Position numbers and translations under genes: made by a program. The notes under the pieces were generated by a model. The model searched no databases and was not told where the DNA came from. It saw only the letters and a program-made list of their open reading frames with translations. From assembly GCA_000716465.1 (NCBI GenBank), contig JNWL01000032.1, positions 1-64,000 of the forward strand: a stretch of 64,000 nucleotides of DNA, written 5' to 3'. Below, in pieces: positions 1 to 64,000 of this stretch (the stretch's first letter is position 1; every line of letters begins with the position of its first letter). This DNA is from Streptomyces bikiniensis. Its GTDB lineage: Bacteria; Actinomycetota; Actinomycetes; Streptomycetales; Streptomycetaceae.

Positions 1-25
1 CCAGTTCCCAGCCCCCCAGCCCCCC

Positions 26-73
26 AGTCACCCAGTCACCCAGTCACCCAGTCACCCAGTCACCCAGTCACCC
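26..73. repeat. 8-bp tandem repeat (AGTCACCC x6)
   Basis: Six perfect head-to-tail copies of AGTCACCC, followed by a partial copy ending in AGTCCCAGG. The tract is upstream of the HAD phosphatase gene and outside any convincing gene. It looks like slippage-generated microsatellite DNA. Confidence 0.85.
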
Positions 74-246
74 AGTCCCAGGATGCGGACACGGTTACGG
101 GCCGGTTGGCCAAGACCGCCCCCGGTTTTGTATCGTTGAAAAACAAAGTGGCCCCGCCCGCACTCCCTGACCGGTGGGCGGGTCCGCCTTGTTCTCCGCG
201 CTCTCCCCGCACCCCTCCGGAGAGCGCCACCCCCTCTGGAGATCCG

Positions 247-915
247 ATGCACGCCACCACCCCGGCAACGCTCACCGCCCGCGCCCTCCTGCTCGACATG
301 GACGGCACCCTCGTCAACTCGGACGCCGTCGTCGAGCGCTGCTGGCGCCGCTGGGCCGAGCGGCAGGGACTGGACGGGGACGCCGTGCTCCAGGTGGTCC
401 ACGGCCGCCAGGGGTACGCGACGATGGCCGTGCTCCTCCCGGACCGCCCGATGGAGCAGAACCACGCCGACAACCGCGTCATGCTCGCGGAGGAGACCGC
501 CGACCTCGACGGGGTCGTGCCCGTCCCCGGCGCCCCCGCCTTCATGGCCGCGATCACGGACCTGCCGCACGCCCTGGTGACCTCGGCGGACGAGGCCCTC
601 GCCCAGGCGCGCATGGGAGCGGCGGCGCTGCGCGTGCCGGAGGCCCGCGTCACGGCCGAGTGCGTCGGGGCCAGCAAGCCGGACCCGGAGGGCTTCCTGA
701 AGGGCGCGGCGGCGCTGGGCTTCGCGCCGGAGGACTGCGTGGTCTTCGAGGACTCCGAGGCGGGCATCCAGGCGGGCCGCGCGGCCGGCATGCGCGTCGT
801 GGGCGTGGGCCCGCGCGCGGCGGCCTTCGCACCCGACGCGTACGTGCCCGACCTGACCCACCTGCGGGTCGAGGCGGCGTCGGACGGCACCATCACGCTG
901 ACGACCGTGCCGTAA
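247..915 (+). CDS. HAD-superfamily phosphatase (HAD-IA, sugar-phosphatase type)
   Basis: A 222-residue cytosolic HAD hydrolase, predicted to remove phosphate from small phosphorylated metabolites. Motif I is DMDGT at residues 17-21, with the nucleophile Asp17 and acid/base Asp19. The motif III lysine is Lys144 in SKPDPE, and motif IV is FEDSEAG at about 167-173. The segment between motif I and about residue 90 is the usual small helical cap. I start at ATG 247, which follows CTCTGGAGATC; the frame is open further upstream to 106 but that extension is basic and Pro-rich and does not resemble the family. It is transcribed alone and ends at a strong hairpin terminator. The substrate cannot be read from sequence. 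Confidence 0.92.
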   Translation: MHATTPATLTARALLLDMDGTLVNSDAVVERCWRRWAERQGLDGDAVLQVVHGRQGYATMAVLLPDRPMEQNHADNRVMLAEETADLDGVVPVPGAPAFMAAITDLPHALVTSADEALAQARMGAAALRVPEARVTAECVGASKPDPEGFLKGAAALGFAPEDCVVFEDSEAGIQAGRAAGMRVVGVGPRAAAFAPDAYVPDLTHLRVEAASDGTITLTTVP

Positions 916-943
916 CCTCTCCTCCCCCTTCGCCTTCACCACC

Positions 944-984
944 GCTCGCGCGCGGCCGGACGCCCGGCCGCGCGCGAGCGTTTT
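944..984 (+). terminator. Rho-independent terminator after HAD gene
   Basis: A perfect 16-bp GC-rich stem (944-959 with 964-979) with a 4-nt loop (ACGC), followed by GTTTTG. It lies 28 bp after the HAD stop codon. Confidence 0.85.
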
Positions 985-1042
985 GCGGTTCGCGGGCCCC
1001 TGCTCCCTGCCGACCGAAACCCGCACGCACGCACCCGCGACG

Positions 1043-1090
1043 GCACCCGCACCCGCACCCGCACCCGCACCCGCACCCGCACCCGCACCC
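1043..1090. repeat. 6-bp tandem repeat (GCACCC x8) in a gene-poor stretch
   Basis: Eight perfect copies of GCACCC inside the 916-1500 gap. The rest of that gap holds the terminator at 944-984 and unpatterned C-rich sequence. The open frames here encode only Arg/Pro-rich low-complexity strings on both strands, so I call no gene in it. Confidence 0.85.
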
Positions 1091-1500
1091 GCGACGACAC
1101 TCGCACCCGAAGCCCTCCGCAAGCACAGGCACCAGGGGTCGGAGACCTCGGGCCCGAGCAGGTGGCCCGGCGAACCAGTGGACCCGCAGGCCAAAGAGGC
1201 CGCCGGCCGTCAACAGCCAACAACCACCAGCCACCAGCCGCAGAAGCCACCGGCGCAGCGCCCCCGCGCGCGCCGCACCCCGCACCACCGGGCGCTCCGC
1301 CCTTCCAACCCTCGACCACCGAGCGGAATCTGACGCTCCGCCAGAACACGCACACCCCTTGATGTGACGTGCCCATGTCGTCACGCTGTTACCTGGCGCA
1401 CCCCGCAAGGAAACCCGGCGCCGCCACGATGACCGGGCCACCACCCGGCACCCCACGGGGACGGCACCCGCCGAGTTCCCCCCACGTCAAGGGAGTCCAC

Positions 1501-2151
1501 ATGCCCGTCCGCAATGTCTACGCGCGTCGACTCGCCGTGCTCGCCACCTCCGCCGCCCTCACCGTCACCGGCCTCCTCGCCACCGCGCCCGCCGCCCAGG
1601 CCGCCATGCCCACCCCGGTCAGCGCCGCGACCGCGCGCGGCTACCTGGCCGCCCTCACGGTGAAGGCGGAAGGTTCCACCTCGGGGTACAGCCGGGACCT
1701 CTTCCCGCACTGGACCACCCAGTCCGGCGCCTGCAACACCCGCGAGACCGTCCTCAAGCGGGACGGCAGGAACGTCGTCACGGACTCCGCCTGTGCCGCC
1801 ACCAGCGGCAGCTGGTACTCCGAGTACGACGGCGCCACCTGGAGCGCCGCCTCCGACGTCGACATCGACCACATGGTCCCGCTCGCCGAGGCCTGGCGCT
1901 CCGGCGCCGGCTCCTGGACCACCGCCCAGCGCCAGTCCTTCGCCAACGACCTGACCCGGCCGCAGCTCATAGCCGTCACGGACAACGTCAACCAGGCCAA
2001 GGGCGACCTCGACCCGGCGAAGTGGCTGCCCTCGCGAACGGCCTACCGCTGCACGTACGTCAGGGCCTGGGTGCACGTGAAGTACCACTGGAAGCTCAGC
2101 GTCGACTCCGCCGAGAAGAGCGCCCTCCAGTCCGTCCTCAACGGCTGCTGA
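1501..2151 (+). CDS. Secreted HNH-family endonuclease (DUF1524-like)
   Basis: A 216-residue exported nuclease. Residues 1-31 form a classical signal peptide (RR, hydrophobic core, cleavage after AAQA). The mature part carries the DIDHMVPLAEAW signature at about 121-132, with His124 as the probable general base, then PQLIAVT and NQAKGDLDP, which complete the beta-beta-alpha metal site of the small secreted HNH/DUF1524 proteins common in Streptomyces. Two Cys pairs (CNTR, CAAT, CTYV, NGC) suggest disulfides outside the cell. The ATG at 1501 is preceded by AAGGGAG, about 6 nt away; the longer frame from 1369 lacks support. It probably degrades extracellular nucleic acid for nutrition or competition. 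Confidence 0.9.
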   Translation: MPVRNVYARRLAVLATSAALTVTGLLATAPAAQAAMPTPVSAATARGYLAALTVKAEGSTSGYSRDLFPHWTTQSGACNTRETVLKRDGRNVVTDSACAATSGSWYSEYDGATWSAASDVDIDHMVPLAEAWRSGAGSWTTAQRQSFANDLTRPQLIAVTDNVNQAKGDLDPAKWLPSRTAYRCTYVRAWVHVKYHWKLSVDSAEKSALQSVLNGC

Positions 2152-2187
2152 GCACGCCACCCCTGAGGAAACGTCACAGCAGGATTG

Positions 2188-2219
2188 CCGGGAAGTGAAC
2201 ACGACCGCACACTTCCCGG
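2188..2219 (+). terminator. Hairpin terminator after HNH nuclease
   Basis: Stem CCGGGAAGTG / CACTTCCCGG (2188-2197 and 2210-2219) with a 12-nt loop, 36 bp after the stop. No strong T tract follows, as is usual in Streptomyces. Confidence 0.7.
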
Positions 2220-2243
2220 TGGTCCGATGTTGAACTTGCAAGT

Positions 2244-2262
2244 ACTAGTGAGGCAACCCTAA
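2244..2262. promoter_or_regulatory. Weak iron-box-like (DmdR/IdeR-type) site upstream of DoxX gene
   Basis: The 19-bp stretch ACTAGTGAGGCAACCCTAA matches 12 of 19 positions of the actinobacterial iron-box consensus TTAGGTTAGGCTAACCTAA. The match is concentrated in the right half-site. It lies about 70 bp before the DoxX start. This is a consensus comparison done by eye, and binding is not shown. Confidence 0.3.
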
Positions 2263-2332
2263 CCTACGGACTCATCGGTTCCGTCCCCCACCTCGTTCGT
2301 CGACGGATGAGGCCAGACCGAAGGAGTCCCCC

Positions 2333-2938
2333 ATGAGCAACACCAGCGATCCCGGCAACCCAGGCACGTCCGACGAGACGCCCGCCACGACCGCCGGCGC
2401 GGGCACGACCGCCGGCGCGGGCACGCACGCCGGCACCGGCGCCGAGGAGGCGGCCGGTCTCACGGCCCGCCTGGACCGGGCCCGGCCGTACGCGCTCGGT
2501 CTCTTCCGCATAGTCACCGGCCTCTTCTTCGCCTGCCACGGCGCCGCCTCTCTCTTCGGCGTCCTCGGCGGGGCCAAGGGCGGCGGCACGGTCGAGGTGG
2601 GCACCTGGCCCGGCTGGTACGCGGCGGTGATCCAGCTCGTCGCGGGCGGCCTGGTCCTGCTGGGCCTCGGCACCCGCAGCGCCGCCTTCCTCGCCTCGGG
2701 CTCGATGGCGTACGCGTACTTCAAGGTCCACCAGCCCGAGGGCCTCTTCCCGCTGCAGAACGGCGGCGAGCTCTCGGCCCTGTTCTGCTGGGCCTTCCTG
2801 CTGCTCGTCTTCACCGGCCCGGGCGCGCTGGCCCTGGACCGGCTCTTCGGAGCCGGGGCCCGCGGCGGCGCGGACGCGGCGGCGCGCGAGAAGAAGACCG
2901 GGACGCGCGAGGAGCAGGTCACGCCGGTCACGGCCTGA
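2333..2938 (+). CDS. DoxX-family membrane protein
   Basis: A 201-residue inner-membrane protein. Residues 1-45 are a disordered Ala/Gly/Thr-rich N-terminus. Four hydrophobic helices follow (about 53-75, 98-122, 124-140, 148-168), with the DoxX signature LGLFRIVTGLFFACHGA at the first helix and the loop FPLQNGGELSALFCW before the last. The C-terminal tail is charged. DoxX proteins are small redox-linked membrane proteins of mostly unknown activity, and in mycobacteria one partners with superoxide dismutase and a thiosulfate sulfurtransferase. The ATG follows AAGGAGTCCCCC. It is monocistronic, with a weak iron-box-like site upstream. Confidence 0.88.
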   Translation: MSNTSDPGNPGTSDETPATTAGAGTTAGAGTHAGTGAEEAAGLTARLDRARPYALGLFRIVTGLFFACHGAASLFGVLGGAKGGGTVEVGTWPGWYAAVIQLVAGGLVLLGLGTRSAAFLASGSMAYAYFKVHQPEGLFPLQNGGELSALFCWAFLLLVFTGPGALALDRLFGAGARGGADAAAREKKTGTREEQVTPVTA

Positions 2939-3092
2939 TCCCGGCTCCGGGCCACGGCCAGAGCCAGGCCACGGCCCGGGCCCCGTTCCCCTCTCCCGGT
3001 TCCCGACCCGACCCACCCGATCCGCCCCGGGTCGCGGACCCGCAGAACGCACCCACAGGCCCTGGAGGCTTACCAGCCTCGGCGCCTACACG

Positions 3093-3129
3093 AAGGGGCC
3101 GGTATCCACAGGATGGATTCCGGCCCTTT
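3093..3129 (+). terminator. Candidate hairpin terminator between DoxX and DedA genes
   Basis: AAGGGGCCGG (3093-3102) pairs with CCGGCCCTTT (3120-3129) with one G-T wobble, and an ATCC/GGAT inner stem. It is 155 bp after the DoxX stop. The rest of the 2939-3301 gap shows no gene and no clear repeat. Confidence 0.5.
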
Positions 3130-3301
3130 CCCTCGCGCGGCGCACGTCCGACGCCGGCCTTGGACCGGACCATTCCCCTCAGGTTCCCGCACGTACGAAC
3201 ACACCCGTTGTCCACCCGTCGCCCGACGGCACCGGACCTCCGCCCGAAGCACGGGCACCCACCCGGCGGCGGGCCCCCGATCCCGCGTAGGCTCTGCCCC
3301 T

Positions 3302-3937
3302 GTGAATCTGCTCGACAGCCTGGGCTCGCTGCGGTCGCTCACCGCCGGTCCGTGGATCTACCCGGTGGTGGCGACGTCGATCCTGCTCGACGTCTTCCTG
3401 CCCGTGCTGCCGAGCGGCTTCCTGGTGATCACCGCGGCCACGGCGGCGACCGCCGCGACGGCCACCGCGGCCTCCCCCGACGTCCCGTCGCTCCTCCCCC
3501 TGCTGCTCTGCGCGGCCACGGCCTCGGTGCTCGGCGACTTCCTCGCGTACCGCCTGGCGCGCCGGGGCGGGGCCAGGCTGGACCGGGCGATAGCGCGCTC
3601 ACGGCGCCTCTCCCTGGCGCAGGAACGTCTCGGCACCGCTCTCGCCCGGGGCGGCGGACTGCTCGTCGTCCTCGCGCGGTTCGCGCCGGCGGGCCGCTCC
3701 GTGGTCTCCCTCGGCGCGGGCGCGGCAAAGCGCCGGAGCAAGGAGTTCCTGCCGTGGTCGGCCCTCGCGGGCGTGACCTGGGCGTCGTACAGCGTGGGGC
3801 TCGGCTGGCTGGGCGGTCAGTGGCTGGGCGCGACCTGGTTCAGCGCGGGGGTGTCGACCCTCGCGCTCTTCCTCGCGGGCGGGCTCGCCGCTTGTCTCAT
3901 ACGGCGTCCGGCCGTGGCTCCGGCGCCCGCTTCCTGA
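3302..3937 (+). CDS. DedA/VTT-family membrane protein
   Basis: A 211-residue membrane protein of the DedA (SNARE-associated/VTT) type, with an N-terminal re-entrant segment, a central helix near 60-80 and two C-terminal helices. The family glycine-arginine motif is visible as VVLARFAPAGRSVVSLGAGA at about 118-137. DedA proteins scramble or flip lipid carriers and help keep membrane homeostasis; the substrate here is unknown. I start at GTG 3302 because TAGGCT (3288-3293) lies 8 nt upstream, the pattern of leaderless Streptomyces transcripts, and the open frame upstream is not membrane-like. The 3' end overlaps the convergent DUF2277 gene by 41 bp. Confidence 0.85.
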   Translation: MNLLDSLGSLRSLTAGPWIYPVVATSILLDVFLPVLPSGFLVITAATAATAATATAASPDVPSLLPLLLCAATASVLGDFLAYRLARRGGARLDRAIARSRRLSLAQERLGTALARGGGLLVVLARFAPAGRSVVSLGAGAAKRRSKEFLPWSALAGVTWASYSVGLGWLGGQWLGATWFSAGVSTLALFLAGGLAACLIRRPAVAPAPAS

Positions 3938-4172
3938 CCGCCCCGCCCGTCCCGACCGTCCTGGCCCCGCGCACCTCCAGACCGTCGAGGAGTCTCGCGG
4001 TGGCCCCGGCGATCTCGTCCACGGCCCGCTCGAAGACCTCGCGGTTGTGGGCGGCGGGGGCGCGGAAGCCCGAGATCTTGCGGACGTACTGGAGGGCGGC
4101 GGCGCGGATGTCGTCCTCGGTCGCCTCCTCGGGCAGCACGGGCGGGCGGAGCGTCTTGATGCTGCGGCACAT
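3897..4172 (-). CDS. DUF2277 domain-containing protein
   Basis: A 91-residue cytosolic protein opening with MCRSIKTLRPP, the signature start of DUF2277, followed by EEDIRAAALQYVRKISGF-type helix sequence and an alpha-helical C-terminus ending Arg-rich. The function of the family is unknown; it is a small, widespread actinobacterial and proteobacterial protein. The ATG at 4172 begins the conserved signature; longer frames upstream are Arg/Gly low complexity. It runs convergent to the DedA gene and overlaps its last 41 bp. Confidence 0.88.
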   Translation of the reverse strand: MCRSIKTLRPPVLPEEATEDDIRAAALQYVRKISGFRAPAAHNREVFERAVDEIAGATARLLDGLEVRGARTVGTGGAVRKRAPEPRPDAV

Positions 4173-4211
4173 GCCTCCAGTGTGGCGCGCCCCACTGACA
4201 ACGGCACCGCG

Positions 4212-4350
4212 CCACCGGCCCGCGCCCGTACGCCCGCGCCCGTACGCCCGCCCCGCACACCCGAGTCCGTACGCCCGGGCCCGTAGACCCGACCCGTGCG
4301 CCCGGGCCCGAAGGCCCGTCCCATACACCGAGTCCGTACGTCCGCGGCCC
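4212..4350. repeat. Imperfect 12-16 bp repeat tract (GTACGCCCGNGCCC-like)
   Basis: About ten degenerate copies of a GTACGCCCG/CGCCCGGGCCCG motif fill the space between the DUF2277 gene and the next leftward gene. The apparent open frames are repeat-encoded strings, so no gene is called. Confidence 0.6.
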
Positions 4351-4366
4351 ATACGCCTGCCTGCGC

Positions 4367-4600
4367 CTACACCCCGACGCCGCCGAGGCCGCGTCTGCTG
4401 CGTGCGTTGATCTCGGCCGTGCGGGCCCGCAGCTCGTGCAGGGGCGTGGCGAGCTGGACGTCGACGGGCTCGGCCTCCCACTCGGTGCCGCCGTGGACGG
4501 CGCGGATGCGGAAGCGCCCGGAGACGCTGTCCACATAGAACCCGACCCGCCCGGTGGCGGTGTCACGGACGAGGTCACCGACCTCGGGCAGTGGCTGCAC
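4367..4600 (-). CDS. Small conserved hypothetical protein (77 aa)
   Basis: The predicted product is 77 residues. It has a compact beta-rich start (PLPEVGDLVRDTATGRVGFY, then FRIRAVHGGTEWEAEP) and a short helical tail (LHELRARTAEIN). I recognise no named domain. The GTG at 4600 has an excellent ribosome-binding site (GGAGGGG, 4 nt spacing), better than the in-frame ATG at 4630. It is divergent from the GntR regulator and shares its intergenic region, where a 12-bp palindrome sits, so the two may be co-regulated. The sequence resembles small Streptomyces proteins found next to GntR genes, but the function is unknown. Confidence 0.7.
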   Translation of the reverse strand: MQPLPEVGDLVRDTATGRVGFYVDSVSGRFRIRAVHGGTEWEAEPVDVQLATPLHELRARTAEINARSRRGLGGVGV

Positions 4601-4672
4601 GCGTCCCCTCCGTCCCGGAACCTGAAGCATGGGGACACTCAGGGAAGCGCGGCGGCCCGGCCCTGTCAACGT

Positions 4673-4684
4673 ATCTCTAGAGAT
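4673..4684. promoter_or_regulatory. 12-bp perfect palindrome, candidate GntR operator
   Basis: ATCTCTAGAGAT lies between the divergent 77-aa gene and the GntR gene, 104 bp before the GntR start. GntR/HutC regulators usually bind short palindromes in their own upstream region. The link to this regulator is inferred from position only. Confidence 0.45.
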
Positions 4685-4788
4685 GTCCCCCGATGGATGG
4701 ATCGACCGGTCGGGACGGCGCGCACGTGTGCTTCCGCGTCGAGGGGTGCGCCGTAGGGTGTCCCGCAGATGAAGGGAGTGGTCCACCC

Positions 4789-5547
4789 GTGACTGACCAG
4801 GACAGCGCTCGACGGCCCAAGTACCAGCGGATCGCTGACGAGTTGAGGGACGCGATCCGGTCGGGCGACTTCGCGCCGGGCGACCGGCTCCCCGGCGAGA
4901 ACGACCTCATGGCGACCTACGAGGTGGCGCGGATGACGGCCCGGCAGGCCCTCTCCGTGCTGCGGACCGAGGGGCTCGCCGAGGCGCGCAAGGGCGCCGG
5001 GGTGTTCGTCCGCGTCTTCCGTCCGCTGCGCCGCCGGGGCATCCCGCGCCTGGCGGGCGACCACTGGGGCGGCGGCCGGTCGGTCTGGTCGGCGGACGTG
5101 GAGGACCGGGAGCTGGTGGTCGACCGGATCGAGGTGGGCGAGGCGGAGGCCGGCGCCCGGGTCGCGGAGGCCCTCGACCTGCCGCCGGGTGCGCCCGTCT
5201 GCGTCCGGAGCCGCCGGTTCGTCCTGGACGACAAACCGGTGCTGCTCTCCGTCTCGTACCTCCCGGCCGGCCTGGCGCGCGGGACGCGGATCGCCGAACG
5301 GGACACGGGGCCAGGCGGCACGTACGCCCGCCTGGCGGAGCTGGGCCGGCGGCCGGTGCGGTTCCGGGAGGAGATCCGCTGCCGGATGCCGACGGCGGAG
5401 GAGTCGGAGGGGCTGGCCCTGGAGCTCGGGACGCCGGTGGTCCTCATCGACCGCACGGCCTTCACGGAGGCAGGGGTGGCGGTGGAGCTGAACGAGATGA
5501 CGCTGGACTCGTCGTCGTACGTCCTGGAGTACGACTTCGAGGCGTGA
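4789..5547 (+). CDS. GntR-family transcriptional regulator (HutC/UTRA type)
   Basis: A 252-residue repressor-like protein. Residues 10-75 are a GntR winged helix (YQRIADELRDAIRSGDFAPG, then LPGENDLMATYEVARMTARQA). Residues about 95-245 are a UTRA ligand-binding domain, with VCVRSRRFVLDDKPVLLSVSY and the closing ELNEMTLDSSSYVLEYDF. UTRA domains bind small metabolites such as sugars, amino acids or histidine-pathway compounds. The GTG at 4789 follows GAAGGGAG at 10 nt. It is divergent from a small gene and may autoregulate through the palindrome upstream. The effector and regulon are unknown. Confidence 0.9.
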   Translation: MTDQDSARRPKYQRIADELRDAIRSGDFAPGDRLPGENDLMATYEVARMTARQALSVLRTEGLAEARKGAGVFVRVFRPLRRRGIPRLAGDHWGGGRSVWSADVEDRELVVDRIEVGEAEAGARVAEALDLPPGAPVCVRSRRFVLDDKPVLLSVSYLPAGLARGTRIAERDTGPGGTYARLAELGRRPVRFREEIRCRMPTAEESEGLALELGTPVVLIDRTAFTEAGVAVELNEMTLDSSSYVLEYDFEA

Positions 5548-5598
5548 GGTCGCGTACGCGACGGGGCTGCGCGCGACGGGTCCGACGGACGGCCCGCG

Positions 5599-6074
5599 TC
5601 ACAGGCCCCGGGGCGCCTCGATCCACGCGTCCGGCGCGGCTCCCGGGGCGAACCGCAGCCCGGGGGCGGCGCGGGCGACCTCCCCGGGGCGCCCGGCGGC
5701 GGGGGCGACGGCCTCGGCCGGTTCCGTACCCGGCCCCACGCGGGTGAGGACGAGGCTGCGGACCAGGACCTCGGCGGCGCTCCGCCCGGCCTGGGCGACC
5801 TGGGCGACCTGCGCGACCTGCGCGACCTGCGCGACCGAAGGGTGCCCGGGGCCGTCCCGTAGGTCCAGCAGAGCGACAGGCCTCGGTCACGGGCGAGTTC
5901 GACGGGGAAGCCGGAGCAGGCGCTGTCCGGGCGGGGGCAGGGGGTGGCGGGCCCGAGGACGGTGACCCGGAGCGCGTCGCCGACCGTGCGTCGACCCTGG
6001 AGCGGGCGCGCGTCCTTCCCGAACGGTGCGAGCGCCGACGCCTGCTCGTACGACTCGACGCGGGTGGATGACAA
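5599..6074 (-). pseudogene. Frameshifted hypothetical gene
   Basis: Two leftward reading frames look like one protein broken by a single-base shift near 5878-5890. The upstream part reads SYEQASALAPFG, GRRTVGDALRVTVLGPA and CSGFPVELARDRG. After the shift the frame continues as VALLDLRDGPGHPSVAQVAQ and ends FAPGAAPDAWIEAPRGL at 5599. In the unshifted frame the sequence degenerates into Arg/Ser-rich strings, and in the second frame a stop lies just upstream at 5887. The 5' end is uncertain; TTG 6074 is the best visible start but has no clear ribosome-binding site. It may be a true pseudogene or a sequencing error. Confidence 0.45.
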
Positions 6075-6150
6075 CTGGTGCCGGGACGGCGCCGCGCCTG
6101 AGGAGGCGGGCCCCGGTGGCCTCCGGGGCCCGCCGGCACGGGACGGCCGC

Positions 6151-6843
6151 CTACCCGCCGTTCCCGCCGCCCCCGGCCCGAGCACTCTCCTCGGCGCTCC
6201 CGCCGTCCCCGTTCCCGGCGCTCCCTCCGTTCCCCTCGTCCCGGGCGCCCTCCCCGCTCCGGGCGCTCTCCACCTTCACGCTCTCGGCCTTCACGCTCTC
6301 GGTCCTGACGCTCTCCACGAGCACGCTCTCGGTGCGGGCGGCGGGAACCCCGGCCTGCACGTCGGAGTTGACCTGCCCGCCGAGCGTCATGACGTTCAGG
6401 GTGGCCGCGTTCTCGTTGGCGATGGCCTTCTCGACCCGGGCGACCAGCACGGCGAACGCCTCCCGCTTCGCAAGGCCGCGGTAGGGGCCCACCTTGGTCT
6501 CGAAGTAGACGCGCTCGTGGCCGAGGAGCTGCTCGGTCGAGCGGTAGTTCTTCCACTGCTCGCGGTACCGGTAGACGCTCTCCAGCGACACCGCGGCGAC
6601 GACGACCACGCTCAGGACCGTGGCCGTGATCCGCGCGAAGCCCAGGTCCAGGTTGACGAACACCGGCACGAGCGCCCCGCCGACGACGGACACGGTCCGC
6701 ATCCGCAGGTGCATCGCCTTCATGTGGGTCGCCTTGGCGTCGTACCACCCCTGGTACTGCTCGACGCGCGTCTCGATGTACCGCTGCGGCGTCATCTCAC
6801 CGCTCTGCGCGCCCCGTTCGGGCACGTCCCCCACCTCAGCCAT
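6151..6843 (-). CDS. DUF4231 (SLATT-like) two-helix membrane protein
   Basis: A 230-residue protein. Residues about 15-45 form an amphipathic helix (YIETRVEQYQGWYDAKATHM), two membrane helices span about 48-90 (VVGGALVPVFVNL and ITATVLSVVVVAAV), then comes the family motif SVYRYREQWKNYRSTEQLLGHE. The tail after about 150 holds repeated (T/V)ESV units and then low-complexity Gly/Ser/Asn. DUF4231 belongs with the SLATT two-TM proteins, some of which act as pore-forming effectors next to nucleotide-second-messenger synthases. None is encoded nearby, so this is more likely a stand-alone membrane protein. The start at 6843 is supported by the family's usual N-terminus. Confidence 0.82.
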   Translation of the reverse strand: MAEVGDVPERGAQSGEMTPQRYIETRVEQYQGWYDAKATHMKAMHLRMRTVSVVGGALVPVFVNLDLGFARITATVLSVVVVAAVSLESVYRYREQWKNYRSTEQLLGHERVYFETKVGPYRGLAKREAFAVLVARVEKAIANENAATLNVMTLGGQVNSDVQAGVPAARTESVLVESVRTESVKAESVKVESARSGEGARDEGNGGSAGNGDGGSAEESARAGGGGNGG

Positions 6844-7132
6844 GCGGGGAGTAGACCCGCGCCCCGAGGTCTCCGTCAACTCCGTTCCCGTTCCCCCCGG
6901 TTTCCACCGCGAGGTGCGTCCGTCCGCTCCCGACAGGCCTGCCGTCCGGGTGTCGTCGCGGCGACAGCGGGCGACAAGAGAAGGAAACCGATCAAGCTCC
7001 GACCTCGAACGACTCCCCCTCAACCGCAGAAGTCCCCGGATCGGTCACGGTCCGAGGTCTTCGCCCACGGATCCGGCCGCTCGTCCCGCGCTCCCTAGGA
7101 TGGACAGCCCGCAAGAAAGGAACCGACCACGG

Positions 7133-7540
7133 ATGCGTCCCCAGCGATTCAGCGACTTCGTCGTCGACATCGTGAAGAACAGCCCGACCGCCGACGGCGT
7201 ACGGACCCTCGCCGAGAGCGGCGACACCCAGCACCCCTTCGGCGTGGTCATCACGGTGGGTACGACCGAGAGCCGGTGGCAGTTCACCGGTCAGCTGCCG
7301 GAGGGCGCCAAGCACGAGGGCTTCCCGGACGAACCGTCCACCGGCACCCCGGTCCCGGCCGGAGAGCCGCCCCGGAAGACCGACTCCCCCGAGGCCTGGC
7401 TCGCCGCCGCCCTCGCCCAGGCCGCCTCCCCGGAGATCGCGTCCGTCGAACGCTGGTCCACCCAGCCCGAGGCGGTCTCCCAGACCGGCCTGACCGTCAC
7501 CTTCCACAACGGCGCCCGCATCTTCGCCAGGACCTTCTGA
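7133..7540 (+). CDS. Hypothetical protein (135 aa)
   Basis: A soluble acidic protein. It has an N-terminal helix-like region (FSDFVVDIVKNSPTADGVRTLAES), a beta strand pair (FGVVITVGTTESRWQFTGQL), a Pro-rich linker and a C-terminal strand region (GLTVTFHNGARIFARTF). No known domain is recognised. The ATG at 7133 follows AAGAAAGGAACC. TAGGAT at 7095-7100 is a plausible -10 box, and an alternative in-frame ATG overlaps its end at 7100. The lipoprotein gene follows 107 bp later on the same strand. Confidence 0.75.
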   Translation: MRPQRFSDFVVDIVKNSPTADGVRTLAESGDTQHPFGVVITVGTTESRWQFTGQLPEGAKHEGFPDEPSTGTPVPAGEPPRKTDSPEAWLAAALAQAASPEIASVERWSTQPEAVSQTGLTVTFHNGARIFARTF

Positions 7541-7647
7541 CCCGCTCCGGCGGCGCCCGCCCGCTCCCCCGTGGCGCGGCGGCCCGGGTGATCGTTCCGT
7601 TACGCGCGGAGGGGCAACCCCCGGCCCGACCGGGAGGTCATCCGGTC

Positions 7648-8862
7648 GTGATCAGTCGCCTCGCGCGTACCGCCGCGCTCCCCCTCGCCCTCCTCCTGCT
7701 CACCGCCTGCAACGGCGGGGACGGGAAGGACGCGTCCCCGGGGGCCCGGCCCACGCGGCACCCGGTCTTCGACCAGGCCCTCGACCGCCAGGTCTTCCTG
7801 GCCCTGCGCGAGACGCAGAGGGCGGGCAGCGCGAGCTTCACGCAGACGCTGTCCTTCGGGTCCGCGAAGGGCACGGCCGTGCAGACGCTGAGCGGGGAGC
7901 TGGACTTCGCGAAGGGGGCGGGCGAAGCGGCCGTGAAATGGCAGGTGCCGGAGAAGCACTCCGCCGAGGTGCGGAAGGCGCTCCTCGGCAGCACCCCCGG
8001 CAGGGCGTCGGGCACGGCCTCCGCGGGCTTCGTCGTGGACCGGCAGCGGATCCACTACCGCGCCGCCTCCTCGGGCTACCGGCTCCGGTACGACAGCGCC
8101 GACATCCTCGCCGCGGGGGACGGCAGCGATCCGATCGGCCACCTGCGGGGCTCCGAGAGCCCGATCGGCGGCCTCCTCCTGGAGGGCATGGGCAGCGCGG
8201 ACGCGGAGGCGCGGCAGAACGGGCCGGCGGGGAGCCGTACGTACCGGGCGGAGATGCCCTTCTCGACGGGGTGGACGATGTTCCCCGCCGACCTCCGCAA
8301 GGAGCTGGCGGCCGAGATGGGCACCAGCGCCCTCCGGACGGGCTTCCCCCTGACGGTGTCCGTGGACCGGCGGGGCCGGATCACCCACGGCCGGGCGGAC
8401 ATGTCGCGGCTCCTGCGGAAGAGCGGCGTCCTCGCCGACGTGACCTCGTTGACGATGGACCTCACGCTCAGCGGGTTCGGCTCGTCGAAGCCGGCCGCGG
8501 CCCCCACGGGGAACGTCCGCAGGGTCGCCGAGGCCGTGATGCCCATGCGCGACGTGAGGAGCGGCGGCTGCGTCGACTTCGACAGCGGCCGGCGTGCGGC
8601 GCACGTGGTCGTGGACGTGCCCTGCTCCGGACCGTACGACGCCCGTGTCTTCGCCCAGATCCCGCTGCGCCCGGGCGCGACGAAGGCGGAGACCCAGGAA
8701 CGGGCCGACATCGCCTGCATGATCGCCCGCGACATGGTGGCCCCGGCACGGATGCCGAAGTCACCGGAGATCTGGGCCTGGTGGACACCGGCCGGCATGT
8801 CGGGCCCGGGCGGCAAGGACCTGGTGACCTGCTACGTGACCACGAAGCGAGGCGATTCCTGA
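7648..8862 (+). CDS. Putative lipoprotein, LppX/LolA-like
   Basis: A 404-residue exported protein. The signal region has a lipobox (LLLLTAC, lipidated Cys at about residue 21), so it should be anchored to the outer face of the membrane. The mature part is beta-rich, with strand-like stretches such as FTQTLSFGSAKGTAVQTLSGELDF and MDLTLSGFGSS, which resemble the LppX/LprG half-barrel lipoproteins that bind lipids; that assignment is tentative. The C-terminal third has a Cys pair (GGCVDFD, VPCSGPY) and later Cys residues that may form disulfides. The GTG at 7648 follows GGGAGG at 10 nt. It is convergent with the decayed Imm51 gene. Confidence 0.8.
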   Translation: MISRLARTAALPLALLLLTACNGGDGKDASPGARPTRHPVFDQALDRQVFLALRETQRAGSASFTQTLSFGSAKGTAVQTLSGELDFAKGAGEAAVKWQVPEKHSAEVRKALLGSTPGRASGTASAGFVVDRQRIHYRAASSGYRLRYDSADILAAGDGSDPIGHLRGSESPIGGLLLEGMGSADAEARQNGPAGSRTYRAEMPFSTGWTMFPADLRKELAAEMGTSALRTGFPLTVSVDRRGRITHGRADMSRLLRKSGVLADVTSLTMDLTLSGFGSSKPAAAPTGNVRRVAEAVMPMRDVRSGGCVDFDSGRRAAHVVVDVPCSGPYDARVFAQIPLRPGATKAETQERADIACMIARDMVAPARMPKSPEIWAWWTPAGMSGPGGKDLVTCYVTTKRGDS

Positions 8863-8879
8863 CCGCACCGGGGCCTCCG

Positions 8880-9208
8880 CGTCGGTGGACACGAAGCCCC
8901 CCCCGAACCCCCGCCCCCCCCGCCCCCCGCCCTCCAGGACGGACCGCCTCAGGGCTGGTGATGACGGCCCCGAGGGCCGTCTTGAGTCGTGCGAGGCCGC
9001 TCGGGCTTCCGGCCGCGCAGAACATGCCGGCCTCACTGTCGAAGTCGAGATCCCCGGCCAGGTCCGGCCATGCGAACCGCACGAGGCCTTCCCAGAAGTA
9101 CCCGTTCGGCTCGTGCCCGGCCGCGACTACGGCGTCATCGGCGGCCGAGCCGCCGGCGTTCAGGGTCAGCGAGTGCTCGCCGTCGAAATCGCGCAGGTCG
9201 ATCGTCAC
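8880..9208 (-). pseudogene. Imm51-family immunity protein gene, 3' end disrupted
   Basis: The first about 70 residues match the Imm51 immunity family closely: LRDFDGEHSLTLNAGGS, DAVVAAGHEPNGYFWEGL, then LDFDSEAGMFCAAGS and ALGAVITSPEAVR. Instead of the usual acidic C-terminus of about 15 residues, the frame runs into Gly/Arg low complexity encoded by a G-homopolymer region (runs of 8, 5, 8 and 6 at 8897-8928). It then stays open antisense to the lipoprotein gene as far as 8468, which is unlikely to be real protein. Imm51 proteins neutralise toxins of polymorphic secretion systems; no toxin gene is nearby. It lies just outside the left end of the tRNA-Val island. Confidence 0.55.
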
Positions 9209-9270
9209 GGCGCGATCCTCGCACCGCCCCCACCCACCGCGTCCGTCGCTTTCCCGGTCGGGGAACGGAC

Positions 9271-9311
9271 AAGGCCCAGGCCCCCGGTTCGATACCGGTG
9301 ACCTGGGCCTT
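9271..9311. terminator. Hairpin next to tRNA-Val remnant, likely the original tRNA terminator
   Basis: AAGGCCCAGG (9271-9280) pairs with CCTGGGCCTT (9302-9311), with an inner CCGGT/ACCGG stem. It sits 17 bp from the tRNA-Val 3' remnant, in the position where a leftward tRNA transcript would end. The intact tRNA at 15070 has a similar hairpin in the same position. Confidence 0.65.
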
Positions 9312-9327
9312 TCCTCATCTGCCTACT

Positions 9328-9366
9328 GGTGGGCGCGGACGGTTTCGAACCGCCGACATCTGCTTT
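9328..9366. repeat. attL-like 39-bp copy of tRNA-Val 3' half
   Basis: This is identical over 39 bp to 15068-15106, the 3' half of the intact tRNA-Val gene (anticodon-loop position 37 through the T arm, acceptor strand and the first bases beyond). Identity stops at the third anticodon base (C at 9367, G at 15107). Such direct repeats mark tRNA-targeted integration. With the intact tRNA it brackets a 5.7-kb insertion. It is not a functional tRNA because the 5' half is missing. Confidence 0.85.
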
Positions 9367-9505
9367 CTAAGCTCGTGTGGGACGCCTTCACCAAGGGCGG
9401 ATCGCTGGTCACCACCGCCATGACGGTTCGCGTGCGACCACCGTCGTCCGCCGCCGTTGACGTCAGTTTTGGATGTCAGCTCCGGCGACGGCTATGAGGG
9501 GTCGG

Positions 9506-9805
9506 TCACTCCTCGTCACTACGTTCCAGGACCAGACCGACGGACCCGTCTTCCAGCCCGTTGCTGTCTTCGAGGTGCAGATGGGCTCCATCGGGAACTC
9601 CTTCGCCTGCCAGCACCAGAAGATGCCCGGCAAGCGTCCTGAGCCCCGCGGCATTCGCCTCGATGACGACCTCGGCCCCGAGGTTCCGCACCTCGATCCG
9701 GGCATCGACATCCCAGGAGAAGCGGAGCCCCGTGCCTTCTGCGGCAGCCGTGACGTGAGTGCTCTCGATCGGCGCTGAGCCGGTTCCGGAAGTCATGGAA
9801 CTCAT
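9506..9805 (-). CDS. Imm32-family immunity protein
   Basis: A 99-residue cytosolic protein. The C-terminal core matches the Imm32 family: VVIEANAAGLRTLAGHLL, LAGEGVPDGAHLHLED, then DGSVGLVLER. Imm32 proteins are predicted antitoxins or immunity partners of polymorphic toxins. It lies 85 bp downstream of two smaller leftward genes, possibly as the last gene of their operon. Two ATG starts are possible (9805 and 9796), and I use the first. There is no associated toxin in the window, so this may be an orphan immunity gene carried by the island. Confidence 0.8.
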   Translation of the reverse strand: MSSMTSGTGSAPIESTHVTAAAEGTGLRFSWDVDARIEVRNLGAEVVIEANAAGLRTLAGHLLVLAGEGVPDGAHLHLEDSNGLEDGSVGLVLERSDEE

Positions 9806-9890
9806 GATGCCTCTGCATGGGCAAGGCGCCGGAGACAGGGGCTCGGTCTTCATACACAAACACTGACGGAAGCCCAGGAAACGGCGGTTA

Positions 9891-10169
9891 TCAGTCGCGC
9901 CAGGCGTCCGTGATCTCGGCACGATCGATGCCTCTCCTCGCTGCCGGAGCAGCCACATCCACACCGTGCTCCCCCAAGGTGAGATCGATGTATTCGCACA
10001 GCTGCTCCCGCTCTTCAGTGCAGTAGCCGGCGCCACCGTGGCTCGCGTCGCCGTCGACAGCATTGAGCGCGGGAACAACCTTCTCGACCGCCCCAAAGAC
10101 CTCATCGTCAGGGGGCTCCAGGAGACCACGTACCTCCGCCTCGAACGCCTCCAACGCTGAATCCGTCAC
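9891..10169 (-). CDS. Small acidic hypothetical protein (92 aa)
   Basis: A 92-residue acidic, helical protein (FEAEVRGLLEPPDDEVFGAVEK, then TEEREQLCEYIDLTLGEHG and RGIDRAEITDAW). I recall similar Streptomyces hypotheticals but no named domain. The GTG start at 10169 is separated by 2 nt from the stop of the upstream 42-codon gene (TGA-GG-GTG), which implies translational coupling. It lies inside the tRNA-Val island, upstream of an Imm32 gene. A role as an immunity or antitoxin-like protein is only guessed from context. Confidence 0.72.
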   Translation of the reverse strand: MTDSALEAFEAEVRGLLEPPDDEVFGAVEKVVPALNAVDGDASHGGAGYCTEEREQLCEYIDLTLGEHGVDVAAPAARRGIDRAEITDAWRD

Positions 10170-10171
10170 CC

Positions 10172-10300
10172 TCAGCAGGAACTGAACTCGGGGTACATCT
10201 CCGCCACGCCGACACAGTCGGGCTCCAAGATCCCGGCCTCGACATCGTGGGCCACCTCCGCCATCCGGGCATGCCAGTTCTCAGGGGGTCTGTTCGCCAT
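10172..10300 (-). CDS. Tiny hypothetical protein (42 aa)
   Basis: A 42-residue acidic peptide (MANRPPENWHARMAEVAHDV at the start, MYPEFSSC at the end). It was found by reading the stretch upstream of the 92-aa gene. Its TGA is 2 nt before the next GTG, so the two genes look translationally coupled. Codon positions follow the Streptomyces GC pattern. No strong ribosome-binding site is visible before ATG 10300, and an 18-bp palindrome (10321-10338) lies just upstream. Function unknown. Confidence 0.6.
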   Translation of the reverse strand: MANRPPENWHARMAEVAHDVEAGILEPDCVGVAEMYPEFSSC

Positions 10301-10320
10301 GGCGAGAAGGTACGGCGAAG

Positions 10321-10338
10321 CGCTGAACTATTTCAGCG
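10321..10338. promoter_or_regulatory. 18-bp inverted repeat upstream of the 42-aa/92-aa operon
   Basis: CGCTGAA-CTAT-TTCAGCG is a perfect 7-bp inverted repeat. It lies 21 bp upstream of the tiny gene's start and overlaps the stop codon of the decayed transposase. It could be an operator for the small operon or an edge hairpin of the IS. Confidence 0.35.
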
Positions 10339-11090
10339 TTGCCGCTCCAGGGTGAGGACGGCAGCGGCGATTGACGACATTCGATTCGGACTACAGCGCG
10401 CGTGGTGGAAGATCCGCCAGGACTTCAGGCGGGCCACGCCCCGTTCGACCGGTGCCCGTGCTGCCGAGAGCGCGCGGTTGACGGTGCGCTGGGTTGGTGA
10501 CAGGTCGCGGCCGGGGGGCGTCTGACCGGTGTGGTGACCCACGGTCCGGCGCCGATGTAGGCGCGGCCGGCAAGGATCGGGACGCCTTGGCGTTCGCAGA
10601 ACCGGATGATCCGGTGGGTGCGGGCCGCGGTCAGGTCATGGGTCCGGCCTGGCAGGGCGGGCGAGATCCACAGCAGGCGTCCGGTCGGATCGGTGATCAC
10701 CTGGACGTTCACGCCGTGGCGGCGGTGCTTGGTGGAGTAGTCTGCCCGGCCGTCGCCGAGGCGGTCGCATGCGGCGAGGGTGCCGTCGAGCAGGACGAGT
10801 CCGGGTCGGCTTCACGCAGGACTTCGAGCAGGCCAGGTGCTCGCACCGCGAGCAGGTCGACCACGGTGTGGGTGTAGGCGTGGGCGGTGCCCACCGAGAT
10901 ACCGAAGCCGGCGGCGATCCGCGCGAGGGTGTTGTGCTTGCGCAGGTACACCAAGGCGACCAGCGCGCTGGTGCGGTGGGAGCTTGCAGCGGCGGTCGCC
11001 CTCACGGGTGACGATGAGCATGGTGACCCACTCGACCAGCGCGTGCGGCAGGTCGAGTGCGGCAGGATGGGAAGCCAACGAGGCTCCTGT
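10333..11090 (-). mobile_element. Degenerate IS5-family insertion sequence (DDE_Tnp_4 transposase)
   Basis: The leftward sequence encodes a recognisable IS5/DDE_Tnp_4 transposase split over at least three frame changes. In order the pieces are LDLPHALVEWVTMLIV; a HTH part ALVYLRKHNTLARIAAGFGI; the first acidic motif VLLDGTLAACDRLGDG; the second motif WISPALPGRTHDLTAARTH; AGRAYIGAGPW; and the C-terminal RAPVERGVARLKSWRIF with the last catalytic Glu. Frame switches fall near 10975, 10805 and 10530. No intact transposase can be made, so the element is dead. Terminal inverted repeats were not identified, so the outer limits are approximate. Confidence 0.8.
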
Positions 11091-11244
11091 GCGGACGGGT
11101 TGAGACTTCGAACACCTCCTCCAACGGCACAGGCGCCTTGTGCGTTGCGGGTCCCGACGCCGTGAGGCAAACGGCTTGACGCACACCTTGACGCGGCGGC
11201 ACTTCTTCCACCGACTGCGGGGGGTGTGTGACAGGCTCGACAGC

Positions 11245-12330
11245 TCATTGGATCAGGTCGGTATGTGGATGCTCGGGAGAGGTCGGGCAGACGTAGATCT
11301 GCATGTTGTCGGTGCTGCCGACTTCGACCTTGGTCGGCTGCGAGGGGTCCTGGCCACAGCAGTGACCGACGGTGTTGGCGGCGTGGGCGGCGGCCTGTTC
11401 TTCGCAAGGCGCCCAGCTGTGTCCCTCACCGCCGTCCCATTCGAAGGAGGCGATGGTCAGCAGCGGGACCATCTGTACATCACAGACGGTGCAGTATCGG
11501 GGGTTGGGATCGGTGCGGCCCCACGGAGGCCAGCCACCGACCTTCCAGCCGGGCGCGTCAGCCAGATGGATGTCATAGAAGTCCTTCGGACAGTCCGCGT
11601 AGGAGCTGTCCACGTCGGCACCGGCTGCCTGCCATCTGCTCCAGTCCTCCACCATCAGCAGCATCTGCGGGCTCAGATCGAGACTGGCGGGGTATTCGGT
11701 GATCGCTTCCGGTGCCAGCACGCACGGTTCCGGCACATAGCCCTCATAGTTCACCTCGTACGGCTCGGGCGGTGTGGCGAGGACGTCGACGACCTCGGCG
11801 GCGGATCGCCAGAACAGCGCGGTCGACGGCTTCCAATTCGGATCGTGGTCGTAGGGGCACCACAGAACCTGGAGCAGATCGTCCTGTCCGGGCGGCCGCA
11901 ACAGGGGTATGTCGCGCAGATACAGCTGGGCCACGGGCAGCATGGGGACCGGGCAGTCCGCGGGCAACGGAGGGCCGGCGTCGAGGCGTTCCGCGAGCCT
12001 CGCGGCGTTCCGTTCCTTGATCGACTCCTCCTCGGGCGTTATCCCAGGACCATCGTGATCACCGTGCCACCGGGCCCGCATGCGCCTTATGAGCCGCACT
12101 TCGGCCGGCGACTGGCGGAACCCACTGTCACGGTGCAGGTGCGAGGCTTCGCAGTGCGGCCATGGCTCCTCAGCCGGCCACAGCAACGGCCCCCCGACCG
12201 AGCTCTCCCCGACCGAAGGCGATCCGGGGCGGGGGTGCAGCCTAATCGCAGGACGTGCCAACGCCGTCAGCTCGGGAAAGACCGCGGTCACGTCCACGGG
12301 CCGCGGCGGAGTAGTACGTACGAAAACCAT
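11245..12330 (-). CDS. DUF1963 (YwqG-like) family protein
   Basis: A 361-residue cytosolic protein. The N-terminal region has GSPSVGESSVGGPLLWPAEEPWPHC, the Gly/Pro-rich entry of DUF1963/YwqG proteins, followed by VAQLYLRDIPLL, FWRSAAEVVD and DLSPQMLLMVEDW. The C-terminal third carries a CTVCDVQM pair and HCCGQDPSQPTKVEVGS, as in the YwqG fold. The biochemical role is unknown, but these proteins recur in toxin-immunity loci. ATG 12330 is preceded by GAGAGG at some distance; the TTG at 12360 is less likely. It is the only large intact gene in the tRNA-Val island. The gap 11091-11244 shows no gene. Confidence 0.82.
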   Translation of the reverse strand: MVFVRTTPPRPVDVTAVFPELTALARPAIRLHPRPGSPSVGESSVGGPLLWPAEEPWPHCEASHLHRDSGFRQSPAEVRLIRRMRARWHGDHDGPGITPEEESIKERNAARLAERLDAGPPLPADCPVPMLPVAQLYLRDIPLLRPPGQDDLLQVLWCPYDHDPNWKPSTALFWRSAAEVVDVLATPPEPYEVNYEGYVPEPCVLAPEAITEYPASLDLSPQMLLMVEDWSRWQAAGADVDSSYADCPKDFYDIHLADAPGWKVGGWPPWGRTDPNPRYCTVCDVQMVPLLTIASFEWDGGEGHSWAPCEEQAAAHAANTVGHCCGQDPSQPTKVEVGSTDNMQIYVCPTSPEHPHTDLIQ

Positions 12331-12586
12331 GCTGGTGATCCTCTCACCAGCCACTGACAACCCCTGGCTGCCTCAACCGGCTTCGGTGGCATCGGTGTTT
12401 AGCTGGTCAAGCCCAACGCATGCAACCTCGGCCACAGTGACAGCAAGCCTGCCTGTGTGACAACTAGCATGCTTCGGCTCAGCCATCACTCGACCAGTGG
12501 CCACTTCGAAAAAGCTCACTGAAAACCCAATTCGGTTGTGCACTCTCGTTGATGTCAGACCGCCCTGACATCCTGCGTCGGTGAGA

Positions 12587-13075
12587 ATGACATGGGCCGA
12601 CTTCTGGGCGCTGATAGCCACCCTGGACGGCGAAGCAGCCCAAGAGAACTGCTCAGCGCCTCGCCGAGGAGCTGAGCCACCGCCCCGTCCCCGACATCAT
12701 CGGCTTCGCCGAACGTCACGCCGAGGCCCTCTACCGCCTGGACCGGGAGAAGTTCGGAACCCTCCCCGTGGTCGACATGACAGACCGAGACGGCGGCCCG
12801 TTCCCACAATCGTCCGACGTGTTCCTGTACACACGCTGTGCCGTGGTGGCCGCAGGCCAAACCGTGTGGGAGGGCGTCTTCTTCGACGTCGACGAGTTCG
12901 CCCCGTATACCTCCACCGAGTACGACGGTGAGTGGCTGCTACCCGCACCGGACAAAGCGTACGAACTGGATACCGGCAAGGAGTGGGACCGCACGGCCCG
13001 CCACTGCTTCGAGAGCTACTCCAATAGAGACGGTTGGCCACACCTACGAAACCGAGGCGAGCCACCACTTGACCT
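12587..13075 (+). pseudogene. DUF4240 family gene with a frameshift
   Basis: The rightward sequence begins MTWADFWALIATLDGEAAQE, the DUF4240 N-terminus, but the frame fails just after ENC. One base later another frame carries on as LAEELSHRPVPDIIGFAERH, ALYRLDREKFGTLPVVDMT, LYTRCAVVAAGQTVWEGVF and RTARHCFESYSNRDGW, the rest of the domain. A single-base insertion near 12645 explains this. The 3' end is uncertain because the second frame stays open to 13343 in sequence that no longer looks like the family. DUF4240 proteins often sit in polymorphic immunity clusters. The gap 12331-12586 upstream holds no visible gene. Confidence 0.65.
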
Positions 13076-13204
13076 GCAGGGCCAGTGGCCTCGCGGACCT
13101 GGCAAGATCGAGGGGGCGGGGCAGTGCGACGAGGGGGAGGACCGGTGGGAAGCCTGTTGCGTGTCGGGGACGTGTTTCGGTCTGCTCGAAACAGAGATCC
13201 CGCG

Positions 13205-13573
13205 ATGGCGTTCATCGACGGTCACCCAAACATCCACCACGTCACAGCCTCGGAGAGGCTCGCTCAGATCCAGCTCAGCAAGGGCATCAACCCGATTGCC
13301 AAGATCAAGGCGCCCGGCGGGCCGCGCCGTCCGGGCATCCTGATCCGTTCCAGCCCGTGGAAGGCCGGAACGGCTGAAACGCCCTGGCACGATGTGTTCG
13401 ACCTGGACAACGGTCGAATCCTCTATTTCGGCGACCATCGGGTCGACCACACGGTGCCGGTGGGCACCACACAAGGCAATGCGGTACTGCTGGAGGCACT
13501 GGAGGAACACCAGGGGCTCACTGCGGAGCAGCGCGCACCGGCCGTACCACTGCTGGTGTTCGCCGCGGTCTAG
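13205..13573 (+). CDS. ScoMcrA-like type IV restriction endonuclease, N-terminal fragment
   Basis: A 122-residue fragment that ends at an in-frame TAG (13571-13573); the same frame then continues for 449 more codons as the next entry. The text HPNIHHVTASERLAQIQ, RPGILIRSSPWKAG, HDVFDLDNGRILYFGDHR and PAVPLLVFAAV matches the N-terminal SRA-like module of ScoMcrA-type enzymes, which senses modified DNA. In the intact family the strand VLVF is followed directly by the sequence found here after the stop (RNKTPKGYVEFCG). The start ATG 13205 has only a weak ribosome-binding site. The stop most simply arose from CAG (Gln). Confidence 0.75.
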   Translation: MAFIDGHPNIHHVTASERLAQIQLSKGINPIAKIKAPGGPRRPGILIRSSPWKAGTAETPWHDVFDLDNGRILYFGDHRVDHTVPVGTTQGNAVLLEALEEHQGLTAEQRAPAVPLLVFAAV

Positions 13574-13612
13574 CGCAACAAGACGCCCAAGGGATACGTC
13601 GAGTTCTGCGGT

Positions 13613-14920
13613 GTGGCGGTGATCGACCACGCCGAGCAGATCGAGCAGCAGGCGAGGGGAATCCCCTTCCCGAACTATCGATACGAACTGTCCGTCCTGG
13701 ATCTGAACGCAGAGGGCGATCGGGTCGACTGGGCTTGGATCGAGGCTCGGGGCAACCCTGAGCTCTCGACCGCGAACGCGCTCAAGCTCGCTCCCCATTC
13801 CTGGCGCCAGTGGGTGGAGCAGGGGCATGCCGCGACGCCCGAGGTTCGGCGTCGGGCCGTTCGCCCTCCCAGGGACAGGGAACCGGTCCGGCAGTCGCCC
13901 GAGAGCGGCCGGGAACTCCCGCCGCCGCTTCCCGCGCCACGCGAACCGGGCGTCTCTGGTTCGGCCTCCCGCACACCGACCGAATCGTCCGCCGAGCTCA
14001 TGGTGAGCGTGCTCATGGACAGATTGAGGAACCTCCGGGTCCACAAGAGGAACGGTCGGCAGAGCAGGCACAAACCGTTGGCTCTGCTGTGGGGCATCTC
14101 CCGAGTGGCCACGGGCAGGCCTCATCTCGCACCTTGGCGAGAGTTCCGTGAGGAAGTGGGCGGTCTGTTGGCCGAGTTCGGCCTTCCCGAATCCTCCGTC
14201 ACCCCCGAGTACCCGTTCGTGCACCTGCAGACGAGCCGACTGTGGGATGTCCACGGCCTCCCACCCGAGCTGGACGCCGTGGCCCACGCCGCAGCGTTCG
14301 ACAGGCTCAACCCCGAAGGGGGAGTGACCGAGCAGGTCGCGCGGCTGCTGGGGGACCCCTTCGTCCGGTCCCAGGCGGTGGCTGTCCTGCGGGAGACCTA
14401 CCTGGCAGACATAGATCAGCACGCCCTGCTGGAGCGGCTGGGCCTGGCCGGCTACGAAAGCGCCGGCGGCATCGAGGACTCCACAGAGGATCACGCGAGG
14501 AAAACGGTTCCTGCCGCACGCCGCACGGTCACTTCCTCCCGCGTCATCCGCGACACCGTCCTGACGGCCAGGGTGAAGAAGCTGCACGGCGACCGCTGTC
14601 AGGTGTGCGCCCTCCAGCTGTCGACCCGCTTCGGCACCTACAGCGAGGCGGCCCACATCCGTGGCCTCGGCCGCCCTCACAACGGCCCCGACGAACAGAC
14701 CAACCTGCTCGTCCTGTGCCCGAATCACCACGTCCAGTTCGACACCCTGGCGATCTACATCGACACCGAAGGAACCGTTCGCTCGACCGCGAACAACAGC
14801 TCCATGGGCCCGCTCCGGACACACCCCGCCCACCCGCTCGACGAAGCGCACCTTCGCTACCACCGAGCGCTCTGCGGCAGGGACACGACCGCCCATGCCA
14901 CCCAAGGCAAGACCTCCTGA
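13613..14920 (+). CDS. ScoMcrA-like type IV restriction endonuclease, sulfur-binding and HNH part
   Basis: A 435-residue product if translated from GTG 13613 (or 13619). It has the end of the SRA-like module (VAVIDHAEQIEQQARG, DWAWIEARGN), a linker, then a sulfur-binding-type domain: HKPLALLWGISRVATGRP, EFGLPESSVTPEYPFVHLQ and LWDVHGLP. The Tyr-Pro in PEYPF and the HK before PLALLW sit where ScoMcrA reads phosphorothioate DNA. The C-terminus is a complete HNH nuclease: RCQVCALQL, YSEAAHIRGLGRPHNGPDEQ, TNLLVLCPNHHVQFD. The amber codon at 13571 separates it from its DNA-reading front end. Unless suppressed or re-initiated, the enzyme is inactive. Confidence 0.8.
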   Translation: MAVIDHAEQIEQQARGIPFPNYRYELSVLDLNAEGDRVDWAWIEARGNPELSTANALKLAPHSWRQWVEQGHAATPEVRRRAVRPPRDREPVRQSPESGRELPPPLPAPREPGVSGSASRTPTESSAELMVSVLMDRLRNLRVHKRNGRQSRHKPLALLWGISRVATGRPHLAPWREFREEVGGLLAEFGLPESSVTPEYPFVHLQTSRLWDVHGLPPELDAVAHAAAFDRLNPEGGVTEQVARLLGDPFVRSQAVAVLRETYLADIDQHALLERLGLAGYESAGGIEDSTEDHARKTVPAARRTVTSSRVIRDTVLTARVKKLHGDRCQVCALQLSTRFGTYSEAAHIRGLGRPHNGPDEQTNLLVLCPNHHVQFDTLAIYIDTEGTVRSTANNSSMGPLRTHPAHPLDEAHLRYHRALCGRDTTAHATQGKTS

Positions 14921-15028
14921 GTGGAACCAGACGGCTGCCGCACGTCAGAAGGCGCGCACGGCATCCGTCATCGAGCACGAAGCCGTGAGCCACACGAACC
15001 GGCGCCCCAGAATCAGATACGGACGTCG

Positions 15029-15060
15029 AAGGCCCCCAGCCAAGATCGGCTGGGGGCCTT
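15029..15060 (-). terminator. Terminator of tRNA-Val
   Basis: A 13-bp stem (15029-15041 with 15048-15060) lies 9 bp beyond the 3' end of the leftward tRNA-Val gene. It was brought by the island and replaces the original terminator now at 9271-9311. It could also stop the rightward restriction gene, which ends at 14920. Confidence 0.8.
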
Positions 15061-15069
15061 CGTCACCGG

Positions 15070-15141
15070 TGGGCGCGGACGGTTTCGAACCGCCGACATC
15101 TGCTTTGTAAGAGCAGCGCTCTACCCCTGAGCTACGCACCC
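15070..15141 (-). tRNA. tRNA-Val (anticodon UAC)
   Basis: A 72-nt cloverleaf reads on the minus strand: acceptor GGGTGCG/CGCGCCC (one T-G pair), D arm GCTC/GAGC, anticodon arm CTGCT-CTTACAA-AGCAG with anticodon UAC for Val, and T arm GGCGG-TTCGAAA-CCGTC. CCA is not encoded (ACCG follows). Its 3' half (15070-15106) is duplicated at 9328-9366, so this copy is the att site reconstituted after integration. Upstream 15142-15299 contains no gene. Confidence 0.95.
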
Positions 15142-15299
15142 GTGGAAGAGGCAACAGCCTACATGGCCGGTGGGTGGGTGTCGCAAACCGATGGGGCGGG
15201 GGGTAGCCCCACCCCGGGGACGGTGGGTCGCCGGATCGTGACCGGGGGTGTGCGGGGCGTAGCTTCGGGGGGTCGTCGTGTTTCTCCTGGGGGTTGGTC

Positions 15300-16061
15300 G
15301 TGGGTCGTCGGGGTCGGGTGCTGGTCGTCTGCGGTGGGGTTCTCGTCGGACTGCTCGGGGTCGGCGGGTGCGGGTCCGCCGACGCCGAGGGGGCGCCGGT
15401 GGAGCGGAGGAGCTTCGGCCTGGAGGGGAGCGCACTCACCGTCGACTCCGACCATTCACGGCTGGTGATCACGCCCGCCGACATCGACGAGGTGCGGGTC
15501 GAGCGGCAGGTCGACGGGTGGGTGTTCATGGGGTCCGGGCCCGAGGCCGACTGGAAGCTGGTCGACGGGCGGCTGACGCTGCGGGTCGAGTGCGACGCGG
15601 TCGCCTCGAACTGCGCGGCCGTGCACCGGATCCAGGTGCCCCGGAAGGTCTCCGTCGCCGTCGAGAGCGACAACGGGGACGTGACGGCCGAGGGGCTCGC
15701 CACGCCCCTGAAGGTGCGGACCGACAACGGGGACGTGCGGGTGCGGAAGGCCGGCGCGGCGCTCGATCTCGGCAGCGACAACGGGGACGTCGTCGTCGAC
15801 GCCGGCACCACGTCGGCCGACCTGACCGTACGGACCGACAACGGCGACGTCCGGCTCGCCCTCGGAGCCGTACCCCGGAACGTCGAGATCGCCACCGACA
15901 ACGGCGACGTCACCGCGGAGCTGCCGGAGGCCGAGTACGCCGTGGCCGGGAGCAGTGCGAACGGGGACGTGCGGATCGGCGTCCCCCGGCGGGACGGGAG
16001 CGGGAACGCGGTGCGCGTGCGGAGCGAGAACGGGGACGTCACCGTTCGTACGGTGAACTGA
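15300..16061 (+). CDS. DUF4097-type lipoprotein with NGDV beta repeats
   Basis: A 253-residue exported protein. A short signal ends in the lipobox GVGGC, so it should be membrane-anchored outside. The mature part repeats a turn motif DNGDV/ANGDV/ENGDV seven times (DNGDVTA, DNGDVRV, DNGDVVV, DNGDVRL, DNGDVTA, ANGDVRI, ENGDVTV), spaced by about 18-22 residues, which fits the beta-helix or adhesin-like DUF4097 fold. A Cys pair near 95-105 (VECDAVASNC) may be disulfide bonded. GTG 15300 follows a GGGGG tract at 7 nt; TTG 15294 is an alternative. The role is unknown, perhaps envelope sensing. Confidence 0.85.
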   Translation: MGRRGRVLVVCGGVLVGLLGVGGCGSADAEGAPVERRSFGLEGSALTVDSDHSRLVITPADIDEVRVERQVDGWVFMGSGPEADWKLVDGRLTLRVECDAVASNCAAVHRIQVPRKVSVAVESDNGDVTAEGLATPLKVRTDNGDVRVRKAGAALDLGSDNGDVVVDAGTTSADLTVRTDNGDVRLALGAVPRNVEIATDNGDVTAELPEAEYAVAGSSANGDVRIGVPRRDGSGNAVRVRSENGDVTVRTVN

Positions 16062-16140
16062 CCGGCCCGTGTGTTCGTCCCCACCGGGTGGGAGAATGGT
16101 CCCGGACCGGGCACGGCGGACACAGCACGGGGAGAGGTAC

Positions 16141-17502
16141 GTGGCGGCGAGCGATACGAGGAGCGCGTCGGCGCCCGGGATTCCTTCCGCGTTCCGGCTG
16201 GCGCTCCTGTTGCCCCTGGTGGCGGGAGCGATGCTGCCCGGGGCCTTCGCCGGGGGCGGCACCCGCCGCTGGTTCGGCGGGCGGGGCGAGGGGCAGCGGG
16301 CCGAGGCGCAGGCCGCGAAGGACGCCGCCGCGGCCGCGTTCTACGAGCTCGACACCGCCCAGCGCGGACTGCGCATCTCGATAGAGACCATCACGGCCGT
16401 CGACAGCTCCCCCGAGGCGCGCGACGCCGTCGCCGGCTTCGAGGCGCTCGGGCGCCGCATCGACCAGGTCAGCCACGTGTACATCACCGCCGTCGACGCC
16501 CACGACCTCGACCGCGACGAGCTGGACGCCGCCACCGCCTCCCGGGCCCGCACCGAGCTGACCCGCGCCAAGGACGAGCTCGACCGGGTGAAGGGCGAGC
16601 TCGACCGGTTCGAGGCCGGGCTCGCCCCGCTCCTCGGGCGCGCCGAGACCCAGCTCGCCCGGCTCGCGCCCGCCGTCGAGCGCGCCCGGCAGGCCCTGCG
16701 CGGCGCGAGCGACGCCCTCGACGCCGTGCGGGAGGGCGGGCTGCGCGCCGACGACCTCGCGCTGCGGCTCGCCCGGCTCGGGCCCGAGCTGACCCGGCTC
16801 AACGAGGGCGCGGGCCGGCACGGCGTCCCCGAGACCCTCCAGCGGGCCGACCGGGTGCTGCGGGACGCCGAGGCCGTACGGGCGGAGGCCGAGCGGCTGC
16901 CCGAGCGCGCCGCCGAGATCGACCGGCGGCTCGTCTCCCTCCGTACCCGCACCGAGGCGCTGACCACCCGCACCGGGGGCGTCGAGCCCGTCCTCTCCGA
17001 GCTGCGGCGGCGGTTCTCCCTCGACTGCTGGCAGGACCTCCAGCACGTGCCCGAGCAGGCCGCGGCGAGTCTCGCGCAGGCCGGGGAGCGGCTCGGCGAG
17101 GCCGGGAAGGCGCGGGCCGAGCAGCGCTGGCCCGACGCGACCTCGCTGCTCTCCACCGTCCGCGCCCTGCTCGACTCGACCGACGAGGCCGTCTCGGCCG
17201 CCGGGGACCGGCTGCGCCGTCTGGAGGCCGTCGCCAAGGACCCGGACGCCGAGGTCGACCGCGCCCGGTTCGCCGTACGGGACGCCCAGCGGCTCGCCAT
17301 GGACGGGCGGACCACCCCCGACCCGCGGCACGCCGCGCCCCTCGACCAGGCCGTCGCGCGCATCGACCGGGCGGTCGCCTCCCTGGAGGGCCGCCACCCC
17401 GACTACTGGCACTTCCTGACCGAGCTGGGGGAGGTCCGCGCCACCGCCGCCCGGGTCGTCGGGCAGATCCGGGAGGAGCGGGGAGGCGGCGCCGGTCACT
17501 GA
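16141..17502 (+). CDS. Coiled-coil membrane-associated hypothetical protein
   Basis: A 453-residue protein. An N-terminal hydrophobic segment (FRLALLLPLVAGAMLPGAF, about 18-36) could be a signal or membrane anchor. The rest is almost all helix with heptad-like Leu/Ala and many Glu/Arg: DELDRVKGELDRFEAGL, RADRVLRDAEAVRAEAERL and ATSLLSTVRALLDSTDEAV. It contains one conserved-looking DYWHFLTELGEV near the end. No catalytic motif is seen. GTG 16141 follows GGGGAGAGGTAC. The FmdB zinc ribbon gene follows 50 bp later. Function unknown; structural or envelope roles fit the architecture. Confidence 0.8.
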   Translation: MAASDTRSASAPGIPSAFRLALLLPLVAGAMLPGAFAGGGTRRWFGGRGEGQRAEAQAAKDAAAAAFYELDTAQRGLRISIETITAVDSSPEARDAVAGFEALGRRIDQVSHVYITAVDAHDLDRDELDAATASRARTELTRAKDELDRVKGELDRFEAGLAPLLGRAETQLARLAPAVERARQALRGASDALDAVREGGLRADDLALRLARLGPELTRLNEGAGRHGVPETLQRADRVLRDAEAVRAEAERLPERAAEIDRRLVSLRTRTEALTTRTGGVEPVLSELRRRFSLDCWQDLQHVPEQAAASLAQAGERLGEAGKARAEQRWPDATSLLSTVRALLDSTDEAVSAAGDRLRRLEAVAKDPDAEVDRARFAVRDAQRLAMDGRTTPDPRHAAPLDQAVARIDRAVASLEGRHPDYWHFLTELGEVRATAARVVGQIREERGGGAGH

Positions 17503-17552
17503 CCGGTCCGGGCCGGCGGGGCGACCGGTGGGGCAGCCTCTAACCTGTCCCC

Positions 17553-17768
17553 ATGCCTCGTTACGAATACCGCTGCCGCACCTGCGGCGACACCTTCGAG
17601 CTCAGTCGGCCCATGGCCGAGTCCTCCGACCCGGCCGCCTGCCCCGCCGGGCACGGCGACACCGTGAAGCTGCTCTCGGCCGTGGCCGTCGGCGGAAGCG
17701 GCGCCGCCGCCCCCGCGCAGAGTGGCGGTGGCGGCGGCGGTTGCTGTGGTGGGGGCTGCTGCGGCTGA
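17553..17768 (+). CDS. FmdB-family zinc ribbon protein
   Basis: A 71-residue protein that opens PRYEYRCRTCGDTFELSRPM, the FmdB/CxxC zinc ribbon, with the second metal pair formed by CPAGH. The tail is Gly-rich and ends CCGGGCCG, a cluster of four Cys that could bind extra metal. Family members are small putative regulatory proteins of uncertain role. The ATG is preceded by TAACCT (17541-17546), so the mRNA may be leaderless. It is convergent with the Ter-cluster HAD gene. Confidence 0.9.
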   Translation: MPRYEYRCRTCGDTFELSRPMAESSDPAACPAGHGDTVKLLSAVAVGGSGAAAPAQSGGGGGGCCGGGCCG

Positions 17769-17785
17769 TCCTCCCGGAGGGGAGT

Positions 17786-18721
17786 TCAGCCCGCTGCCGC
17801 CGCCCTGAAGCGGCGCAGGATCTCCTCCCCCGCCGCGACCCCCCGCTCCGCGAGGACGTCGAGGTGGGGGGCGGTCCAGTCGCTGTCGGCCAGTTCGCCG
17901 TGGCCCGGGCGCCAGGCCCGGTCCGCGGCGAGCAGCAGGTCGGCGTCGAGCAGGGAGTCCCCGGCGGCCAGGGTGAGCCCGGCGCCGGTGCGGCGGGCGA
18001 GTTCGCGGACGGCCGCGCCCTTGGTGAGCGGCTTCGGCACCGCGTACACCTTGCGGCCCTGGAGGGAGACGGTCCAGCCGCGCTCCCCCGCCCAGTGGCC
18101 GAAGAGCTCCAGCCAGCCCTCGGGGAGCAGGTCCCGCTCGATGACCAGGTAGGTGAACAGGTCCTCGGCGACCCGGTGCTTGCGCACCCAGGTCTGGTCC
18201 GTGGTGGCGGAGAGGTACGCGCGGACCTCGGCGAGCGGGGCGCACTCGCCGGCCAGCCGGTCCAGGACGGAGGCGTGCCAGTCCCGGTCGGAGACGCCGT
18301 CGACGAGGATGTGCCCGCCGTTGGCGCAGATCGCGTACTTCGGCGCGGTGCCGGGGAGTCGGATGCGCTGGTACTGCCTGCGCGTCCGCGTCGTGGTGGG
18401 CACGAAGACCGTCTCGTCGGAGAGCCGGGCCAGGAGGGCGGCCGCGTCCTCGGTCATGTAGGAGAGCGGCCTGGACTCGTGGACCTCGACGCAGAGCAGC
18501 CGGGGCGCGAGCGCGTCGGGCATGCCGAGGGCGAGGGCCGCGGACGAGTAGATGAGGGTGCGGTCGAGGTCGCTGGCGACCAGGACCGGGGCCGAGGTCC
18601 GGACCGGGGCCGGGGGCACGGCCTGGACCTGCGCCTCGGCCGGGGCCCGCACCGGGGCCGGGGCCGGGGGCCGTGCAGGGGCCGGGGGCTGGACCGGGTG
18701 CGTGCCCGCCGTCGTGCTCAC
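17786..18721 (-). CDS. HAD-family phosphatase of the Ter stress module
   Basis: A 311-residue protein. Residues 1-45 are Ala/Pro/Val low complexity; the HAD domain begins at VASDLDRTLIYSSAAL (nucleophile Asp near 50) and includes VPTTTRTRRQYQRI (motif II), a motif III Lys in VPKPLTKGAAVREL and motif IV LAAGDSLLDADLLL. This Cof/SPP-like HAD type is the phosphatase linked to the TerD biosynthetic module. Its GTG start overlaps the preceding gene's TGA (GTGA), so it is translationally coupled to the PRTase-StiP gene. Predicted to dephosphorylate a nucleotide-like product of the upstream enzymes. Confidence 0.88.
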   Translation of the reverse strand: MSTTAGTHPVQPPAPARPPAPAPVRAPAEAQVQAVPPAPVRTSAPVLVASDLDRTLIYSSAALALGMPDALAPRLLCVEVHESRPLSYMTEDAAALLARLSDETVFVPTTTRTRRQYQRIRLPGTAPKYAICANGGHILVDGVSDRDWHASVLDRLAGECAPLAEVRAYLSATTDQTWVRKHRVAEDLFTYLVIERDLLPEGWLELFGHWAGERGWTVSLQGRKVYAVPKPLTKGAAVRELARRTGAGLTLAAGDSLLDADLLLAADRAWRPGHGELADSDWTAPHLDVLAERGVAAGEEILRRFRAAAAG

Positions 18722-21267
18722 CGGGACACCACCGCCTTGCCGTCGGCGCCCGTCGCACCCCTGGTGTACTCGGGGTGGATCAGGCCCACGCAGCTGTACG
18801 GGAGGTCGTCGACCTCCTCGACCGGGACGCCGCGCTGCTCGGCGAGGAGGCGCACGTGCGCGAGGTCCGCGCCGGCGCCCCGCTTGGCGAGGATCTTCCA
18901 GGGGACGCGGCGGAGCAGGACGCGGGTGGTCTCGCCGACGCCCGGCTTGACCAGGTTGACGTCGTGGATGCCGTACTCCTCGCTGATCCGCTCCACGGCG
19001 GCCCAGCCCTCCCAGGTGGGGGCGCGGTCGGCGGTCAGGAGCTCCTTGACGTCCGTGTCGACGGTCGCGGCGACCTCCTCGAAGCGGGCGGCGACGGCGT
19101 CCAGGAAGGTCCCGGAGACGTCGGAGCCGGCCAGCTCTCGGTAGAACTTGGCGCCGTGGAAGTCGTCCGGCCCGACCAGGTCGGGGCGGAGCACGGTCCG
19201 GGAGATCAGGCCGGAGACCGTGGAGTTGAGGCAGGCGGAGGGGATGAGGAAGTCCTCGCGCGTGCCGTAGGTGCGGACGCAGGAGCCGGGGTCGGCGAGG
19301 ACCGCGATGTCCGGGTCGAAGCCGTCGAAGTCCTTCAGGGCCTCCGCGAGTTCGCGGGTGATGGCGCCCTTGCCGGTCCAGCCGTCGACGAAGACGACGT
19401 CGGCGGGGTCGTGGTGGGCGGCGAGCCAGCGCAGCGCGTTGGCGTCGATGCCCCGGCCGCGCACGATCGAGACGGCGTAGTGCGGGAGGTCGAGGCCGTG
19501 GCGGGCCCGCGCCCAGCGGCGCATGAGGACGCCGACGGGGGTGCCGGCGCGGGCGAGCGAGACGAGGACGGGGGTGCCGGGGCGCTCGGCGAGGACGGTC
19601 TCGGTGACGGTGCCGACCGCGCGGGCGATCCGGGCGGCGGAGCCCTCCAGGGCGGCGTGGAAGAGCTCCTGGTAGCGCTCGCTGGGCTGGTACTCGACGG
19701 GCAGCGACTCCGCGTAGTGGGCGCCGCCGCTCTGGATCGCCTCCTCGCGCTCCTCGGTGGGGGCTTCGAGTTCGACGTCCGAGAGGTCCTGGAGCAGCCA
19801 GCCGACCTCTTCGGGTGCGTAGGAGGAGAAGGCGGGGCCGCGGAGGGGCTCGGGCAGCATGGAGCTCCTTTCGGGAGCTTCGGTGGCGTCGGGAACTTCG
19901 GTGACGGTGTCGTCGGCGGTGGCTTCGTCGGCTCCGCCGTTCTCGACGGTTCGCGTGGTCCCGGCGGTTCCGGGGGCGTGCGGGGCGGTCCCGGGCGCGC
20001 AGGAGGGCACGTACGAGGGGACGACCGCGAGCACCACGTGCGGCACGTGCTCCGCGAGGCGGGCCAGGAGGCCGCCCGGGGCGTGCAGGGCGGGGGTGTC
20101 GGCGGCGGAGTCGACGACGAGGACGACGGCGTCGAAGCCCCCGCCCGCCACGTTGTACGCGTAGCGCTCGCCGGGGCCGTCGGCCGGGTCGTCGTGGGCG
20201 GGGAAGACGAGCCGGGTGCGGATCGCGTAGCCGGGGTCGTCCACGGCGAGGACGGGCGAGCGGGTGGTGGTGGAGTAGCGGACGTCGTGCCCGGCCTCCT
20301 CCAGGGCGGTGCCGAGGCGCAGCGGGGCGTACATCAGCTCCTCGAAACCGAGGACGAGAACGCGGCCGCGGCCGGTGCCGGGACGGCTCCGCAGCGCCTC
20401 CCCCACCCCGGCCGCCAGGGACGGCAGGGCCGCCTCCAGGCGGTCGCGGTGGGCCGGGGTGAAGCCGTGGCGGCCGCCGTCGGGCAGGTCCCGGGGCCAG
20501 TCGAGGGTAGCCCGTACGAAGGCGGAGGCCAGGGGGACGGTCTCCGGCTCCCGTGTCGCCCCGTGGCGCGCCTCGTGCTCCGCCACGAGGGCCCGGCCCT
20601 TCTCCAGGACCCCTTCCGGGAGGCGTACGGTGCCGGCCGCGCGGGCGACCAGGTCGACGCGGGCGCCGATCTCCTCCGCGAAGGCGGCCAGGCGGTCGCG
20701 GTCGGCGGCCGCGCGCATGTCCACGAGGGCGACGACGACGTACCGCTCGCGCGGGTGGCGTTCGTGCAGGTCACGGATGGTGTTGAGGACGGTGTTGCCG
20801 GTGGAGAACTCGTCGTCCACCAGGACCAGGGGGCCTTCGCCGGCGAGGAGCTTCGGGTCCTCGGGGAGCAGCAGGTGCGAGGTGGCGTGGGAGTGGGACT
20901 CCTCGAAGCCGCCCGCGCGGGCGACGCCGGGCACCGGGCGCCGGGTGGAGTGGAGGTACGGGGCGAGGGCGAGGCCGTCGGCGACGGCGTGGCCCAGGGC
21001 GGTGGCGGTCTCCGCGTAGCCGAGGACGACGGCGCGGGCGGCCTCCTCGTCGCCGAGCAGCGCCCGTACGCGCCGGCCGAGGTCGAGCCCCGCGCCGTAC
21101 ACCACCGAGGGGCGCTGCGGCACGTGCTTGCCGAGCACGCCGGAGACGAGCAGGTGCGCGCGCTTGGGGTTGCGGCGCAGTGCGAGGCCCAACAGGCCGG
21201 GCAGCTCCTCGTCGCCGATCAGTTCGACGCCCAGTCGCTCCGCGACCCACGTTCCGGTCCACACCAC
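18718..21267 (-). CDS. PRTase/TRSP - StiP fusion protein of the Ter module
   Basis: An 849-residue fusion. The N-terminal half (1-~415) is a Ter-associated phosphoribosyltransferase: the PRPP loop VLVDDEFSTGNTVLNTI is near 148-164, and a TRSP-like segment follows with GRVLVLGFEELMYAPLRLG. A low-complexity linker (~416-470) leads to a StiP-type C-terminal half (LPVEYQPSERYQELF, VLVSLARAGTPVGVLMRRW, VVFVDGWTGKGAITREL). These units are separate adjacent genes in many genomes. An internal ATG at 19860 has a strong AAAGGAG site and begins exactly at the StiP half, so the half may also be made alone. The gene sits between the CitE-like and HAD genes. Confidence 0.86.
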   Translation of the reverse strand: MVWTGTWVAERLGVELIGDEELPGLLGLALRRNPKRAHLLVSGVLGKHVPQRPSVVYGAGLDLGRRVRALLGDEEAARAVVLGYAETATALGHAVADGLALAPYLHSTRRPVPGVARAGGFEESHSHATSHLLLPEDPKLLAGEGPLVLVDDEFSTGNTVLNTIRDLHERHPRERYVVVALVDMRAAADRDRLAAFAEEIGARVDLVARAAGTVRLPEGVLEKGRALVAEHEARHGATREPETVPLASAFVRATLDWPRDLPDGGRHGFTPAHRDRLEAALPSLAAGVGEALRSRPGTGRGRVLVLGFEELMYAPLRLGTALEEAGHDVRYSTTTRSPVLAVDDPGYAIRTRLVFPAHDDPADGPGERYAYNVAGGGFDAVVLVVDSAADTPALHAPGGLLARLAEHVPHVVLAVVPSYVPSCAPGTAPHAPGTAGTTRTVENGGADEATADDTVTEVPDATEAPERSSMLPEPLRGPAFSSYAPEEVGWLLQDLSDVELEAPTEEREEAIQSGGAHYAESLPVEYQPSERYQELFHAALEGSAARIARAVGTVTETVLAERPGTPVLVSLARAGTPVGVLMRRWARARHGLDLPHYAVSIVRGRGIDANALRWLAAHHDPADVVFVDGWTGKGAITRELAEALKDFDGFDPDIAVLADPGSCVRTYGTREDFLIPSACLNSTVSGLISRTVLRPDLVGPDDFHGAKFYRELAGSDVSGTFLDAVAARFEEVAATVDTDVKELLTADRAPTWEGWAAVERISEEYGIHDVNLVKPGVGETTRVLLRRVPWKILAKRGAGADLAHVRLLAEQRGVPVEEVDDLPYSCVGLIHPEYTRGATGADGKAVVSR
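19861..19877 (-). promoter_or_regulatory. Internal ribosome-binding site before the StiP half
   Basis: Reading leftward, AAAGGAGCTCC precedes an in-frame ATG at 19860, inside the PRTase-StiP gene. AGCTCC and GGAGCT around it form a 6-bp hairpin that could mask the site. It looks like the retained translation start of a formerly separate StiP gene. Confidence 0.5.
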
Positions 21268-21285
21268 GTCGTCGACGTCCCTTCG

Positions 21286-22449
21286 TCAGCCGGTCAGCCC
21301 GGCGGTGAGCAGCTCCACGAAGCCGACGTCCTCCTTGGCGACGCCGAAGACCTCGGCGCGCAGCAGGATGCGTTCGGCCCACGCGCGGTGCGGCTTCACT
21401 TCGTTCATCTTGTTCGTGTACGCGGAGCGGAGCACCCCGCCGCCGCCCCGTTCGGGCCGCAGGATGTCCTGGGCGTCGCTCCACTCCTCGTGGCTGACCA
21501 CGGAGAGCGCGTGCACCGGCAGCACGTGGGTGGGGTGGATGCAGGTCTTGCCGAGCAGGCCGTTGGCGCGGTCGAGTTCGATCTCGCGCAGCAGGCCGTC
21601 GAGGTCGTGCTCGATGAGGGCGGTGCGCAGGTCCTCGGCGCGGCCCTCCAGGAAGGGGCTGCGGCGCAGCTGGGGCTTGAACATGCGCTCGCCGGGCCGG
21701 AAGTACTCCCAGACGGGTCCGGTGATGGTGAAGCCGGTGCCGTCGGCGCGGCCGAGGACGTTGACGACGTCGGAGATGACGTGGGCGACGACCTTGACGT
21801 CGTACGCGGTCATCTCGGGCGAGCGGCGGAGCCCGTAGGCGGAGCAGAAGTCGGTGACGCCGAGGCGCAGGGCGAGGACGTGGTCGCGGTACTTGTCGGT
21901 GATCGAGGCGATGCCGGCGAGGGTCTCGACCCGGGTCTCCAGGTGGAGGAGCTCGGGGGACTCCAGGACGGGCATGGCGAAGAGGCGCCTGCCGCTCGTC
22001 CGCTCGGCCTCGACGAGCGCTTCGAGGAAGGCGCGGCCGCGGTTCTCGGTGAATTTGGGCAGTACGAATCCGGACAGCAGGTGAATCGTTTCGCCGAGGC
22101 GGTCGACCAGGTCGGTGATCTGCTCCGGCTCCCGGACCCGGATGAAGAGCAGGGGCACGTCCGTCCCGTGGGCCGCGAGCTCCGCGAACTCCCGGACGAG
22201 GTTGTCCTCGCCGGCCTCGACGTCGGCGTCGCTGATGGAGTCCTCCAGGCAGAGCACCATGGAGACCACGCCGCGGGCGGCCTGCTTGCGCACGGCGGCG
22301 GCGAGCCGGGGCCGGGTGCCCGGGCTGTAGAGGGTGGCGCCCAGGGCCGCGGCGAGGGTGCGGGCGGGCGATTCGGCCGTGAACTCGGCCGGTTCCCGGT
22401 GGAAGAGTCCGGCCCGCTTCACGGACGGGATGTGCCCGAAATGACGCAT
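21286..22449 (-). CDS. CitE/HpcH-like C-C bond lyase of the Ter module
   Basis: A 387-residue TIM-barrel enzyme of the HpcH/HpaI aldolase - citrate lyase beta type found in TerD operons. Visible motifs include GATLYSPGTRPRLA, the barrel strand VLCLEDSISDADV with acidic metal ligands, FIRVREPEQI, FVLPKFTENRG, MPVLESPELLHL and LRLGVTDFCSAYG, and late GKTCIHPTHVLPVHAL as in CitE. ATG 22449 starts the conserved MRHFGHI; longer frames upstream are not family-like. It lies 18 nt upstream of the PRTase-StiP gene, so the three leftward genes form an operon. Predicted to split or join a carbon skeleton during synthesis of an unknown metabolite. Confidence 0.88.
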   Translation of the reverse strand: MRHFGHIPSVKRAGLFHREPAEFTAESPARTLAAALGATLYSPGTRPRLAAAVRKQAARGVVSMVLCLEDSISDADVEAGEDNLVREFAELAAHGTDVPLLFIRVREPEQITDLVDRLGETIHLLSGFVLPKFTENRGRAFLEALVEAERTSGRRLFAMPVLESPELLHLETRVETLAGIASITDKYRDHVLALRLGVTDFCSAYGLRRSPEMTAYDVKVVAHVISDVVNVLGRADGTGFTITGPVWEYFRPGERMFKPQLRRSPFLEGRAEDLRTALIEHDLDGLLREIELDRANGLLGKTCIHPTHVLPVHALSVVSHEEWSDAQDILRPERGGGGVLRSAYTNKMNEVKPHRAWAERILLRAEVFGVAKEDVGFVELLTAGLTG

Positions 22450-22636
22450 ATAAGTATCCCGTCTGCCTCTCTGTGCCCCGACGACACGTGGCCGGTAATA
22501 GTACGTAGGTGCGGGTGTCCCCGGTTCCCCCAGCGTATGAAATCCAGGTAACCCCCACGCGTCCGCCGGTCTCGTCCCGGTCTCGGTGCGGCCCCCGCGT
22601 TGTCCGCGGGTCGGCCGGGAGGGCAGGATTGCGGTC

Positions 22637-23515
22637 ATGACGCACGCGATGCTGAAGGGCTCCAACGTCCCTCTCGACACCGCGGCCGTACGGGCCGTGC
22701 TCCGCTGGACCCCGGGCCCCGGGGTCCCCGACGTGGACGCCTCGGCCCTGCTGCTCGGGCCCTCCGGGCGCGTGCGGTCCGACGAGGACTTCGTCTTCTA
22801 CAACCAGCCGCGCCACCCCTCGGGGCTCGTGCGGCGGCTGCCGAAGAAGCGGGACGCCGCAGGCCTGACGGACACCGTCGAGGCCGACCTCGGCCACCTC
22901 GACGCCTCGGTCGACCGGGTGGTGGTCGCCGCCTCCTCCGACGGCGGCACCTTCCGCTCCGTCTCCGACCTGCGGATCCTGCTGTACGACGCCACCGGGC
23001 CCGAGCGCGAGCCGCTGGCCCTCTTCGAGGTGACGGCGGAGACCGGCGAGGAGACGGCCGTCATCTGCGGCGAGCTGTACCGGCGCGGGGACGGCTGGAA
23101 GTTCCGCGCGGTGGGGCAGGGCTATCCGACGGGCCTCGTCGGCCTCGCCACCGACTTCGGCATCTCGGTCGACGAGGACGCCCAGGAAGACGCCCAAGAG
23201 GGCAGGGACGGCCTTCCCGGGGGGCCGGAGACCCCCCGGACCCCGGACGGCGTCCACACCGGCTCCCCGGCCCACGGCACGCCCGCCGCCGGCTCCCCCG
23301 ACCCGGACGCGACCGCCGTGGTCCACCCGCCCGTGCCGCCGCAGCCCGCGGTGCCGCCCCGGCCGGACCGGGCGCCCGCCTACGGCTACCCGCAGCGGTC
23401 CGTGAACGTCCCGGCCCCCGCGTACGGCTATCCGCAGCCGGTGGGCGCCCCCGAGCAGCACCCGTCCCCGGACTTCCGGATGCCCCCGATGGGTCCCCAG
23501 TTCGTCACGCCCTGA
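22637..23515 (+). CDS. TerD-family protein with degenerate Ca2+ loop and Pro-rich tail
   Basis: A 292-residue protein. Residues 1-~180 are a TerD domain ([54 protein letters not shown]). The usual calcium loop [13 protein letters not shown] is replaced by RRLPKKRDAAGLTDTVEADL, so Ca2+ binding is probably lost or weak. The last about 110 residues are disordered, Pro-rich, and repeat AYGYPQ twice. It is divergent from the CitE-like operon, with a 187-bp shared promoter region. It may be a partner or scaffold version of TerD. Confidence 0.9.
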   Translation: MTHAMLKGSNVPLDTAAVRAVLRWTPGPGVPDVDASALLLGPSGRVRSDEDFVFYNQPRHPSGLVRRLPKKRDAAGLTDTVEADLGHLDASVDRVVVAASSDGGTFRSVSDLRILLYDATGPEREPLALFEVTAETGEETAVICGELYRRGDGWKFRAVGQGYPTGLVGLATDFGISVDEDAQEDAQEGRDGLPGGPETPRTPDGVHTGSPAHGTPAAGSPDPDATAVVHPPVPPQPAVPPRPDRAPAYGYPQRSVNVPAPAYGYPQPVGAPEQHPSPDFRMPPMGPQFVTP

Positions 23516-23522
23516 AGCGGCC

Positions 23523-23545
23523 CGGGCGGGCACGGCGCCCGCCCG
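23523..23545. terminator. Bidirectional terminator between convergent Ter genes
   Basis: CGGGCGGGC (23523-23531) pairs with GCCCGCCCG (23537-23545) around a 5-nt loop. It lies within the 30-bp gap between the TerD-tail gene and the leftward TerA/TerF-like gene and could serve both. Confidence 0.6.
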
Positions 23546-24283
23546 TCACGTCTTGGTCTTGTAGCCGCGGCCCCACTGCAGGCCCCAGCCGTACAGGCGG
23601 TCCAGCTCCCCCTGGAAGCCGTACACGAACCGCGCCTCGCGCCGGACCGTCAGGTCGCCCTTGACGTTCTCCAGGGAGAAGACCGCGCAGGAGCGGGCCT
23701 GCGGGGCGCGCTCGTCGAGGTCGATCTCGATCCGGGGCCCGTTGCTCGGGTAGAGCGTGACCTTGGCGTGGGTGCGGTCGAAAGCCGGCGTCTGGTCGTA
23801 GATGTAGACGAAGAACAGCAGCCGCCTGATCGCGTCCCGGTGGTCCAGATTGACGAAGATCGTCTCCCCGGAGGAGCCTCCGAAGCGGTCGTCCCCGCTC
23901 AGCTTCACGTACGGGGCGGCGTTCAGGTCGCCGAAGAAGTTGCCCAGCGGCTGCACCACGCCCTTGGAACCGTCGGCCAGCTCGTAGAGGCAGCCCAGGT
24001 CGAGGTCGACGTTGACCATGCCCTGGGTGTGGGCCTGGACGACCTCGGGCTTGAAGAACTGGGCGGGGTTGCGCAGCAGCCGGCCGCTCTGACGGGAGCG
24101 GCCCTCGATGTCGGAGGTCCGCATCCGCCAGGAGAGGTTCACCCGGAGGTTGCCGGTGGCGGCCCCCTGTTTGGTGAGCGAGACGGACGGGCGCCGTTTC
24201 GTCAGGTCGATCGCGTTCGACACGGAGTTGCCCGAGTCGAACTGGGCCGCCCTCCCCGCGAACAGGTTGTCCCAGAAGGCCAT
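23546..24283 (-). CDS. TerA/TerF-like stress protein
   Basis: A 245-residue TerD-superfamily protein of the longer, single-domain type. It opens MAFWDNLFAG, then has SVSNAIDLTKRRPSVSLTK, a core VNVDLDLGCLYELADGSKG, a strand SGETIFVNLDHRDAIRRLLF, and ends ENVKGDLTVRREARFVYGFQ. Related proteins sit in Ter loci beside TerD and DUF475. Likely cytosolic or membrane-peripheral; no enzyme motif. The ATG at 24283 gives the canonical N-terminus. It is preceded by a strong terminator hairpin of the DUF475 gene and so probably has its own promoter in the 24284-24325 stretch. Confidence 0.85.
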   Translation of the reverse strand: MAFWDNLFAGRAAQFDSGNSVSNAIDLTKRRPSVSLTKQGAATGNLRVNLSWRMRTSDIEGRSRQSGRLLRNPAQFFKPEVVQAHTQGMVNVDLDLGCLYELADGSKGVVQPLGNFFGDLNAAPYVKLSGDDRFGGSSGETIFVNLDHRDAIRRLLFFVYIYDQTPAFDRTHAKVTLYPSNGPRIEIDLDERAPQARSCAVFSLENVKGDLTVRREARFVYGFQGELDRLYGWGLQWGRGYKTKT

Positions 24284-24325
24284 GCCGCCCCCACCCCCAC
24301 CACTCGTCCGTGTCCGCACATGCCC

Positions 24326-24356
24326 GCGGGGCGGCCGGGTGCTCCGGCCGCCCCGC
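24326..24356 (-). terminator. Terminator after DUF475 gene
   Basis: A perfect 13-bp stem (24326-24338 with 24344-24356) with a 5-nt loop, 28 bp past the stop of the leftward DUF475 gene. Confidence 0.8.
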
Positions 24357-24384
24357 AGTGAAGCGTTCCTCGTTGCCGGGGGTG

Positions 24385-25524
24385 TCACACCCCCGAGGTC
24401 ACCTCTGTCTTGTCCCCCGAGGAGCCGCCCCCGGCCGCCGCGAGCGCCTTGTTGCGGCGGACGGACGACCAGAAGGACAGGGCGATCAGGACGACGCCGA
24501 TGGAACCGGTGATGAGCTCGCTGATCTCGTGCTGGACGGTGACGAGCAGGATGACGGCGAGCGCGCCGATCGCGTAGTGCGCGCCGTGCTCCAGGTAGAC
24601 GTAGTCGTCCAGGGTGCCCTCGCGGACCAGGTAGACCGTGAGCGAACGGACGTACATCGCGCCGATGCCGAGGCCGAGCGCCATCCAGAAGATGTGGTTG
24701 GTGATGGCGAAGGCGCCGATGACGCCGTCGAAGGAGAACGAGGCGTCGAGGACTTCCAGGTACAGGAACAGGAAGAACGCGGCCTTGCCGGCGAGGCCGA
24801 CCGCCGAGACGGGCTTGCCCTCGGCCTTGGCCTTCTCCTCCTCCTCGTGCTCGCGCTCCTCCTCTTCCTCCAGCTTGTTCTCGAAGAAGCCGGAGAGGCC
24901 GCCGACGATGAGGTAGGTGATCAGGCCGGCGACGCCGGAGAGCAGCACGGTCGTGGACTTGTCCACGTGGCCGGCGCTGGTGTGCGCGTGCGTCGCGAAG
25001 GTCATCGCCGTGACGAGCAGGGCGATGAGCGCGACGCAGACCGACAGCATGTCGACCTTGCCGAGCTTGGCCAGCGGGCGCTCCAGCCAGGCGAGCCACT
25101 TGTGGTCGCGGTCCTCGAAGATGAAGTCGAGGAAGATCATCAGCAGGAACATGCCGCCGAAGGCGGCGATCGCCGGGTGGGCGTCCGTGACCAGGGCCTC
25201 GTACCGCTCGGGCTCGTCCAGGGCCAGCTGGACGGCTTCGATGGGACCGACCTTGGCACTGATGGCGACGATCGCGACGGGGAAGACCAGCCGCATGCCG
25301 AAGACCGCGATCAGGATGCCGATGGTGAGGAAGATCTTCTGCCAGAAGGCGTTCATCTTCTTCAGGATTCCGGCGTTGACGACCGCGTTGTCGAAGGACA
25401 GCGAGATCTCGAGGATCGACAGGATCAGAACGACCCCGAACGCCTCCCACCCCCACTGCCAAGCGGCGAAGGCCAGGCCGAGCGCCGTGACGGCGAACGA
25501 CCAGCCGAAGGTTTTCAGAACCAC
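24385..25524 (-). CDS. DUF475 TerC-superfamily membrane protein
   Basis: A 379-residue polytopic membrane protein. The TerC-like signature LEISLSFDNAVVNAGIL (helix near 40-55) recurs in the second half as VLDASFSFDGVIGAFAIT, showing an internal duplication, and acidic residues in these helices may bind a metal. A charged coil (about 220-245, runs of Glu/Lys) separates the halves. TerC/DUF475 proteins are linked to tellurite and metal or stress responses, possibly Mn2+ efflux or metalation of exported enzymes. GTG 25524. It is encoded within the TerD cluster. Confidence 0.88.
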   Translation of the reverse strand: MVLKTFGWSFAVTALGLAFAAWQWGWEAFGVVLILSILEISLSFDNAVVNAGILKKMNAFWQKIFLTIGILIAVFGMRLVFPVAIVAISAKVGPIEAVQLALDEPERYEALVTDAHPAIAAFGGMFLLMIFLDFIFEDRDHKWLAWLERPLAKLGKVDMLSVCVALIALLVTAMTFATHAHTSAGHVDKSTTVLLSGVAGLITYLIVGGLSGFFENKLEEEEEREHEEEEKAKAEGKPVSAVGLAGKAAFFLFLYLEVLDASFSFDGVIGAFAITNHIFWMALGLGIGAMYVRSLTVYLVREGTLDDYVYLEHGAHYAIGALAVILLVTVQHEISELITGSIGVVLIALSFWSSVRRNKALAAAGGGSSGDKTEVTSGV

Positions 25525-25553
25525 TGTCTACCCCATCGTGAAATTACATGGCT

Positions 25554-26129
25554 TTACGAAACGTTGACCCCGAAGTCTAGAGCGATGCCCCTCAGCCCGG
25601 ACGCGTACCCCTGACCCACCGCCCTGAACTTCCATTCGCCGTTGTAGCGGTAGAGCTCGCCGAAGATCATCGCGGTCTCGGTGGAGGCGTCCTCGGAGAG
25701 GTCGTAGCGGGCGAGCTCCTGACCGTCCGTCTGGTTCACGACCCGGATGAAGGCGTTGCTGACCTGGCCGAAGCTCTGACCGCGGTTGTCGGCGTCGTGG
25801 ATCGAGACCGGGAAGACGATCTTGTCGCAGTGGGCCGGCACCTTGGTGAGGTCCACGACGAGGGACTCGTCGTCCCCGTCACCCTCGCCGGTGAGGTTGT
25901 CACCGGTGTGTTCGACGGATCCCTCGGGGCTGCGGAGCTGGTTGTAGAAGACGAAGTACTCGTCGCCGAGCACCCGGCCGGCCTGGCAGAGCAGGGCGCT
26001 GGCGTCGAGGTCGAAGGGGGCTCCGGTGGTGGAGCGCGCGTCCCAGCCGAGCCCGACGAGGACCTGGGTGAGGTTGGGTGCGGCCTTGGAGAGGGAGACG
26101 TTGCCTCCCTTGGCGAGCGTGACGCCCAT
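25554..26129 (-). CDS. TerD-family Ca2+-binding stress protein
   Basis: A 191-residue TerD domain protein: [33 protein letters not shown], the calcium loop [49 protein letters not shown] and [12 protein letters not shown], with full conservation of acidic ligands. TerD proteins bind Ca2+ and take part in stress, development and tellurite resistance. ATG 26129 is preceded by GGAACAG. It is tandem with the closely similar gene at 26214 and separated from it by a terminator, so the two may be expressed separately. The DUF475 gene follows 29 bp downstream. Confidence 0.93.
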
Positions 26130-26162
26130 GGTTCTGTTCCTCCCCGGTGGATGATGAGGCAC

Positions 26163-26196
26163 GTCCGGCGCCGCACTTCCGAGTGCGGCGCCGGAC
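26163..26196 (-). terminator. Terminator between the two tandem terD genes
   Basis: A perfect 14-bp stem (26163-26176 with 26183-26196) with a 6-nt loop, 17 bp past the stop of the upstream TerD gene. Confidence 0.82.
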
Positions 26197-26213
26197 GGTT
26201 CGTGCGGTTCGGC

Positions 26214-26789
26214 TCAGACGTTGACGCCGAAGTCCTGCGCGATGCCGCGCAGGCCCGAGGCGTAGCCCTGGCCGACGGCGCGGAACTTCCACTCCGCGCC
26301 GTGGCGGTACAGCTCGCCGAAGACCATGGCGGTCTCGGTCGAGGCGTCCTCGGAGAGGTCGTACCGGGCGATCTCGGCGCCTCCGGCCTGGTTCACGACG
26401 CGGATGAACGCGTTGCGCACCTGGCCGAAGGACTGCTGGCGGTTCTCGGCGTCGTAGATCGAGACCGGGAAGACGATCTTGGCCACGTCGGCCGGCACGC
26501 CCGCCAGGTTGACCTTGACCTGCTCGTCGTCGCCCTCGCCCTCGCCGGTGAGGTTGTCACCGGTGTGCTCGACGGAGCCGTCGGCGCTCTTCAGGTTGTT
26601 GAAGAAGACGAAGTCCTGGTCGTTGCGGACCTTGCCCTCCTCGCTCACCAGGATGGCGCTGGCGTCGAGGTCGAAGTCCGTACCGGTGGTGGTGCGGACG
26701 TCCCAGCCCAGACCGACGGTCACGGCGGTGAGGCCAGGGGCCTCCTTGGTCAGCGAGACGTTGCCGCCCTTGCTGAGGCTGACTCCCAC
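26214..26789 (-). CDS. TerD-family Ca2+-binding stress protein (paralogue)
   Basis: A 191-residue near-twin of the neighbouring TerD protein: [37 protein letters not shown], calcium loop [13 protein letters not shown], and the same [12 protein letters not shown] ending. Start GTG 26789 is set by GGAGGGACTC immediately upstream and by family length. It heads the leftward group of terD, terD and DUF475 genes, although the hairpin after it suggests a separate transcript. The 226-bp gap to the peroxiredoxin gene holds two near-perfect 21-bp direct repeats (GGGGCCTTCCGGAACCC) and no gene. Confidence 0.93.
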
Positions 26790-27016
26790 GAGTCCCTCCA
26801 TAGGTTTCCAGGGGCAGCGCCCCCAGTCGTGCGTTGGCATCGGATCAACGTCTGGATCCTAGTGACGGGTTCCCGGTCGAAACAGTCGATTCGCCCGGTG
26901 AATCCGAGGGTGTCGGCCCCGGCGCTCCCCCGGAACCCTCCCCGGAGACCTTCCCGGGACCCCGCCGGGGCCTTCCGGAACCCGGCCGGGGCCTTCCGGA
27001 ACCCCGCCCGGACCCC

Positions 27017-27475
27017 TCAGAGGGCTTCCAGCGCCTTCACGTAGTCGGCGGCGTCACGGGCGTCCGGCAGGGCGTTGACGACGCTCCAGCGGACGAACCC
27101 GGTCCTGTCGACGACGAAGGTGCCGCGCACCGCGCAGCCCTTCTCCTCGTCGAAGACGCCGTAGGCGCGGGAGACCTCGCCGTGCGGCCAGAAGTCGGAG
27201 AGCAGCGGGAACTCCAGGTCCTCCTGGTCGCCGAAGACGCGCAGGGTGGGCACGGAGTCGGCGGAGACGGCGAGCAGCTGGGTGCCGTCGTTGACGAAGG
27301 CCGGGAGGTGGGCGCGGAGCTCGCGCAGTTCGCCGGTGCAGACGCCGGTGAAGGCGAAGGGGTAGAAGAAGAGCAGAACGTTCTTCTCGCCGCGGAAGCC
27401 GGAGAGCCGCACGGCGCGCCCGTGGTTGTCCCTGAGCTCGAAATCCGGGGCCTCGGTGCCGACCTCGATCGCCAT
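27017..27475 (-). CDS. AhpE-type peroxiredoxin
   Basis: A 152-residue thiol peroxidase of the AhpE/1-Cys type. The peroxidatic Cys is in the motif FYPFAFTGVCTGEL near residue 46, with preceding APDFELRDNHG typical of the family. Later landmarks are LAVSADSVPTLRVFG, FPLLSDFWPHGEVSRAYG and GTFVVDRTGFVRW. It reduces hydrogen, lipid or peroxynitrite peroxides in the cytosol. The ATG 27475 is the canonical start; long upstream frames are spurious. Its location between the Ter locus and DUF3052 suggests a stress neighbourhood. Confidence 0.92.
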   Translation of the reverse strand: MAIEVGTEAPDFELRDNHGRAVRLSGFRGEKNVLLFFYPFAFTGVCTGELRELRAHLPAFVNDGTQLLAVSADSVPTLRVFGDQEDLEFPLLSDFWPHGEVSRAYGVFDEEKGCAVRGTFVVDRTGFVRWSVVNALPDARDAADYVKALEAL

Positions 27476-27620
27476 CGCGTGCGCGTCCCTCTCGACGGGG
27501 CCCGGCCCCGGGACGACGGAACCCGGGCCCTGGGCCGAAACGGTGAACCCCACCCTACGCCCGCCCTCGGAGGCCCTTGCCCGGGAGCCCGTGGCCGTGC
27601 GCGGAGGCGCGCCCCGTACG

Positions 27621-27663
27621 ACGCGGAGGCCCCCGCCGGACCGGTCCGGCGGAGGCCTCCGCG
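27621..27663 (-). terminator. Terminator after DUF3052 gene
   Basis: A long palindrome with outer arms ACGCGGAGGC / GCCTCCGCGT and inner arms GCCGGA / TCCGGC, 8 bp past the stop of the leftward DUF3052 gene. Confidence 0.75.
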
Positions 27664-27671
27664 TGGGTGGT

Positions 27672-28094
27672 TCAGCGCTTCGGGGTCGCCAGGCGGGTGC
27701 CCGCCCAGTCCTTGGCGACGACGATGCTCTTGGTCTGGGAGAGACCAGCGGTCTGCGCGGCATCGTTGATGTCGCTCGGCTCGATGTAGCCGTCGCGGCC
27801 GGTCTTCGGCGTCAGCAGCCAGATCACGCCGCCGTCCTCCAGAAGACTGATGGCGTCCACCAGTGCGTCGGTGAGATCGCCGTCCTCGTCGCGGAACCAC
27901 AGGACGACGCCGTCGGCGACGTCGTCGTAGTCCTCGTCCACGAGATCGGCCCCGATGATGGACTCGATGCCTTCACGGAGATCCTGGTCGACGTCGTCGT
28001 CGTAGCCGATCTCCTGGACCACCTGTCCGGGCTCGAACCCCAGCCTCGACGCCGGGTTGGTCCGCTCCTCCGCGTGGTCCGCGGTCGCGCTCAC
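27672..28094 (-). CDS. DUF3052 family protein
   Basis: A 140-residue acidic cytosolic protein: LGFEPGQVVQEIGYDDDVDQ, IIGADLVDEDYDDVADGVVL, LVDAISLLEDGGVIWLLTPK and TAGLSQTKSIVVAKDWAGTR. This is the DUF3052 family, restricted to Actinobacteria and of unknown function; the S-adenosylmethionine-like strand order seen in it is only suggestive. GTG 28094 follows GGAGG at about 8 nt. It is divergent from aceE across a 416-bp intergenic region, an arrangement I recall as conserved in Streptomyces. Confidence 0.88.
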   Translation of the reverse strand: MSATADHAEERTNPASRLGFEPGQVVQEIGYDDDVDQDLREGIESIIGADLVDEDYDDVADGVVLWFRDEDGDLTDALVDAISLLEDGGVIWLLTPKTGRDGYIEPSDINDAAQTAGLSQTKSIVVAKDWAGTRLATPKR

Positions 28095-28409
28095 GGCTTG
28101 CCTCCTGCTCATTCGGAAAATGCTGTGGGCCGCGCGTGTGCGCGCGGCGCTGGCCGTAGTCCACACGTGCCGGGGCGGATCGCGCAAGTACCCGGCCCCG
28201 GAGACCGCCGAAACGGTGACGTTTGGGGCCGTCTCGCCGCAACTTCCGGCACCGTGGGACCCCCTCCGTCATCGGGTGCGGACGGTTCGTCCTCTTTCGA
28301 GGACTTCTGCGTCTTCAGTCTGCCGAACGCCCGGACGAAACGCATGCGCGGGTTGGGCGTAAGGTTGCGATTTGACCAGACCCTGGCACCCGGAGGGCGC
28401 CCTCGGGGG

Positions 28410-28423
28410 TTACCCCTCGGTAA
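28410..28423. promoter_or_regulatory. Inverted repeat in the aceE upstream region
   Basis: TTACC-CCTC-GGTAA lies 88 bp before the aceE start, inside the 416-bp gap 28095-28510. TTGACC at 28371 and the AT-richer patch TAAAGATG near 28421 could be parts of the promoter. No gene is seen in the gap. Confidence 0.4.
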
Positions 28424-28510
28424 AGATGACGTCCGGTGTCGGCGGGGTACACGATGGAGATCCCGACCATGCCGTGGCCCCGTGACCACCCCGAACAGCG
28501 AAGGAAGAGC

Positions 28511-31243
28511 GTGGCTCCCGGATCCGATCGCAACCCGATCATCATTGGCGGCCTTCCCAGCCAGGTCCCGGACTTCGATCCGGAAGAGACCCAGGAATGG
28601 CTCGACTCCCTCGACGCTGCCGTCGACGAGCGGGGCCGGGCGCGCGCCCGCTACCTCATGCTCCGCCTGATCGAGCGCGCCCGCGAGAAGCGCGTGGCCG
28701 TGCCCGAGATGCGCAGCTCGGACTACGTCAACACCATCGCCACCAAGGACGAGCCCTTCTTCCCCGGCAACGAGGAGATCGAGCGCAAGGTCCTCAACGC
28801 CACCCGGTGGAACGCGGCCGTGATGGTCTCGCGCGCCCAGCGCCCGGGCATCGGCGTCGGCGGCCACATCGCCACCTTCGCCTCCTCGGCCTCCCTCTAC
28901 GACGTCGGCTTCAACCACTTCTTCCGCGGCAAGGACGAGGGCGACGGCGGCGACCAGATCTTCTTCCAGGGCCACGCCTCCCCCGGCATCTACGCCCGCG
29001 CGTACCTGCTGGACCGGCTGAACGAGGCCCAGCTCGACGGCTTCCGCCAGGAGAGGTCGAAGTTCCCGAACGGCCTCTCCTCCTATCCGCACCCGCGGCT
29101 GATGCCGGACTTCTGGGAGTTCCCGACGGTGTCGATGGGCCTCGGCCCGCTCGGCGCGATCTACCAGGCCCGGATGAACCGCTACATGGAGGCGCGCGGC
29201 ATCGCCGACACCTCCAAGTCGCACGTGTGGGCGTTCCTCGGCGACGGCGAGATGGACGAGGTGGAGTCCCTCGGCCAGCTGTCCATCGCGGCCCGCGAGG
29301 GCCTGGACAACCTCACCTTCGTCGTCAACTGCAACCTCCAGCGGCTCGACGGCCCGGTGCGCGGCAACGGCAAGATCATCCAGGAGCTGGAGTCGATCTT
29401 CCGGGGCAACGGCTGGAACGTCATCAAGCTGATCTGGGACCGCTCCTGGGACCCGCTGCTCGCGCAGGACCGGGACGGCATCCTGGTCAACAAGCTGAAC
29501 ACCACCCCGGACGGGCAGTTCCAGACGTACGCCACGGAGACCGGCGGCTACATCCGGGACCACTTCTTCGGCGACGACCACCGGCTGCGGGCCATGGTCG
29601 AGGGCATGTCGGACCAGCAGGTCCTGCACCTGGGCCGCGGAGGCCACGACCACCGGAAGATCTACGCGGCCTACGCGGCGGCGAAGGCCCACGCCGGCCA
29701 GCCGACCGTGATCCTCGCGCAGACCGTCAAGGGCTGGACGCTGGGCCCGAACTTCGAGGGCCGCAACGCGACCCACCAGATGAAGAAGCTGACGGTCGAC
29801 GACCTCAAGCGCTTCCGCGACCGGCTGCACATCCCGATCACGGACAAGCAGCTGGAGGAGGGCCTGCCCCCGTACTACCACCCGGGCCGGGACTCCGAGG
29901 AGATCCAGTACATGCACGACCGCCGCAAGGCGCTCGGCGGGTACGTGCCGACCCGGGTCGTGCGGGCGAAGCCGCTGGAGCTCCCCGACGACAAGGCCTA
30001 CGCGGCGGCCAGGAAGGGCTCGGGCCAGCAGTCGATCGCCACCACCATGGCGTTCGTCCGCATCCTGAAGGACCTCATGCGGGACAAGGAGATCGGCAAG
30101 CGCTTCGTGCTGATCGCCCCCGACGAGTACCGCACCTTCGGCATGGACGCGTTCTTCCCGAGCGCCAAGATCTACAACCCGCTGGGCCAGCAGTACGAGG
30201 CGGTGGACCGCGAACTCCTCCTCGCCTACAAGGAGTCGCCGACCGGCCAGATGCTGCACGACGGCATCTCCGAGGCCGGCTGCACGGCCTCGCTGATCGC
30301 CGCCGGCTCCGCGTACGCCACGCACGGCGAGCCGCTGATCCCGGTGTACGTCTTCTACTCGATGTTCGGCTTCCAGCGGACCGGCGACCAGTTCTGGCAG
30401 ATGGCCGACCAGCTGGCGCGCGGCTTCGTCCTCGGTGCCACCGCCGGTCGCACGACGCTGACCGGCGAGGGCCTCCAGCACGCGGACGGACACTCCCACC
30501 TCCTCGCTTCCACCAACCCGGCCTGCATCGCCTACGACCCGGCGTTCGGCTTCGAGATCGCGCACATCGTCAAGGACGGCCTGCGCCGGATGTACGGCCC
30601 CGAGGCCGAGGACGTCTTCTACTACCTGACCGTCTACAACGAGCCGATCCAGCACCCGGCCGAGCCGGAGGACGTGGACGTGGAGGGCATCCTCCAGGGC
30701 ATCCACCGCTTCAGGCCGGCCGAGTCGGGCGCGATCCCGGCGCAGATCCTGGCCTCCGGCGTCGGCGTGCCGTGGGCGATCGAGGCCCAGCGGATCCTCG
30801 CCGAGGAGTGGAACGTGCGGGCCGACGTCTGGTCCGCCACCTCCTGGACCGAGCTGCGCCGCGAGGCCGTGGCCGTCGAGGAGCACAACCTGCTCCACCC
30901 GGACGAGGAGCAGCGCGTCCCGTACGTGACGCGCAAGCTCCAGGGCGCCGAGGGCCCGTTCGTGGCGGTCTCGGACTGGATGCGCGCGGTGCCGGACCAG
31001 ATCTCCCGCTGGGTCCCCGGCACGTACACCTCGCTGGGCGCGGACGGCTTCGGCTTCGCGGACACGCGCGGCGCGGCCCGGCGCTACTTCCACATCGACG
31101 CCCAGTCGATCGTGCTCGCGGTCCTCACCGAGCTGGCCCGGGAGGGCAAGGTCGAGCGGTCGGCCCTGAAGCAGGCCGTGGACCGCTACCAGCTGCTCGA
31201 CGTGGCGGCGGCGGACCCGGGCGCGGCGGGCGGCGACGCGTGA
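28511..31243 (+). CDS. aceE: Pyruvate dehydrogenase E1 component, homodimeric
   Basis: A 910-residue E1 subunit of the pyruvate dehydrogenase complex, which decarboxylates pyruvate with thiamine diphosphate. Early text [20 protein letters not shown] and [20 protein letters not shown] are highly conserved. The TPP-binding motif GDGEMDE starts near residue 244 and extends to the [14 protein letters not shown] segment. Later come [32 protein letters not shown] and [20 protein letters not shown] 28511 is set by the GGAAGAGC ribosome-binding site and by the usual N-terminus; in-frame codons further upstream do not match the family. It ends at a terminator and is expressed alone. Confidence 0.95.
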
Positions 31244-31262
31244 GCCGTACCCCGTGAGGGGG

Positions 31263-31303
31263 GCCGAGGGGCGGTGGGACCGGTGGTTCCGCCGCCCCTC
31301 GGC
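31263..31303 (+). terminator. Terminator after aceE
   Basis: GCCGAGGGGCGG (31263-31274) pairs with CCGCCCCTCGGC (31292-31303) around a 17-nt loop, 20 bp past the aceE stop; CGCTTTCC follows. Confidence 0.75.
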
Positions 31304-31340
31304 GCTTTCCGGGCCCCCGTCCCGCCGCTTCCCGCCGCTC

Positions 31341-31727
31341 CTACCGCTCCCAGATCTTGAACGCTCTGATCTGGTGGGGCGACTGCGGCACCCAGGTCCC
31401 CTTCCCCGGATAGGTCTCGAATTCGCCCGTCTCCCCGCACTCGGCGGACTGGTAGGTGGTGACCGGCCGCCCGGTGCGGTTCGCGAGGGACTGGGCCGGG
31501 GCGCCGGCCGGCAGGACGACGCAGCTGTCGACGTCGGTCGTGGCCAGCTCGTGCGTCTGGACCCTGCCCTTGAAGTCGGGCTTGGGCCAGAGGCAGAGCT
31601 GCCCGGGGCCGCAGGCACCGAGCTTCGGCCCCGAGGCGGCGGGTGCGGCCGTGGCCGGCAGGGCGGTGAGGAGCAGGACCGCCAGGACGGCGGTCGTCAG
31701 AAGTCGCTTCGTATACAGGTCGCGCAT
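31341..31727 (-). CDS. Secreted peptidase inhibitor, family I36
   Basis: A 128-residue exported protein. Residues 1-28 form a signal peptide (TTAVLAVLLLTALPATAAPA). The mature part is a beta/gamma-crystallin-like I36 inhibitor: CGPGQLCLWPKPDFKGRVQ, VDSCVVLPAGAPAQSLANRT and a final QIRAFKIWER, with four Cys for two disulfides. I36 inhibitors (for example the Streptomyces metalloprotease inhibitor SMPI) block extracellular metalloproteases. It runs leftward and is convergent with aceE. Confidence 0.82.
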   Translation of the reverse strand: MRDLYTKRLLTTAVLAVLLLTALPATAAPAASGPKLGACGPGQLCLWPKPDFKGRVQTHELATTDVDSCVVLPAGAPAQSLANRTGRPVTTYQSAECGETGEFETYPGKGTWVPQSPHQIRAFKIWER

Positions 31728-31825
31728 GGCACTGAACCCCCGGTTTCGTCACTCTCTGTGATCAGAACTCTGCCGGAGGTCACCCCCCGTTGAGAAGAGG
31801 GCCAAAGCTTCTTCACCCGAACGGG

Positions 31826-31864
31826 CGACGGCCCCTTCCGGACCGGATCCGGAAGGGGCCGTCG
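31826..31864. terminator. Terminator between I36 inhibitor and MFS genes
   Basis: A perfect 16-bp stem (31826-31841 with 31849-31864) with a 7-nt loop, 21 bp past the stop of the leftward MFS gene. Confidence 0.85.
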
Positions 31865-31884
31865 GGAGAAGGCGGACGCGCAGG

Positions 31885-33507
31885 TCAGATGTGGGCGCCG
31901 CCCATGCCCGCCTCCGCGTTCTCGCCGCGCTTGGTCAGCAGCGCGACGCCCGCCGCGACGACCGCGACGACACCGGCGACGGTGAAGGCCAGGCCCATGC
32001 CCTGGAGGAAGGTGTCGTGGATGACGCCGCCGATGACCTGGGCGAGGTCGGGGGTCATCCCCGGCGCCTTGGCCAGCTCCGGCGGGACCATGCCGAACTC
32101 GGCGGCCTGCTCCAGCTGCGGGTTGGGCGGGGCCGGGATGCCGGCCGCCTTCCAGTTGTCCTCGAAGACGCCGGAGACCTTGGAGGACATGACGGCGCCG
32201 AGGACCGCCGTGCCGAGCGCGCCGCCGACCTGCATGGCGGCCTGCTGCAGACCGCCGGCCACGCCGGAGAGTTCGAGCGGCGCGTTGCCGACGATGACCT
32301 CGGTGGCGCCGACCATGACCGGGGCGAGGCCCAGGCCGAGGAGGGCGAACCAGAGGGACATGGTGAGGGTGCCGGTGCCGGCGGAGAGCGTGATCATGCC
32401 GAACATCGCGGCGGCCGTGCAGACCATGCCGCCGACCAGCGGCACGCGCGGGCCGAACTTGGTGATCAGCGCGCCGGCCAGCGGCGAGGAGACGATCATC
32501 ATGGCGGTCAGCGGCAGCAGGTGCAGACCGCTGTCGACCGGGCTGAGCCCCTTCACGCCCTGGAGGTAGAAGGTCACGAAGAACAGGCCGCCCATGAAGG
32601 CGAAGGCCATCAGGACCATCAGGACCACACCGGCCGAGAGAGGCACGGAGCGGAACATGCCCAGCGGGACGAGCGGCTCCTCGACCTTGGTCTCCCAGAC
32701 GGCGAAGAGCACGAAGAGGAGCACCGCGCCGAGCAGGCAGCCCCACGTCTTGCCGCCGCCCCAGCCCCAGGACTCGCCGGCCTTGATGAGGCCCCAGACC
32801 AGGGTGCCCATGGCGCCGGAGAGCAGCAGGATGCCGGGGATGTCGAAGGAGCGCGGCGCGTTCTCCGCACGGTGGTCCTTCAGGATCACCAGGCCGAGGA
32901 CGAGCGCGAGGACGCCGACCGGCACGTTGATGAAGAAGACGGACTGCCAGCTGACGTGCTCGACGAGCAGGCCGCCGACGATCGGGCCGCCGGCCGTCGA
33001 GGCGCCGATGACCATGCCCCAGATGCCGATGGCCATGTTCAGCTTCTCGGCGGGGAAGGTGGCGCGCAGCAGGCCGAGCGCGGCCGGCATCAGCAGGGCG
33101 CCGAAGAGGCCCTGGAGGATGCGGAAGGCGATCACGGCCGCGATGGAGTCGGAGAGGCCGATCGCGCCGGAGGCGGCGGCGAAGCCGGCGATGCCGATGA
33201 GGAAGGTCTGGCGGTGGCCGAAGCGGTCACCGAGCTTGCCGGCGGTGATCAGGGCGACGGCGAGCGCGAGCAGGTAGCCGTTGGTGATCCACTGCACCTG
33301 GGCGAGCGAGGCGTCGAGGTCGGCCTTGATGGCGGGGTTGGCGATCGCGACGATCGTGCCGTCGAGCGCGACCATCATCACGCCGACGGCAACGGCGAAA
33401 AGGGTCAGCCAGGGATGGCCGCGCAGTCCCTTCGCCGGACCCGGTACGGGTCCCGGGGTGCCCCCCTGGCCCTGCGGGGCCTTTTCCACGGTGGTCTGAC
33501 TAGTCAT
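31885..33507 (-). CDS. MFS drug/proton antiporter, DHA2 (EmrB/QacA) family
   Basis: A 540-residue exporter with 14 predicted membrane helices. The DHA2 signatures are visible: DGTIVAIANPAI in helix 1, LGDRFGHRQTF (motif A) in the first loop, and GPIVGGLLVEHVSWQSVFFIN (motif C region). It should expel cationic or hydrophobic toxic compounds using the proton gradient. It is divergent from a TetR regulator across 136 bp that holds three TGACA direct repeats and one inverted TGTCA. The substrate is unknown. Confidence 0.9.
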   Translation of the reverse strand: MTSQTTVEKAPQGQGGTPGPVPGPAKGLRGHPWLTLFAVAVGVMMVALDGTIVAIANPAIKADLDASLAQVQWITNGYLLALAVALITAGKLGDRFGHRQTFLIGIAGFAAASGAIGLSDSIAAVIAFRILQGLFGALLMPAALGLLRATFPAEKLNMAIGIWGMVIGASTAGGPIVGGLLVEHVSWQSVFFINVPVGVLALVLGLVILKDHRAENAPRSFDIPGILLLSGAMGTLVWGLIKAGESWGWGGGKTWGCLLGAVLLFVLFAVWETKVEEPLVPLGMFRSVPLSAGVVLMVLMAFAFMGGLFFVTFYLQGVKGLSPVDSGLHLLPLTAMMIVSSPLAGALITKFGPRVPLVGGMVCTAAAMFGMITLSAGTGTLTMSLWFALLGLGLAPVMVGATEVIVGNAPLELSGVAGGLQQAAMQVGGALGTAVLGAVMSSKVSGVFEDNWKAAGIPAPPNPQLEQAAEFGMVPPELAKAPGMTPDLAQVIGGVIHDTFLQGMGLAFTVAGVVAVVAAGVALLTKRGENAEAGMGGAHI

Positions 33508-33520
33508 ACGGCGAGGCTAG

Positions 33521-33569
33521 TGACAGTCGCTGACAATTGACAAAGCGATTCATGCGTCGGTAACTGTCA
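33521..33569. promoter_or_regulatory. Shared promoter/operator region of MFS pump and TetR regulator
   Basis: TGACA occurs at 33521, 33531 and 33538, and the inverse TGTCA at 33565. A perfect -35 (TTGACA, 33537-33542) faces the TetR gene, with TAACTG 18 nt later. This arrangement suits autoregulation plus repression of the divergent pump by the adjacent TetR protein. Confidence 0.5.
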
Positions 33570-33643
33570 CGTAGCTCACAGGTACCCTGAGCTGGAAGAA
33601 AACCCCGCAAAGCGCCTGTGGCGCCGGAGAAGAGGACCCCGAG

Positions 33644-34297
33644 GTGACCTTGCCCGGTCTGCGCGAGCGGAAGAAGCAGCGAACGCGCAACGCGCTGATC
33701 CGGGTGGCCCTGGAACTCTTCACCGCCCGCGGGTACGAGGGGACCACGGTCGACGAGATCGTCGAGGCCGTCGAGGTCTCCCAGCGCACCTTCTTCCGCT
33801 ACTTCTCCTCCAAGGAGGAGGTCGCCTTCGCCGTCCAGCAGATGGTGGAGGAGCGCTTCGTCCGTTCCCTCGGGCAGCGGCCCCCCGCCGAGGGCCCCCT
33901 CGACGCGATGCGCAACGCCGTCCTCTCCTCCTGGGACACCATCGGCGAGGCCATCACCGCGGTCGTCCCGGTCGGGCTGTACCTGCGCACCTTCCAGCTG
34001 ATCGAGTCGACGCCCGCGCTGCTCGCCGTCCACCTGCGCCGCTCCACCGAGATGGAGGAGACGATCGCCCGGATCATCGCCGAGCGCGAGGGCGTCGACG
34101 TGGACGCGGACCCGCGGCCCCGGATCGCGGTGGCCGCGTTCAGCGGGGTGATGCGGGTGACCGGACAGATGTGGGGGCGGGGGGAGGACCAGAGCCTGGA
34201 GGCCATCCGCGCGCTCACCGAGGAGTACCTCGACCACCTCGCCCCGGCGCTGGCCCCGCACTGGCGGGACCGGCGGGCCCTTCCGGACGCTCCCTAG
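33644..34297 (+). CDS. TetR-family regulator of the adjacent MFS pump
   Basis: A 217-residue regulator. The N-terminal HTH is clear (RKKQRTRNALIRVALELFTA, then TTVDEIVEAVEVSQRTFFRYF). The C-terminal ligand-binding region resembles the TetR_C domain with an MftR-like segment (FQLIESTPALLAVHLRRST). It is divergent from the DHA2 exporter and very likely represses it. GTG 33644 follows an AGAAGAGGA-type purine tract. Inducer unknown. Confidence 0.9.
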   Translation: MTLPGLRERKKQRTRNALIRVALELFTARGYEGTTVDEIVEAVEVSQRTFFRYFSSKEEVAFAVQQMVEERFVRSLGQRPPAEGPLDAMRNAVLSSWDTIGEAITAVVPVGLYLRTFQLIESTPALLAVHLRRSTEMEETIARIIAEREGVDVDADPRPRIAVAAFSGVMRVTGQMWGRGEDQSLEAIRALTEEYLDHLAPALAPHWRDRRALPDAP

Positions 34298-34314
34298 GGC
34301 CGGTACGGACGACT

Positions 34315-34400
34315 CCCAGGGCCCGTGCGGGAACCCCACAGGGCCCGTGCGGAACCCCACAGGGGCCCGTACGGGAATGCTCCCGGCCCCGTACGGGACG
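34315..34400. repeat. Imperfect 21-22 bp repeats between TetR and DUF1023-type genes
   Basis: Four degraded copies of CACAGGGCCCGTGCGGAACCC-like sequence follow the TetR stop (34315-34400). The remaining gap up to 34495 shows only a promoter-like TAGGGT before the next start. No gene. Confidence 0.5.
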
Positions 34401-34495
34401 TCTCCCGGTTCCTTCCGGTTCCCCGTTCCGCGGAAGCGTGACCTCCGTCCCACCTGGTGCGGAACCGTTCCCACCGCCCCGTAGGGTGGCGGCCC

Positions 34496-35716
34496 GTGAC
34501 CCCTGTCGACACCGCGCCCGCCCCCGTCGCCGCGCGCGCCCTGCTCGCGCTCGTCGTCGTGCTCGTGCTCCTCGCGACCACCGGGTGGACCACGGTCCGG
34601 CACCAGCCCCCGCCCGGCCCCTCCCGCGAGGCCGCGCTCGCCGCCTGGGCGCGCGACCGGGTCGGCCACCGCCCGCTGCCCGACCCGGCGGCCCCGCCCC
34701 GCACCGTCGCGGCGTTCTTCGCCGGGCTCGGCCCGGCGGGCGGGGCGCGGCTCGCCGCACGGCACCCGTTCGTCGTCGGCAACCTCGACGGCGCCCCGGT
34801 CGCCCTCCGCTACCGCGCCAACCGGATCACGCTCGCCCGCGCGTACGACGCCGAGCGCGGCAGGACCGGCGACCCCCGGCTCTCCCCCGAGGGCCGCCAC
34901 GAGGCACAGCGCCGGATCGACCGCTTCGCCTCGCTGCTGCGGCCGGACCGCCGGATCCTCGCGTTCGACCCGACGGGTACGGGGCGGGTCGCCGAGGTCC
35001 TCGGGGACCTGGAGCGGGCCCGGCGCGTCTCGGTGGTCGTGCCCGGCGTCGACACCGACCTCCTCACCTTCCAGCGGACCCACGGCCGGTACGGGGCCCC
35101 CGCCGGCATGGCGCGGGCCCTCTACGACGCCGAGCGGCGGGCCGCGCCCGGGGCCGGGGTCGCGGTGATCGCCTGGGCCGACTACACCGCGCCCGCCGGG
35201 ATCGGCGTCGACGCGCTGACCGGCCGGCTCGCCGAATCGGGCGCCGCACGACTCGTCCGGCTGACCGAGGCGATGCCCGGGAACGCCCGGGTGGCGCTCT
35301 TCTGCCACAGCTACGGCTCCGTGCTCTGCGGGGTCGCCGCGCCCCGGCTGCCCGCCCGGGTGACGGACGTGGCCGTCTCCGGGAGCCCCGGCATGCGGGT
35401 GGAGCGGGCCGCCGACCTCGCCACCCCGGCCCGGATCTGGGCGATGCGGGACGCCGACGACTGGATCGCCGACGTGCCGCACCTGGAGGTGGGCGGGATC
35501 GGGCACGGGGCGGACCCGGTGGCGCCCGAGTTCGGCGCGCGGCTGCTCTCGGCGGGCGGGGCCGCCGGCCACAGCGGCTATTTCACGCCGGGGACGGTGA
35601 GTCTCGGGAACCTGGCCGCGATAGGCGTCGGCGCCTATCCGCGACTGGTCTGCGCACGTGCCGACAGCGCTTGCCGCGACGGAATATCCGGCGCGGAAGG
35701 GTCCCGACGCGCGTAG
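34496..35716 (+). CDS. Alpha/beta hydrolase, DUF1023-type
   Basis: A 406-residue protein with an N-terminal hydrophobic helix (ALLALVVVLVLLATTGW) that may anchor it. The hydrolase core includes RRVSVVVPGVDTDLLTF (oxyanion region), VAVIAWADYTAP and the nucleophile elbow FCHSYGSVLCG. Later GSPGMRVERAADL and HGADPVAPEFG contain the Asp/His of the triad. DUF1023 enzymes are serine esterases or lipases of unknown substrate. TAGGGT (34482-34487) 8 nt before GTG 34496 suggests a leaderless mRNA. A clear paralogue lies at 39217. Confidence 0.86.
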   Translation: MTPVDTAPAPVAARALLALVVVLVLLATTGWTTVRHQPPPGPSREAALAAWARDRVGHRPLPDPAAPPRTVAAFFAGLGPAGGARLAARHPFVVGNLDGAPVALRYRANRITLARAYDAERGRTGDPRLSPEGRHEAQRRIDRFASLLRPDRRILAFDPTGTGRVAEVLGDLERARRVSVVVPGVDTDLLTFQRTHGRYGAPAGMARALYDAERRAAPGAGVAVIAWADYTAPAGIGVDALTGRLAESGAARLVRLTEAMPGNARVALFCHSYGSVLCGVAAPRLPARVTDVAVSGSPGMRVERAADLATPARIWAMRDADDWIADVPHLEVGGIGHGADPVAPEFGARLLSAGGAAGHSGYFTPGTVSLGNLAAIGVGAYPRLVCARADSACRDGISGAEGSRRA

Positions 35717-35781
35717 ATCCCGCGATTTCGGGACCTTTCACAGGGGCGACGCCGGGGCGGGCGCCGCTTACGATGAGGCGT

Positions 35782-36750
35782 ATGGGTGATGTGCTGGCCG
35801 GAATTCATGCCGCCTGGGAGTTCGAGAGCGACGCCCTCGTCATCCGTTTCGAACGGGGGATCCGCACGCCGAAGCTGTATCAGGTGCTGCGCGAGCGGCG
35901 CGTGCCGTACGAGGCGCTGGCGTCCGTGACGCTGACGCCCGGGAAACGGGGCACCGTCGTGCTGCACGCCGTGCCGAGACCGGGCGCCGATCCGCTGATG
36001 GAAGCGGCCGCGGGGCAGCTCAAGGAGAGCTGCGACCCGTACCGGCTCGTGCTCCCGGCGGACCGGGAGACGCTGGCCGAGTACTACCGGGACGAGCTGC
36101 GGGCGCTCCTGCCGCCGGAGCCGGGGGCCGCGGGGGCCGCCGGACACGGCGCGGGCGCCCCGTACGACGGGCCCGACGGACTCGAAGCGCTCGACGGACC
36201 CGGGGGTCCCGACGGATCCGCCCCGTACGGGGCGGACGGGACCGTGGCGCCCGCCGAGCGGTTCCTCGTGGCGCCGCCGCCGGGGCCGCTGTCCTTCAAG
36301 GCGTACGACGGGAAGGCGAGCTTCGACGGGCGTTCGGAGGTGTCGTTCCGCTGGTTCTGGACGGGTGCCTCCTCGGAGAAGTGGAAGGCGGGCGACCAGA
36401 CCTTCTCGGTACAGGACCTGTGCGGGATCGAGTGGCGCTCGCCCGACGTCTTCGACGGGCACCTGCGGCTGCTGGCCCGGGACGGCGGGCCCCGGCCCAC
36501 CCAGCCCGACCACGACCCGGCGTCCGTCGTCTTCGGTCTCGGCTACGGGCTCGTCCACGAGTCCCTGCCCTTCGCGGCGGCGGTCCTCGCGGCGATCCGG
36601 AGCTCGGACCGCGCGCCCGTGCCCGTGGGGTCCCGGACCCCGGGGGTGGTGGCCGAAAGGATTCGGCACCTGGGCGAGCTGCACCGGGCGGGGCTCGTGA
36701 CCGACGAGGAGTTCTCCACGAAGAAGGCGGAGCTGCTCGCGGAGCTCTGA
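35782..36750 (+). CDS. DUF4429 domain protein with C-terminal SHOCT
   Basis: A 322-residue protein. Two DUF4429 repeats are visible, each with a short beta set: ALVIRFERGIRTPKLY with LASVTLTPGKRGTV, then GPLSFKAYDGKASFDG with FSVQDLCGIEWRS. A Gly/Asp-rich linker joins them. The C-terminus IRHLGELHRAGLVTDEEFST is a SHOCT motif, the short helical oligomerisation module found at the end of many proteins. No enzyme motif. ATG 35782 follows TACGAT by 7 nt. Function unknown. Confidence 0.82.
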   Translation: MGDVLAGIHAAWEFESDALVIRFERGIRTPKLYQVLRERRVPYEALASVTLTPGKRGTVVLHAVPRPGADPLMEAAAGQLKESCDPYRLVLPADRETLAEYYRDELRALLPPEPGAAGAAGHGAGAPYDGPDGLEALDGPGGPDGSAPYGADGTVAPAERFLVAPPPGPLSFKAYDGKASFDGRSEVSFRWFWTGASSEKWKAGDQTFSVQDLCGIEWRSPDVFDGHLRLLARDGGPRPTQPDHDPASVVFGLGYGLVHESLPFAAAVLAAIRSSDRAPVPVGSRTPGVVAERIRHLGELHRAGLVTDEEFSTKKAELLAEL

Positions 36751-36974
36751 GCCACGCGGGCGGAGCCGGGGCCGCTCCGGGGCCGTCCCCGGACCCGAAC
36801 CCCTGGCCCGACCCGAACCCCGGGGCCCTCCCCGGACCCGGACCCGGCCCCCGGCCCCGACCCGAACCCCGGGGCCGGCTCCGGGACGTCCCGGGTCATA
36901 CCCCGGTATCAGGCCGCACCCCGCTCCCCGGTATGACGCCGGAGACGGGGGCCGCTGCCTACGCTGGGCGGGCC

Positions 36975-38339
36975 ATGAGCACCGAACCGCGGCCCGAACC
37001 GCCCCTCCCGCCCCGGCCCGAACCGCCCACCGCGTCCCGGCCCCCGGGCCACCGTTCCGCCGTCCGGGCACGCGAGGCGTTCCGGGGGCTCGGGGCCGCG
37101 CTCACCACCCCGACCTCCCCGGGGGCGCCCCTCCTCGCCGACGCGTCCTCGCGCTGGGTGCGGCTCCTCCCGTACGTCGTCGCCCTCGCCTTCGTCACCT
37201 CGCTGCTCCCCACCACCGTCCTCGTCCTCACCGACGACTACGGTCTCGACAGCGCCCTCGCCGGGGCGTTCGGCACCGCGCAGACCGCGCCGCTGCTGCT
37301 CGCCGTCACCCGCCCCCTCCAGGCCTGGTGGATCGTCTTCGCCGCCGACGTGCTCGGCGCGCTCGTCCTGCTCGGCGCCGACGGCCCGCACGCCCGCCTG
37401 TGGCCCTGGCCCCCGCCGCTCGTCGTCGGCTACTGCGCCCTGATGGTCGCGCTCGGCCTGCGCGAGTCCCGCCGGGCGCTGTTCGGCGTCTGGCTGGCGA
37501 CGGGAGCGGCCGGATACCTCCTGGAGGTGTTCCGGCCCGCCGGGTACACCGGCGTCCACACCCTGCTGTTCGTCCTGAGCGGGGTGCTGCTCCTGCTCAC
37601 CTCGGCGGTACGCGCGCGTGGGGACGCCCAGCGGCGGCTCGTGGAGCAGGAGACCATCAGCGAGGCCGAGCGGTCCCGCCGCACGCTCCTGGAGGAGCGG
37701 GCCAGGATCGCGCGCGAGCTGCACGACGTCGTGGCCCACCACATGTCCGTGATCACCGTGCAGGCCGACTCGGCGCCGTACCGCATCCCGGAGCTTCCCG
37801 AGGCGGCCCGCGAGGAGTTCGGCTCCATCGCGGCGAGCGCGCGCGAGTCCCTGACCGAGATGCGCCGGCTGCTCTCCGTCCTGCGCAGCGACGGCGGCGG
37901 CGAGGGCGGTGGGGCCGAACTGGCCCCGCAGCCCGGGCTGGACCGGCTCCAGCAGCTGGTGGAGGCGACCGTGCGGGCCGGGGTGCCGGCCGAGCTGCGG
38001 CTCGCCGCCAACCTCGGGGACGTCCCGCAGGCGGTGGACCTGTCCGCGTACCGGATCGTGCAGGAGGCCCTGGCGAACGTCGTCCGGCACGCGCCCGGCG
38101 CCGCGACCCGCGTCTCGGTCCGGACGGACGAGGGGTGGCTGACGGTTCTCGTCGTCAACGGGCCCTCCCTGGAGGAGGGTTCGTCCGTCGAGCGGGGCGC
38201 CCCCGGCACGGGGCACGGGCTCGTCGGCATGCGGGAGCGCGTACGGTTGACCGGCGGCTCGCTGGACACCGGGCCGCTGCCCGACGGCGGCTTCCGGGTC
38301 GCCGCCCGGCTTCCCCTGGGCACGGAGGACCCCGAGTGA
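36975..38339 (+). CDS. Sensor histidine kinase, NarL-type (HisKA_3)
   Basis: A 454-residue membrane kinase. After a disordered Pro-rich N-terminus (1-65) come about five hydrophobic helices (70-220), then a linker coil and the dimerisation domain LEERARIARELHDVVAHHMS with the phosphorylated His. The HATPase core includes LSAYRIVQEALANVVRHAPG and GHGLVGMRERVRLTGGSLDT. It should autophosphorylate and pass the phosphate to the RR encoded directly downstream (GTGA overlap). TACGCT 9 nt before ATG 36975 suggests a leaderless transcript. The signal is unknown; the DUF1023 and DUF4429 neighbours hint at an envelope theme. Confidence 0.9.
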   Translation: MSTEPRPEPPLPPRPEPPTASRPPGHRSAVRAREAFRGLGAALTTPTSPGAPLLADASSRWVRLLPYVVALAFVTSLLPTTVLVLTDDYGLDSALAGAFGTAQTAPLLLAVTRPLQAWWIVFAADVLGALVLLGADGPHARLWPWPPPLVVGYCALMVALGLRESRRALFGVWLATGAAGYLLEVFRPAGYTGVHTLLFVLSGVLLLLTSAVRARGDAQRRLVEQETISEAERSRRTLLEERARIARELHDVVAHHMSVITVQADSAPYRIPELPEAAREEFGSIAASARESLTEMRRLLSVLRSDGGGEGGGAELAPQPGLDRLQQLVEATVRAGVPAELRLAANLGDVPQAVDLSAYRIVQEALANVVRHAPGAATRVSVRTDEGWLTVLVVNGPSLEEGSSVERGAPGTGHGLVGMRERVRLTGGSLDTGPLPDGGFRVAARLPLGTEDPE

Positions 38340-39016
38340 CCATCCGCGTGATCATCGTCGACGACCAGGCCATGGTGCGGGCCGGTTTCGCCGCGCTGCT
38401 CGCCGCGCAGCCCGACATCGACGTCGTCGGCGAGGCCCCGGACGGGCGGCGGGGCGTGGAGGTGGCCCGGTCGGCGCACCCGGACGTGGTCCTCATGGAC
38501 GTGCGGATGCCGGAGCTGGACGGGCTCGCGGCGGCTCGCGAGATCCTGCGTCCGCCGGCCGGGGTCACGCACCGGCCGAAGGTGCTCATGCTGACCACCT
38601 TCGACGTGGACGACTACGTGTACGAGGCGCTGCGCGCGGGCGCGTCCGGCTTCCTCCTCAAGGACGCGCCGCCGGCCGACCTGATCGCGGCGGTACGGGT
38701 GGTGGCGGCGGGCGAGGCGCTGCTCGCCCCTTCCGTGACCCGGCGTCTGATCGCGGACTTCGCCGCGTCCCGCCCGGCCCCGCGCCGGGACACCGCGGCG
38801 CTGCGCCTGAACGGTCTCACCCCGCGCGAGACGGAGGTCCTGGAGCTGATCGCCCGGGGCCTGTCCAACCAGGAGATCGCGGAGAGCCTGGTCCTCGCCG
38901 AACAGACGGTGAAGACCCACATCGGCCGGGTCCTGGCCAAGCTGGACCTGCGCGACCGGGCCCAGGCGGTGGTCTTCGCCTACGAGTCGGGGCTCGTGAC
39001 GCCGGGTTCGGCCTGA
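38336..39016 (+). CDS. NarL/FixJ-family response regulator
   Basis: A 226-residue regulator. The receiver domain has VDDQAMVRAGFAAL and the phospho-acceptor Asp in VVLMDVRMPELDGL, with the Lys in FLLKDAPPADL. The output domain is a LuxR-type HTH: LTPRETEVLELIARGLSNQE, then EQTVKTHIGRVLAKL. Start GTG 38336 overlaps the kinase stop (GTGA), so both are coupled. It activates or represses unknown targets, possibly the flanking hydrolase genes. Confidence 0.94.
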   Translation: MTIRVIIVDDQAMVRAGFAALLAAQPDIDVVGEAPDGRRGVEVARSAHPDVVLMDVRMPELDGLAAAREILRPPAGVTHRPKVLMLTTFDVDDYVYEALRAGASGFLLKDAPPADLIAAVRVVAAGEALLAPSVTRRLIADFAASRPAPRRDTAALRLNGLTPRETEVLELIARGLSNQEIAESLVLAEQTVKTHIGRVLAKLDLRDRAQAVVFAYESGLVTPGSA

Positions 39017-39216
39017 TCCCCGGATACGGCGGGGGGAACCCCCGGGGGGAAACCCCACCCCTTCCCTGGGGGCGTCCGCTCCTCCACCCCCTACTCCGGT
39101 ATCAGAGGGCAGTTGGCCCCCCGGTGTGACGTGCCGTCACCCGCTCCCTTCCTACCTTCCTCCCGTCGCCGGACGACCGGCGCACGAACCGGAATCCGGA
39201 GAGGGAGGGCGGGCCC

Positions 39217-40197
39217 ATGCGCCGCATGTCGAGGACCCTGATCAGCGTGGCCCTGGCGGTCGTCGCGGTCGCCGGGACGGCCGGTTGGGCGTCCGGGAAC
39301 GCGCAGGAGGCCGTGACCGGGGTGCCGGTCGGGACGGGGGCGTGGGTGGGTGCGGGGCTGCCGGACCCGGGGCGGGTGGGGCCGGCCGGGATCGCGCGGT
39401 TCTTCGCGGGACTCGATCCCGTAAGGAAGAGGAAGCTGGTGCGGGAGCACCCGGGCGTCGTCGGGAACCTCGACGGGGCTCCTCCGGAGCTGAGGTACGA
39501 GGCCAACGCCCTGGTGACGGGAGGGAGGTTCGGCGGGGCCCGGGTGCTCGCGTACGATCCGCGCGGCCGGGGGCAGGTGGCCCTGGTCTACGGGGACCTG
39601 GCGCGGGCCGCGTACGTGGCGGTGGTCGTGCCCGGCTCCGACGTCGACGCCGGGCGCGTCCGGCCGCTCGCGGACATGGCGTCCGCGCTGCACCGGGCGA
39701 CCGGCGGCCGGACGGCGGTCGTCGCCTGGGCCGGGTACACCACCCCCGTCGGCGTCGGCCTGGACGCGGCCACCGGCCGGCTCGCCGAGGCCGGGGCGGA
39801 ACGGCTCGTCCGGTTCGCGGACGGCCTGGCGGCCGTCGGGGCGGCCGAGCCCTCGGTGTTCTGCCACAGCTACGGCTCGGTGGTCTGCGGGCTCGCCGCC
39901 CACGAGCTGAAGGCGAAGGACCTGGTGGTCTTCGGCTCGCCCGGGATGCGCTCCGAGAACGTCGCCGGCCTCCGCACCTCCGCGCGGGTCTGGGCGGCGA
40001 AGGACCCCACCGACTGGATCGACCGCGTCCCCAACGTCTCCTTCGCGGGCCTCGGGCACGGCACCGATCCCACCGAGCCGTCCTTCGGGGCGCGCCGGAT
40101 CCCGGCCGGGGACGCCGCCGGGCACGGGGGGTACTTCGCGGCCGGGACCTCGTCCCTGCGCGCGTTCGCCGCGATCGCCGAGGGGGACGTCCGATGA
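39217..40197 (+). CDS. Alpha/beta hydrolase, DUF1023-type (paralogue)
   Basis: A 326-residue exported-type protein, clearly related to the one at 34496: same FFAGLDP/VVGNLDGAP start, VAVVVPGSDVDAG oxyanion region, VVAWAGYTTPVGVGLDA, nucleophile elbow FCHSYGSVVCGLA, GSPGMRSENVAGL and HGTDPTEPSFGARR. An N-terminal hydrophobic stretch (ISVALAVVAVAGTAGWASG) is a signal or anchor. ATG 39217 has a strong GGAGAGGGAGGG site. Its stop overlaps the start of the acyltransferase gene (ATGA), so the two are coupled. A lipase or esterase role is inferred. Confidence 0.87.
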   Translation: MRRMSRTLISVALAVVAVAGTAGWASGNAQEAVTGVPVGTGAWVGAGLPDPGRVGPAGIARFFAGLDPVRKRKLVREHPGVVGNLDGAPPELRYEANALVTGGRFGGARVLAYDPRGRGQVALVYGDLARAAYVAVVVPGSDVDAGRVRPLADMASALHRATGGRTAVVAWAGYTTPVGVGLDAATGRLAEAGAERLVRFADGLAAVGAAEPSVFCHSYGSVVCGLAAHELKAKDLVVFGSPGMRSENVAGLRTSARVWAAKDPTDWIDRVPNVSFAGLGHGTDPTEPSFGARRIPAGDAAGHGGYFAAGTSSLRAFAAIAEGDVR

Positions 40198-41399
40198 GTC
40201 ACCTTGCGGTCGTCGCCCGGCGGATCGAGGCCGCCACCCCCGCCCGTCGCGACCGGGCCGTCGACGGGCTGCGGGCCCTCGCCCTGCTCGCCGTGCCCAC
40301 CGGGCACTGGCTGCTCGGCGGCTTCACCCGCTCCCCCGACGGCGCGCTCCACAACGCCAGCCCGCTCGGCGCCTTCCCCGGGTTCGCGCCGGTGAGCTGG
40401 GTCCTCCAGATGCTGGGGATCTTCTTCCTGGTCGGTGGGTACGCGTCCGTCCTCTCGTACCGGCGCCGGAAGGGTTCCACGCGCGCGTGGCTCGGGGGGC
40501 GGCTCGCCCGGCTCGGGCGGCCGGTCCTCGGGGTCACCGCCGTGTGGGCGCTGCTCCTGCCCCTGCTCCGCTTCGGGCTCGGGGTGCCCGTGGACACCCT
40601 GCGGACGGCGTCCACGCTGGTGGTCCAGCCGCTGTGGTTCGTCGGGGTCTACGCGGTGGTCACCGCCCTCACCCCGTACTGCGTGCGCGCCGCCCGGCGC
40701 CTCGGGGCGTGGGCGGCGGCCCCGCTGCTCGGCTCGGTCGCCGTCGTCGACCTCCTGCGGTACGGGCCGTACGCCGACGCCGTGCCGTCCTGGCTGGGCC
40801 TCCTGAACGTCCTGCCCGGCTGGCTCTTCGCCTATCAGCTCGGCGTCTCGTGGGGCGAGGGCCGGGTGACCCGGCGCCACGCGTGGACCCTGCTCGCCGG
40901 CGGGGCCGCCCTCTTCGCCGTGCTGCTGCTCCTCTTCGGCTATCCGGCGTCGATGGTCGGCGTGCCCGGCGAGGCCCGCACCAACTCGCACCCGCCGTCG
41001 CTGCTCGTCCTGGCGCTCGCCGCCGCGCAGAGCGGCGCCGCGGTCCTGCTCCGCGACCGGATCGGCGCGCTCCTGCGGCGGCCCGTGCTCTGGGCGCCGG
41101 TCGTGGTCGTCAACCTGTCGGCCATGACGGTCCTGTGCTGGCACCAGACGGCGATGCTGGCCGCCGCGGTCCCCGCCGCGTACGCCGGGGAGGTCCCGGG
41201 CCTGGTCGGCGCGCCCGACTCGGCCGGCTGGATCCTGGCCCGGCTCGCCTGGATGCCGGTCTTCGCCGGGCTCCTCGTCGTGATCGGGCGGTACGCGCGG
41301 GGCTTCGAGTCCCCGTGGACGGGGGCCGGGCCCGCCCGCCGCGCGCTGGCGGGAGTGCTCGCGGCGGGCTTCGGGGTCTTCGCGCTGGGGCTGGGGTGA
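40194..41399 (+). CDS. Acyltransferase-3-like membrane protein
   Basis: A 401-residue polytopic membrane protein of the acyltransferase-3 type, with about ten helices. The N-terminal DRAVDGLRALALLAVPTGHW holds the family Arg/His, with His at the end of helix 1, and FFLVGGYASVLSYRRR follows. A mid-protein CWHQTAMLAAAV region and large hydrophobic stretches complete it. These enzymes acylate sugars or lipids of the envelope. The ATG overlaps the stop of the DUF1023 gene by 4 nt, so a joint role in lipid or glycan modification is plausible. Confidence 0.85.
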   Translation: MSHLAVVARRIEAATPARRDRAVDGLRALALLAVPTGHWLLGGFTRSPDGALHNASPLGAFPGFAPVSWVLQMLGIFFLVGGYASVLSYRRRKGSTRAWLGGRLARLGRPVLGVTAVWALLLPLLRFGLGVPVDTLRTASTLVVQPLWFVGVYAVVTALTPYCVRAARRLGAWAAAPLLGSVAVVDLLRYGPYADAVPSWLGLLNVLPGWLFAYQLGVSWGEGRVTRRHAWTLLAGGAALFAVLLLLFGYPASMVGVPGEARTNSHPPSLLVLALAAAQSGAAVLLRDRIGALLRRPVLWAPVVVVNLSAMTVLCWHQTAMLAAAVPAAYAGEVPGLVGAPDSAGWILARLAWMPVFAGLLVVIGRYARGFESPWTGAGPARRALAGVLAAGFGVFALGLG

Positions 41400-41416
41400 A
41401 CCCCTCCGCCGGGCGC

Positions 41417-42442
41417 TCAGGCCTCCCGGCTCGCCGCCGTGAAGCTCATGTCCGGGTAGCGGTCGCCCGCCACCAGGCCGGCGATCGGCTCCAGTTCGGC
41501 CAGTTCGGCGTCGGTGAGGGTGATCCGGGTGGCGGCCGCGTTCTCCAGGAGGCGGGAGCGCTTGCGGGTGCCCGGGATCGGGACGACCGTAAGGCCGTGC
41601 ACGGAGGCCCGCTGCTGGACCCAGGCGAGGGCGATCTGCGCCGGGGTCGCCCCGTGGGCGGCGGCGATCTTGCGGACCGGGTCGAGGAGGGCGGCGTTCC
41701 GCTCCGCGTTCTCGCCGGTGAACCGGGGCTGGTGGGCCCGGAAGTCGCCGCCCCGGAGGTCCTTGGCGGCGTCCGCGAACGCCCCGGTCAGGAAGCCCCG
41801 GCCGAGCGGCGAGTACGGCACGACGGTCACGCCCAGGTCGGCGGCGGCGCCGACGGCGCTGCGCTCCACGTCCCGGGAGAAGAGCGACCACTCCGACTGG
41901 AGGGCGGCGATCGGGTGCACGGCGTGGGCCTCGCGCAGTTCGGGCCCGGTGACCTCGCTCAGACCCAGGAAGCGGACCTTGCCCTCCCGGACCAGTTCGG
42001 CCATCGCGCCGACGGACTCGGCGAACGGGACCTCCGGGTCGCGGCGGTGCATGTAGTAGAGGTCGATGGTCTCGACGCCGAGGCGGCGCAGACTGTTCTC
42101 GACGGCGCTCCTGACGTACGCGGGGTCGTTGCGGACGCCCCGGTGGGAGGGGTCGTCGGCGCGCCGCTCGATGGCGAACTTGGTGGCGAGGACGACCTCG
42201 TCGCGGTGGGCGGCGAGGAAGGGGGCGAGGAACTCCTCGTTGGCGCCGAGGCCGTAGGTGTCGGCGGTGTCGATCAGGGTGACGCCGGCCTCCAGGGCCG
42301 CGTCGAGGGTGTCGCGGGCGGCGGCCTCGTCGGTGGCGCCGTAGAACTCGCTGATGCCCATGGCCCCGAAGCCCTGGACCCCGACCTCCGGTCCGTCCTG
42401 GCCCCCGAGGCGTACGGTGTCGATCCTGGTCACGCTGGTCAT
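41417..42442 (-). CDS. Aldo/keto reductase
   Basis: A 341-residue NADPH-dependent oxidoreductase of the AKR fold. The catalytic tetrad can be read: Asp in LIDTADTYG, Tyr just after, Lys in VVLATKFAIE and His in IDLYYMHRRDP. It continues with VPYSPLGRGFLTGAF and a closing VVPIPGTRKRSRLLENA cofactor region. It probably reduces reactive aldehydes or quinones. The start ATG 42442 overlaps the MerR stop by 4 nt (ATGA), so the regulator and reductase form one operon under a MerR-type promoter. Confidence 0.92.
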   Translation of the reverse strand: MTSVTRIDTVRLGGQDGPEVGVQGFGAMGISEFYGATDEAAARDTLDAALEAGVTLIDTADTYGLGANEEFLAPFLAAHRDEVVLATKFAIERRADDPSHRGVRNDPAYVRSAVENSLRRLGVETIDLYYMHRRDPEVPFAESVGAMAELVREGKVRFLGLSEVTGPELREAHAVHPIAALQSEWSLFSRDVERSAVGAAADLGVTVVPYSPLGRGFLTGAFADAAKDLRGGDFRAHQPRFTGENAERNAALLDPVRKIAAAHGATPAQIALAWVQQRASVHGLTVVPIPGTRKRSRLLENAAATRITLTDAELAELEPIAGLVAGDRYPDMSFTAASREA

Positions 42443-42936
42443 GAAGGTGTTCCTCCGCATGCGGTCCCGTAGTGGGCGATCTTGACGTCGAGCACGGCGA
42501 GCGTCTCCTGGAGTTCGGTGACCCGGGCGAGGACGTCCCGCCGGGTGGCCTCCAGGAGCTCGCGGCGTTCCTCACGGGTGTGGTCCCCGGCGCGCACCAG
42601 TTCGGCGTACCGGACCATGTCGGCGACCGGCATCCCGGTCAGCCGCAGCTTGCCGACGAAGGCCAGCCAGTCCAGGTCGCGGGCGGTGAAGCGGCGCTGT
42701 CCCGTGTGCGAGCGGTCGACGTGCGGCATGAGGCCGATCCGCTCGTACCAGCGCAGGGTGTGCGCCGTGAGGCCGGTCAGGGCGGCGACCTCGCTGATGG
42801 TGTGGTGCGGCGCCCGGGCGCCGGTCGTGCTCGTACCGGTCGTGCTCGTGCTCGTACCGCCCGTGCTCGTACCGCCCGTGCTCGTACCGCTCGTACTCGT
42901 GCTCGTGCTCGTGCTCGTGCTCGCGATCACGCTCAT
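42439..42936 (-). CDS. MerR-family regulator of the aldo/keto reductase operon
   Basis: A 165-residue regulator. Residues 1-40 are a Ser/Thr/Gly low-complexity stretch encoded by a hexanucleotide-rich tract. The MerR HTH starts at HTISEVAALTGLTAHTLRWY with ERIGLMPHVDRSHTGQRRFT and continues DLDWLAFVGKLRLTGM, then the dimerisation helix. No metal-binding Cys pair is evident, so it may respond to organic ligands or redox stress. It is autoregulated if the 19-bp-spaced promoter upstream is its target. An alternative shorter start within the repeat tract cannot be excluded. Confidence 0.87.
   Translation of the reverse strand: MSVIASTSTSTSTSTSGTSTGGTSTGGTSTSTTGTSTTGARAPHHTISEVAALTGLTAHTLRWYERIGLMPHVDRSHTGQRRFTARDLDWLAFVGKLRLTGMPVADMVRYAELVRAGDHTREERRELLEATRRDVLARVTELQETLAVLDVKIAHYGTACGGTPS
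42826..42930. repeat. Hexanucleotide-rich repeats in the MerR N-terminus
   Basis: GTGCTC and CGTGCTCGTACCGC-like units recur across 42826-42930 and encode the Ser/Thr/Gly head of the MerR protein. The head probably varies in length between strains by slippage. Confidence 0.7.
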
Positions 42937-42942
42937 GCCTCC

Positions 42943-42973
42943 ACGCTATGGGGTTGGAGTGCACTCGAAGCAA
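42943..42973 (-). promoter_or_regulatory. MerR-type promoter with 19-bp spacer
   Basis: Leftward -35 TTGCTT (42973-42968) and -10 TAGCGT (42948-42943) are separated by 19 bp, longer than normal, as in MerR-regulated promoters. GAGTGCACTC (42957-42966), a perfect palindrome, lies in the spacer. It drives the MerR/aldo-keto reductase operon. Confidence 0.6.
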
Positions 42974-43006
42974 GCCCGTTCCGGAGGGGCAAGTAGGCTC
43001 GGTGTC

Positions 43007-43861
43007 ATGGAGAGCCCCGTGGAGAACAGCGTGGAGAACGGCCTGCCGGGCCTGGCGTCGATCGAGAACTGGCCCGTCCCCACCGCGGCCGCCGCCGTGG
43101 TCCGCGCGGACGGCACCCTGGCCGGGGCCCACGGCCCCACCGGGCGGCGCTTCCCGCTCGCCTCGGTGACCAAGCCGCTCGCGGCGTACGCGGTGCTCGT
43201 CGCGTACGAGGAGGGGGCGATCGACCTGGACGAGCCGGCCGGGCCCGAGGGCTCGACCGTCCGCCACCTCCTCGCCCACACCTCGGGCCTCGCCTTCGAC
43301 GAGGACCGGGTCCAGGCCGCGCCGGGCACCCGCCGGATCTACTCCAACACCGGCTTCGAGGCCCTCGGCGACCACGTCGCCAAGGCCACCGACATCCCCT
43401 TCGCCGACTACCTGCGCCAGGCCGTCCTGGAGCCGCTCGGCATGGCGTCCACGACCCTGGAGGGCTCGCCCGCCAAGGACGGCGTCTCGACCGTGGACGA
43501 CCTGGTCCGGTTCGCCGCCGAGGTGCAGGCGCCCCGGTTGCTCGACGCCCGCACCGTCCTGGACGCGATGACCGTGACGCATCCCGGTCTGACCGGCATC
43601 CTGCCCGGCTACGGGCACCAGCGGCCGAACGACTGGGGGCTCGGCTTCGAGATCCGCGACGGGAAGTCCCCGCACTGGACGGGTGCCACGTCCTCGCCGC
43701 GCACCTTCGGGCACTTCGGGCAGTCCGGCACCTTCCTGTGGATCGACCCGGACGCGCGGGCCGCGTGCGTGGCGCTCACCGACCGGCCCTTCGGACCGTG
43801 GGCGGTCGAGGCCTGGCCGCCTTTCACGGACGCGGTCCTGGCGGACCTGCGGGCGGTTTAG
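43007..43861 (+). CDS. Serine hydrolase, class C beta-lactamase/esterase fold
   Basis: A 284-residue protein of the beta-lactamase-fold (DD-peptidase/esterase) group. The nucleophile is in LASVTKPL (SxxK, near 60), the YxN motif is IYSNTGF near 107-113, and HFGQSGTFLWIDP near the C-terminus stands for the KTG region. No signal peptide is visible, so a cytosolic esterase or peptidase role is likelier than antibiotic resistance. TAGGCT (42994-42999) 7 nt upstream of ATG 43007 makes it probably leaderless. It is divergent from the MerR gene. Confidence 0.88.
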   Translation: MESPVENSVENGLPGLASIENWPVPTAAAAVVRADGTLAGAHGPTGRRFPLASVTKPLAAYAVLVAYEEGAIDLDEPAGPEGSTVRHLLAHTSGLAFDEDRVQAAPGTRRIYSNTGFEALGDHVAKATDIPFADYLRQAVLEPLGMASTTLEGSPAKDGVSTVDDLVRFAAEVQAPRLLDARTVLDAMTVTHPGLTGILPGYGHQRPNDWGLGFEIRDGKSPHWTGATSSPRTFGHFGQSGTFLWIDPDARAACVALTDRPFGPWAVEAWPPFTDAVLADLRAV

Positions 43862-43925
43862 GGGTGTGTCCGGCGTCTCGGGGCCCAGTCGTCGCAGGCC
43901 CCGGCCATGATCCGCCGGACGGGCC

Positions 43926-44588
43926 CTAGTCGTCGCAGCGGGCGGCCGGCAGGGAGCCGTCCGGGCCGGTGAGGGTCACCTCGGACCGGCCCGCCGGGTG
44001 CTCCGCGTGAGCGGCCGTGCAGACCAGCTGGCGGACGGCCGCCTCCGGGAGGTCCCTCACGGGGAAGGGGGTCCGGAGCCTGAGCGCCGGGACGGATCCC
44101 GCCGGGTCGGTCCCCGCCCGGCCGGTCCCCGCCGGGTCCGGCTCCACGCGCGGCGTCCAGCCGCCGGCCCCCGGCAGGGCCGTGGTGGCGCCCGTCGCCC
44201 GCTCCTCGTCGGTCGGGCCGGCCAGGAGCGCGGCGAGGACCTTGTCGGTGGGGACCCGCCCGTGGACCGGGGTGCCGGTGGAGACCTCGTACCCCGGACC
44301 GAAGCCCTCGTACGGCATCCGGTCGTCCCCCGCGCCGTCCGCCGGGCGGGTGCGGGACGGGAACGGGGACGGGGCGTGGGGCCCGACGTCGCGGGCCATC
44401 GGCATCGTCCCCCCGCCGGGGCCGAGGAAGTAGAGCGTCATCCGCTCCTCGGGGACCGGCTGGACGACGACGGTCGCGGCCCCGCCCGCCTCCACGACAT
44501 CGGTCTCCTGTATGCCACAGCCGGCCAGGGCGAGCAGGGAGAGCAGGGAGAGCAGGGAGAGCGGGGCGGCGCCGGTCCGGCGCCTCAC
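43926..44588 (-). CDS. Lipoprotein, GerMN/LpqB-like, in a two-component operon
   Basis: A 220-residue exported protein with a lipobox (LLALAGC, lipidated Cys near 24). The mature region starts IQETDVVEAGGAATVVVQ, then MTLYFLGPGG, DKVLAALLAGPTDEERATG and LPEAAVRQLVCTAAHAE, which resemble GerMN-type sensor lipoproteins associated with histidine kinases. It is the last gene of a leftward OmpR RR-kinase-lipoprotein operon, each pair coupled by GTGA overlaps. It may tune the kinase from outside the membrane. Confidence 0.85.
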   Translation of the reverse strand: MRRRTGAAPLSLLSLLSLLALAGCGIQETDVVEAGGAATVVVQPVPEERMTLYFLGPGGGTMPMARDVGPHAPSPFPSRTRPADGAGDDRMPYEGFGPGYEVSTGTPVHGRVPTDKVLAALLAGPTDEERATGATTALPGAGGWTPRVEPDPAGTGRAGTDPAGSVPALRLRTPFPVRDLPEAAVRQLVCTAAHAEHPAGRSEVTLTGPDGSLPAARCDD

Positions 44589-46078
44589 AGCGGCGTCCGT
44601 ACGGTGAACACGGCCCCGCCCTCCGGCCGGTTGGCCGCCGTGACGGTGCCGCCGTGGAGCCGTACGTTCTCCAGGGTGATCGCGAGGCCGAGGCCGCTGC
44701 CCTCCGAGCGGGTCCTGGCCCGGTCCGCCTTGTAGAAGCGGTCGAAGACGTGCGGCAGGACCTCCGGGTCGATGCCCGGGCCCCGGTCGGACACCTCCGT
44801 CACCAGCACGTCCCCCTCCGCGTACAGCCGGACCGTGACCGGCGCCTCGCCGTGCCGCAGCGCGTTGCCGACGAGGTTGGCCACGACGACGTCGAAGCGG
44901 CGCGGGTCGAGCCGGGCCCTGATCCCCTCCGCGAGGTGCGGGACGACCCGCGCCGGATCGGTCCAGTGGCGGTGCTGGAGGGTCTTGCGGACGCAGTCGG
45001 CGGCGTCGACCTCGTCCGTGTGCAGCTCGGCGGCGCGCGCGTCGAAGCGGGAGATCTCCATCAGGTCCTCCACGAGGACGGCGAGTTTGCCGGTTTCGGC
45101 GCTGATCAGGCGGACCGCGCGGGCGGTGTCGCTGTCGAGGCTCCCGGCGTCCTCGTCCAGGACCTCGGTGACGGCGAGCATCCCGGCGAGCGGGGTGCGC
45201 AGTTCGTGCGAGACGTCGGAGGCGAAGCGGCGGGCGCGGGCCTCGGCGCTGCGGAGTTCGGCCACGGAGCGTTCGAGCGCGGCGGCGGACTCGTTGAACG
45301 TACGGGCGAGGTCGGAGAGTTCGTCGCTGCCCTTGGCGTGGATGCGGGTGTCGAGGCGGCCCCGCCCCATGCTGTGGGCGGCGTGCCGCAGCTCCCGCAC
45401 GGGCCGCAGGACGCCGCGGGCGGCGAGGAGCGCGGGGACCAGGGCGACGGCGAGGGCCGGCAGGGCGCCGTCGCGGGCGGCGGTGACCATGGCCTCGACG
45501 TCGGCCTCCTCCTCGTTCAGCTCCATGACGGCGTAGACGACGAGGCCGGTCGGCCGGGCGGTTCCCTCGGTGGCATGGGTCCGGAAGACGGCCGGGACGG
45601 CGATGGTCAGGTAGGGGGTGCCGTTCTTCACGACCCGCTGGAAGCCGGCGTGCGGGGAGGCGCCCCGGGCCTGGGCGCGGGCCCGCAGTTCGGGGGTGAT
45701 GACGGAGGAGGCGGGCCGGTCGGTGGAGGAGACGCGGACGGTGCCGTACTCGGCGTAGACGCGCCAGGGGCGGGGCTTGCCCTGGCGGGCGATCCGGAGG
45801 AGGTCGGTCCGCAGGCTCTCGGGGCTGACGGGCAGGCTGACGTACAGCTCGTCGACCTGCTCGCGGAAGGCGGAGACGGCGGTGTTCTGGGCCTGTTCCA
45901 GGATGGCGTTGCGGGCGGCCCGGTAGGTGAGGGCGGCGGTGGTGCCGCAGCCGACGGCGGCGACGAGCAGGAAGGCGAGGACGAGGCGGGTCCGCAGCCC
46001 GAAGGGGTGCGGACGCAGGCGCGGGGCGCGCCCCCGGCGGCGCCCCGCGCCTGCGCCCTCGCCCGTACGGGTCCTCAC
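44585..46078 (-). CDS. HAMP-containing sensor histidine kinase
   Basis: A 497-residue kinase. Two membrane helices (about 28-50 and 190-215) flank an extracytoplasmic sensor of about 140 residues. A HAMP follows (LRPVRELRHAAHSMGRGRLD), then HisKA with SHELRTPLAGMLAV (phospho-His), and the ATPase motifs VVANLVGNALRHGEAP, VSDRGPGIDPEVLPHVFDRF and SEGSGLGLAIT. GTG 46078 overlaps the regulator's stop, and its own stop overlaps the lipoprotein start, so the three form one operon. The design resembles MtrB/CseC-type envelope-stress systems. Confidence 0.9.
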   Translation of the reverse strand: MRTRTGEGAGAGRRRGRAPRLRPHPFGLRTRLVLAFLLVAAVGCGTTAALTYRAARNAILEQAQNTAVSAFREQVDELYVSLPVSPESLRTDLLRIARQGKPRPWRVYAEYGTVRVSSTDRPASSVITPELRARAQARGASPHAGFQRVVKNGTPYLTIAVPAVFRTHATEGTARPTGLVVYAVMELNEEEADVEAMVTAARDGALPALAVALVPALLAARGVLRPVRELRHAAHSMGRGRLDTRIHAKGSDELSDLARTFNESAAALERSVAELRSAEARARRFASDVSHELRTPLAGMLAVTEVLDEDAGSLDSDTARAVRLISAETGKLAVLVEDLMEISRFDARAAELHTDEVDAADCVRKTLQHRHWTDPARVVPHLAEGIRARLDPRRFDVVVANLVGNALRHGEAPVTVRLYAEGDVLVTEVSDRGPGIDPEVLPHVFDRFYKADRARTRSEGSGLGLAITLENVRLHGGTVTAANRPEGGAVFTVRTPL

Positions 46079-46758
46079 AGCGGCCCGAAGCGGTAGCCGA
46101 AGCCGCGGAGGGTCTGGATGTAGCGGGGCTCGCCGGGGACGTCCTCGATCTTGTTCCGGAGGCGGCGGACGCAGGCGTCGACCAGCCGGGCGTCCCCGTG
46201 GTAGCTGTGCTCCCAGACGTGTTCGAGGAGCTGCTGCCGGCTGAAGACCTGCTCGGGGGCGGCGGAGAGGTGGAGCAGCAGCTTCATCTCGGAGGGGGCG
46301 AGGGCGATCCGCTCGCCCGCCCTGGCGACGGTGAGCCCGGCCCGGTCGATGGCCAGCTCCCCGTGGACCTCGACGGCGGACCGCCCGGCGCCGGGGTCCT
46401 CGATGCGCCGGAGCACGGCCCGTATCCGCGCCTCGATGACCTCGGTGCGGGCGGGCTTGACGATGTAGTCGTCGGCCCCGGCCTCCAGGCCGACGACGAC
46501 GTCGAAGTCGTCGCCCCGGGCGGTCAGCATGATGATCGGCAGCTGGCTGTCCTCCCGGACCCGGCGGCAGACCTGGACGCCGTTCATGCCGGGCAGCATC
46601 AGGTCGAGCAGGAGCAGGTCCGGCCGGAACTCGCCGAGCGCGGCGAGCCCCGCCTCGCCGGTGGGCGCGGTCCGCACCTCGTGCCCGCGCCGCCGCAGCC
46701 CCAGCTCGACCCCCTCGCGGACGGAGGGGTCGTCTTCTATCAGGAGCACGCGGGGCAT
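46075..46758 (-). CDS. OmpR-family response regulator
   Basis: A 227-residue regulator. The receiver has LIEDDPSVREGVELGL and phospho-Asp in LLLLDLMLPGMNG, with Lys in DDYIVKPART. The winged-helix output includes GERIALAPSEMKLLLHL and VDACVRRLRNKIEDVPGEPRYIQ, GFGYRFG. It heads the leftward operon with the HAMP kinase. A GATACT box 6 nt before ATG 46758 points to a leaderless mRNA. CseB/MtrA-like; targets unknown. Confidence 0.92.
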   Translation of the reverse strand: MPRVLLIEDDPSVREGVELGLRRRGHEVRTAPTGEAGLAALGEFRPDLLLLDLMLPGMNGVQVCRRVREDSQLPIIMLTARGDDFDVVVGLEAGADDYIVKPARTEVIEARIRAVLRRIEDPGAGRSAVEVHGELAIDRAGLTVARAGERIALAPSEMKLLLHLSAAPEQVFSRQQLLEHVWEHSYHGDARLVDACVRRLRNKIEDVPGEPRYIQTLRGFGYRFGPL

Positions 46759-46790
46759 GGAGGGAGTATCCCAAGGTCGTCGGGGCGGGG

Positions 46791-48548
46791 TCAGGCGCGG
46801 GGGGCGGGGAGGCGGAGCCGCCCCGGGAGCCTGCCGAGCAGGTCGCTCACCCCGGTGAGGCGCAGGGGCCGGGCCAGGAGGGCGAAGACGGCGAGGATCG
46901 CGAGGGCTCCGGCGATCCCGGCGGGGACGGCCCCGGCCGGGCCGGTCAGGTCGGTGACGAGGATGCCGTAGCCGGTGGCGGGCACGGCGGCGACGAGCAG
47001 CCGCGCGAGCCCGGCGACGGAGCCGCCGGGCCCATGGGTCCCCCGGCCCCCGAGCCGCCTCCGCAGCACGTACGCCGTCACCCCCCACCCCGCCCACAGC
47101 GCCAGCGAGTACGCCCCTGCCATCCCGGCGACGGTCCAGCGCGCGGGCAGCAGGAGGTACGAGGTGAACGAGAGGCCCGCGTTCAGGCCGGCGATCACCA
47201 GGTTGAGCAGGAAGGGGGTGCGGGTGTCGCGCAGGGCGTAGAACGCGCGGGTGCACACGTACTGGCCGGAGAGGGCGATCAGGCCGGGCGCGAGGGCCAT
47301 CAGGATCCAGGCCATCGCGCGGATGTCGTCGCCGTCCGTCGCCCCGTACCGGAAGACGACCGTCATCAGGGGCACGGCGAGCGCGAGGAGCGCGCAGGCG
47401 GCGGGGACGACGGCGGCGGAGCTGGTCCGCAGCGCGTACGAGACGTCCCGCCGGACCCCGGCGAGGTCGCCGTCGGCCGCGGCCCCGCTCATCCGGGGCA
47501 GCAGGGCGGTCACCAGGGAGACGGTGACGATGCCGTGCGGGACGGCCCACAGGAGGTAGGCGTTGTTGTACGCGGCGAGGCCCGAGCCGCCGTCGGCCGC
47601 CGTGCCGCCCGCCGAGGTCGCGATCCAGGTGGTCACCCAGTACGCGCCCTGGTTGGTGAGGACGAGCAGCACCAGCCAGCCGGCCGACCGCAGCGGGGCC
47701 GCGAGGCCGCTGCCGCGCCAGTCGAACCGGGGCCGCCAGCGGAACCCGGCGGCGCGCAGCGAGGGCACGAGGGCGAGGGCCTGGAGCGCGATTCCGGCGG
47801 TGGTGCCCCAGCCGAGCAGCGCGACCTCGCCCTCGCTGAGCGCGCCACCGTCGCTCACCGCCAGGAAGAGGCCGAAGACCGCGACCACGACGACGTTGTT
47901 GAGGACGGGCGTCCACGTCATGGCGCCGAACCGGCCCCGGGCGTTGAGGACCTGCCCGAGGAGCGTGAAGAGCCCGAGGAAGAGGATCTGCGGGAGGCAG
48001 GTGCGGGCGAAGGCGACGGTCGTCTCCCGTTGCGCACCCGTGTAGTCGGTGTACGTGTCCACGATGAGCGGCGCGGCGAGCACGGCGACGGCGGTGAGTA
48101 CGACGAGGGCGAGGGCGCAGAGCGTGAGGAGCCGGTCGGTGTAGGCGACGCCGCCGTCCTCGTGCTCCTTGGCGGCCTTGACCAGTTCGGGGACGAAGAC
48201 GGCGTTGAGGGCGCCGCCGAGGAGGAGGGTGTAGACGATCGTGGGGACGGAGTTGCCGACCGCGTAGCCGTCGGCGACGACGGCCGCGCCGAGCGCGGCG
48301 GCCACGACGGAGGCGCGGACGAAGCCGGTGGCGCGGGAGACGAGCGACCCGGCGGCCATGAGGGCGCCGCTGCGGAGGACGGAGGGGGCCTTCGCCTTGG
48401 GAGCGGGGGCGGGGACGGGGACGTCCGGGGTGCCCGCCACGGGCGCGGGTACGGGTGCAGGCGCGGGTACGGGTACGGGTGCAGGCGCGGGTACGGGTAC
48501 GGGCGCAGGCGCGGGTACGGGCGCAGGCGCGGGTACGGGCGCCGTCAT
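46791..48548 (-). CDS. MurJ-like lipid II flippase
   Basis: A 585-residue membrane protein of the MurJ/MVF family, with about 14 helices, which moves lipid-linked peptidoglycan precursor across the membrane. Recognisable parts: SGALMAAGSLVSRATGFVR, GALNAVFVPEL, VLNNVVVVAVFGLF, VPHGIVTVSLVTALLPRMS, RAFYALRDTRTPFLLN and WTVAGMAGAYSLALWAGWG. The first about 50 residues repeat VPAPAP, encoded by a repetitive DNA tract, and are likely disordered. ATG 48548 overlaps the FemX-like stop (ATGA), so the two wall genes are coupled. Streptomyces often has several MurJ-like genes, so a specialised role is possible. Confidence 0.87.
   Translation of the reverse strand: MTAPVPAPAPVPAPAPVPVPAPAPVPVPAPAPVPAPVAGTPDVPVPAPAPKAKAPSVLRSGALMAAGSLVSRATGFVRASVVAAALGAAVVADGYAVGNSVPTIVYTLLLGGALNAVFVPELVKAAKEHEDGGVAYTDRLLTLCALALVVLTAVAVLAAPLIVDTYTDYTGAQRETTVAFARTCLPQILFLGLFTLLGQVLNARGRFGAMTWTPVLNNVVVVAVFGLFLAVSDGGALSEGEVALLGWGTTAGIALQALALVPSLRAAGFRWRPRFDWRGSGLAAPLRSAGWLVLLVLTNQGAYWVTTWIATSAGGTAADGGSGLAAYNNAYLLWAVPHGIVTVSLVTALLPRMSGAAADGDLAGVRRDVSYALRTSSAAVVPAACALLALAVPLMTVVFRYGATDGDDIRAMAWILMALAPGLIALSGQYVCTRAFYALRDTRTPFLLNLVIAGLNAGLSFTSYLLLPARWTVAGMAGAYSLALWAGWGVTAYVLRRRLGGRGTHGPGGSVAGLARLLVAAVPATGYGILVTDLTGPAGAVPAGIAGALAILAVFALLARPLRLTGVSDLLGRLPGRLRLPAPRA
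48430..48540. repeat. 18-24 bp imperfect tandem repeats in the MurJ N-terminus
   Basis: Units of GCAGGCGCGGGTACGGGC type repeat over about 110 bp and encode the (VPAPAP)n head of the MurJ-like protein. The copy number is likely to vary between strains. Confidence 0.75.
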
Positions 48549-49723
48549 CGGCGCGCCAGATAGGCCTGGAAGGCACGGTACAGCGCCTGGTTGGTCGTGC
48601 CCCGCATCGGTGTCTCCCACTCCCCCAGCGTCTCGACGACCCGGCCGCCCGTGCCGAGCTTCCAGCGGAGGAGCCCGTGGGCGCGGTCGCCCGGATCAAG
48701 GGTGGAGGGTACTCCGCGCAGGTCGTAGACGGCGGCGCCGAGGGCGTGGGCGTCGAGCAGCATGCGCCACTGGAGGGCGTTGGAGGGCCGGACCTCGCGC
48801 CGGTGGTCGGCGGAGGCGCCGGTCTGGTACCAGACGCGCCCGCCCACGGTGACCATGGTGTGCGCGGCCAGGACCTCGCCGCCGTGCCGGGCCAGGTAGA
48901 GCTTCATCCGGCCCGGCTCCTCGGCGTTGAGGACGGCGTACTGGCGCTCGTAGTACGCGAGCGAGCGCCCGAGCCGGAACCCGTCCCGCTCCTCGGTGAT
49001 CCGCAGCAGCCGGTAGAACTCGGGCAGGTCGGCGGCGGAGCCGACGATGACCTCGACACCGGCCTTGCGGGCCTTGCGCACGTTCCTGCGCCACTCCTGG
49101 TTGAGCCCGGTCCACAGGTCGTCGGCGCTGCGGCCGGCCAGCGGGACCTGGAAGACGTGCCGGGGCTGGGCGTCGGCGCCGTCCTCGGAGTCGCCGCCGC
49201 AGCGCCGCCAGCCCCGCGCCCGGAGGCGTTCGGCGACGGCGGTCCCGAGCGGGTCGACCTCGTCGGCGAGGACGTCGGAGAGCCGGCGCCCGGGCCCGGT
49301 GGCGGCCTTGACGGTGGCGGCGTCCCACCGGCGGTGGGCGGGCCCGGGGCCGATGCGGACGGCGAAGGCCCCGGAGGCCCTCAAGTGGTCGAGGAGCGGC
49401 CCGAGCCAGCCGTCCAGGTCGGGGTCGGCCCAGTCGGCGACGGGCCCTTCGGGTAGATAGGCGAAGTATCTACGGGTCCCGGGGAAGGGCCGCAGGAGCA
49501 CCAGCGCGACACCGGCCAGTTCACCGCCCTCGGGCCCCCAGCCCACCAGTTGGTGGCACCATCCCTCCTTCACCCTTGCCCACGCGGGCACTTGGAGGAA
49601 GCTGGGGCCGTCCGCGCCGCCCCGGGTCGCGAGGAAGGCGCGGTACGCCTCGGGGGTCACGGGACCGAGCCGGAGAGGGGCGGGGCGTCCGACGGACGCG
49701 GCCGTCACGAGCAGAGCCGACAC
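48545..49723 (-). CDS. FemX/FemA-like peptidoglycan bridge aminoacyltransferase
   Basis: A 392-residue FemAB-family enzyme, built from two GNAT-like domains, that adds the first bridge amino acid (Gly in Streptomyces) to lipid II from aminoacyl-tRNA. Visible motifs are PSFLQVPAWARVKEGW, RRYFAYLPEGPVADW, the second-domain RRNVRKARKAGVEVIVGS, FYRLLRITEERDGF, YLARHGGEVLAAHTMVTVG and NALQWRMLLDAHALGA with DLRGV near the end. GTG 49723 follows AGGAGG. Its stop overlaps the MurJ start. It is divergent from an L,D-transpeptidase, so the locus is wall-related. Confidence 0.9.
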   Translation of the reverse strand: MSALLVTAASVGRPAPLRLGPVTPEAYRAFLATRGGADGPSFLQVPAWARVKEGWCHQLVGWGPEGGELAGVALVLLRPFPGTRRYFAYLPEGPVADWADPDLDGWLGPLLDHLRASGAFAVRIGPGPAHRRWDAATVKAATGPGRRLSDVLADEVDPLGTAVAERLRARGWRRCGGDSEDGADAQPRHVFQVPLAGRSADDLWTGLNQEWRRNVRKARKAGVEVIVGSAADLPEFYRLLRITEERDGFRLGRSLAYYERQYAVLNAEEPGRMKLYLARHGGEVLAAHTMVTVGGRVWYQTGASADHRREVRPSNALQWRMLLDAHALGAAVYDLRGVPSTLDPGDRAHGLLRWKLGTGGRVVETLGEWETPMRGTTNQALYRAFQAYLARR

Positions 49724-49927
49724 AGCGGGGCCTCCTGGTTCCGCCCCTCGGTGGTGGGGCGCACAGCAGGCTCACAGCCGAATGCGACGGAGCCGCGCGG
49801 CGCGTGTGACCGGACGATGACCGTTCCGTCGCAGCCCACGTCACACGGGCGTTCGGAAACCTCCGACCCGTTCCGACCGTCCTACAGTCCGGAACATCCC
49901 ACTCTTTCCCACCCGCGGAGGCCTTCC

Positions 49928-51088
49928 GTGCTGCCGATACGCACATCCCGTACCACCCTCGCGGCCGTCGCCCTGGCGGTCTCGCTCACGGCCTGCTCCG
50001 CCCGGGCGGCGGACACGTCCCCGGAGGCGCGGCCCGCGGCGCCACCGGCGAAGGTGACGGTCGTGGACAAGACGGCGGGCAAGCCGGTGACGGTGACGGC
50101 GGCGGACGGCAAGCTGGCCGCGGTGAAGGTCACCGACGCGGAGGGCGGGACCCTCACCGGCCGTACGGACGCGAGCGGCACGCGCTGGACGTCGGACCGC
50201 AAGGCGGCCCCGGGCACCTCGTACACGGTGGAGGTCACGGCCGGCGGCACCGACGGCAAGGAGACGACGACCCGCTCCTCCTTCTCCACCCCGGACCCCG
50301 AGAAGGTCAACAAGCTGACCCTCGCCCCGGGCAAGAACACCACCGTGGGCATCGCCCACCCCCTCTCGATCGTCTTCGACCACCCGGTGACGAAGAAGGC
50401 GGACGTCGAGAAGCAGCTCAAGGTGACGACCTCGAACAACACCGAGGGCTCCTGGGGCTGGGTCAAGGACTGGTCGGGCCGGGACAGGGCGGACTGGCGG
50501 CCGAAGGAGTACTGGAAGCCCGGCACGAAGGTCACCCTCGAGGCGGACCTCAACGGCACGGACTCGGGCGGCGGCTGGTTCGTACGGGACTACGCCACGG
50601 GCTTCACGGTGGGCGACGCCCAGGTGGTGAAGGTGGACCTGGACAGCCACAAGCTGACGGTGCGGAAGAACGGCAGCACCGTCCGCACGATCCCGGTCTC
50701 CGGCGGCACGCCCGGCGGCGACAAGCGCTCCTGGCGGGGCACGGCCGTCCTGATGGCGAAGGAGGGCACCATCAACATGAACTCGGAGACGGTCGGCCTG
50801 GGCGACGCCTACGACAAGATGGTCGACTACTCGATGCGCCTGACCTGGTCGGGCATGTACGCCCACGCGGCCCCGTGGAACGCGCGCCACTTCGGCAACG
50901 CCAACAAGAGCTCGGGCTGCATCGGCATGAGCGACGCCGACGCGGCCGCCCTCTACGCCCTGGTGAAGCCGGGCGACCCGTTCGAGATCGAGGGCGCCGA
51001 CACGAAGGGCACGGTCGCCGAGGGCAACGGCTACGGCGCGTGGAACGTGAGCTGGGCGGACTGGAAGGCGAAGAGCGCGCTGAGCTGA
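49928..51088 (+). CDS. L,D-transpeptidase, lipoprotein type
   Basis: A 386-residue exported enzyme. The signal has lipobox SLTAC (Cys23). Two Ig-like domains precede a YkuD catalytic domain: VKVDLDSHKLTVRKNGSTV, GMYAHAAPWNARHFGNAN and the nucleophile Cys331 in SSGCIG. It forms 3-3 cross-links in peptidoglycan, or attaches proteins, outside the membrane. GTG 49928 is preceded by GGAGG at 8 nt. It is transcribed away from the FemX/MurJ pair across 204 bp, which hold promoter-like sequence and no gene, and ends at a small hairpin. Confidence 0.92.
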   Translation: MLPIRTSRTTLAAVALAVSLTACSARAADTSPEARPAAPPAKVTVVDKTAGKPVTVTAADGKLAAVKVTDAEGGTLTGRTDASGTRWTSDRKAAPGTSYTVEVTAGGTDGKETTTRSSFSTPDPEKVNKLTLAPGKNTTVGIAHPLSIVFDHPVTKKADVEKQLKVTTSNNTEGSWGWVKDWSGRDRADWRPKEYWKPGTKVTLEADLNGTDSGGGWFVRDYATGFTVGDAQVVKVDLDSHKLTVRKNGSTVRTIPVSGGTPGGDKRSWRGTAVLMAKEGTINMNSETVGLGDAYDKMVDYSMRLTWSGMYAHAAPWNARHFGNANKSSGCIGMSDADAAALYALVKPGDPFEIEGADTKGTVAEGNGYGAWNVSWADWKAKSALS

Positions 51089-51106
51089 GCCCGCTCCCCA
51101 ACAGGC

Positions 51107-51125
51107 CCACCCACAAGGGTGGTTT
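51107..51125 (+). terminator. Small terminator after L,D-transpeptidase
   Basis: CCACCC-acaa-GGGTGG followed by TTTA, 18 bp past the stop. Confidence 0.5.
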
Positions 51126-51210
51126 ACGCGATTCGCACCTCCGGCCCGCGACTCCCTGACTACGCTCGGCGACGCAGCGAAAGGAACGCCGTAGGCCGGA
51201 GGTACTGACC

Positions 51211-52035
51211 GTGGTCAACATCCAGGAGCTCGACCCCAACGCTTCCCCTCTGGACTACTACGGCTGGGAACTCCGCCGCCGCAGGGAGGAACACCGACTC
51301 ACGCAGCAGCAGCTCGGGGACGCCATCTTCTGCACGGGCTCCCTCGTCGGCCAGATCGAGACAGCGAGGAAGCTCCCCACCCGCGAGTTCTCGGAACGGG
51401 TGGACGCGGCCCTCGGTACGGGCGGGACCTTCTCCCGGCTGATCGGCCTGGTGCTGCGCAGCCGGTTGCCCTCCTGGTTCCAACCGGTCGCGGAGTTGGA
51501 GGTCCGCGCCACGTACATCTCCACGTTCCAGACGCAGGTCGTGTACGGCCTGTTGCAGACGCCGGAGTACGCGCGGGCGCTGCTCGCCGTCGACTATCCG
51601 GACAAGGCCGAGGAGATGGTGGCGGCCCGGCTGGAACGCCAGCGCGCCCTGGAGCGCACCGAGCCGCCGGCCCTGTGGGTCGTCCTGAGCGAGGCCGTAC
51701 TGCGGCAGGAGGTCGGCGACCGCGAGGTCATGCGCGGGCAGTTGGCGCACCTGCTGGCGTTCCGCGACAACCCGTGGGTGCAGATCCAGGTGCTGCCGTT
51801 CTCCGCCGGTGAGCACACGGGACTGATGGGGTCGTTCACCCTCTTCAGGTTCGACGACGACCCCGACATCTTCTACACCGACGGTTACGACCAGGGTCAC
51901 ATGACCGCCAATCCGCCCGTGATCAAGGAACGTTCCGTCGGCTACGCTCGGCTGCAAGCCACGGCCCTCTCTGTCGAGGACTCGGCGGCACTGATCACCC
52001 GCGTGATGGAGGAATGCTATGGAGACCCGTCCTGA
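51211..52035 (+). CDS. HTH regulator, Scr1/DUF5753 type
   Basis: A 274-residue XRE-type regulator. The N-terminal HTH is WELRRRREEHRLTQQQLGDA with GSLVGQIETARKLPT. The DUF5753 (Scr1) body follows: SWFQPVAELEVRATYISTF, QTPEYARALLAVDYP, LWVVLSEAVLRQEVGDREVM, QIQVLPFSAGEHTGLMGSF. Scr1 proteins act as antitoxin-like partners of the small DUF397 proteins encoded next to them. GTG 51211 follows GGAGGTACTGACC. The downstream DUF397 gene overlaps its end by 17 nt. Confidence 0.93.
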   Translation: MVNIQELDPNASPLDYYGWELRRRREEHRLTQQQLGDAIFCTGSLVGQIETARKLPTREFSERVDAALGTGGTFSRLIGLVLRSRLPSWFQPVAELEVRATYISTFQTQVVYGLLQTPEYARALLAVDYPDKAEEMVAARLERQRALERTEPPALWVVLSEAVLRQEVGDREVMRGQLAHLLAFRDNPWVQIQVLPFSAGEHTGLMGSFTLFRFDDDPDIFYTDGYDQGHMTANPPVIKERSVGYARLQATALSVEDSAALITRVMEECYGDPS

Positions 52036-52213
52036 CCTGACCGGAGCGCGGTGGCGGAAGTCCTCGTACAGCGGCACCAACGGCGGCGAGTGCGTCGAGG
52101 TCGCCGACGGCTTCCCCGGCGCCGTCCCGGTCCGCGACAGCAAGAACCCGGCGGGCCCGGCCCTGGTCATGGGCGCCGAGGCGTGGCAGGCGTTCGTGGA
52201 GGGGCTCCGCTAG
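52019..52213 (+). CDS. DUF397 protein (partner of Scr1 regulator)
   Basis: A 64-residue protein with the DUF397 signature: GARWRKSSYSGTNGGECVEV, VPVRDSKNPAGPAL and a final EAWQAFVEGLR. DUF397/Scr1 pairs are numerous in Streptomyces and are thought to be toxin-antitoxin-like or morphogenesis regulators (the BldB/WhiJ-like group). It overlaps the Scr1 gene by 17 nt, so the two are translated in a coupled way. No other partner is nearby. Confidence 0.95.
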   Translation: METRPDLTGARWRKSSYSGTNGGECVEVADGFPGAVPVRDSKNPAGPALVMGAEAWQAFVEGLR

Positions 52214-52250
52214 GAGCCCTCCCCGTCACGTCATACCGGTTTCGAGCCGG

Positions 52251-52901
52251 TCAGTGGTCTTGCCGGGGTGTCTGGGAGCGAAAGCTGTGGCCGAGTTCGG
52301 TGCCCAGTCCGTAGTAGTGGCGGAAGTTGTAGATCAGCGGGCTCCACGCGGACGGATCGATGTGCTGAGATCCGGGGACGACGACATGCGGATGGGCGTG
52401 GACCCTGAGCACGTGGGCTTCGACGATGAGGAACGCCCCGGAGGCGTCGGGTTGGACCCGGGCGGCACGTGCCTCCAACTGGATGGGGCATTCGGCGGCC
52501 CTGGGCGGCCGGACCAGCTCGGAGGGTTCAGGTCGCAGGCCGGCGGCGGCGAACTTGTCCGGCTCGAAGCGGTAGGTGCCGCGCTTGCTCGCGGGTATCG
52601 GGGTGCGTCCGGTCAGCGGTGCCAGCCGCTCCACCGCCGGCCACTGGGCCGGCGCGGGGAGGTTGACCACGAGATCGGGGCGGCTGAGGAGATTGTGCGC
52701 GGTCTGTCCCTCGGGGCCCAGACCGAGGACGAGGACATGGCCGAGCGCCCAGGCCGAGGACATCGGCGCCAGGTTGAAGGAGCCGTCCTCGTTCTCCGTC
52801 GAGATCAGTACGACCGGCGTTCCGAAGTACAGAACGCTCGGCTCGATGGTCAGATGGGCGGCCGATGCGTCGGGCACGGTGCCGGGTGTCGCGGTGTTCA
52901 T
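52251..52901 (-). CDS. Flavin reductase-like FMN-binding protein
   Basis: A 216-residue flavoprotein of the flavin reductase-like split-barrel family. Motifs are SVLYFGTPVVLISTENEDGS, LAPMSSAWALGHVLVLGLGP and ARVQPDASGAFLIVEAHVL. It binds FMN and probably reduces flavin with NAD(P)H or acts as an oxidoreductase for an unknown substrate. ATG 52901 begins the family; longer upstream sequence is not conserved. It faces the DUF397 gene convergently over a 37-bp gap. The 142-bp gap 52902-53043 shows no gene. Confidence 0.85.
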   Translation of the reverse strand: MNTATPGTVPDASAAHLTIEPSVLYFGTPVVLISTENEDGSFNLAPMSSAWALGHVLVLGLGPEGQTAHNLLSRPDLVVNLPAPAQWPAVERLAPLTGRTPIPASKRGTYRFEPDKFAAAGLRPEPSELVRPPRAAECPIQLEARAARVQPDASGAFLIVEAHVLRVHAHPHVVVPGSQHIDPSAWSPLIYNFRHYYGLGTELGHSFRSQTPRQDH

Positions 52902-53043
52902 GGGAATCGACCCTAGGGCGGGGACTCTTCGGTGATCACCGAAGAATCGCCCGGTGGACGGGGGACGGCCATGCGCGACGCATGACGCGCACCCGGAGGG
53001 CCCGGCGCGTCGGCCGACCCGCGAGACGGTCGGGAGCACACGC

Positions 53044-53700
53044 CTAACCCAGGCGCCGCATCTCCCACACCAGTACCTCCGCGTCACCGGTCGCGAGCAG
53101 GCTCAGGTCCTTCTCGTCGGTGGCGCGGGCCGCGTCGCCCGTGGCGAGTTCCTCCGTGCCGACGCGGACCGTGCCGCGTGTCACGTGGGCGTAGACGAAG
53201 TCGCCGTCCGGGAGCGGTGTCCGTTCGGCGTTCTTCAGGCGGTGGACGCGGAGGGTCGCGCCCGGGACCTCGTACGCGAGGTCCCCGTCGTGGCCCCGTA
53301 CCACCTCGTACGTCGGCTTTCCGTCGAACGACGGCGGGGCGAGCCACATCTGGACGAAGACCAGGGGGGTGCCGGCGTCGTTGCGTTCGACGTGGCGGAC
53401 GCCGGAAGCCGCGCTCAGGTGCTGGAGGTCGCCCGCGCGGACGACCGTCGCGCGGCCCGTCGAGTCGCGGTGGGTGAGTTCGCCCGACACGACCCAGGTG
53501 ACGATCTCGGTGTGGCTGTGCGGGTGCTCGTCGAACCCGGCCCCCGGGGCGAGGCGCTCCTCGTTGCAGGCGACCAGCGAACCGAAGCGGAGGTTGTCGG
53601 GGTCGTAGTGCGGGCCGAAGGAGAAGGCGTGCCGGGTGTCGACGCCCGCCGCCGGGTCGCCGCCGGGGTACCGCTCGTCCGCGCGCTGGATGCGTATCAC
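53044..53700 (-). CDS. Pirin family protein
   Basis: A 218-residue bicupin of the pirin/YhhW type. The metal-binding His residues are in DEHPHSHTEIVTWVVSGEL, and the second motif HLSAASGVRHVERND with VFVQMWLAP supports the fold. Pirins include quercetinases and redox-sensing nuclear-like cofactors, so substrate and role are open. GTG 53700 follows a TACGGT box by 6 nt and so is possibly leaderless. It is divergent from fasR over 91 bp. Confidence 0.9.
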   Translation of the reverse strand: MIRIQRADERYPGGDPAAGVDTRHAFSFGPHYDPDNLRFGSLVACNEERLAPGAGFDEHPHSHTEIVTWVVSGELTHRDSTGRATVVRAGDLQHLSAASGVRHVERNDAGTPLVFVQMWLAPPSFDGKPTYEVVRGHDGDLAYEVPGATLRVHRLKNAERTPLPDGDFVYAHVTRGTVRVGTEELATGDAARATDEKDLSLLATGDAEVLVWEMRRLG

Positions 53701-53791
53701 GGGCCCACCGTAGCCGTCCGCCCGCCCCCCGCCGGGGGCGAACCCGCCCCGACCCCGCACGTCGGCGTCCGGATAAGGCAGTCTTGTCCCC

Positions 53792-54973
53792 GTGCCTGAA
53801 CCCGTGAACGCCTCCCATCCGCACGCCGCGACCCTGAAGCGCCTGGAGCAGTCCTCCGGGCGGCTGGCCGCCGGTGCCATCGCCCGCATGGACGAGACGC
53901 TGCCGTGGTACCGCGCGATGCCGCCCGAGAACCGGTCGTGGATCGGCCTCGTCGCCCAGGCCGGCATCGCCGCGTTCACGGAGTGGTTCCGGCACCCGGA
54001 GACCCCGCAGGCGATCTCGACGGACGTCTTCGGCACCGCGCCCCGCGAGCTGACCCGGGCGATCACCCTGCGCCAGACCGTGGAGATGGTCCGGACCACC
54101 ATCGAGGTCATGGAGTCGGCGATCGAGGAGGTCGCCGCCCCCGGCGACGAGTCGGTGCTGCGCGAGGCGCTCCTCGTCTACGCCCGGGAGATCGCCTTCG
54201 CCACCGCCCAGGTGTACGCGCAGGCCGCCGAGGCCCGGGGCGCGTGGGACGCGCGCCTGGAGTCACTCGTGGTGAACGCCGTGCTGTCCGGCGAGGCGGA
54301 CGAGGGCGCCGTGTCGCGGGCCGCCGCGCTCGGCTGGAACTCCCCGGAGCACGTGTGCGTGCTGCTCGGCACGGCCCCGGACGGGGACAGCGAGCTGACG
54401 GTGGAGGCGATCCGCCGGGCCGCCCGGCACGCCAAGCTCCAGGTCCTCACCGGGGTCCTCGGAAACCGGCTCGTCGTCATCGCGGGCGGCAACGACAACC
54501 CCCTCGCGGTGGCGAAGGCCCTGATCGGGCCGTACGCGCCGGGTCCGGTGGTGGCCGGTCCGGTGGTCCCCGACCTGCTCGCGGCGACGCGTTCCGCGCA
54601 GGCGGCGGCGGCCGGTCTGAAGGCCTGCTCGGCCTGGCAGGACGCCCCGCGCCCGGTCCTCGCGGACGATCTCCTTCCGGAGCGGGCCATCGCCTCGGAC
54701 CCTTCGGCGCGCGAGCAGTTGGTGGAGGAGATCTACAGACCGCTGGAGGAAGCCGGGTCGGCGCTCCTGGAAACTCTCAGTGTCTACCTGGAGCAGGCGA
54801 GCAGCCTGGAAGGCGCGGCGCGGATGCTCTTCGTCCACCCGAATACCGTGCGCTACCGGCTTCGACGTGTGACCGACGTCACCGGTTGGTCACCCTCCGA
54901 CGTCCGCTCCGCCTTCACCCTGCGGATCGCGCTCATCCTGGGACGCTTGGCCGACGGCGAGACGCAGTCCTAG
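53792..54973 (+). CDS. fasR: FasR-like activator of fatty acid biosynthesis (PucR/CdaR family)
   Basis: A 393-residue regulator. The N-terminal half is helical (LEQSSGRLAAGAIARMDETL), the middle has a GGDEF-like CdaR core (HVCVLLGTAPDG, LQVLTGVLGNRLVVIAGG), and the C-terminus is a PucR HTH: GAARMLFVHPNTVRYRLRRV then TGWSPSDVRSAFTLRIAL. In S. coelicolor, FasR is encoded just upstream of fabD and activates the fab operon by binding its promoter. Position and domains match here. A 17-bp inverted repeat lies at 54978-54994, just after the gene. GTG 53792. Acyl-CoA sensing is inferred from the family. Confidence 0.9.
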   Translation: MPEPVNASHPHAATLKRLEQSSGRLAAGAIARMDETLPWYRAMPPENRSWIGLVAQAGIAAFTEWFRHPETPQAISTDVFGTAPRELTRAITLRQTVEMVRTTIEVMESAIEEVAAPGDESVLREALLVYAREIAFATAQVYAQAAEARGAWDARLESLVVNAVLSGEADEGAVSRAAALGWNSPEHVCVLLGTAPDGDSELTVEAIRRAARHAKLQVLTGVLGNRLVVIAGGNDNPLAVAKALIGPYAPGPVVAGPVVPDLLAATRSAQAAAAGLKACSAWQDAPRPVLADDLLPERAIASDPSAREQLVEEIYRPLEEAGSALLETLSVYLEQASSLEGAARMLFVHPNTVRYRLRRVTDVTGWSPSDVRSAFTLRIALILGRLADGETQS

Positions 54974-54977
54974 ACTT

Positions 54978-54994
54978 TTGTCGAACACCGACAA
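54978..54994 (+). promoter_or_regulatory. Candidate FasR operator before fabD
   Basis: TTGTCG-AACAC-CGACAA, a perfect 6-bp inverted repeat with 5-bp spacer, 68 bp before fabD GTG 55063. In S. coelicolor FasR binds the fabD promoter region; I match the site by position and symmetry, not by measured binding. Confidence 0.5.
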
Positions 54995-55062
54995 TTCCCC
55001 CGACGGTTCTTCGTCCCTGTCCCCACGGGCGCTCGGAGCCGTCCCCAAGAGAGAGTGTGAGG

Positions 55063-55983
55063 GTGCTCGTACTCGTCGCTCCCGGCCAAGGCGCCCAGAC
55101 GCCCGGCTTCCTGACCCCCTGGCTCGAACTCCCCGGCGCCGCCGACCGCGTGGCGGCCTGGTCCGACGCCATCGGGCTCGACCTCGCCCACTACGGCACG
55201 AAGGCGGACGCGGACGAGATCCGTGACACCGCCGTGGCCCAGCCCCTCCTCGTCGCCGCCGGCCTGCTCTCCGCGGCCGCGCTCGGCGACGACCTCGCGC
55301 CCGGCGTCGTCGCCGGCCACAGCGTCGGCGAGTTCACCGCCGCCGCGTTCGCCGGCGTCCTCGACGACACCGCCGCGCTGCGGCTCGTCCGGACCCGCGG
55401 GCTCGCGATGGCCGAGGCCGCCGCGATCACGGCGACCGGCATGTCGGCGCTGCTCGGCGGCGACCCCGAGGTCACCGTCCCGCACCTGGAGAAGCTCGGC
55501 CTGACGGCCGCCAACGTGAACGGCGCGGGCCAGATCGTGGCCGCCGGCACCCTGGAGCAGCTGGCCGCCCTGGAGGCGGACAAGCCCGAGGGCGTCCGCC
55601 GGGTCGTGGCGCTCAAGGTCGCCGGCGCCTTCCACACCCACCACATGGCCCCGGCCGTGGCGAAGCTGGAGGAGGCCGCGGCGAAGCTGTCGCCGGCCGC
55701 CCCGACCACCCGCTACGTGTCCAACAAGGACGGCCAGGTCGTCATGGACGGCGCCGAGGTCGTGTCCCGGCTGGTCGGCCAGGTCGCCAACCCGGTCCGC
55801 TGGGACCTGTGCATGGAGACCTTCCACGACCTGGGCGCGACGGCGCTGATCGAGGTGTGCCCCGGCGGCACCCTGACCGGCATCGCCAAGCGGGCCCTGC
55901 CGGATGTGGCCACGGTCGCCCTGAAGACTCCCGACGACCTCGACGCGGCCCGTACGCTCGTCGCCGAGCACGCGGCCGTCTGA
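55063..55983 (+). CDS. fabD: Malonyl-CoA:ACP transacylase
   Basis: A 306-residue enzyme that moves malonyl from CoA to ACP for fatty acid and possibly polyketide synthesis. The GQGAQ motif (LVLVAPGQGAQTPGFL) starts the protein, the nucleophile Ser87 is in GHSVGE, and His191 in KVAGAFHTHHM completes the site. GTG 55063 gives the usual N-terminus and has GAGAGAG 7 nt upstream; GTG 55057 is an alternative. It is first in the fabD-fabH-acpP-fabF cluster, under FasR control by homology. Confidence 0.95.
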   Translation: MLVLVAPGQGAQTPGFLTPWLELPGAADRVAAWSDAIGLDLAHYGTKADADEIRDTAVAQPLLVAAGLLSAAALGDDLAPGVVAGHSVGEFTAAAFAGVLDDTAALRLVRTRGLAMAEAAAITATGMSALLGGDPEVTVPHLEKLGLTAANVNGAGQIVAAGTLEQLAALEADKPEGVRRVVALKVAGAFHTHHMAPAVAKLEEAAAKLSPAAPTTRYVSNKDGQVVMDGAEVVSRLVGQVANPVRWDLCMETFHDLGATALIEVCPGGTLTGIAKRALPDVATVALKTPDDLDAARTLVAEHAAV

Positions 55984-56001
55984 CTAGGAGTGTCGAGAAG
56001 C

Positions 56002-57069
<1,068 letters not shown>

Positions 57070-57124
57070 GCACCCGGATCTCCCGGAAGCCCCTTACCGA
57101 AGCAATCACAGAAGGAGCGCCACC

Positions 57125-57373
57125 ATGGCCTTCACCCAGGAGCAGATCGTCGAAGGTCTCGCCGAGATCGTCAACGAGATCGCCGGCATCCCGACCGAGG
57201 ACGTCCAGCTGGACAAGTCCTTCACCGACGACCTGGACGTCGACTCGCTGTCCATGGTCGAGGTCGTCGTCGCCGCCGAAGAGCGTTTCGAGGTCAAGAT
57301 CCCGGACGAGGACGTCAAGAACCTCAAGACCGTGGGCGATGCCGTCGACTACATCCTGAAGCACCAGGGCTGA
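57125..57373 (+). CDS. acpP: Acyl carrier protein
   Basis: An 82-residue acidic ACP. The phosphopantetheine site is Ser41 in DDLDVDSLSMVEVV. Helices EQIVEGLAEIVNEIAG and the acidic end VGDAVDYILKHQG are typical. It carries growing fatty acyl chains between fabD, fabH and fabF products. ATG 57125 has the site AGAAGGAGCGCCACC. It lies 55 bp after fabH. Confidence 0.97.
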   Translation: MAFTQEQIVEGLAEIVNEIAGIPTEDVQLDKSFTDDLDVDSLSMVEVVVAAEERFEVKIPDEDVKNLKTVGDAVDYILKHQG

Positions 57374-57452
57374 TCCGGCCCTCGCTGTCCCGGTCAGCCA
57401 CCCGGCGGTGGCGCCGCATTCCGACCATCACACACATGGAGAAAGAATTCCT

Positions 57453-58715
57453 GTGAGCTCGACCAATCGCACCGTGGTCGTCACCGGTATCGGCGCAACC
57501 ACACCGCTGGGTGGCGACTCCGCATCGACCTGGGAAGGTCTGATCGCGGGACGCTCCGGCGTCCGTACGCTTGAGGGCGAACGTTTCGCCGAACTGCCCG
57601 TCAGGATCGCCGCGACGGCCGCCGTCGAGCCCGGCGACGTCCTTCCCCGGCCGCTCGCCCGCAAGCTGGACCGCTCGGCGCAGTTCGCCGTGATCGCGGC
57701 CCGCGAGGCGTGGGCCGACGCGGGCTACACCGCCCCGGCCGGTGAGGACCAGAAGATCGCGCCCGAGCGGCTCGGCTCCGTCATCGCCTCCGGCATCGGC
57801 GGTGTCACCACGCTGCTCGACCAGTACGACGTGCTGAAGGAGAAGGGCGTCCGCCGCGTCTCCCCGCACACCGTCCCCATGCTCATGCCCAACAGCCCCT
57901 CGGCGAACGTGGGTCTGGAGGTGAACGCCCGGGCGGGCGTCCACACCCCGGTCTCCGCGTGCGCGTCGGGCGCCGAGGCGATCGGTTACGCCGTCGAGAT
58001 GATCCGCACCGGCCGTGCCGACGTGGTCGTCGCCGGCGGCACCGAGGCGGCGATCCACCCGCTGCCGATCGCCGCCTTCGCCAACATGATGGCGATGTCC
58101 AAGAACAACGACGAGCCGGAGAAGGCCTCGCGCCCGTACGACACCGGCCGTGACGGCTTCGTGCTCGGCGAGGGCGCGGGCGTCGTGGTCCTGGAGTCCG
58201 AGGAGCACGCGAAGGCGCGCGGCGCGCGCGTCTACTGCGAGGTCCTGGGCCAGGGCCTGTCGGCCGACAGCCACCACATCGCGCAGCCCGAGCCGACCGG
58301 CCGGGGCATCGCGGCCGCGATGCGGAACCTGCTGGAATCGACGGACCTGAAGCCGTCCGAGGTCGTCCACCTGAACGCGCACGCCACGTCGACGCCGCAG
58401 GGCGACACCGCCGAGGTCAAGGCGCTGCGGAACGTCCTGGGCGACGACCTGGACCACGTCGCGATCTCCGCGACGAAGTCGATGACGGGTCACCTCCTCG
58501 GCGGCGCGGGCGGCATCGAGACCGTCGCGACGGTCCTGGCGCTGTACCACCGCCTCGCCCCGCCGACGATCAACGTCGACGAGCTGGACCCGGAGATCGA
58601 CGCGGACGTCGTCCGCGGCGAGGCCCGTCCCCTCCCGGAGGGCACGGTCGCCGCGATCAACAACTCGTTCGGCTTCGGCGGCCACAACGTCGTGCTGGCG
58701 TTCCGTACGGTCTGA
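57453..58715 (+). CDS. fabF: 3-oxoacyl-ACP synthase II (KAS II)
   Basis: A 420-residue elongation enzyme. The nucleophile Cys170 is in VSACASGAEAIGYAV, and the His residues are in LNAHATSTPQGDTAE and KSMTGHLLGGAGG. It closes with NNSFGFGGHNVVLAF. GTG 57453 follows GGAGAAAG at 7 nt. It is last in the fab operon, 79 bp after acpP, and is followed by a terminator shared with a convergent gene. Confidence 0.96.
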   Translation: MSSTNRTVVVTGIGATTPLGGDSASTWEGLIAGRSGVRTLEGERFAELPVRIAATAAVEPGDVLPRPLARKLDRSAQFAVIAAREAWADAGYTAPAGEDQKIAPERLGSVIASGIGGVTTLLDQYDVLKEKGVRRVSPHTVPMLMPNSPSANVGLEVNARAGVHTPVSACASGAEAIGYAVEMIRTGRADVVVAGGTEAAIHPLPIAAFANMMAMSKNNDEPEKASRPYDTGRDGFVLGEGAGVVVLESEEHAKARGARVYCEVLGQGLSADSHHIAQPEPTGRGIAAAMRNLLESTDLKPSEVVHLNAHATSTPQGDTAEVKALRNVLGDDLDHVAISATKSMTGHLLGGAGGIETVATVLALYHRLAPPTINVDELDPEIDADVVRGEARPLPEGTVAAINNSFGFGGHNVVLAFRTV

Positions 58716-58729
58716 TCCCTGCGCGTGAG

Positions 58730-58760
58730 AGGCCCGCTCCCCGGCAAGGGGGGCGGGCCT
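58730..58760. terminator. Terminator between fabF and DUF3145 gene
   Basis: AGGCCCGCTCCCC (58730-58742) pairs with GGGGGGCGGGCCT (58748-58760) with one wobble. It ends the rightward fab operon and may also stop the convergent DUF3145 transcript. Confidence 0.75.
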
Positions 58761-58788
58761 CCGGCGTGTTCCGGGGCGTTCCGGGGCG

Positions 58789-59283
58789 TCAGACGACCTG
58801 GTGGAGCCAGCGGACCGGGGCGCCCTCACCCGCGTAGCGGAAGGGTTCCAGTTCGTCGTCCCAGGGCTTGCCGAGGAGTTCGGCGATCTCGGCCTCCAGC
58901 CGGGTACCGCCCTGCGCGGAGCGCGCCAGGGCGGCCCGGAGCCGGTCCTCGGGGACGAGGATGTCGCCGTGCATGCCGGTGACGGCGTGGAAGATGCCCA
59001 GGTCGGGGGTGGCGCTGTAGCGCTCGCCCTCGGCGGTGGGGCAGGGCTCCGCGGTGACCTCGAAGCGGAGCATCTGCCAGCCGCGCAGGGCGGAGGCGAT
59101 CCGGGAGGCGGTGCCGGTCTCGCCCTTCCAGGAGAGTTCCGCTCTCCAGGTGCCGGGGGACGCCGGCTGGCGGACCCAGTCGAGCTGGACCCTCGCACCG
59201 AGGACGCCCGCCACCGCCCATTCGACGTGCGGGCAGAGCGCGCGCGGTGCGGAGTGTACGTACAGGACTCCACGTGTCGTCAC
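58789..59283 (-). CDS. DUF3145 family protein
   Basis: A 164-residue cytosolic actinobacterial protein: TRGVLYVHSAPRALCPHVEW, GVLGARVQLDWVRQPASPGT, WKGETGTASRIASALRGWQ, DLGIFHAVTGMHGDILVPED and a final APVRWLHQVV. The family has no known activity; it often sits beside fab genes in Streptomyces, as it does here, but a lipid role is only a guess. GTG 59283 follows GGAGG. The 59284-59542 gap holds a promoter-like stretch and no gene. Confidence 0.9.
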   Translation of the reverse strand: MTTRGVLYVHSAPRALCPHVEWAVAGVLGARVQLDWVRQPASPGTWRAELSWKGETGTASRIASALRGWQMLRFEVTAEPCPTAEGERYSATPDLGIFHAVTGMHGDILVPEDRLRAALARSAQGGTRLEAEIAELLGKPWDDELEPFRYAGEGAPVRWLHQVV

Positions 59284-59542
59284 CGGGACCTCCAGTGTGG
59301 GACGAGGTTCGCCTTTTCCCAGCGGCCTCAGTAAACATCATCGGGAGTGGATCTTCACAAACCCTCAAAAAGGGGACAGGTTGTGACGTGATGTAATTTA
59401 CCGGAGCCGGTCGGCGAGGGCGCCTCTGGTTCGACGGGGGAAAAGCTACCGTGCCGCGCCGTCATCGGGGTGACGTACGGTCGGACCGATGACGGTGCAC
59501 ACGAAGCTTTCACCCGCGAGGACGCCGAAGGAGGGGACCGGG

Positions 59543-60436
59543 ATGCGCGGCCGACGCCGATTCCGTACCGCCGCCGCCACCGCGACGGCGGCGCTGCTGT
59601 GCGCGGGAGCGCTGGCCGGATGCTCGTCCGGGAACCCGGAGAAGGCGGCTCCCGCCAGGAGCACGCCGGCCCCGACGCCGACGCCCACGCCCACCTCCTC
59701 CTGGAACGCCTCCCCCTCCTCCCTCGCCGCCGTCGGCGACTCCGTCACCCGCGCCTTCGACGCCTGCTCGCTCCTCTCCGACTGCCCGGAGGCCTCCTGG
59801 GCGACCGGGACGGACGCGGCCGTCAACAGCCTGGCGCTGCGGCTCCTGGGCCCGGAGAAGGCGGCCGGCCGCAGCTGGAACCTGGCGCGGACGGGCGCGC
59901 GGATGGCGGAGCTGCCGGAGCAGATGACCGCCGCGGCGGCCCGGAAGCCGGAACTGGTGACGGTGATGATGGGCGCCAACGACGCCTGCCGGCCGACCCC
60001 GGCCCTGATGACCCCGGTCGCGGAGTTCCGCGCCTCCTTCGAGACGGCCCTCGCCCGGCTGCGGGCGGCGGCGCCGGAGGCGCAGGTGTACGTGGCGAGC
60101 GTGCCGGACCTGAAGCACCTGTGGTCGACGGGCCGGATCGGCGGCGCGGCGGGCGTGTGGGACCTGGGGATCTGCGGCGCGATGCTGGCGGACGCGACGA
60201 ACCTGGGGCCCGAGGCCGAGCGGCGGCGCGCGACGGTGTCGGCGCGGGTGGACGCGTACAACGAGGTCCTGGCGGAGGTCTGCGCGAAGGACGAGCGCTG
60301 CCGGTACGACGGCGGCGCGGTCCACGGGTTCCGCTTCGACGGCGCCCAGTTGAGCCCCTGGGACTGGTTCCATCCGAGCCGGGACGGCCAGGCGCGGCTC
60401 GCGGAGCTGGCGTACCGGCGGATCACGGCGGGGTGA
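59543..60436 (+). CDS. SGNH/GDSL hydrolase, lipoprotein
   Basis: A 297-residue exported esterase-like protein. The lipobox is ALAGC near residue 27. The GDSL block I reads AAVGDSVTRAFD with the nucleophile Ser, block III has MMGANDACRP, and the His/Asp block is DWFHPSRDGQARLAEL. A Pro/Thr linker follows the lipobox. It probably hydrolyses esters on the cell surface. ATG 59543 is set by AAGGAGGGG just upstream; ATG 59489 is less likely. Confidence 0.9.
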   Translation: MRGRRRFRTAAATATAALLCAGALAGCSSGNPEKAAPARSTPAPTPTPTPTSSWNASPSSLAAVGDSVTRAFDACSLLSDCPEASWATGTDAAVNSLALRLLGPEKAAGRSWNLARTGARMAELPEQMTAAAARKPELVTVMMGANDACRPTPALMTPVAEFRASFETALARLRAAAPEAQVYVASVPDLKHLWSTGRIGGAAGVWDLGICGAMLADATNLGPEAERRRATVSARVDAYNEVLAEVCAKDERCRYDGGAVHGFRFDGAQLSPWDWFHPSRDGQARLAELAYRRITAG

Positions 60437-60439
60437 GGA

Positions 60440-60471
60440 CCCCGGGGCGGGTGTCAGGTGCCGCCCCGGGG
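60440..60471. terminator. Terminator between SGNH and GH3 genes
   Basis: CCCCGGGGCGG (60440-60450) pairs with CCGCCCCGGGG (60461-60471), a perfect 11-bp stem with a 10-nt loop between convergent genes. Confidence 0.75.
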
Positions 60472-60501
60472 CCGTCGGGGAAGGCGGCCCGCGCCGGAGG
60501 G

Positions 60502-63099
60502 TCAGTCGATCTCCAGCACGGCCGTCAGGCGCACGTCGTCGAGGGAGTGGGCCGCCCTGACCTCGTATGCCCCGGGCACGAAGGTCCAGTCGCCCTTCTC
60601 CTCGTCCCAGATCTCGAAGGCGCGGCGGGAGAGCGCGATCGGCGTCTCGACGGTCTCGCCGGGGCCCGCCCCGACGCTCGCGAACCCGGCGAGGACGCGG
60701 GCCGGGCGCTCGGGGGCGCCGGAGGAGGGGGCGGGCGCCAGATAGACCTGGACGGTCTCGCGGCCCGGCCGACCGCCGGTGTTGGTGATCCGGACGGTGG
60801 CCGTCTCGGGGCCCGTGACCAGGGAGTCGTACGACCAGGTCGTGTAGCCGAGGCCGTGACCGAAGGTGTACGCGGGGGCCCGTCCGCTCCGGTCCCAGGC
60901 GCGGTGGCCGATGAAGGGGCCCTCGGCGTAGTCGAGTTCCCCTTCGACGGGGACGACGGCGGTGACGGGGGCGTCGGCGAGGGCGGCGGGCCAGGTGGTG
61001 GGGAGGCGGCCGCCGGGCTCCTCGGCGCCGGTGAGGACGTCGGCGAGGGCGGCGCCGCCCTCCTGGCCGGGGAACCAGGTGAGCAGGATCGCGGCCACGT
61101 CCTCGCGCCAGGGCATCTCGACCGGGGAGCCGGCGTTGACCACGACCACGGTGTTCGGGTTGGCGGCGGCGACGGCCCGTACGAGGTCGTCCTGGCGGCC
61201 GGGGAGCGCGAGGTCCGTGCGGTCGAAGCCCTCGGACTCGACGCGTTCGGTGGTGGCGACGACCACGACGGCGGTGTCGGCGGCGCGGGCCGCCTCGACG
61301 GCTTCGGCGATCAGTTCGTCGGGGTCACGGCGGGGACCGAGGTGGACGAGGGAGAAGGCGACGGCCGGCAGCGGGGCCGCGAACCGCTTGTCCGGAGTGT
61401 GGAGCAGGGAGACCTCGACGGTCTCTCCGGCGGTGAGCGGGACCTCGGCGCGGACGACCGGGGAGCCGAAGAAGGCTTCGAAGGGGTCGGTCTCGGAGCC
61501 CATGGCCTGGACGCCGTCGAAGACGGTCTCGCCGGCGACGGTGAGGACGAAGGCGCCGAGGCCGCGGGTGCCGAAGGAGTGCGCGCCGGTCTCGCGCGGG
61601 GTGAAGGTGCCGACGACCTCGACGGAGGCGAGGGCCTCGTGGGTGACGCCGTCGGGCAGGTCGCCGCCGATCCACTGGACCTGGCCGGTCGGCAGGGAGC
61701 CCTCGCCGAGCAGGTTCCCGGCGGCGTCGCGGCAGCGGGCGCGGAGGGTGAAGCCCTTGTCGGCGGGGGCGGGTTCGTCGCTGGGGTCGGCGCCGACCGC
61801 GTACGTCAGGGCCCCCTCGGGCAGGGCGGCGGCGAGACCGTCGAGCGGGGAGACGACGTGGTCGGGGAAGACCTGGGCTGAGCCGCCGCCGAGGACGCGG
61901 GCGTCACGGGCGGCGGCGCCGGAGAGGGCGACGGTGGTGCCGGGGGCGAGGGGGAGGACGGGGTTCCCGGTCCGTACGGCAGCGGCTCCGTCTCGTACGG
62001 CAGCGGCTCCGTCTCGTACGGCAGCGGTCTCGTCCGGTACGACGGCGGGCTCGTCCCGTACGACGGCAGGTTCGTCCCGTACGACGGCGGGCTCGTTCCG
62101 GAGCAGGACGAAGCCGCGGTGGGCGAGTTCGCGGGCCAGGGCGTCGCCGTCGATCGGGGCGGGGGGCGCGGTGACGGCCGGCGGGGCGCCTTCGAGGGCG
62201 CCGACGCGGGCGGCGAGCCGCAGGACGCGGCGTACGGCCGCGTCGACGGCGGACTCCGCCACCTCCCCGGCGCGGACGGCGGCGACCAGCGCCTCGCCGT
62301 AGACGGTGGCCGGTCCGGGCATGGCGACGTCGAGGCCGCCCCGGAGGGCGCCGGCGGTGGAGCGGGCGGCCGTCCAGTCGGAGACGTTGATTCCGTCGAA
62401 GCCCCACTCGCCGCGCAGGACCTCGTTCACCAGCTCGTGGTGTTCGGTCATGGTCACGCCGTTGACCTGGTTGTACGCGGTCATGATCCCCCAGGGCCGC
62501 GCGTTCTTGACGATGGCCTCGAAGGGGGCGAGGTAGAGCTCGCGGAGCGCGCGGGGCGCGACGCGGTTGTCGACGGTGAAGCGGTCGGTCTCGGCGTCGT
62601 TGGCGACGAAGTGCTTGACGGTGGTGCCGACCCCGCCGTCCTGGACGCCCAGGACGTAGCCGGTGCCGATCGTGCCGGTGAGGAGGGGGTCCTCGGAGTA
62701 CGCCTCGAAGTGCCGGCCGCCGAGGGGGCTGCGGTGCAGGTTGACGGTGGGGGCGAGGAGGACGTGGACGCCCTTGCGGCGCGCCTCCTGGGCGAGGAGC
62801 CGGCCGGCCCGGCGGGCGAGGGCGGGGTCCCAGGCGGCGGCGAGCGCGGTCGGGGAGGGCAGGGCGACGGAGGGGTCGTCGGCGGTCCAGCGGACGCCCC
62901 GGACGCCGACCGGGCCGTCGGACGTGACGAGGGGGGCGAGGCCGATCTCGGGCAGGGGGTGCAGGCTCCACATGTCCCGGCCGCCGAGCAGCCGGGCCTT
63001 GGCGTCCAGGTCGAGCTTGCCGAGGGCCGCCTCGACGGCCGCCTCCCGGGCGGCCTCCCCCGTGGCCCCCGCGTCCGTGCCCGTGCCCGTCTCCGCCAT
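60502..63099 (-). CDS. Glycoside hydrolase family 3 beta-glucosidase with PA14 insert
   Basis: An 865-residue cytosolic enzyme that releases glucose from beta-glucosides. The catalytic Asp241 is in GINVSDWTAARSTA. Landmarks: APTVNLHRSPLGGRHFEAYS, VKHFVANDAETDR, and FTPRETGAHSFGTRGLG of a PA14 insertion. The C-terminal fibronectin-III-like part ends YTFGHGLGYTTWSYD and VPGAYEVRAAHSLDD. Residues about 334-376 are seven-residue repeats (VRDEPAV/VRDGAAA) from six 21-bp DNA repeats, an unusual insertion just before NPVLPLAPG. ATG 63099. It is divergent from a TetR regulator that probably controls it. Confidence 0.92.
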   Translation of the reverse strand: MAETGTGTDAGATGEAAREAAVEAALGKLDLDAKARLLGGRDMWSLHPLPEIGLAPLVTSDGPVGVRGVRWTADDPSVALPSPTALAAAWDPALARRAGRLLAQEARRKGVHVLLAPTVNLHRSPLGGRHFEAYSEDPLLTGTIGTGYVLGVQDGGVGTTVKHFVANDAETDRFTVDNRVAPRALRELYLAPFEAIVKNARPWGIMTAYNQVNGVTMTEHHELVNEVLRGEWGFDGINVSDWTAARSTAGALRGGLDVAMPGPATVYGEALVAAVRAGEVAESAVDAAVRRVLRLAARVGALEGAPPAVTAPPAPIDGDALARELAHRGFVLLRNEPAVVRDEPAVVRDEPAVVPDETAAVRDGAAAVRDGAAAVRTGNPVLPLAPGTTVALSGAAARDARVLGGGSAQVFPDHVVSPLDGLAAALPEGALTYAVGADPSDEPAPADKGFTLRARCRDAAGNLLGEGSLPTGQVQWIGGDLPDGVTHEALASVEVVGTFTPRETGAHSFGTRGLGAFVLTVAGETVFDGVQAMGSETDPFEAFFGSPVVRAEVPLTAGETVEVSLLHTPDKRFAAPLPAVAFSLVHLGPRRDPDELIAEAVEAARAADTAVVVVATTERVESEGFDRTDLALPGRQDDLVRAVAAANPNTVVVVNAGSPVEMPWREDVAAILLTWFPGQEGGAALADVLTGAEEPGGRLPTTWPAALADAPVTAVVPVEGELDYAEGPFIGHRAWDRSGRAPAYTFGHGLGYTTWSYDSLVTGPETATVRITNTGGRPGRETVQVYLAPAPSSGAPERPARVLAGFASVGAGPGETVETPIALSRRAFEIWDEEKGDWTFVPGAYEVRAAHSLDDVRLTAVLEID
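61970..62096. repeat. 21-bp tandem repeats within the GH3 gene (x6)
   Basis: Six copies of a 21-bp unit (GTACGGCAGCGGCTCCGTCTC and the related GTACGACGGCGGGCTCGTCCC) encode a repeated heptad VRDEPAV/VRDGAAA. They preserve the frame and probably arose by slippage. Confidence 0.85.
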
Positions 63100-63176
63100 G
63101 GCCGTACCTCCTCGACGACGTACCGATGGAGCCCATCGTGCACCGCTCACCCTGTAGAGAGGTAGGCGATGTGATT

Positions 63177-63203
63177 ATTCTGTTACTTTCACAGAAGTGT
63201 GAA
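63177..63203. promoter_or_regulatory. Inverted-repeat operator between GH3 and TetR genes
   Basis: TTCACA-GAAG-TGTGAA (63188-63203) and the overlapping TTCTGT...ACAGAA (63177-63196) are the only AT-rich symmetric sites in the 157-bp intergenic region. They are a likely target for the TetR protein, controlling both genes. Confidence 0.5.
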
Positions 63204-63256
63204 GGGGCGAAGAGGTACGGTCCTGTCCGACGGACCTGTGGAAGGGGGCCCCGGGG

Positions 63257-63832
63257 ATGGTGCGGGCCAGGAGCGAGGAGCGGCGCGCGGTCATCGTGCG
63301 CGCCGCCCTCGAGGTGATCGCCGAGCGCGGCTACCGGGGCGCGACGCTCGCCGCCGTCGCCGAGCGCGTCGGGCTGACCCAGCAGGGGCTGCTGCACTAC
63401 TTCCCGACCAAGGAGGCCCTGCTCGTCGCGGTCCTGGAGGAGCGGGACCACTGGGACACCAGCGGCGGCGGGGGTCGTGAGGGCTGGCGCCTCGACCTGG
63501 TCGAATCGCTCGTGGAGTACAACGCGATGCGCCCCGGGATCGTGCAGACCTTCTCCGCGCTGCTCGGCGAGAGCGTCACGGAGGGGCATCCGGCGCGGGA
63601 GTTCTTCACCGAGCGGTACGCCCAGGTGCGGGCGCACATGGCGGAGGTGCTGCGCCTGGAGTTCGGCGAGCGGCTGCCCGGCGGCCTCACCCCGGAGCGC
63701 GCGGCGCCGCTGCTCACGGCGGTGACGGACGGCCTCCAGTACCAGTGGCTCCTGGACCCGTCGGCGGTCGACATGCCGGGCGCCTTCCGGGACTTCGTAC
63801 GGCTGCTGCACGGCGGCGAGGACCCTTCCTGA
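63257..63832 (+). CDS. TetR-family regulator of the GH3 gene
   Basis: A 191-residue regulator. HTH: ALEVIAERGYRGATLAAVAE, then RVGLTQQGLLHYFPTKEALL. The C-terminal ligand domain (YNAMRPGIVQTFSALLGESV, FFTERYAQVRAHMAEVLRLE) matches sugar-linked TetR proteins next to GH3 genes in Streptomyces. It is divergent from the beta-glucosidase, so it probably represses it until a glucoside or its derivative is sensed. ATG 63257 follows GGGGGCCCCGGGG. Confidence 0.9.
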   Translation: MVRARSEERRAVIVRAALEVIAERGYRGATLAAVAERVGLTQQGLLHYFPTKEALLVAVLEERDHWDTSGGGGREGWRLDLVESLVEYNAMRPGIVQTFSALLGESVTEGHPAREFFTERYAQVRAHMAEVLRLEFGERLPGGLTPERAAPLLTAVTDGLQYQWLLDPSAVDMPGAFRDFVRLLHGGEDPS

Positions 63833-63865
63833 ACCGCGCCACCCGGCGGGCGGGATGATGGGGTC

Positions 63866-64000
63866 ATGATCGTCGCAGCCGCCCAGTTCGCCCCGGTCGC
63901 CGGGGACATCGACGCCAACGCCCGGACCGTCGCCGGCCTGGTCCGGGAGGCCGGGGAGGCGGGGGCCCGCGTGGTCGTCTTCGCCGAGCTGTGCCTCAGC
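63866..64000 (+). CDS. Carbon-nitrogen hydrolase (nitrilase superfamily), partial
   Basis: Only the first 45 codons are in the window: MIVAAAQFAPVAGDI, DANARTVAGLVREAGEAGAR, VVVFAELCLS. The Glu in FAEL is the first catalytic residue of the nitrilase Glu-Lys-Cys triad. These enzymes hydrolyse amide or nitrile bonds. GATGAT 6 nt upstream of ATG 63866 suggests a leaderless mRNA. The rest of the gene is outside. Confidence 0.85.
   Translation, partial: MIVAAAQFAPVAGDIDANARTVAGLVREAGEAGARVVVFAELCLS

Follow-up and report, generated by a model that had tools for sequence, protein, structure and literature searches.

The window analysed here, a 64,000-nucleotide stretch of Streptomyces bikiniensis DNA on an 82,725-bp contig (source assembly of 7.39 Mb in 163 contigs, rated 99.77% complete), contains a predicted restriction gene of 591 codons before its final stop, of which codon 143 is an in-frame amber (Table 1). 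The TAG shares its frame with the preceding open reading frame (13085..13573) and with the following one (13613..14920, open from 13574), and beyond it the frame remains open for 448 codons. The gene lies in a 5.74-kb segment bounded by direct repeats 5,740 bp apart, and its named closest relatives at this locus, among the matches listed, are Streptomyces.

Table 1. Features of the restriction gene and of the island around it, in window coordinates
Position	Strand	Feature	Basis or remark
9325..9371	+	47-bp copy of the tRNA-Val 3' end, left island boundary	
9506-10129	-	Imm32-family immunity gene, inside the island	
10425-11407	-	DDE_Tnp_4 / HTH_Tnp_4 transposase remnants, two pieces	
12581-13055		DUF4240 gene, upstream neighbour	24.4 bits, under cut-off 27
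13133..13140	+	likely ribosome-binding site GGGGGAGG	sequence
13145..14920	+	whole SRA-SBD-HNH endonuclease gene, amber-interrupted	start from homologue lengths and GGGGGAGG upstream
13265..13570	+	N-terminal half, MspJI/AspBHI-type SRA domain	PF18062; MspJI 4f0p
13571..13573	+	in-frame amber TAG	serine codon in siblings L032, L033, L035, L044
13574..13825	+	C-terminal half, SRA domain	PF18062
13613..13615	+	first candidate restart GTG after the amber	by eye
14000..14002	+	in-frame ATG directly before the SBD, candidate restart giving a bare SBD-HNH protein	by eye
14015..14446	+	sulfur-binding domain (SBD), HK and YP pocket residues	SprMcrA/ScoMcrA matches; fold of relative P0005
14495..14869	+	TagI-like HNH nuclease	HNH_2 14597-14764; motifs CQVC, AHIRG, CPNHH
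15065..15111	+	47-bp repeat reaching into tRNA-Val, right island boundary	96% identity to 9325-9371
15068-15141	-	tRNA-Val(TAC)	

The amber cuts a match to the Pfam domain RE_AspBHI_N (PF18062), leaving profile positions 8-102 on the N-terminal side and 111-184 on the C-terminal side. When read through, the domain gives one match of 105.6 bits, versus 54.1 and 40.2 bits for the halves (gathering cut-off 27), and the split match across the stop is far beyond chance. The agreement of the frames and the joining of this match bear out the claim of the preliminary description that the TAG lies within one enzyme gene. A match to HNH_2 (PF13391) over its cut-off is found near the end of the gene. In a sequence search of the PDB, the 571-residue read-through product matched MspJI (4f0p) over residues 4-235 (E 1e-49), the SBDs of SprMcrA and ScoMcrA over residues of about 271-414, and the HNH part of TagI (6ghs) over residues 431-555 (E 1.4e-31). 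The sulfur-pocket residues of the window, H-K and Y-P, align with the HR and YP of ScoMcrA in the comparison that had been proposed earlier, and each is conserved in 95-98 of 101 full-length relatives among the matches listed. These residues and the three HNH motifs given in Table 1 are intact, so that the sulfur-binding-like domain and complete nuclease described previously are both present. One core position of the SBD, Trp in 87 of the 101 listed relatives, is occupied by Val in the window as well as in all four siblings. PADLOC labelled the gene as pieces of a methyl-directed restriction enzyme.

Structural comparisons were made with an AlphaFold model of an intact relative, P0005 (mean pLDDT 70.7, pTM 0.43), in which the domains are usable, their arrangement relative to one another is not, and the HNH part is weak. 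The top fold match of this model was MspJI (E 5e-23), and it also matched the SprMcrA SBD (1.3e-8) and, weakly, TagI (3e-6, TM 0.16), which superposes poorly; AspBHI, LpnPI and other SBDs were matched as well. The stop falls at residue 143, which is modelled at the end of strand 136-144 and ahead of strand 147-170, so the N-terminal product would be without the second half of the SRA domain. Ending inside the SRA beta-barrel, this half is unlikely to fold, which argues against the earlier suggestion that the two halves could work separately as far as the N-terminal one is concerned. We infer that the intact gene would encode a type IV, modification-dependent restriction endonuclease. Its N-terminal MspJI-type SRA domain would serve as the reader of modified cytosine and its SBD as the reader of backbone phosphorothioate, with cleavage nearby falling to the C-terminal HNH domain.

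The preliminary description had called this enzyme ScoMcrA-type, a designation that its architecture does not sustain. Like ScoMcrA (S. coelicolor Sco4631; PDB 5zmm, 5zmo), the window gene has an SRA module, a C-terminal HNH nuclease and the logic of a type IV enzyme, and its pocket resembles the H116/R117/Y164/P165 of ScoMcrA (available part of PMC6224610), with K in place of R117. However, ScoMcrA is ordered head-SBD-SRA-HNH (PMC7461809, as far as available), whereas the window gene is ordered SRA-SBD-HNH, has an SRA domain that matches MspJI/AspBHI instead, and is broken; no match to the ScoMcrA head domain was found in it by Pfam, by PDB sequence search, or by fold search of the P0005 model. 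With MspJI and AspBHI (PDB 4f0p, 4oc8) it shares the N-terminal SRA-like domain, but the likeness covers residues 4-235 of 571 only, and its nuclease matches the HNH of TagI; to our knowledge MspJI has no SBD. TagI has an HNH nuclease too, but is described as SRA-HNH without an SBD in the available part of PMC6212794, and its N-terminal part has no sequence match to the window protein in the PDB search. SprMcrA and EcoWI have an SBD followed by an HNH domain, as here (available part of PMC7461809), but are without an SRA domain, and the window gene scores below the curated cut-off of the model for such phosphorothioated DNA-binding restriction endonucleases (NF045808; 88.2 and 89 bits, cut-off 180). 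No description of the order SRA-SBD-HNH was found in the literature searched, and the accessible part of PMC8569181 makes no mention of an SBD.

The gene had been taken to begin at 13205, but GTG 13145 is very likely its true start, because the closest homologues among the matches listed are 590-591 aa long, the 20 extra codons 5' of 13205 are common to the siblings, and GGGGGAGG lies just upstream. This stretch has one G more in the window than in siblings L032, L033 and L035.

A sequencing error at the stop is unlikely, because the identical truncated product occurs on four contigs, one of them longer than the window's. This product, P0122 (122 aa), is identical to window 13205-13570; it is one sequence, and the longest contig carrying it measures 221,176 bp versus the 82,725 bp of the window's contig, which means that it is present in at least one further assembly, although the four contigs could be deposits of one isolate. 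An error of sequencing or assembly at 13571 would have to explain only a single base, the neighbouring DUF4240 gene differs by a one-base insertion that is known from the window assembly, and the assembly of sibling L044 shows the look of indel errors. Yet the change is a substitution, in an assembly of high rated completeness, and with the repeated occurrence of the exact 122-aa product this makes such an error very improbable. We read the event as real: one base change has inactivated a gene that is predicted to encode a dual-sensor restriction enzyme of type IV.

For the family, we used the best 120 of 185 homologues found, with precomputed PF18062, PF26340 and PF13391 matches; all three domains occur in one protein in 100 of these 120. 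The family comprises about 100 protein clusters, is from Streptomyces wherever an organism is named among the matches listed, and is mostly labelled there just as HNH endonuclease. An alignment of 101 full-length members (P0002-P0102; P0103-P0121, partial or of other architecture, were left out) has a sense residue at the site of the stop in every listed relative: serine in 45, threonine in 43, proline in 8, alanine in 4 and glycine in 1. One protein is thus the norm of the family, and intact two-gene arrangements are not. The proposal that replacing TAG with CAG would restore the protein is wrong, since glutamine occurs in none of the 101 and all four closest siblings encode serine there. A functional amber, read through to give full-length enzyme at a low level, would be in keeping with the long undecayed frame past the stop; but a stop at this site in none of the 101 listed relatives means that there is no conserved recoding site, and we regard readthrough as extremely improbable.

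A locus search in genomes taken one per species gave 26 loci, 13 of them nearly full length, and the frame is open in 11 of these 13 (in L034 with an internal in-frame shortening). The stop, which the preliminary description had suggested looking for in sibling strains, is in none of L032, L033, L035 and L044; the first three are open, with 95.5-96.5% DNA identity to the window. The two loci that are not open are L042 and L044. In L044 (WAC08241, CP042279.1), which has serine at the stop site and three internal indels, an independent loss was considered and dropped, because all six neighbouring frames tested are also in pieces, and the breaks are probably an assembly error; two of these six frames overlap each other, so both need not be real genes. 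CP042279.1 is a complete-genome record, whose broken neighbours suggest uncorrected indel errors.

A search that admitted only proteins of 78-248 aa returned 24 fragment-sized homologues of 106-237 aa, some of them on contigs too short to judge and some perhaps from other SRA families. All but one of the 24 start in the SRA domain, and their matches end anywhere from residue 59 to 234. A splitting hotspot was considered because the L042 copy, from strain CB02366, breaks only a few codons after the stop of the window, but was rejected: the ends do not pile up at any one place, although there may be a mild crowding at residues 103-136 (9 of 23). A further gene that seems to be split is represented by P0124 and P0147, each of which comes from a Streptomyces MAG and has 21,396 bp as the length of its longest contig. 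These scattered ends and this pair suggest that loss of the SRA-SBD-HNH gene through independent breaks is probably recurrent.

The branch of the window carries 18 nonsynonymous and 15 synonymous singleton changes, plus the stop, compared with 0/12 in L032, 18/13 in L033, 13/17 in L035 and 9/7 in L044, a count that leaves out gapped codons and 24 non-singleton variable sites. No relaxed selection is measurable against L032, L033 and L035 pooled (31/42; Fisher p 0.30), and in comparison with L033 and L035 the replacements of the window are neither more radical nor rarer in the family (p 0.70; 17 of 18 scored). With no measurable decay the stop looks recent, and the data fit equally a C-terminal part still under some selection.

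A rival reading is that the C-terminal half may be made from GTG 13613 or ATG 14000 and work as a phosphorothioate-only SBD-HNH enzyme, the methyl reader having been discarded. Bare SBD-HNH enzymes such as EcoWI are active (PMC7461809, available part), database proteins of 288-307 aa begin at residues 269-271 (P0146, P0147 and P0149 are of this kind), the pocket and HNH residues of the window are intact, and its branch has no excess of amino-acid changes. The absence of decay is nevertheless weak evidence, because a recent stop leaves little time for it. By eye, no Shine-Dalgarno-like stretch is seen in the 20 bases before GTG 13613 and no clear one before ATG 14000, the product from GTG 13613 would also carry half an SRA domain, and gene callers put a start in any broken gene. 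We consider a working C-terminal half doubtful.

The setting of the gene points to a simpler course of events. As in the window, the gene is flanked by a duplicated tRNA end in L032 and L044. A plasmid origin and a phage origin were both tried and rejected: no plasmid record held 80% of the query (the best held about half), and there was no phage match. A stretch of about 10321-12524, which holds the transposase remnants, is missing between the flanking matches in L032, L033, L035 and L044. In the upstream DUF4240 gene, a one-base insertion near 12653 shifts the frame and the usual stop near 13053 is lost, while the gene is open in L032, L033 and L035. That two neighbouring genes are both broken speaks for a local decay of an accessory island. 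The loss is likely to be a recent, ordinary and near-neutral decay of an accessory defence gene, and not an adaptation to a present mark of the host. A single point mutation to an amber would have inactivated the gene, with translation ending inside the SRA beta-barrel, and this would be part of the decay of a small tRNA-Val island in which the gene just upstream is broken too. The undecayed C-terminal half fits continued selection instead, and a writer of the mark may have been lost or may lie on unassembled DNA.

The preliminary description had proposed that silencing could be adaptive in a host with sulfur-modified DNA, and that dnd genes be looked for in the same genome. Profile searches gave no match to DndC and none to the methyltransferase domain PF00145 in the genome of the window, and thus lend no support to silencing as a response to a mark now present in the host. 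This search for writers covered DndC and PF00145. Of 150 same-genus genomes, 6 have DndC matches over the cut-off of the model, and of 14 control genomes, 5 have weak matches that all stay below it; PF00145 matches in 10 of 14 controls. Among the 13 carriers of the SRA-SBD-HNH gene, 11 have PF00145 matches, including 9 of the 11 with intact copies, which indicates that loss is not compelled by a C5 mark in itself. A further seven genomes had no DndC either: six of them have related SBD-HNH genes, and the seventh (L057) has an SRA fragment in a locus with no SBD or HNH match.

The proposal does fit in another lineage. dndC is present in one carrier genome of the 13, that of CB02366, and in this strain the SRA-SBD-HNH gene has lost its frame through a 13-bp tandem duplication. 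Its product is P0126, the representative of a two-sequence cluster on 14 contigs, so that the break is probably real and settled. The dnd locus of this strain (L074, 5401-11924) has dndA divergent from dndB-dndC-dndD, with dndA, dndB and dndD over cut-off and a DndE-like open reading frame named by eye. The association of dnd with a broken copy fits adaptive loss in this strain and is suggestive, as one case. It also fits published work, again with n=1: according to the available part of PMC3009677, expression of ScoMcrA together with dndA-E is lethal to the host, and no ScoMcrA homologue is present in 40 of 41 sequenced dnd+ strains. Fewer than 3.6% of predicted phosphorothioate-dependent enzymes may neighbour dnd genes (available part of PMC7461809).

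For the window itself, an adaptive loss would mean that the intact enzyme harmed a phosphorothioated (or 5mC-methylated) ancestor, that the broken allele was selected, and that the writer has since been lost. The association across the 13 carriers depends on one genome, with a Fisher p of 0.083 for CB02366 only, 0.15 when the window is added as broken, and 0.21 when L044 is added too. SBD-region matches and DndC also co-occur as chance predicts in 149 same-genus genomes (2 of 6 dndC+ versus 54 of 143; p 1.0), a table in which SBD-positives were hand-picked from match coordinates and two 150-genome draws were assumed to be the same. Together with the lack of DndC and PF00145 matches in the host and the PF00145 matches of most intact carriers, this makes past adaptive loss unlikely in the window, and near-neutral decay remains our preferred explanation.

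A broken copy of such a gene is ordinary, and the useful part of this finding is a family that would combine, within one protein, an MspJI-type reader of cytosine marks, a reader of sulfur and an HNH nuclease. A more far-reaching possibility, which we consider improbable, is that SRA-SBD-HNH genes in a broken state are relics of past contact with phosphorothioation, each lineage that gained a dnd cluster having had to lose this dual-mark enzyme. If this were true, intact and broken alleles would record past epigenetic turnover, with CB02366 as a present case and the window as one in which the dnd cluster has already gone. Intact siblings of about 96% identity, together with the damaged copy in a strain that has dnd, make it directly testable whether a sulfur-sensing nuclease must go before a cell can mark its own DNA with sulfur.
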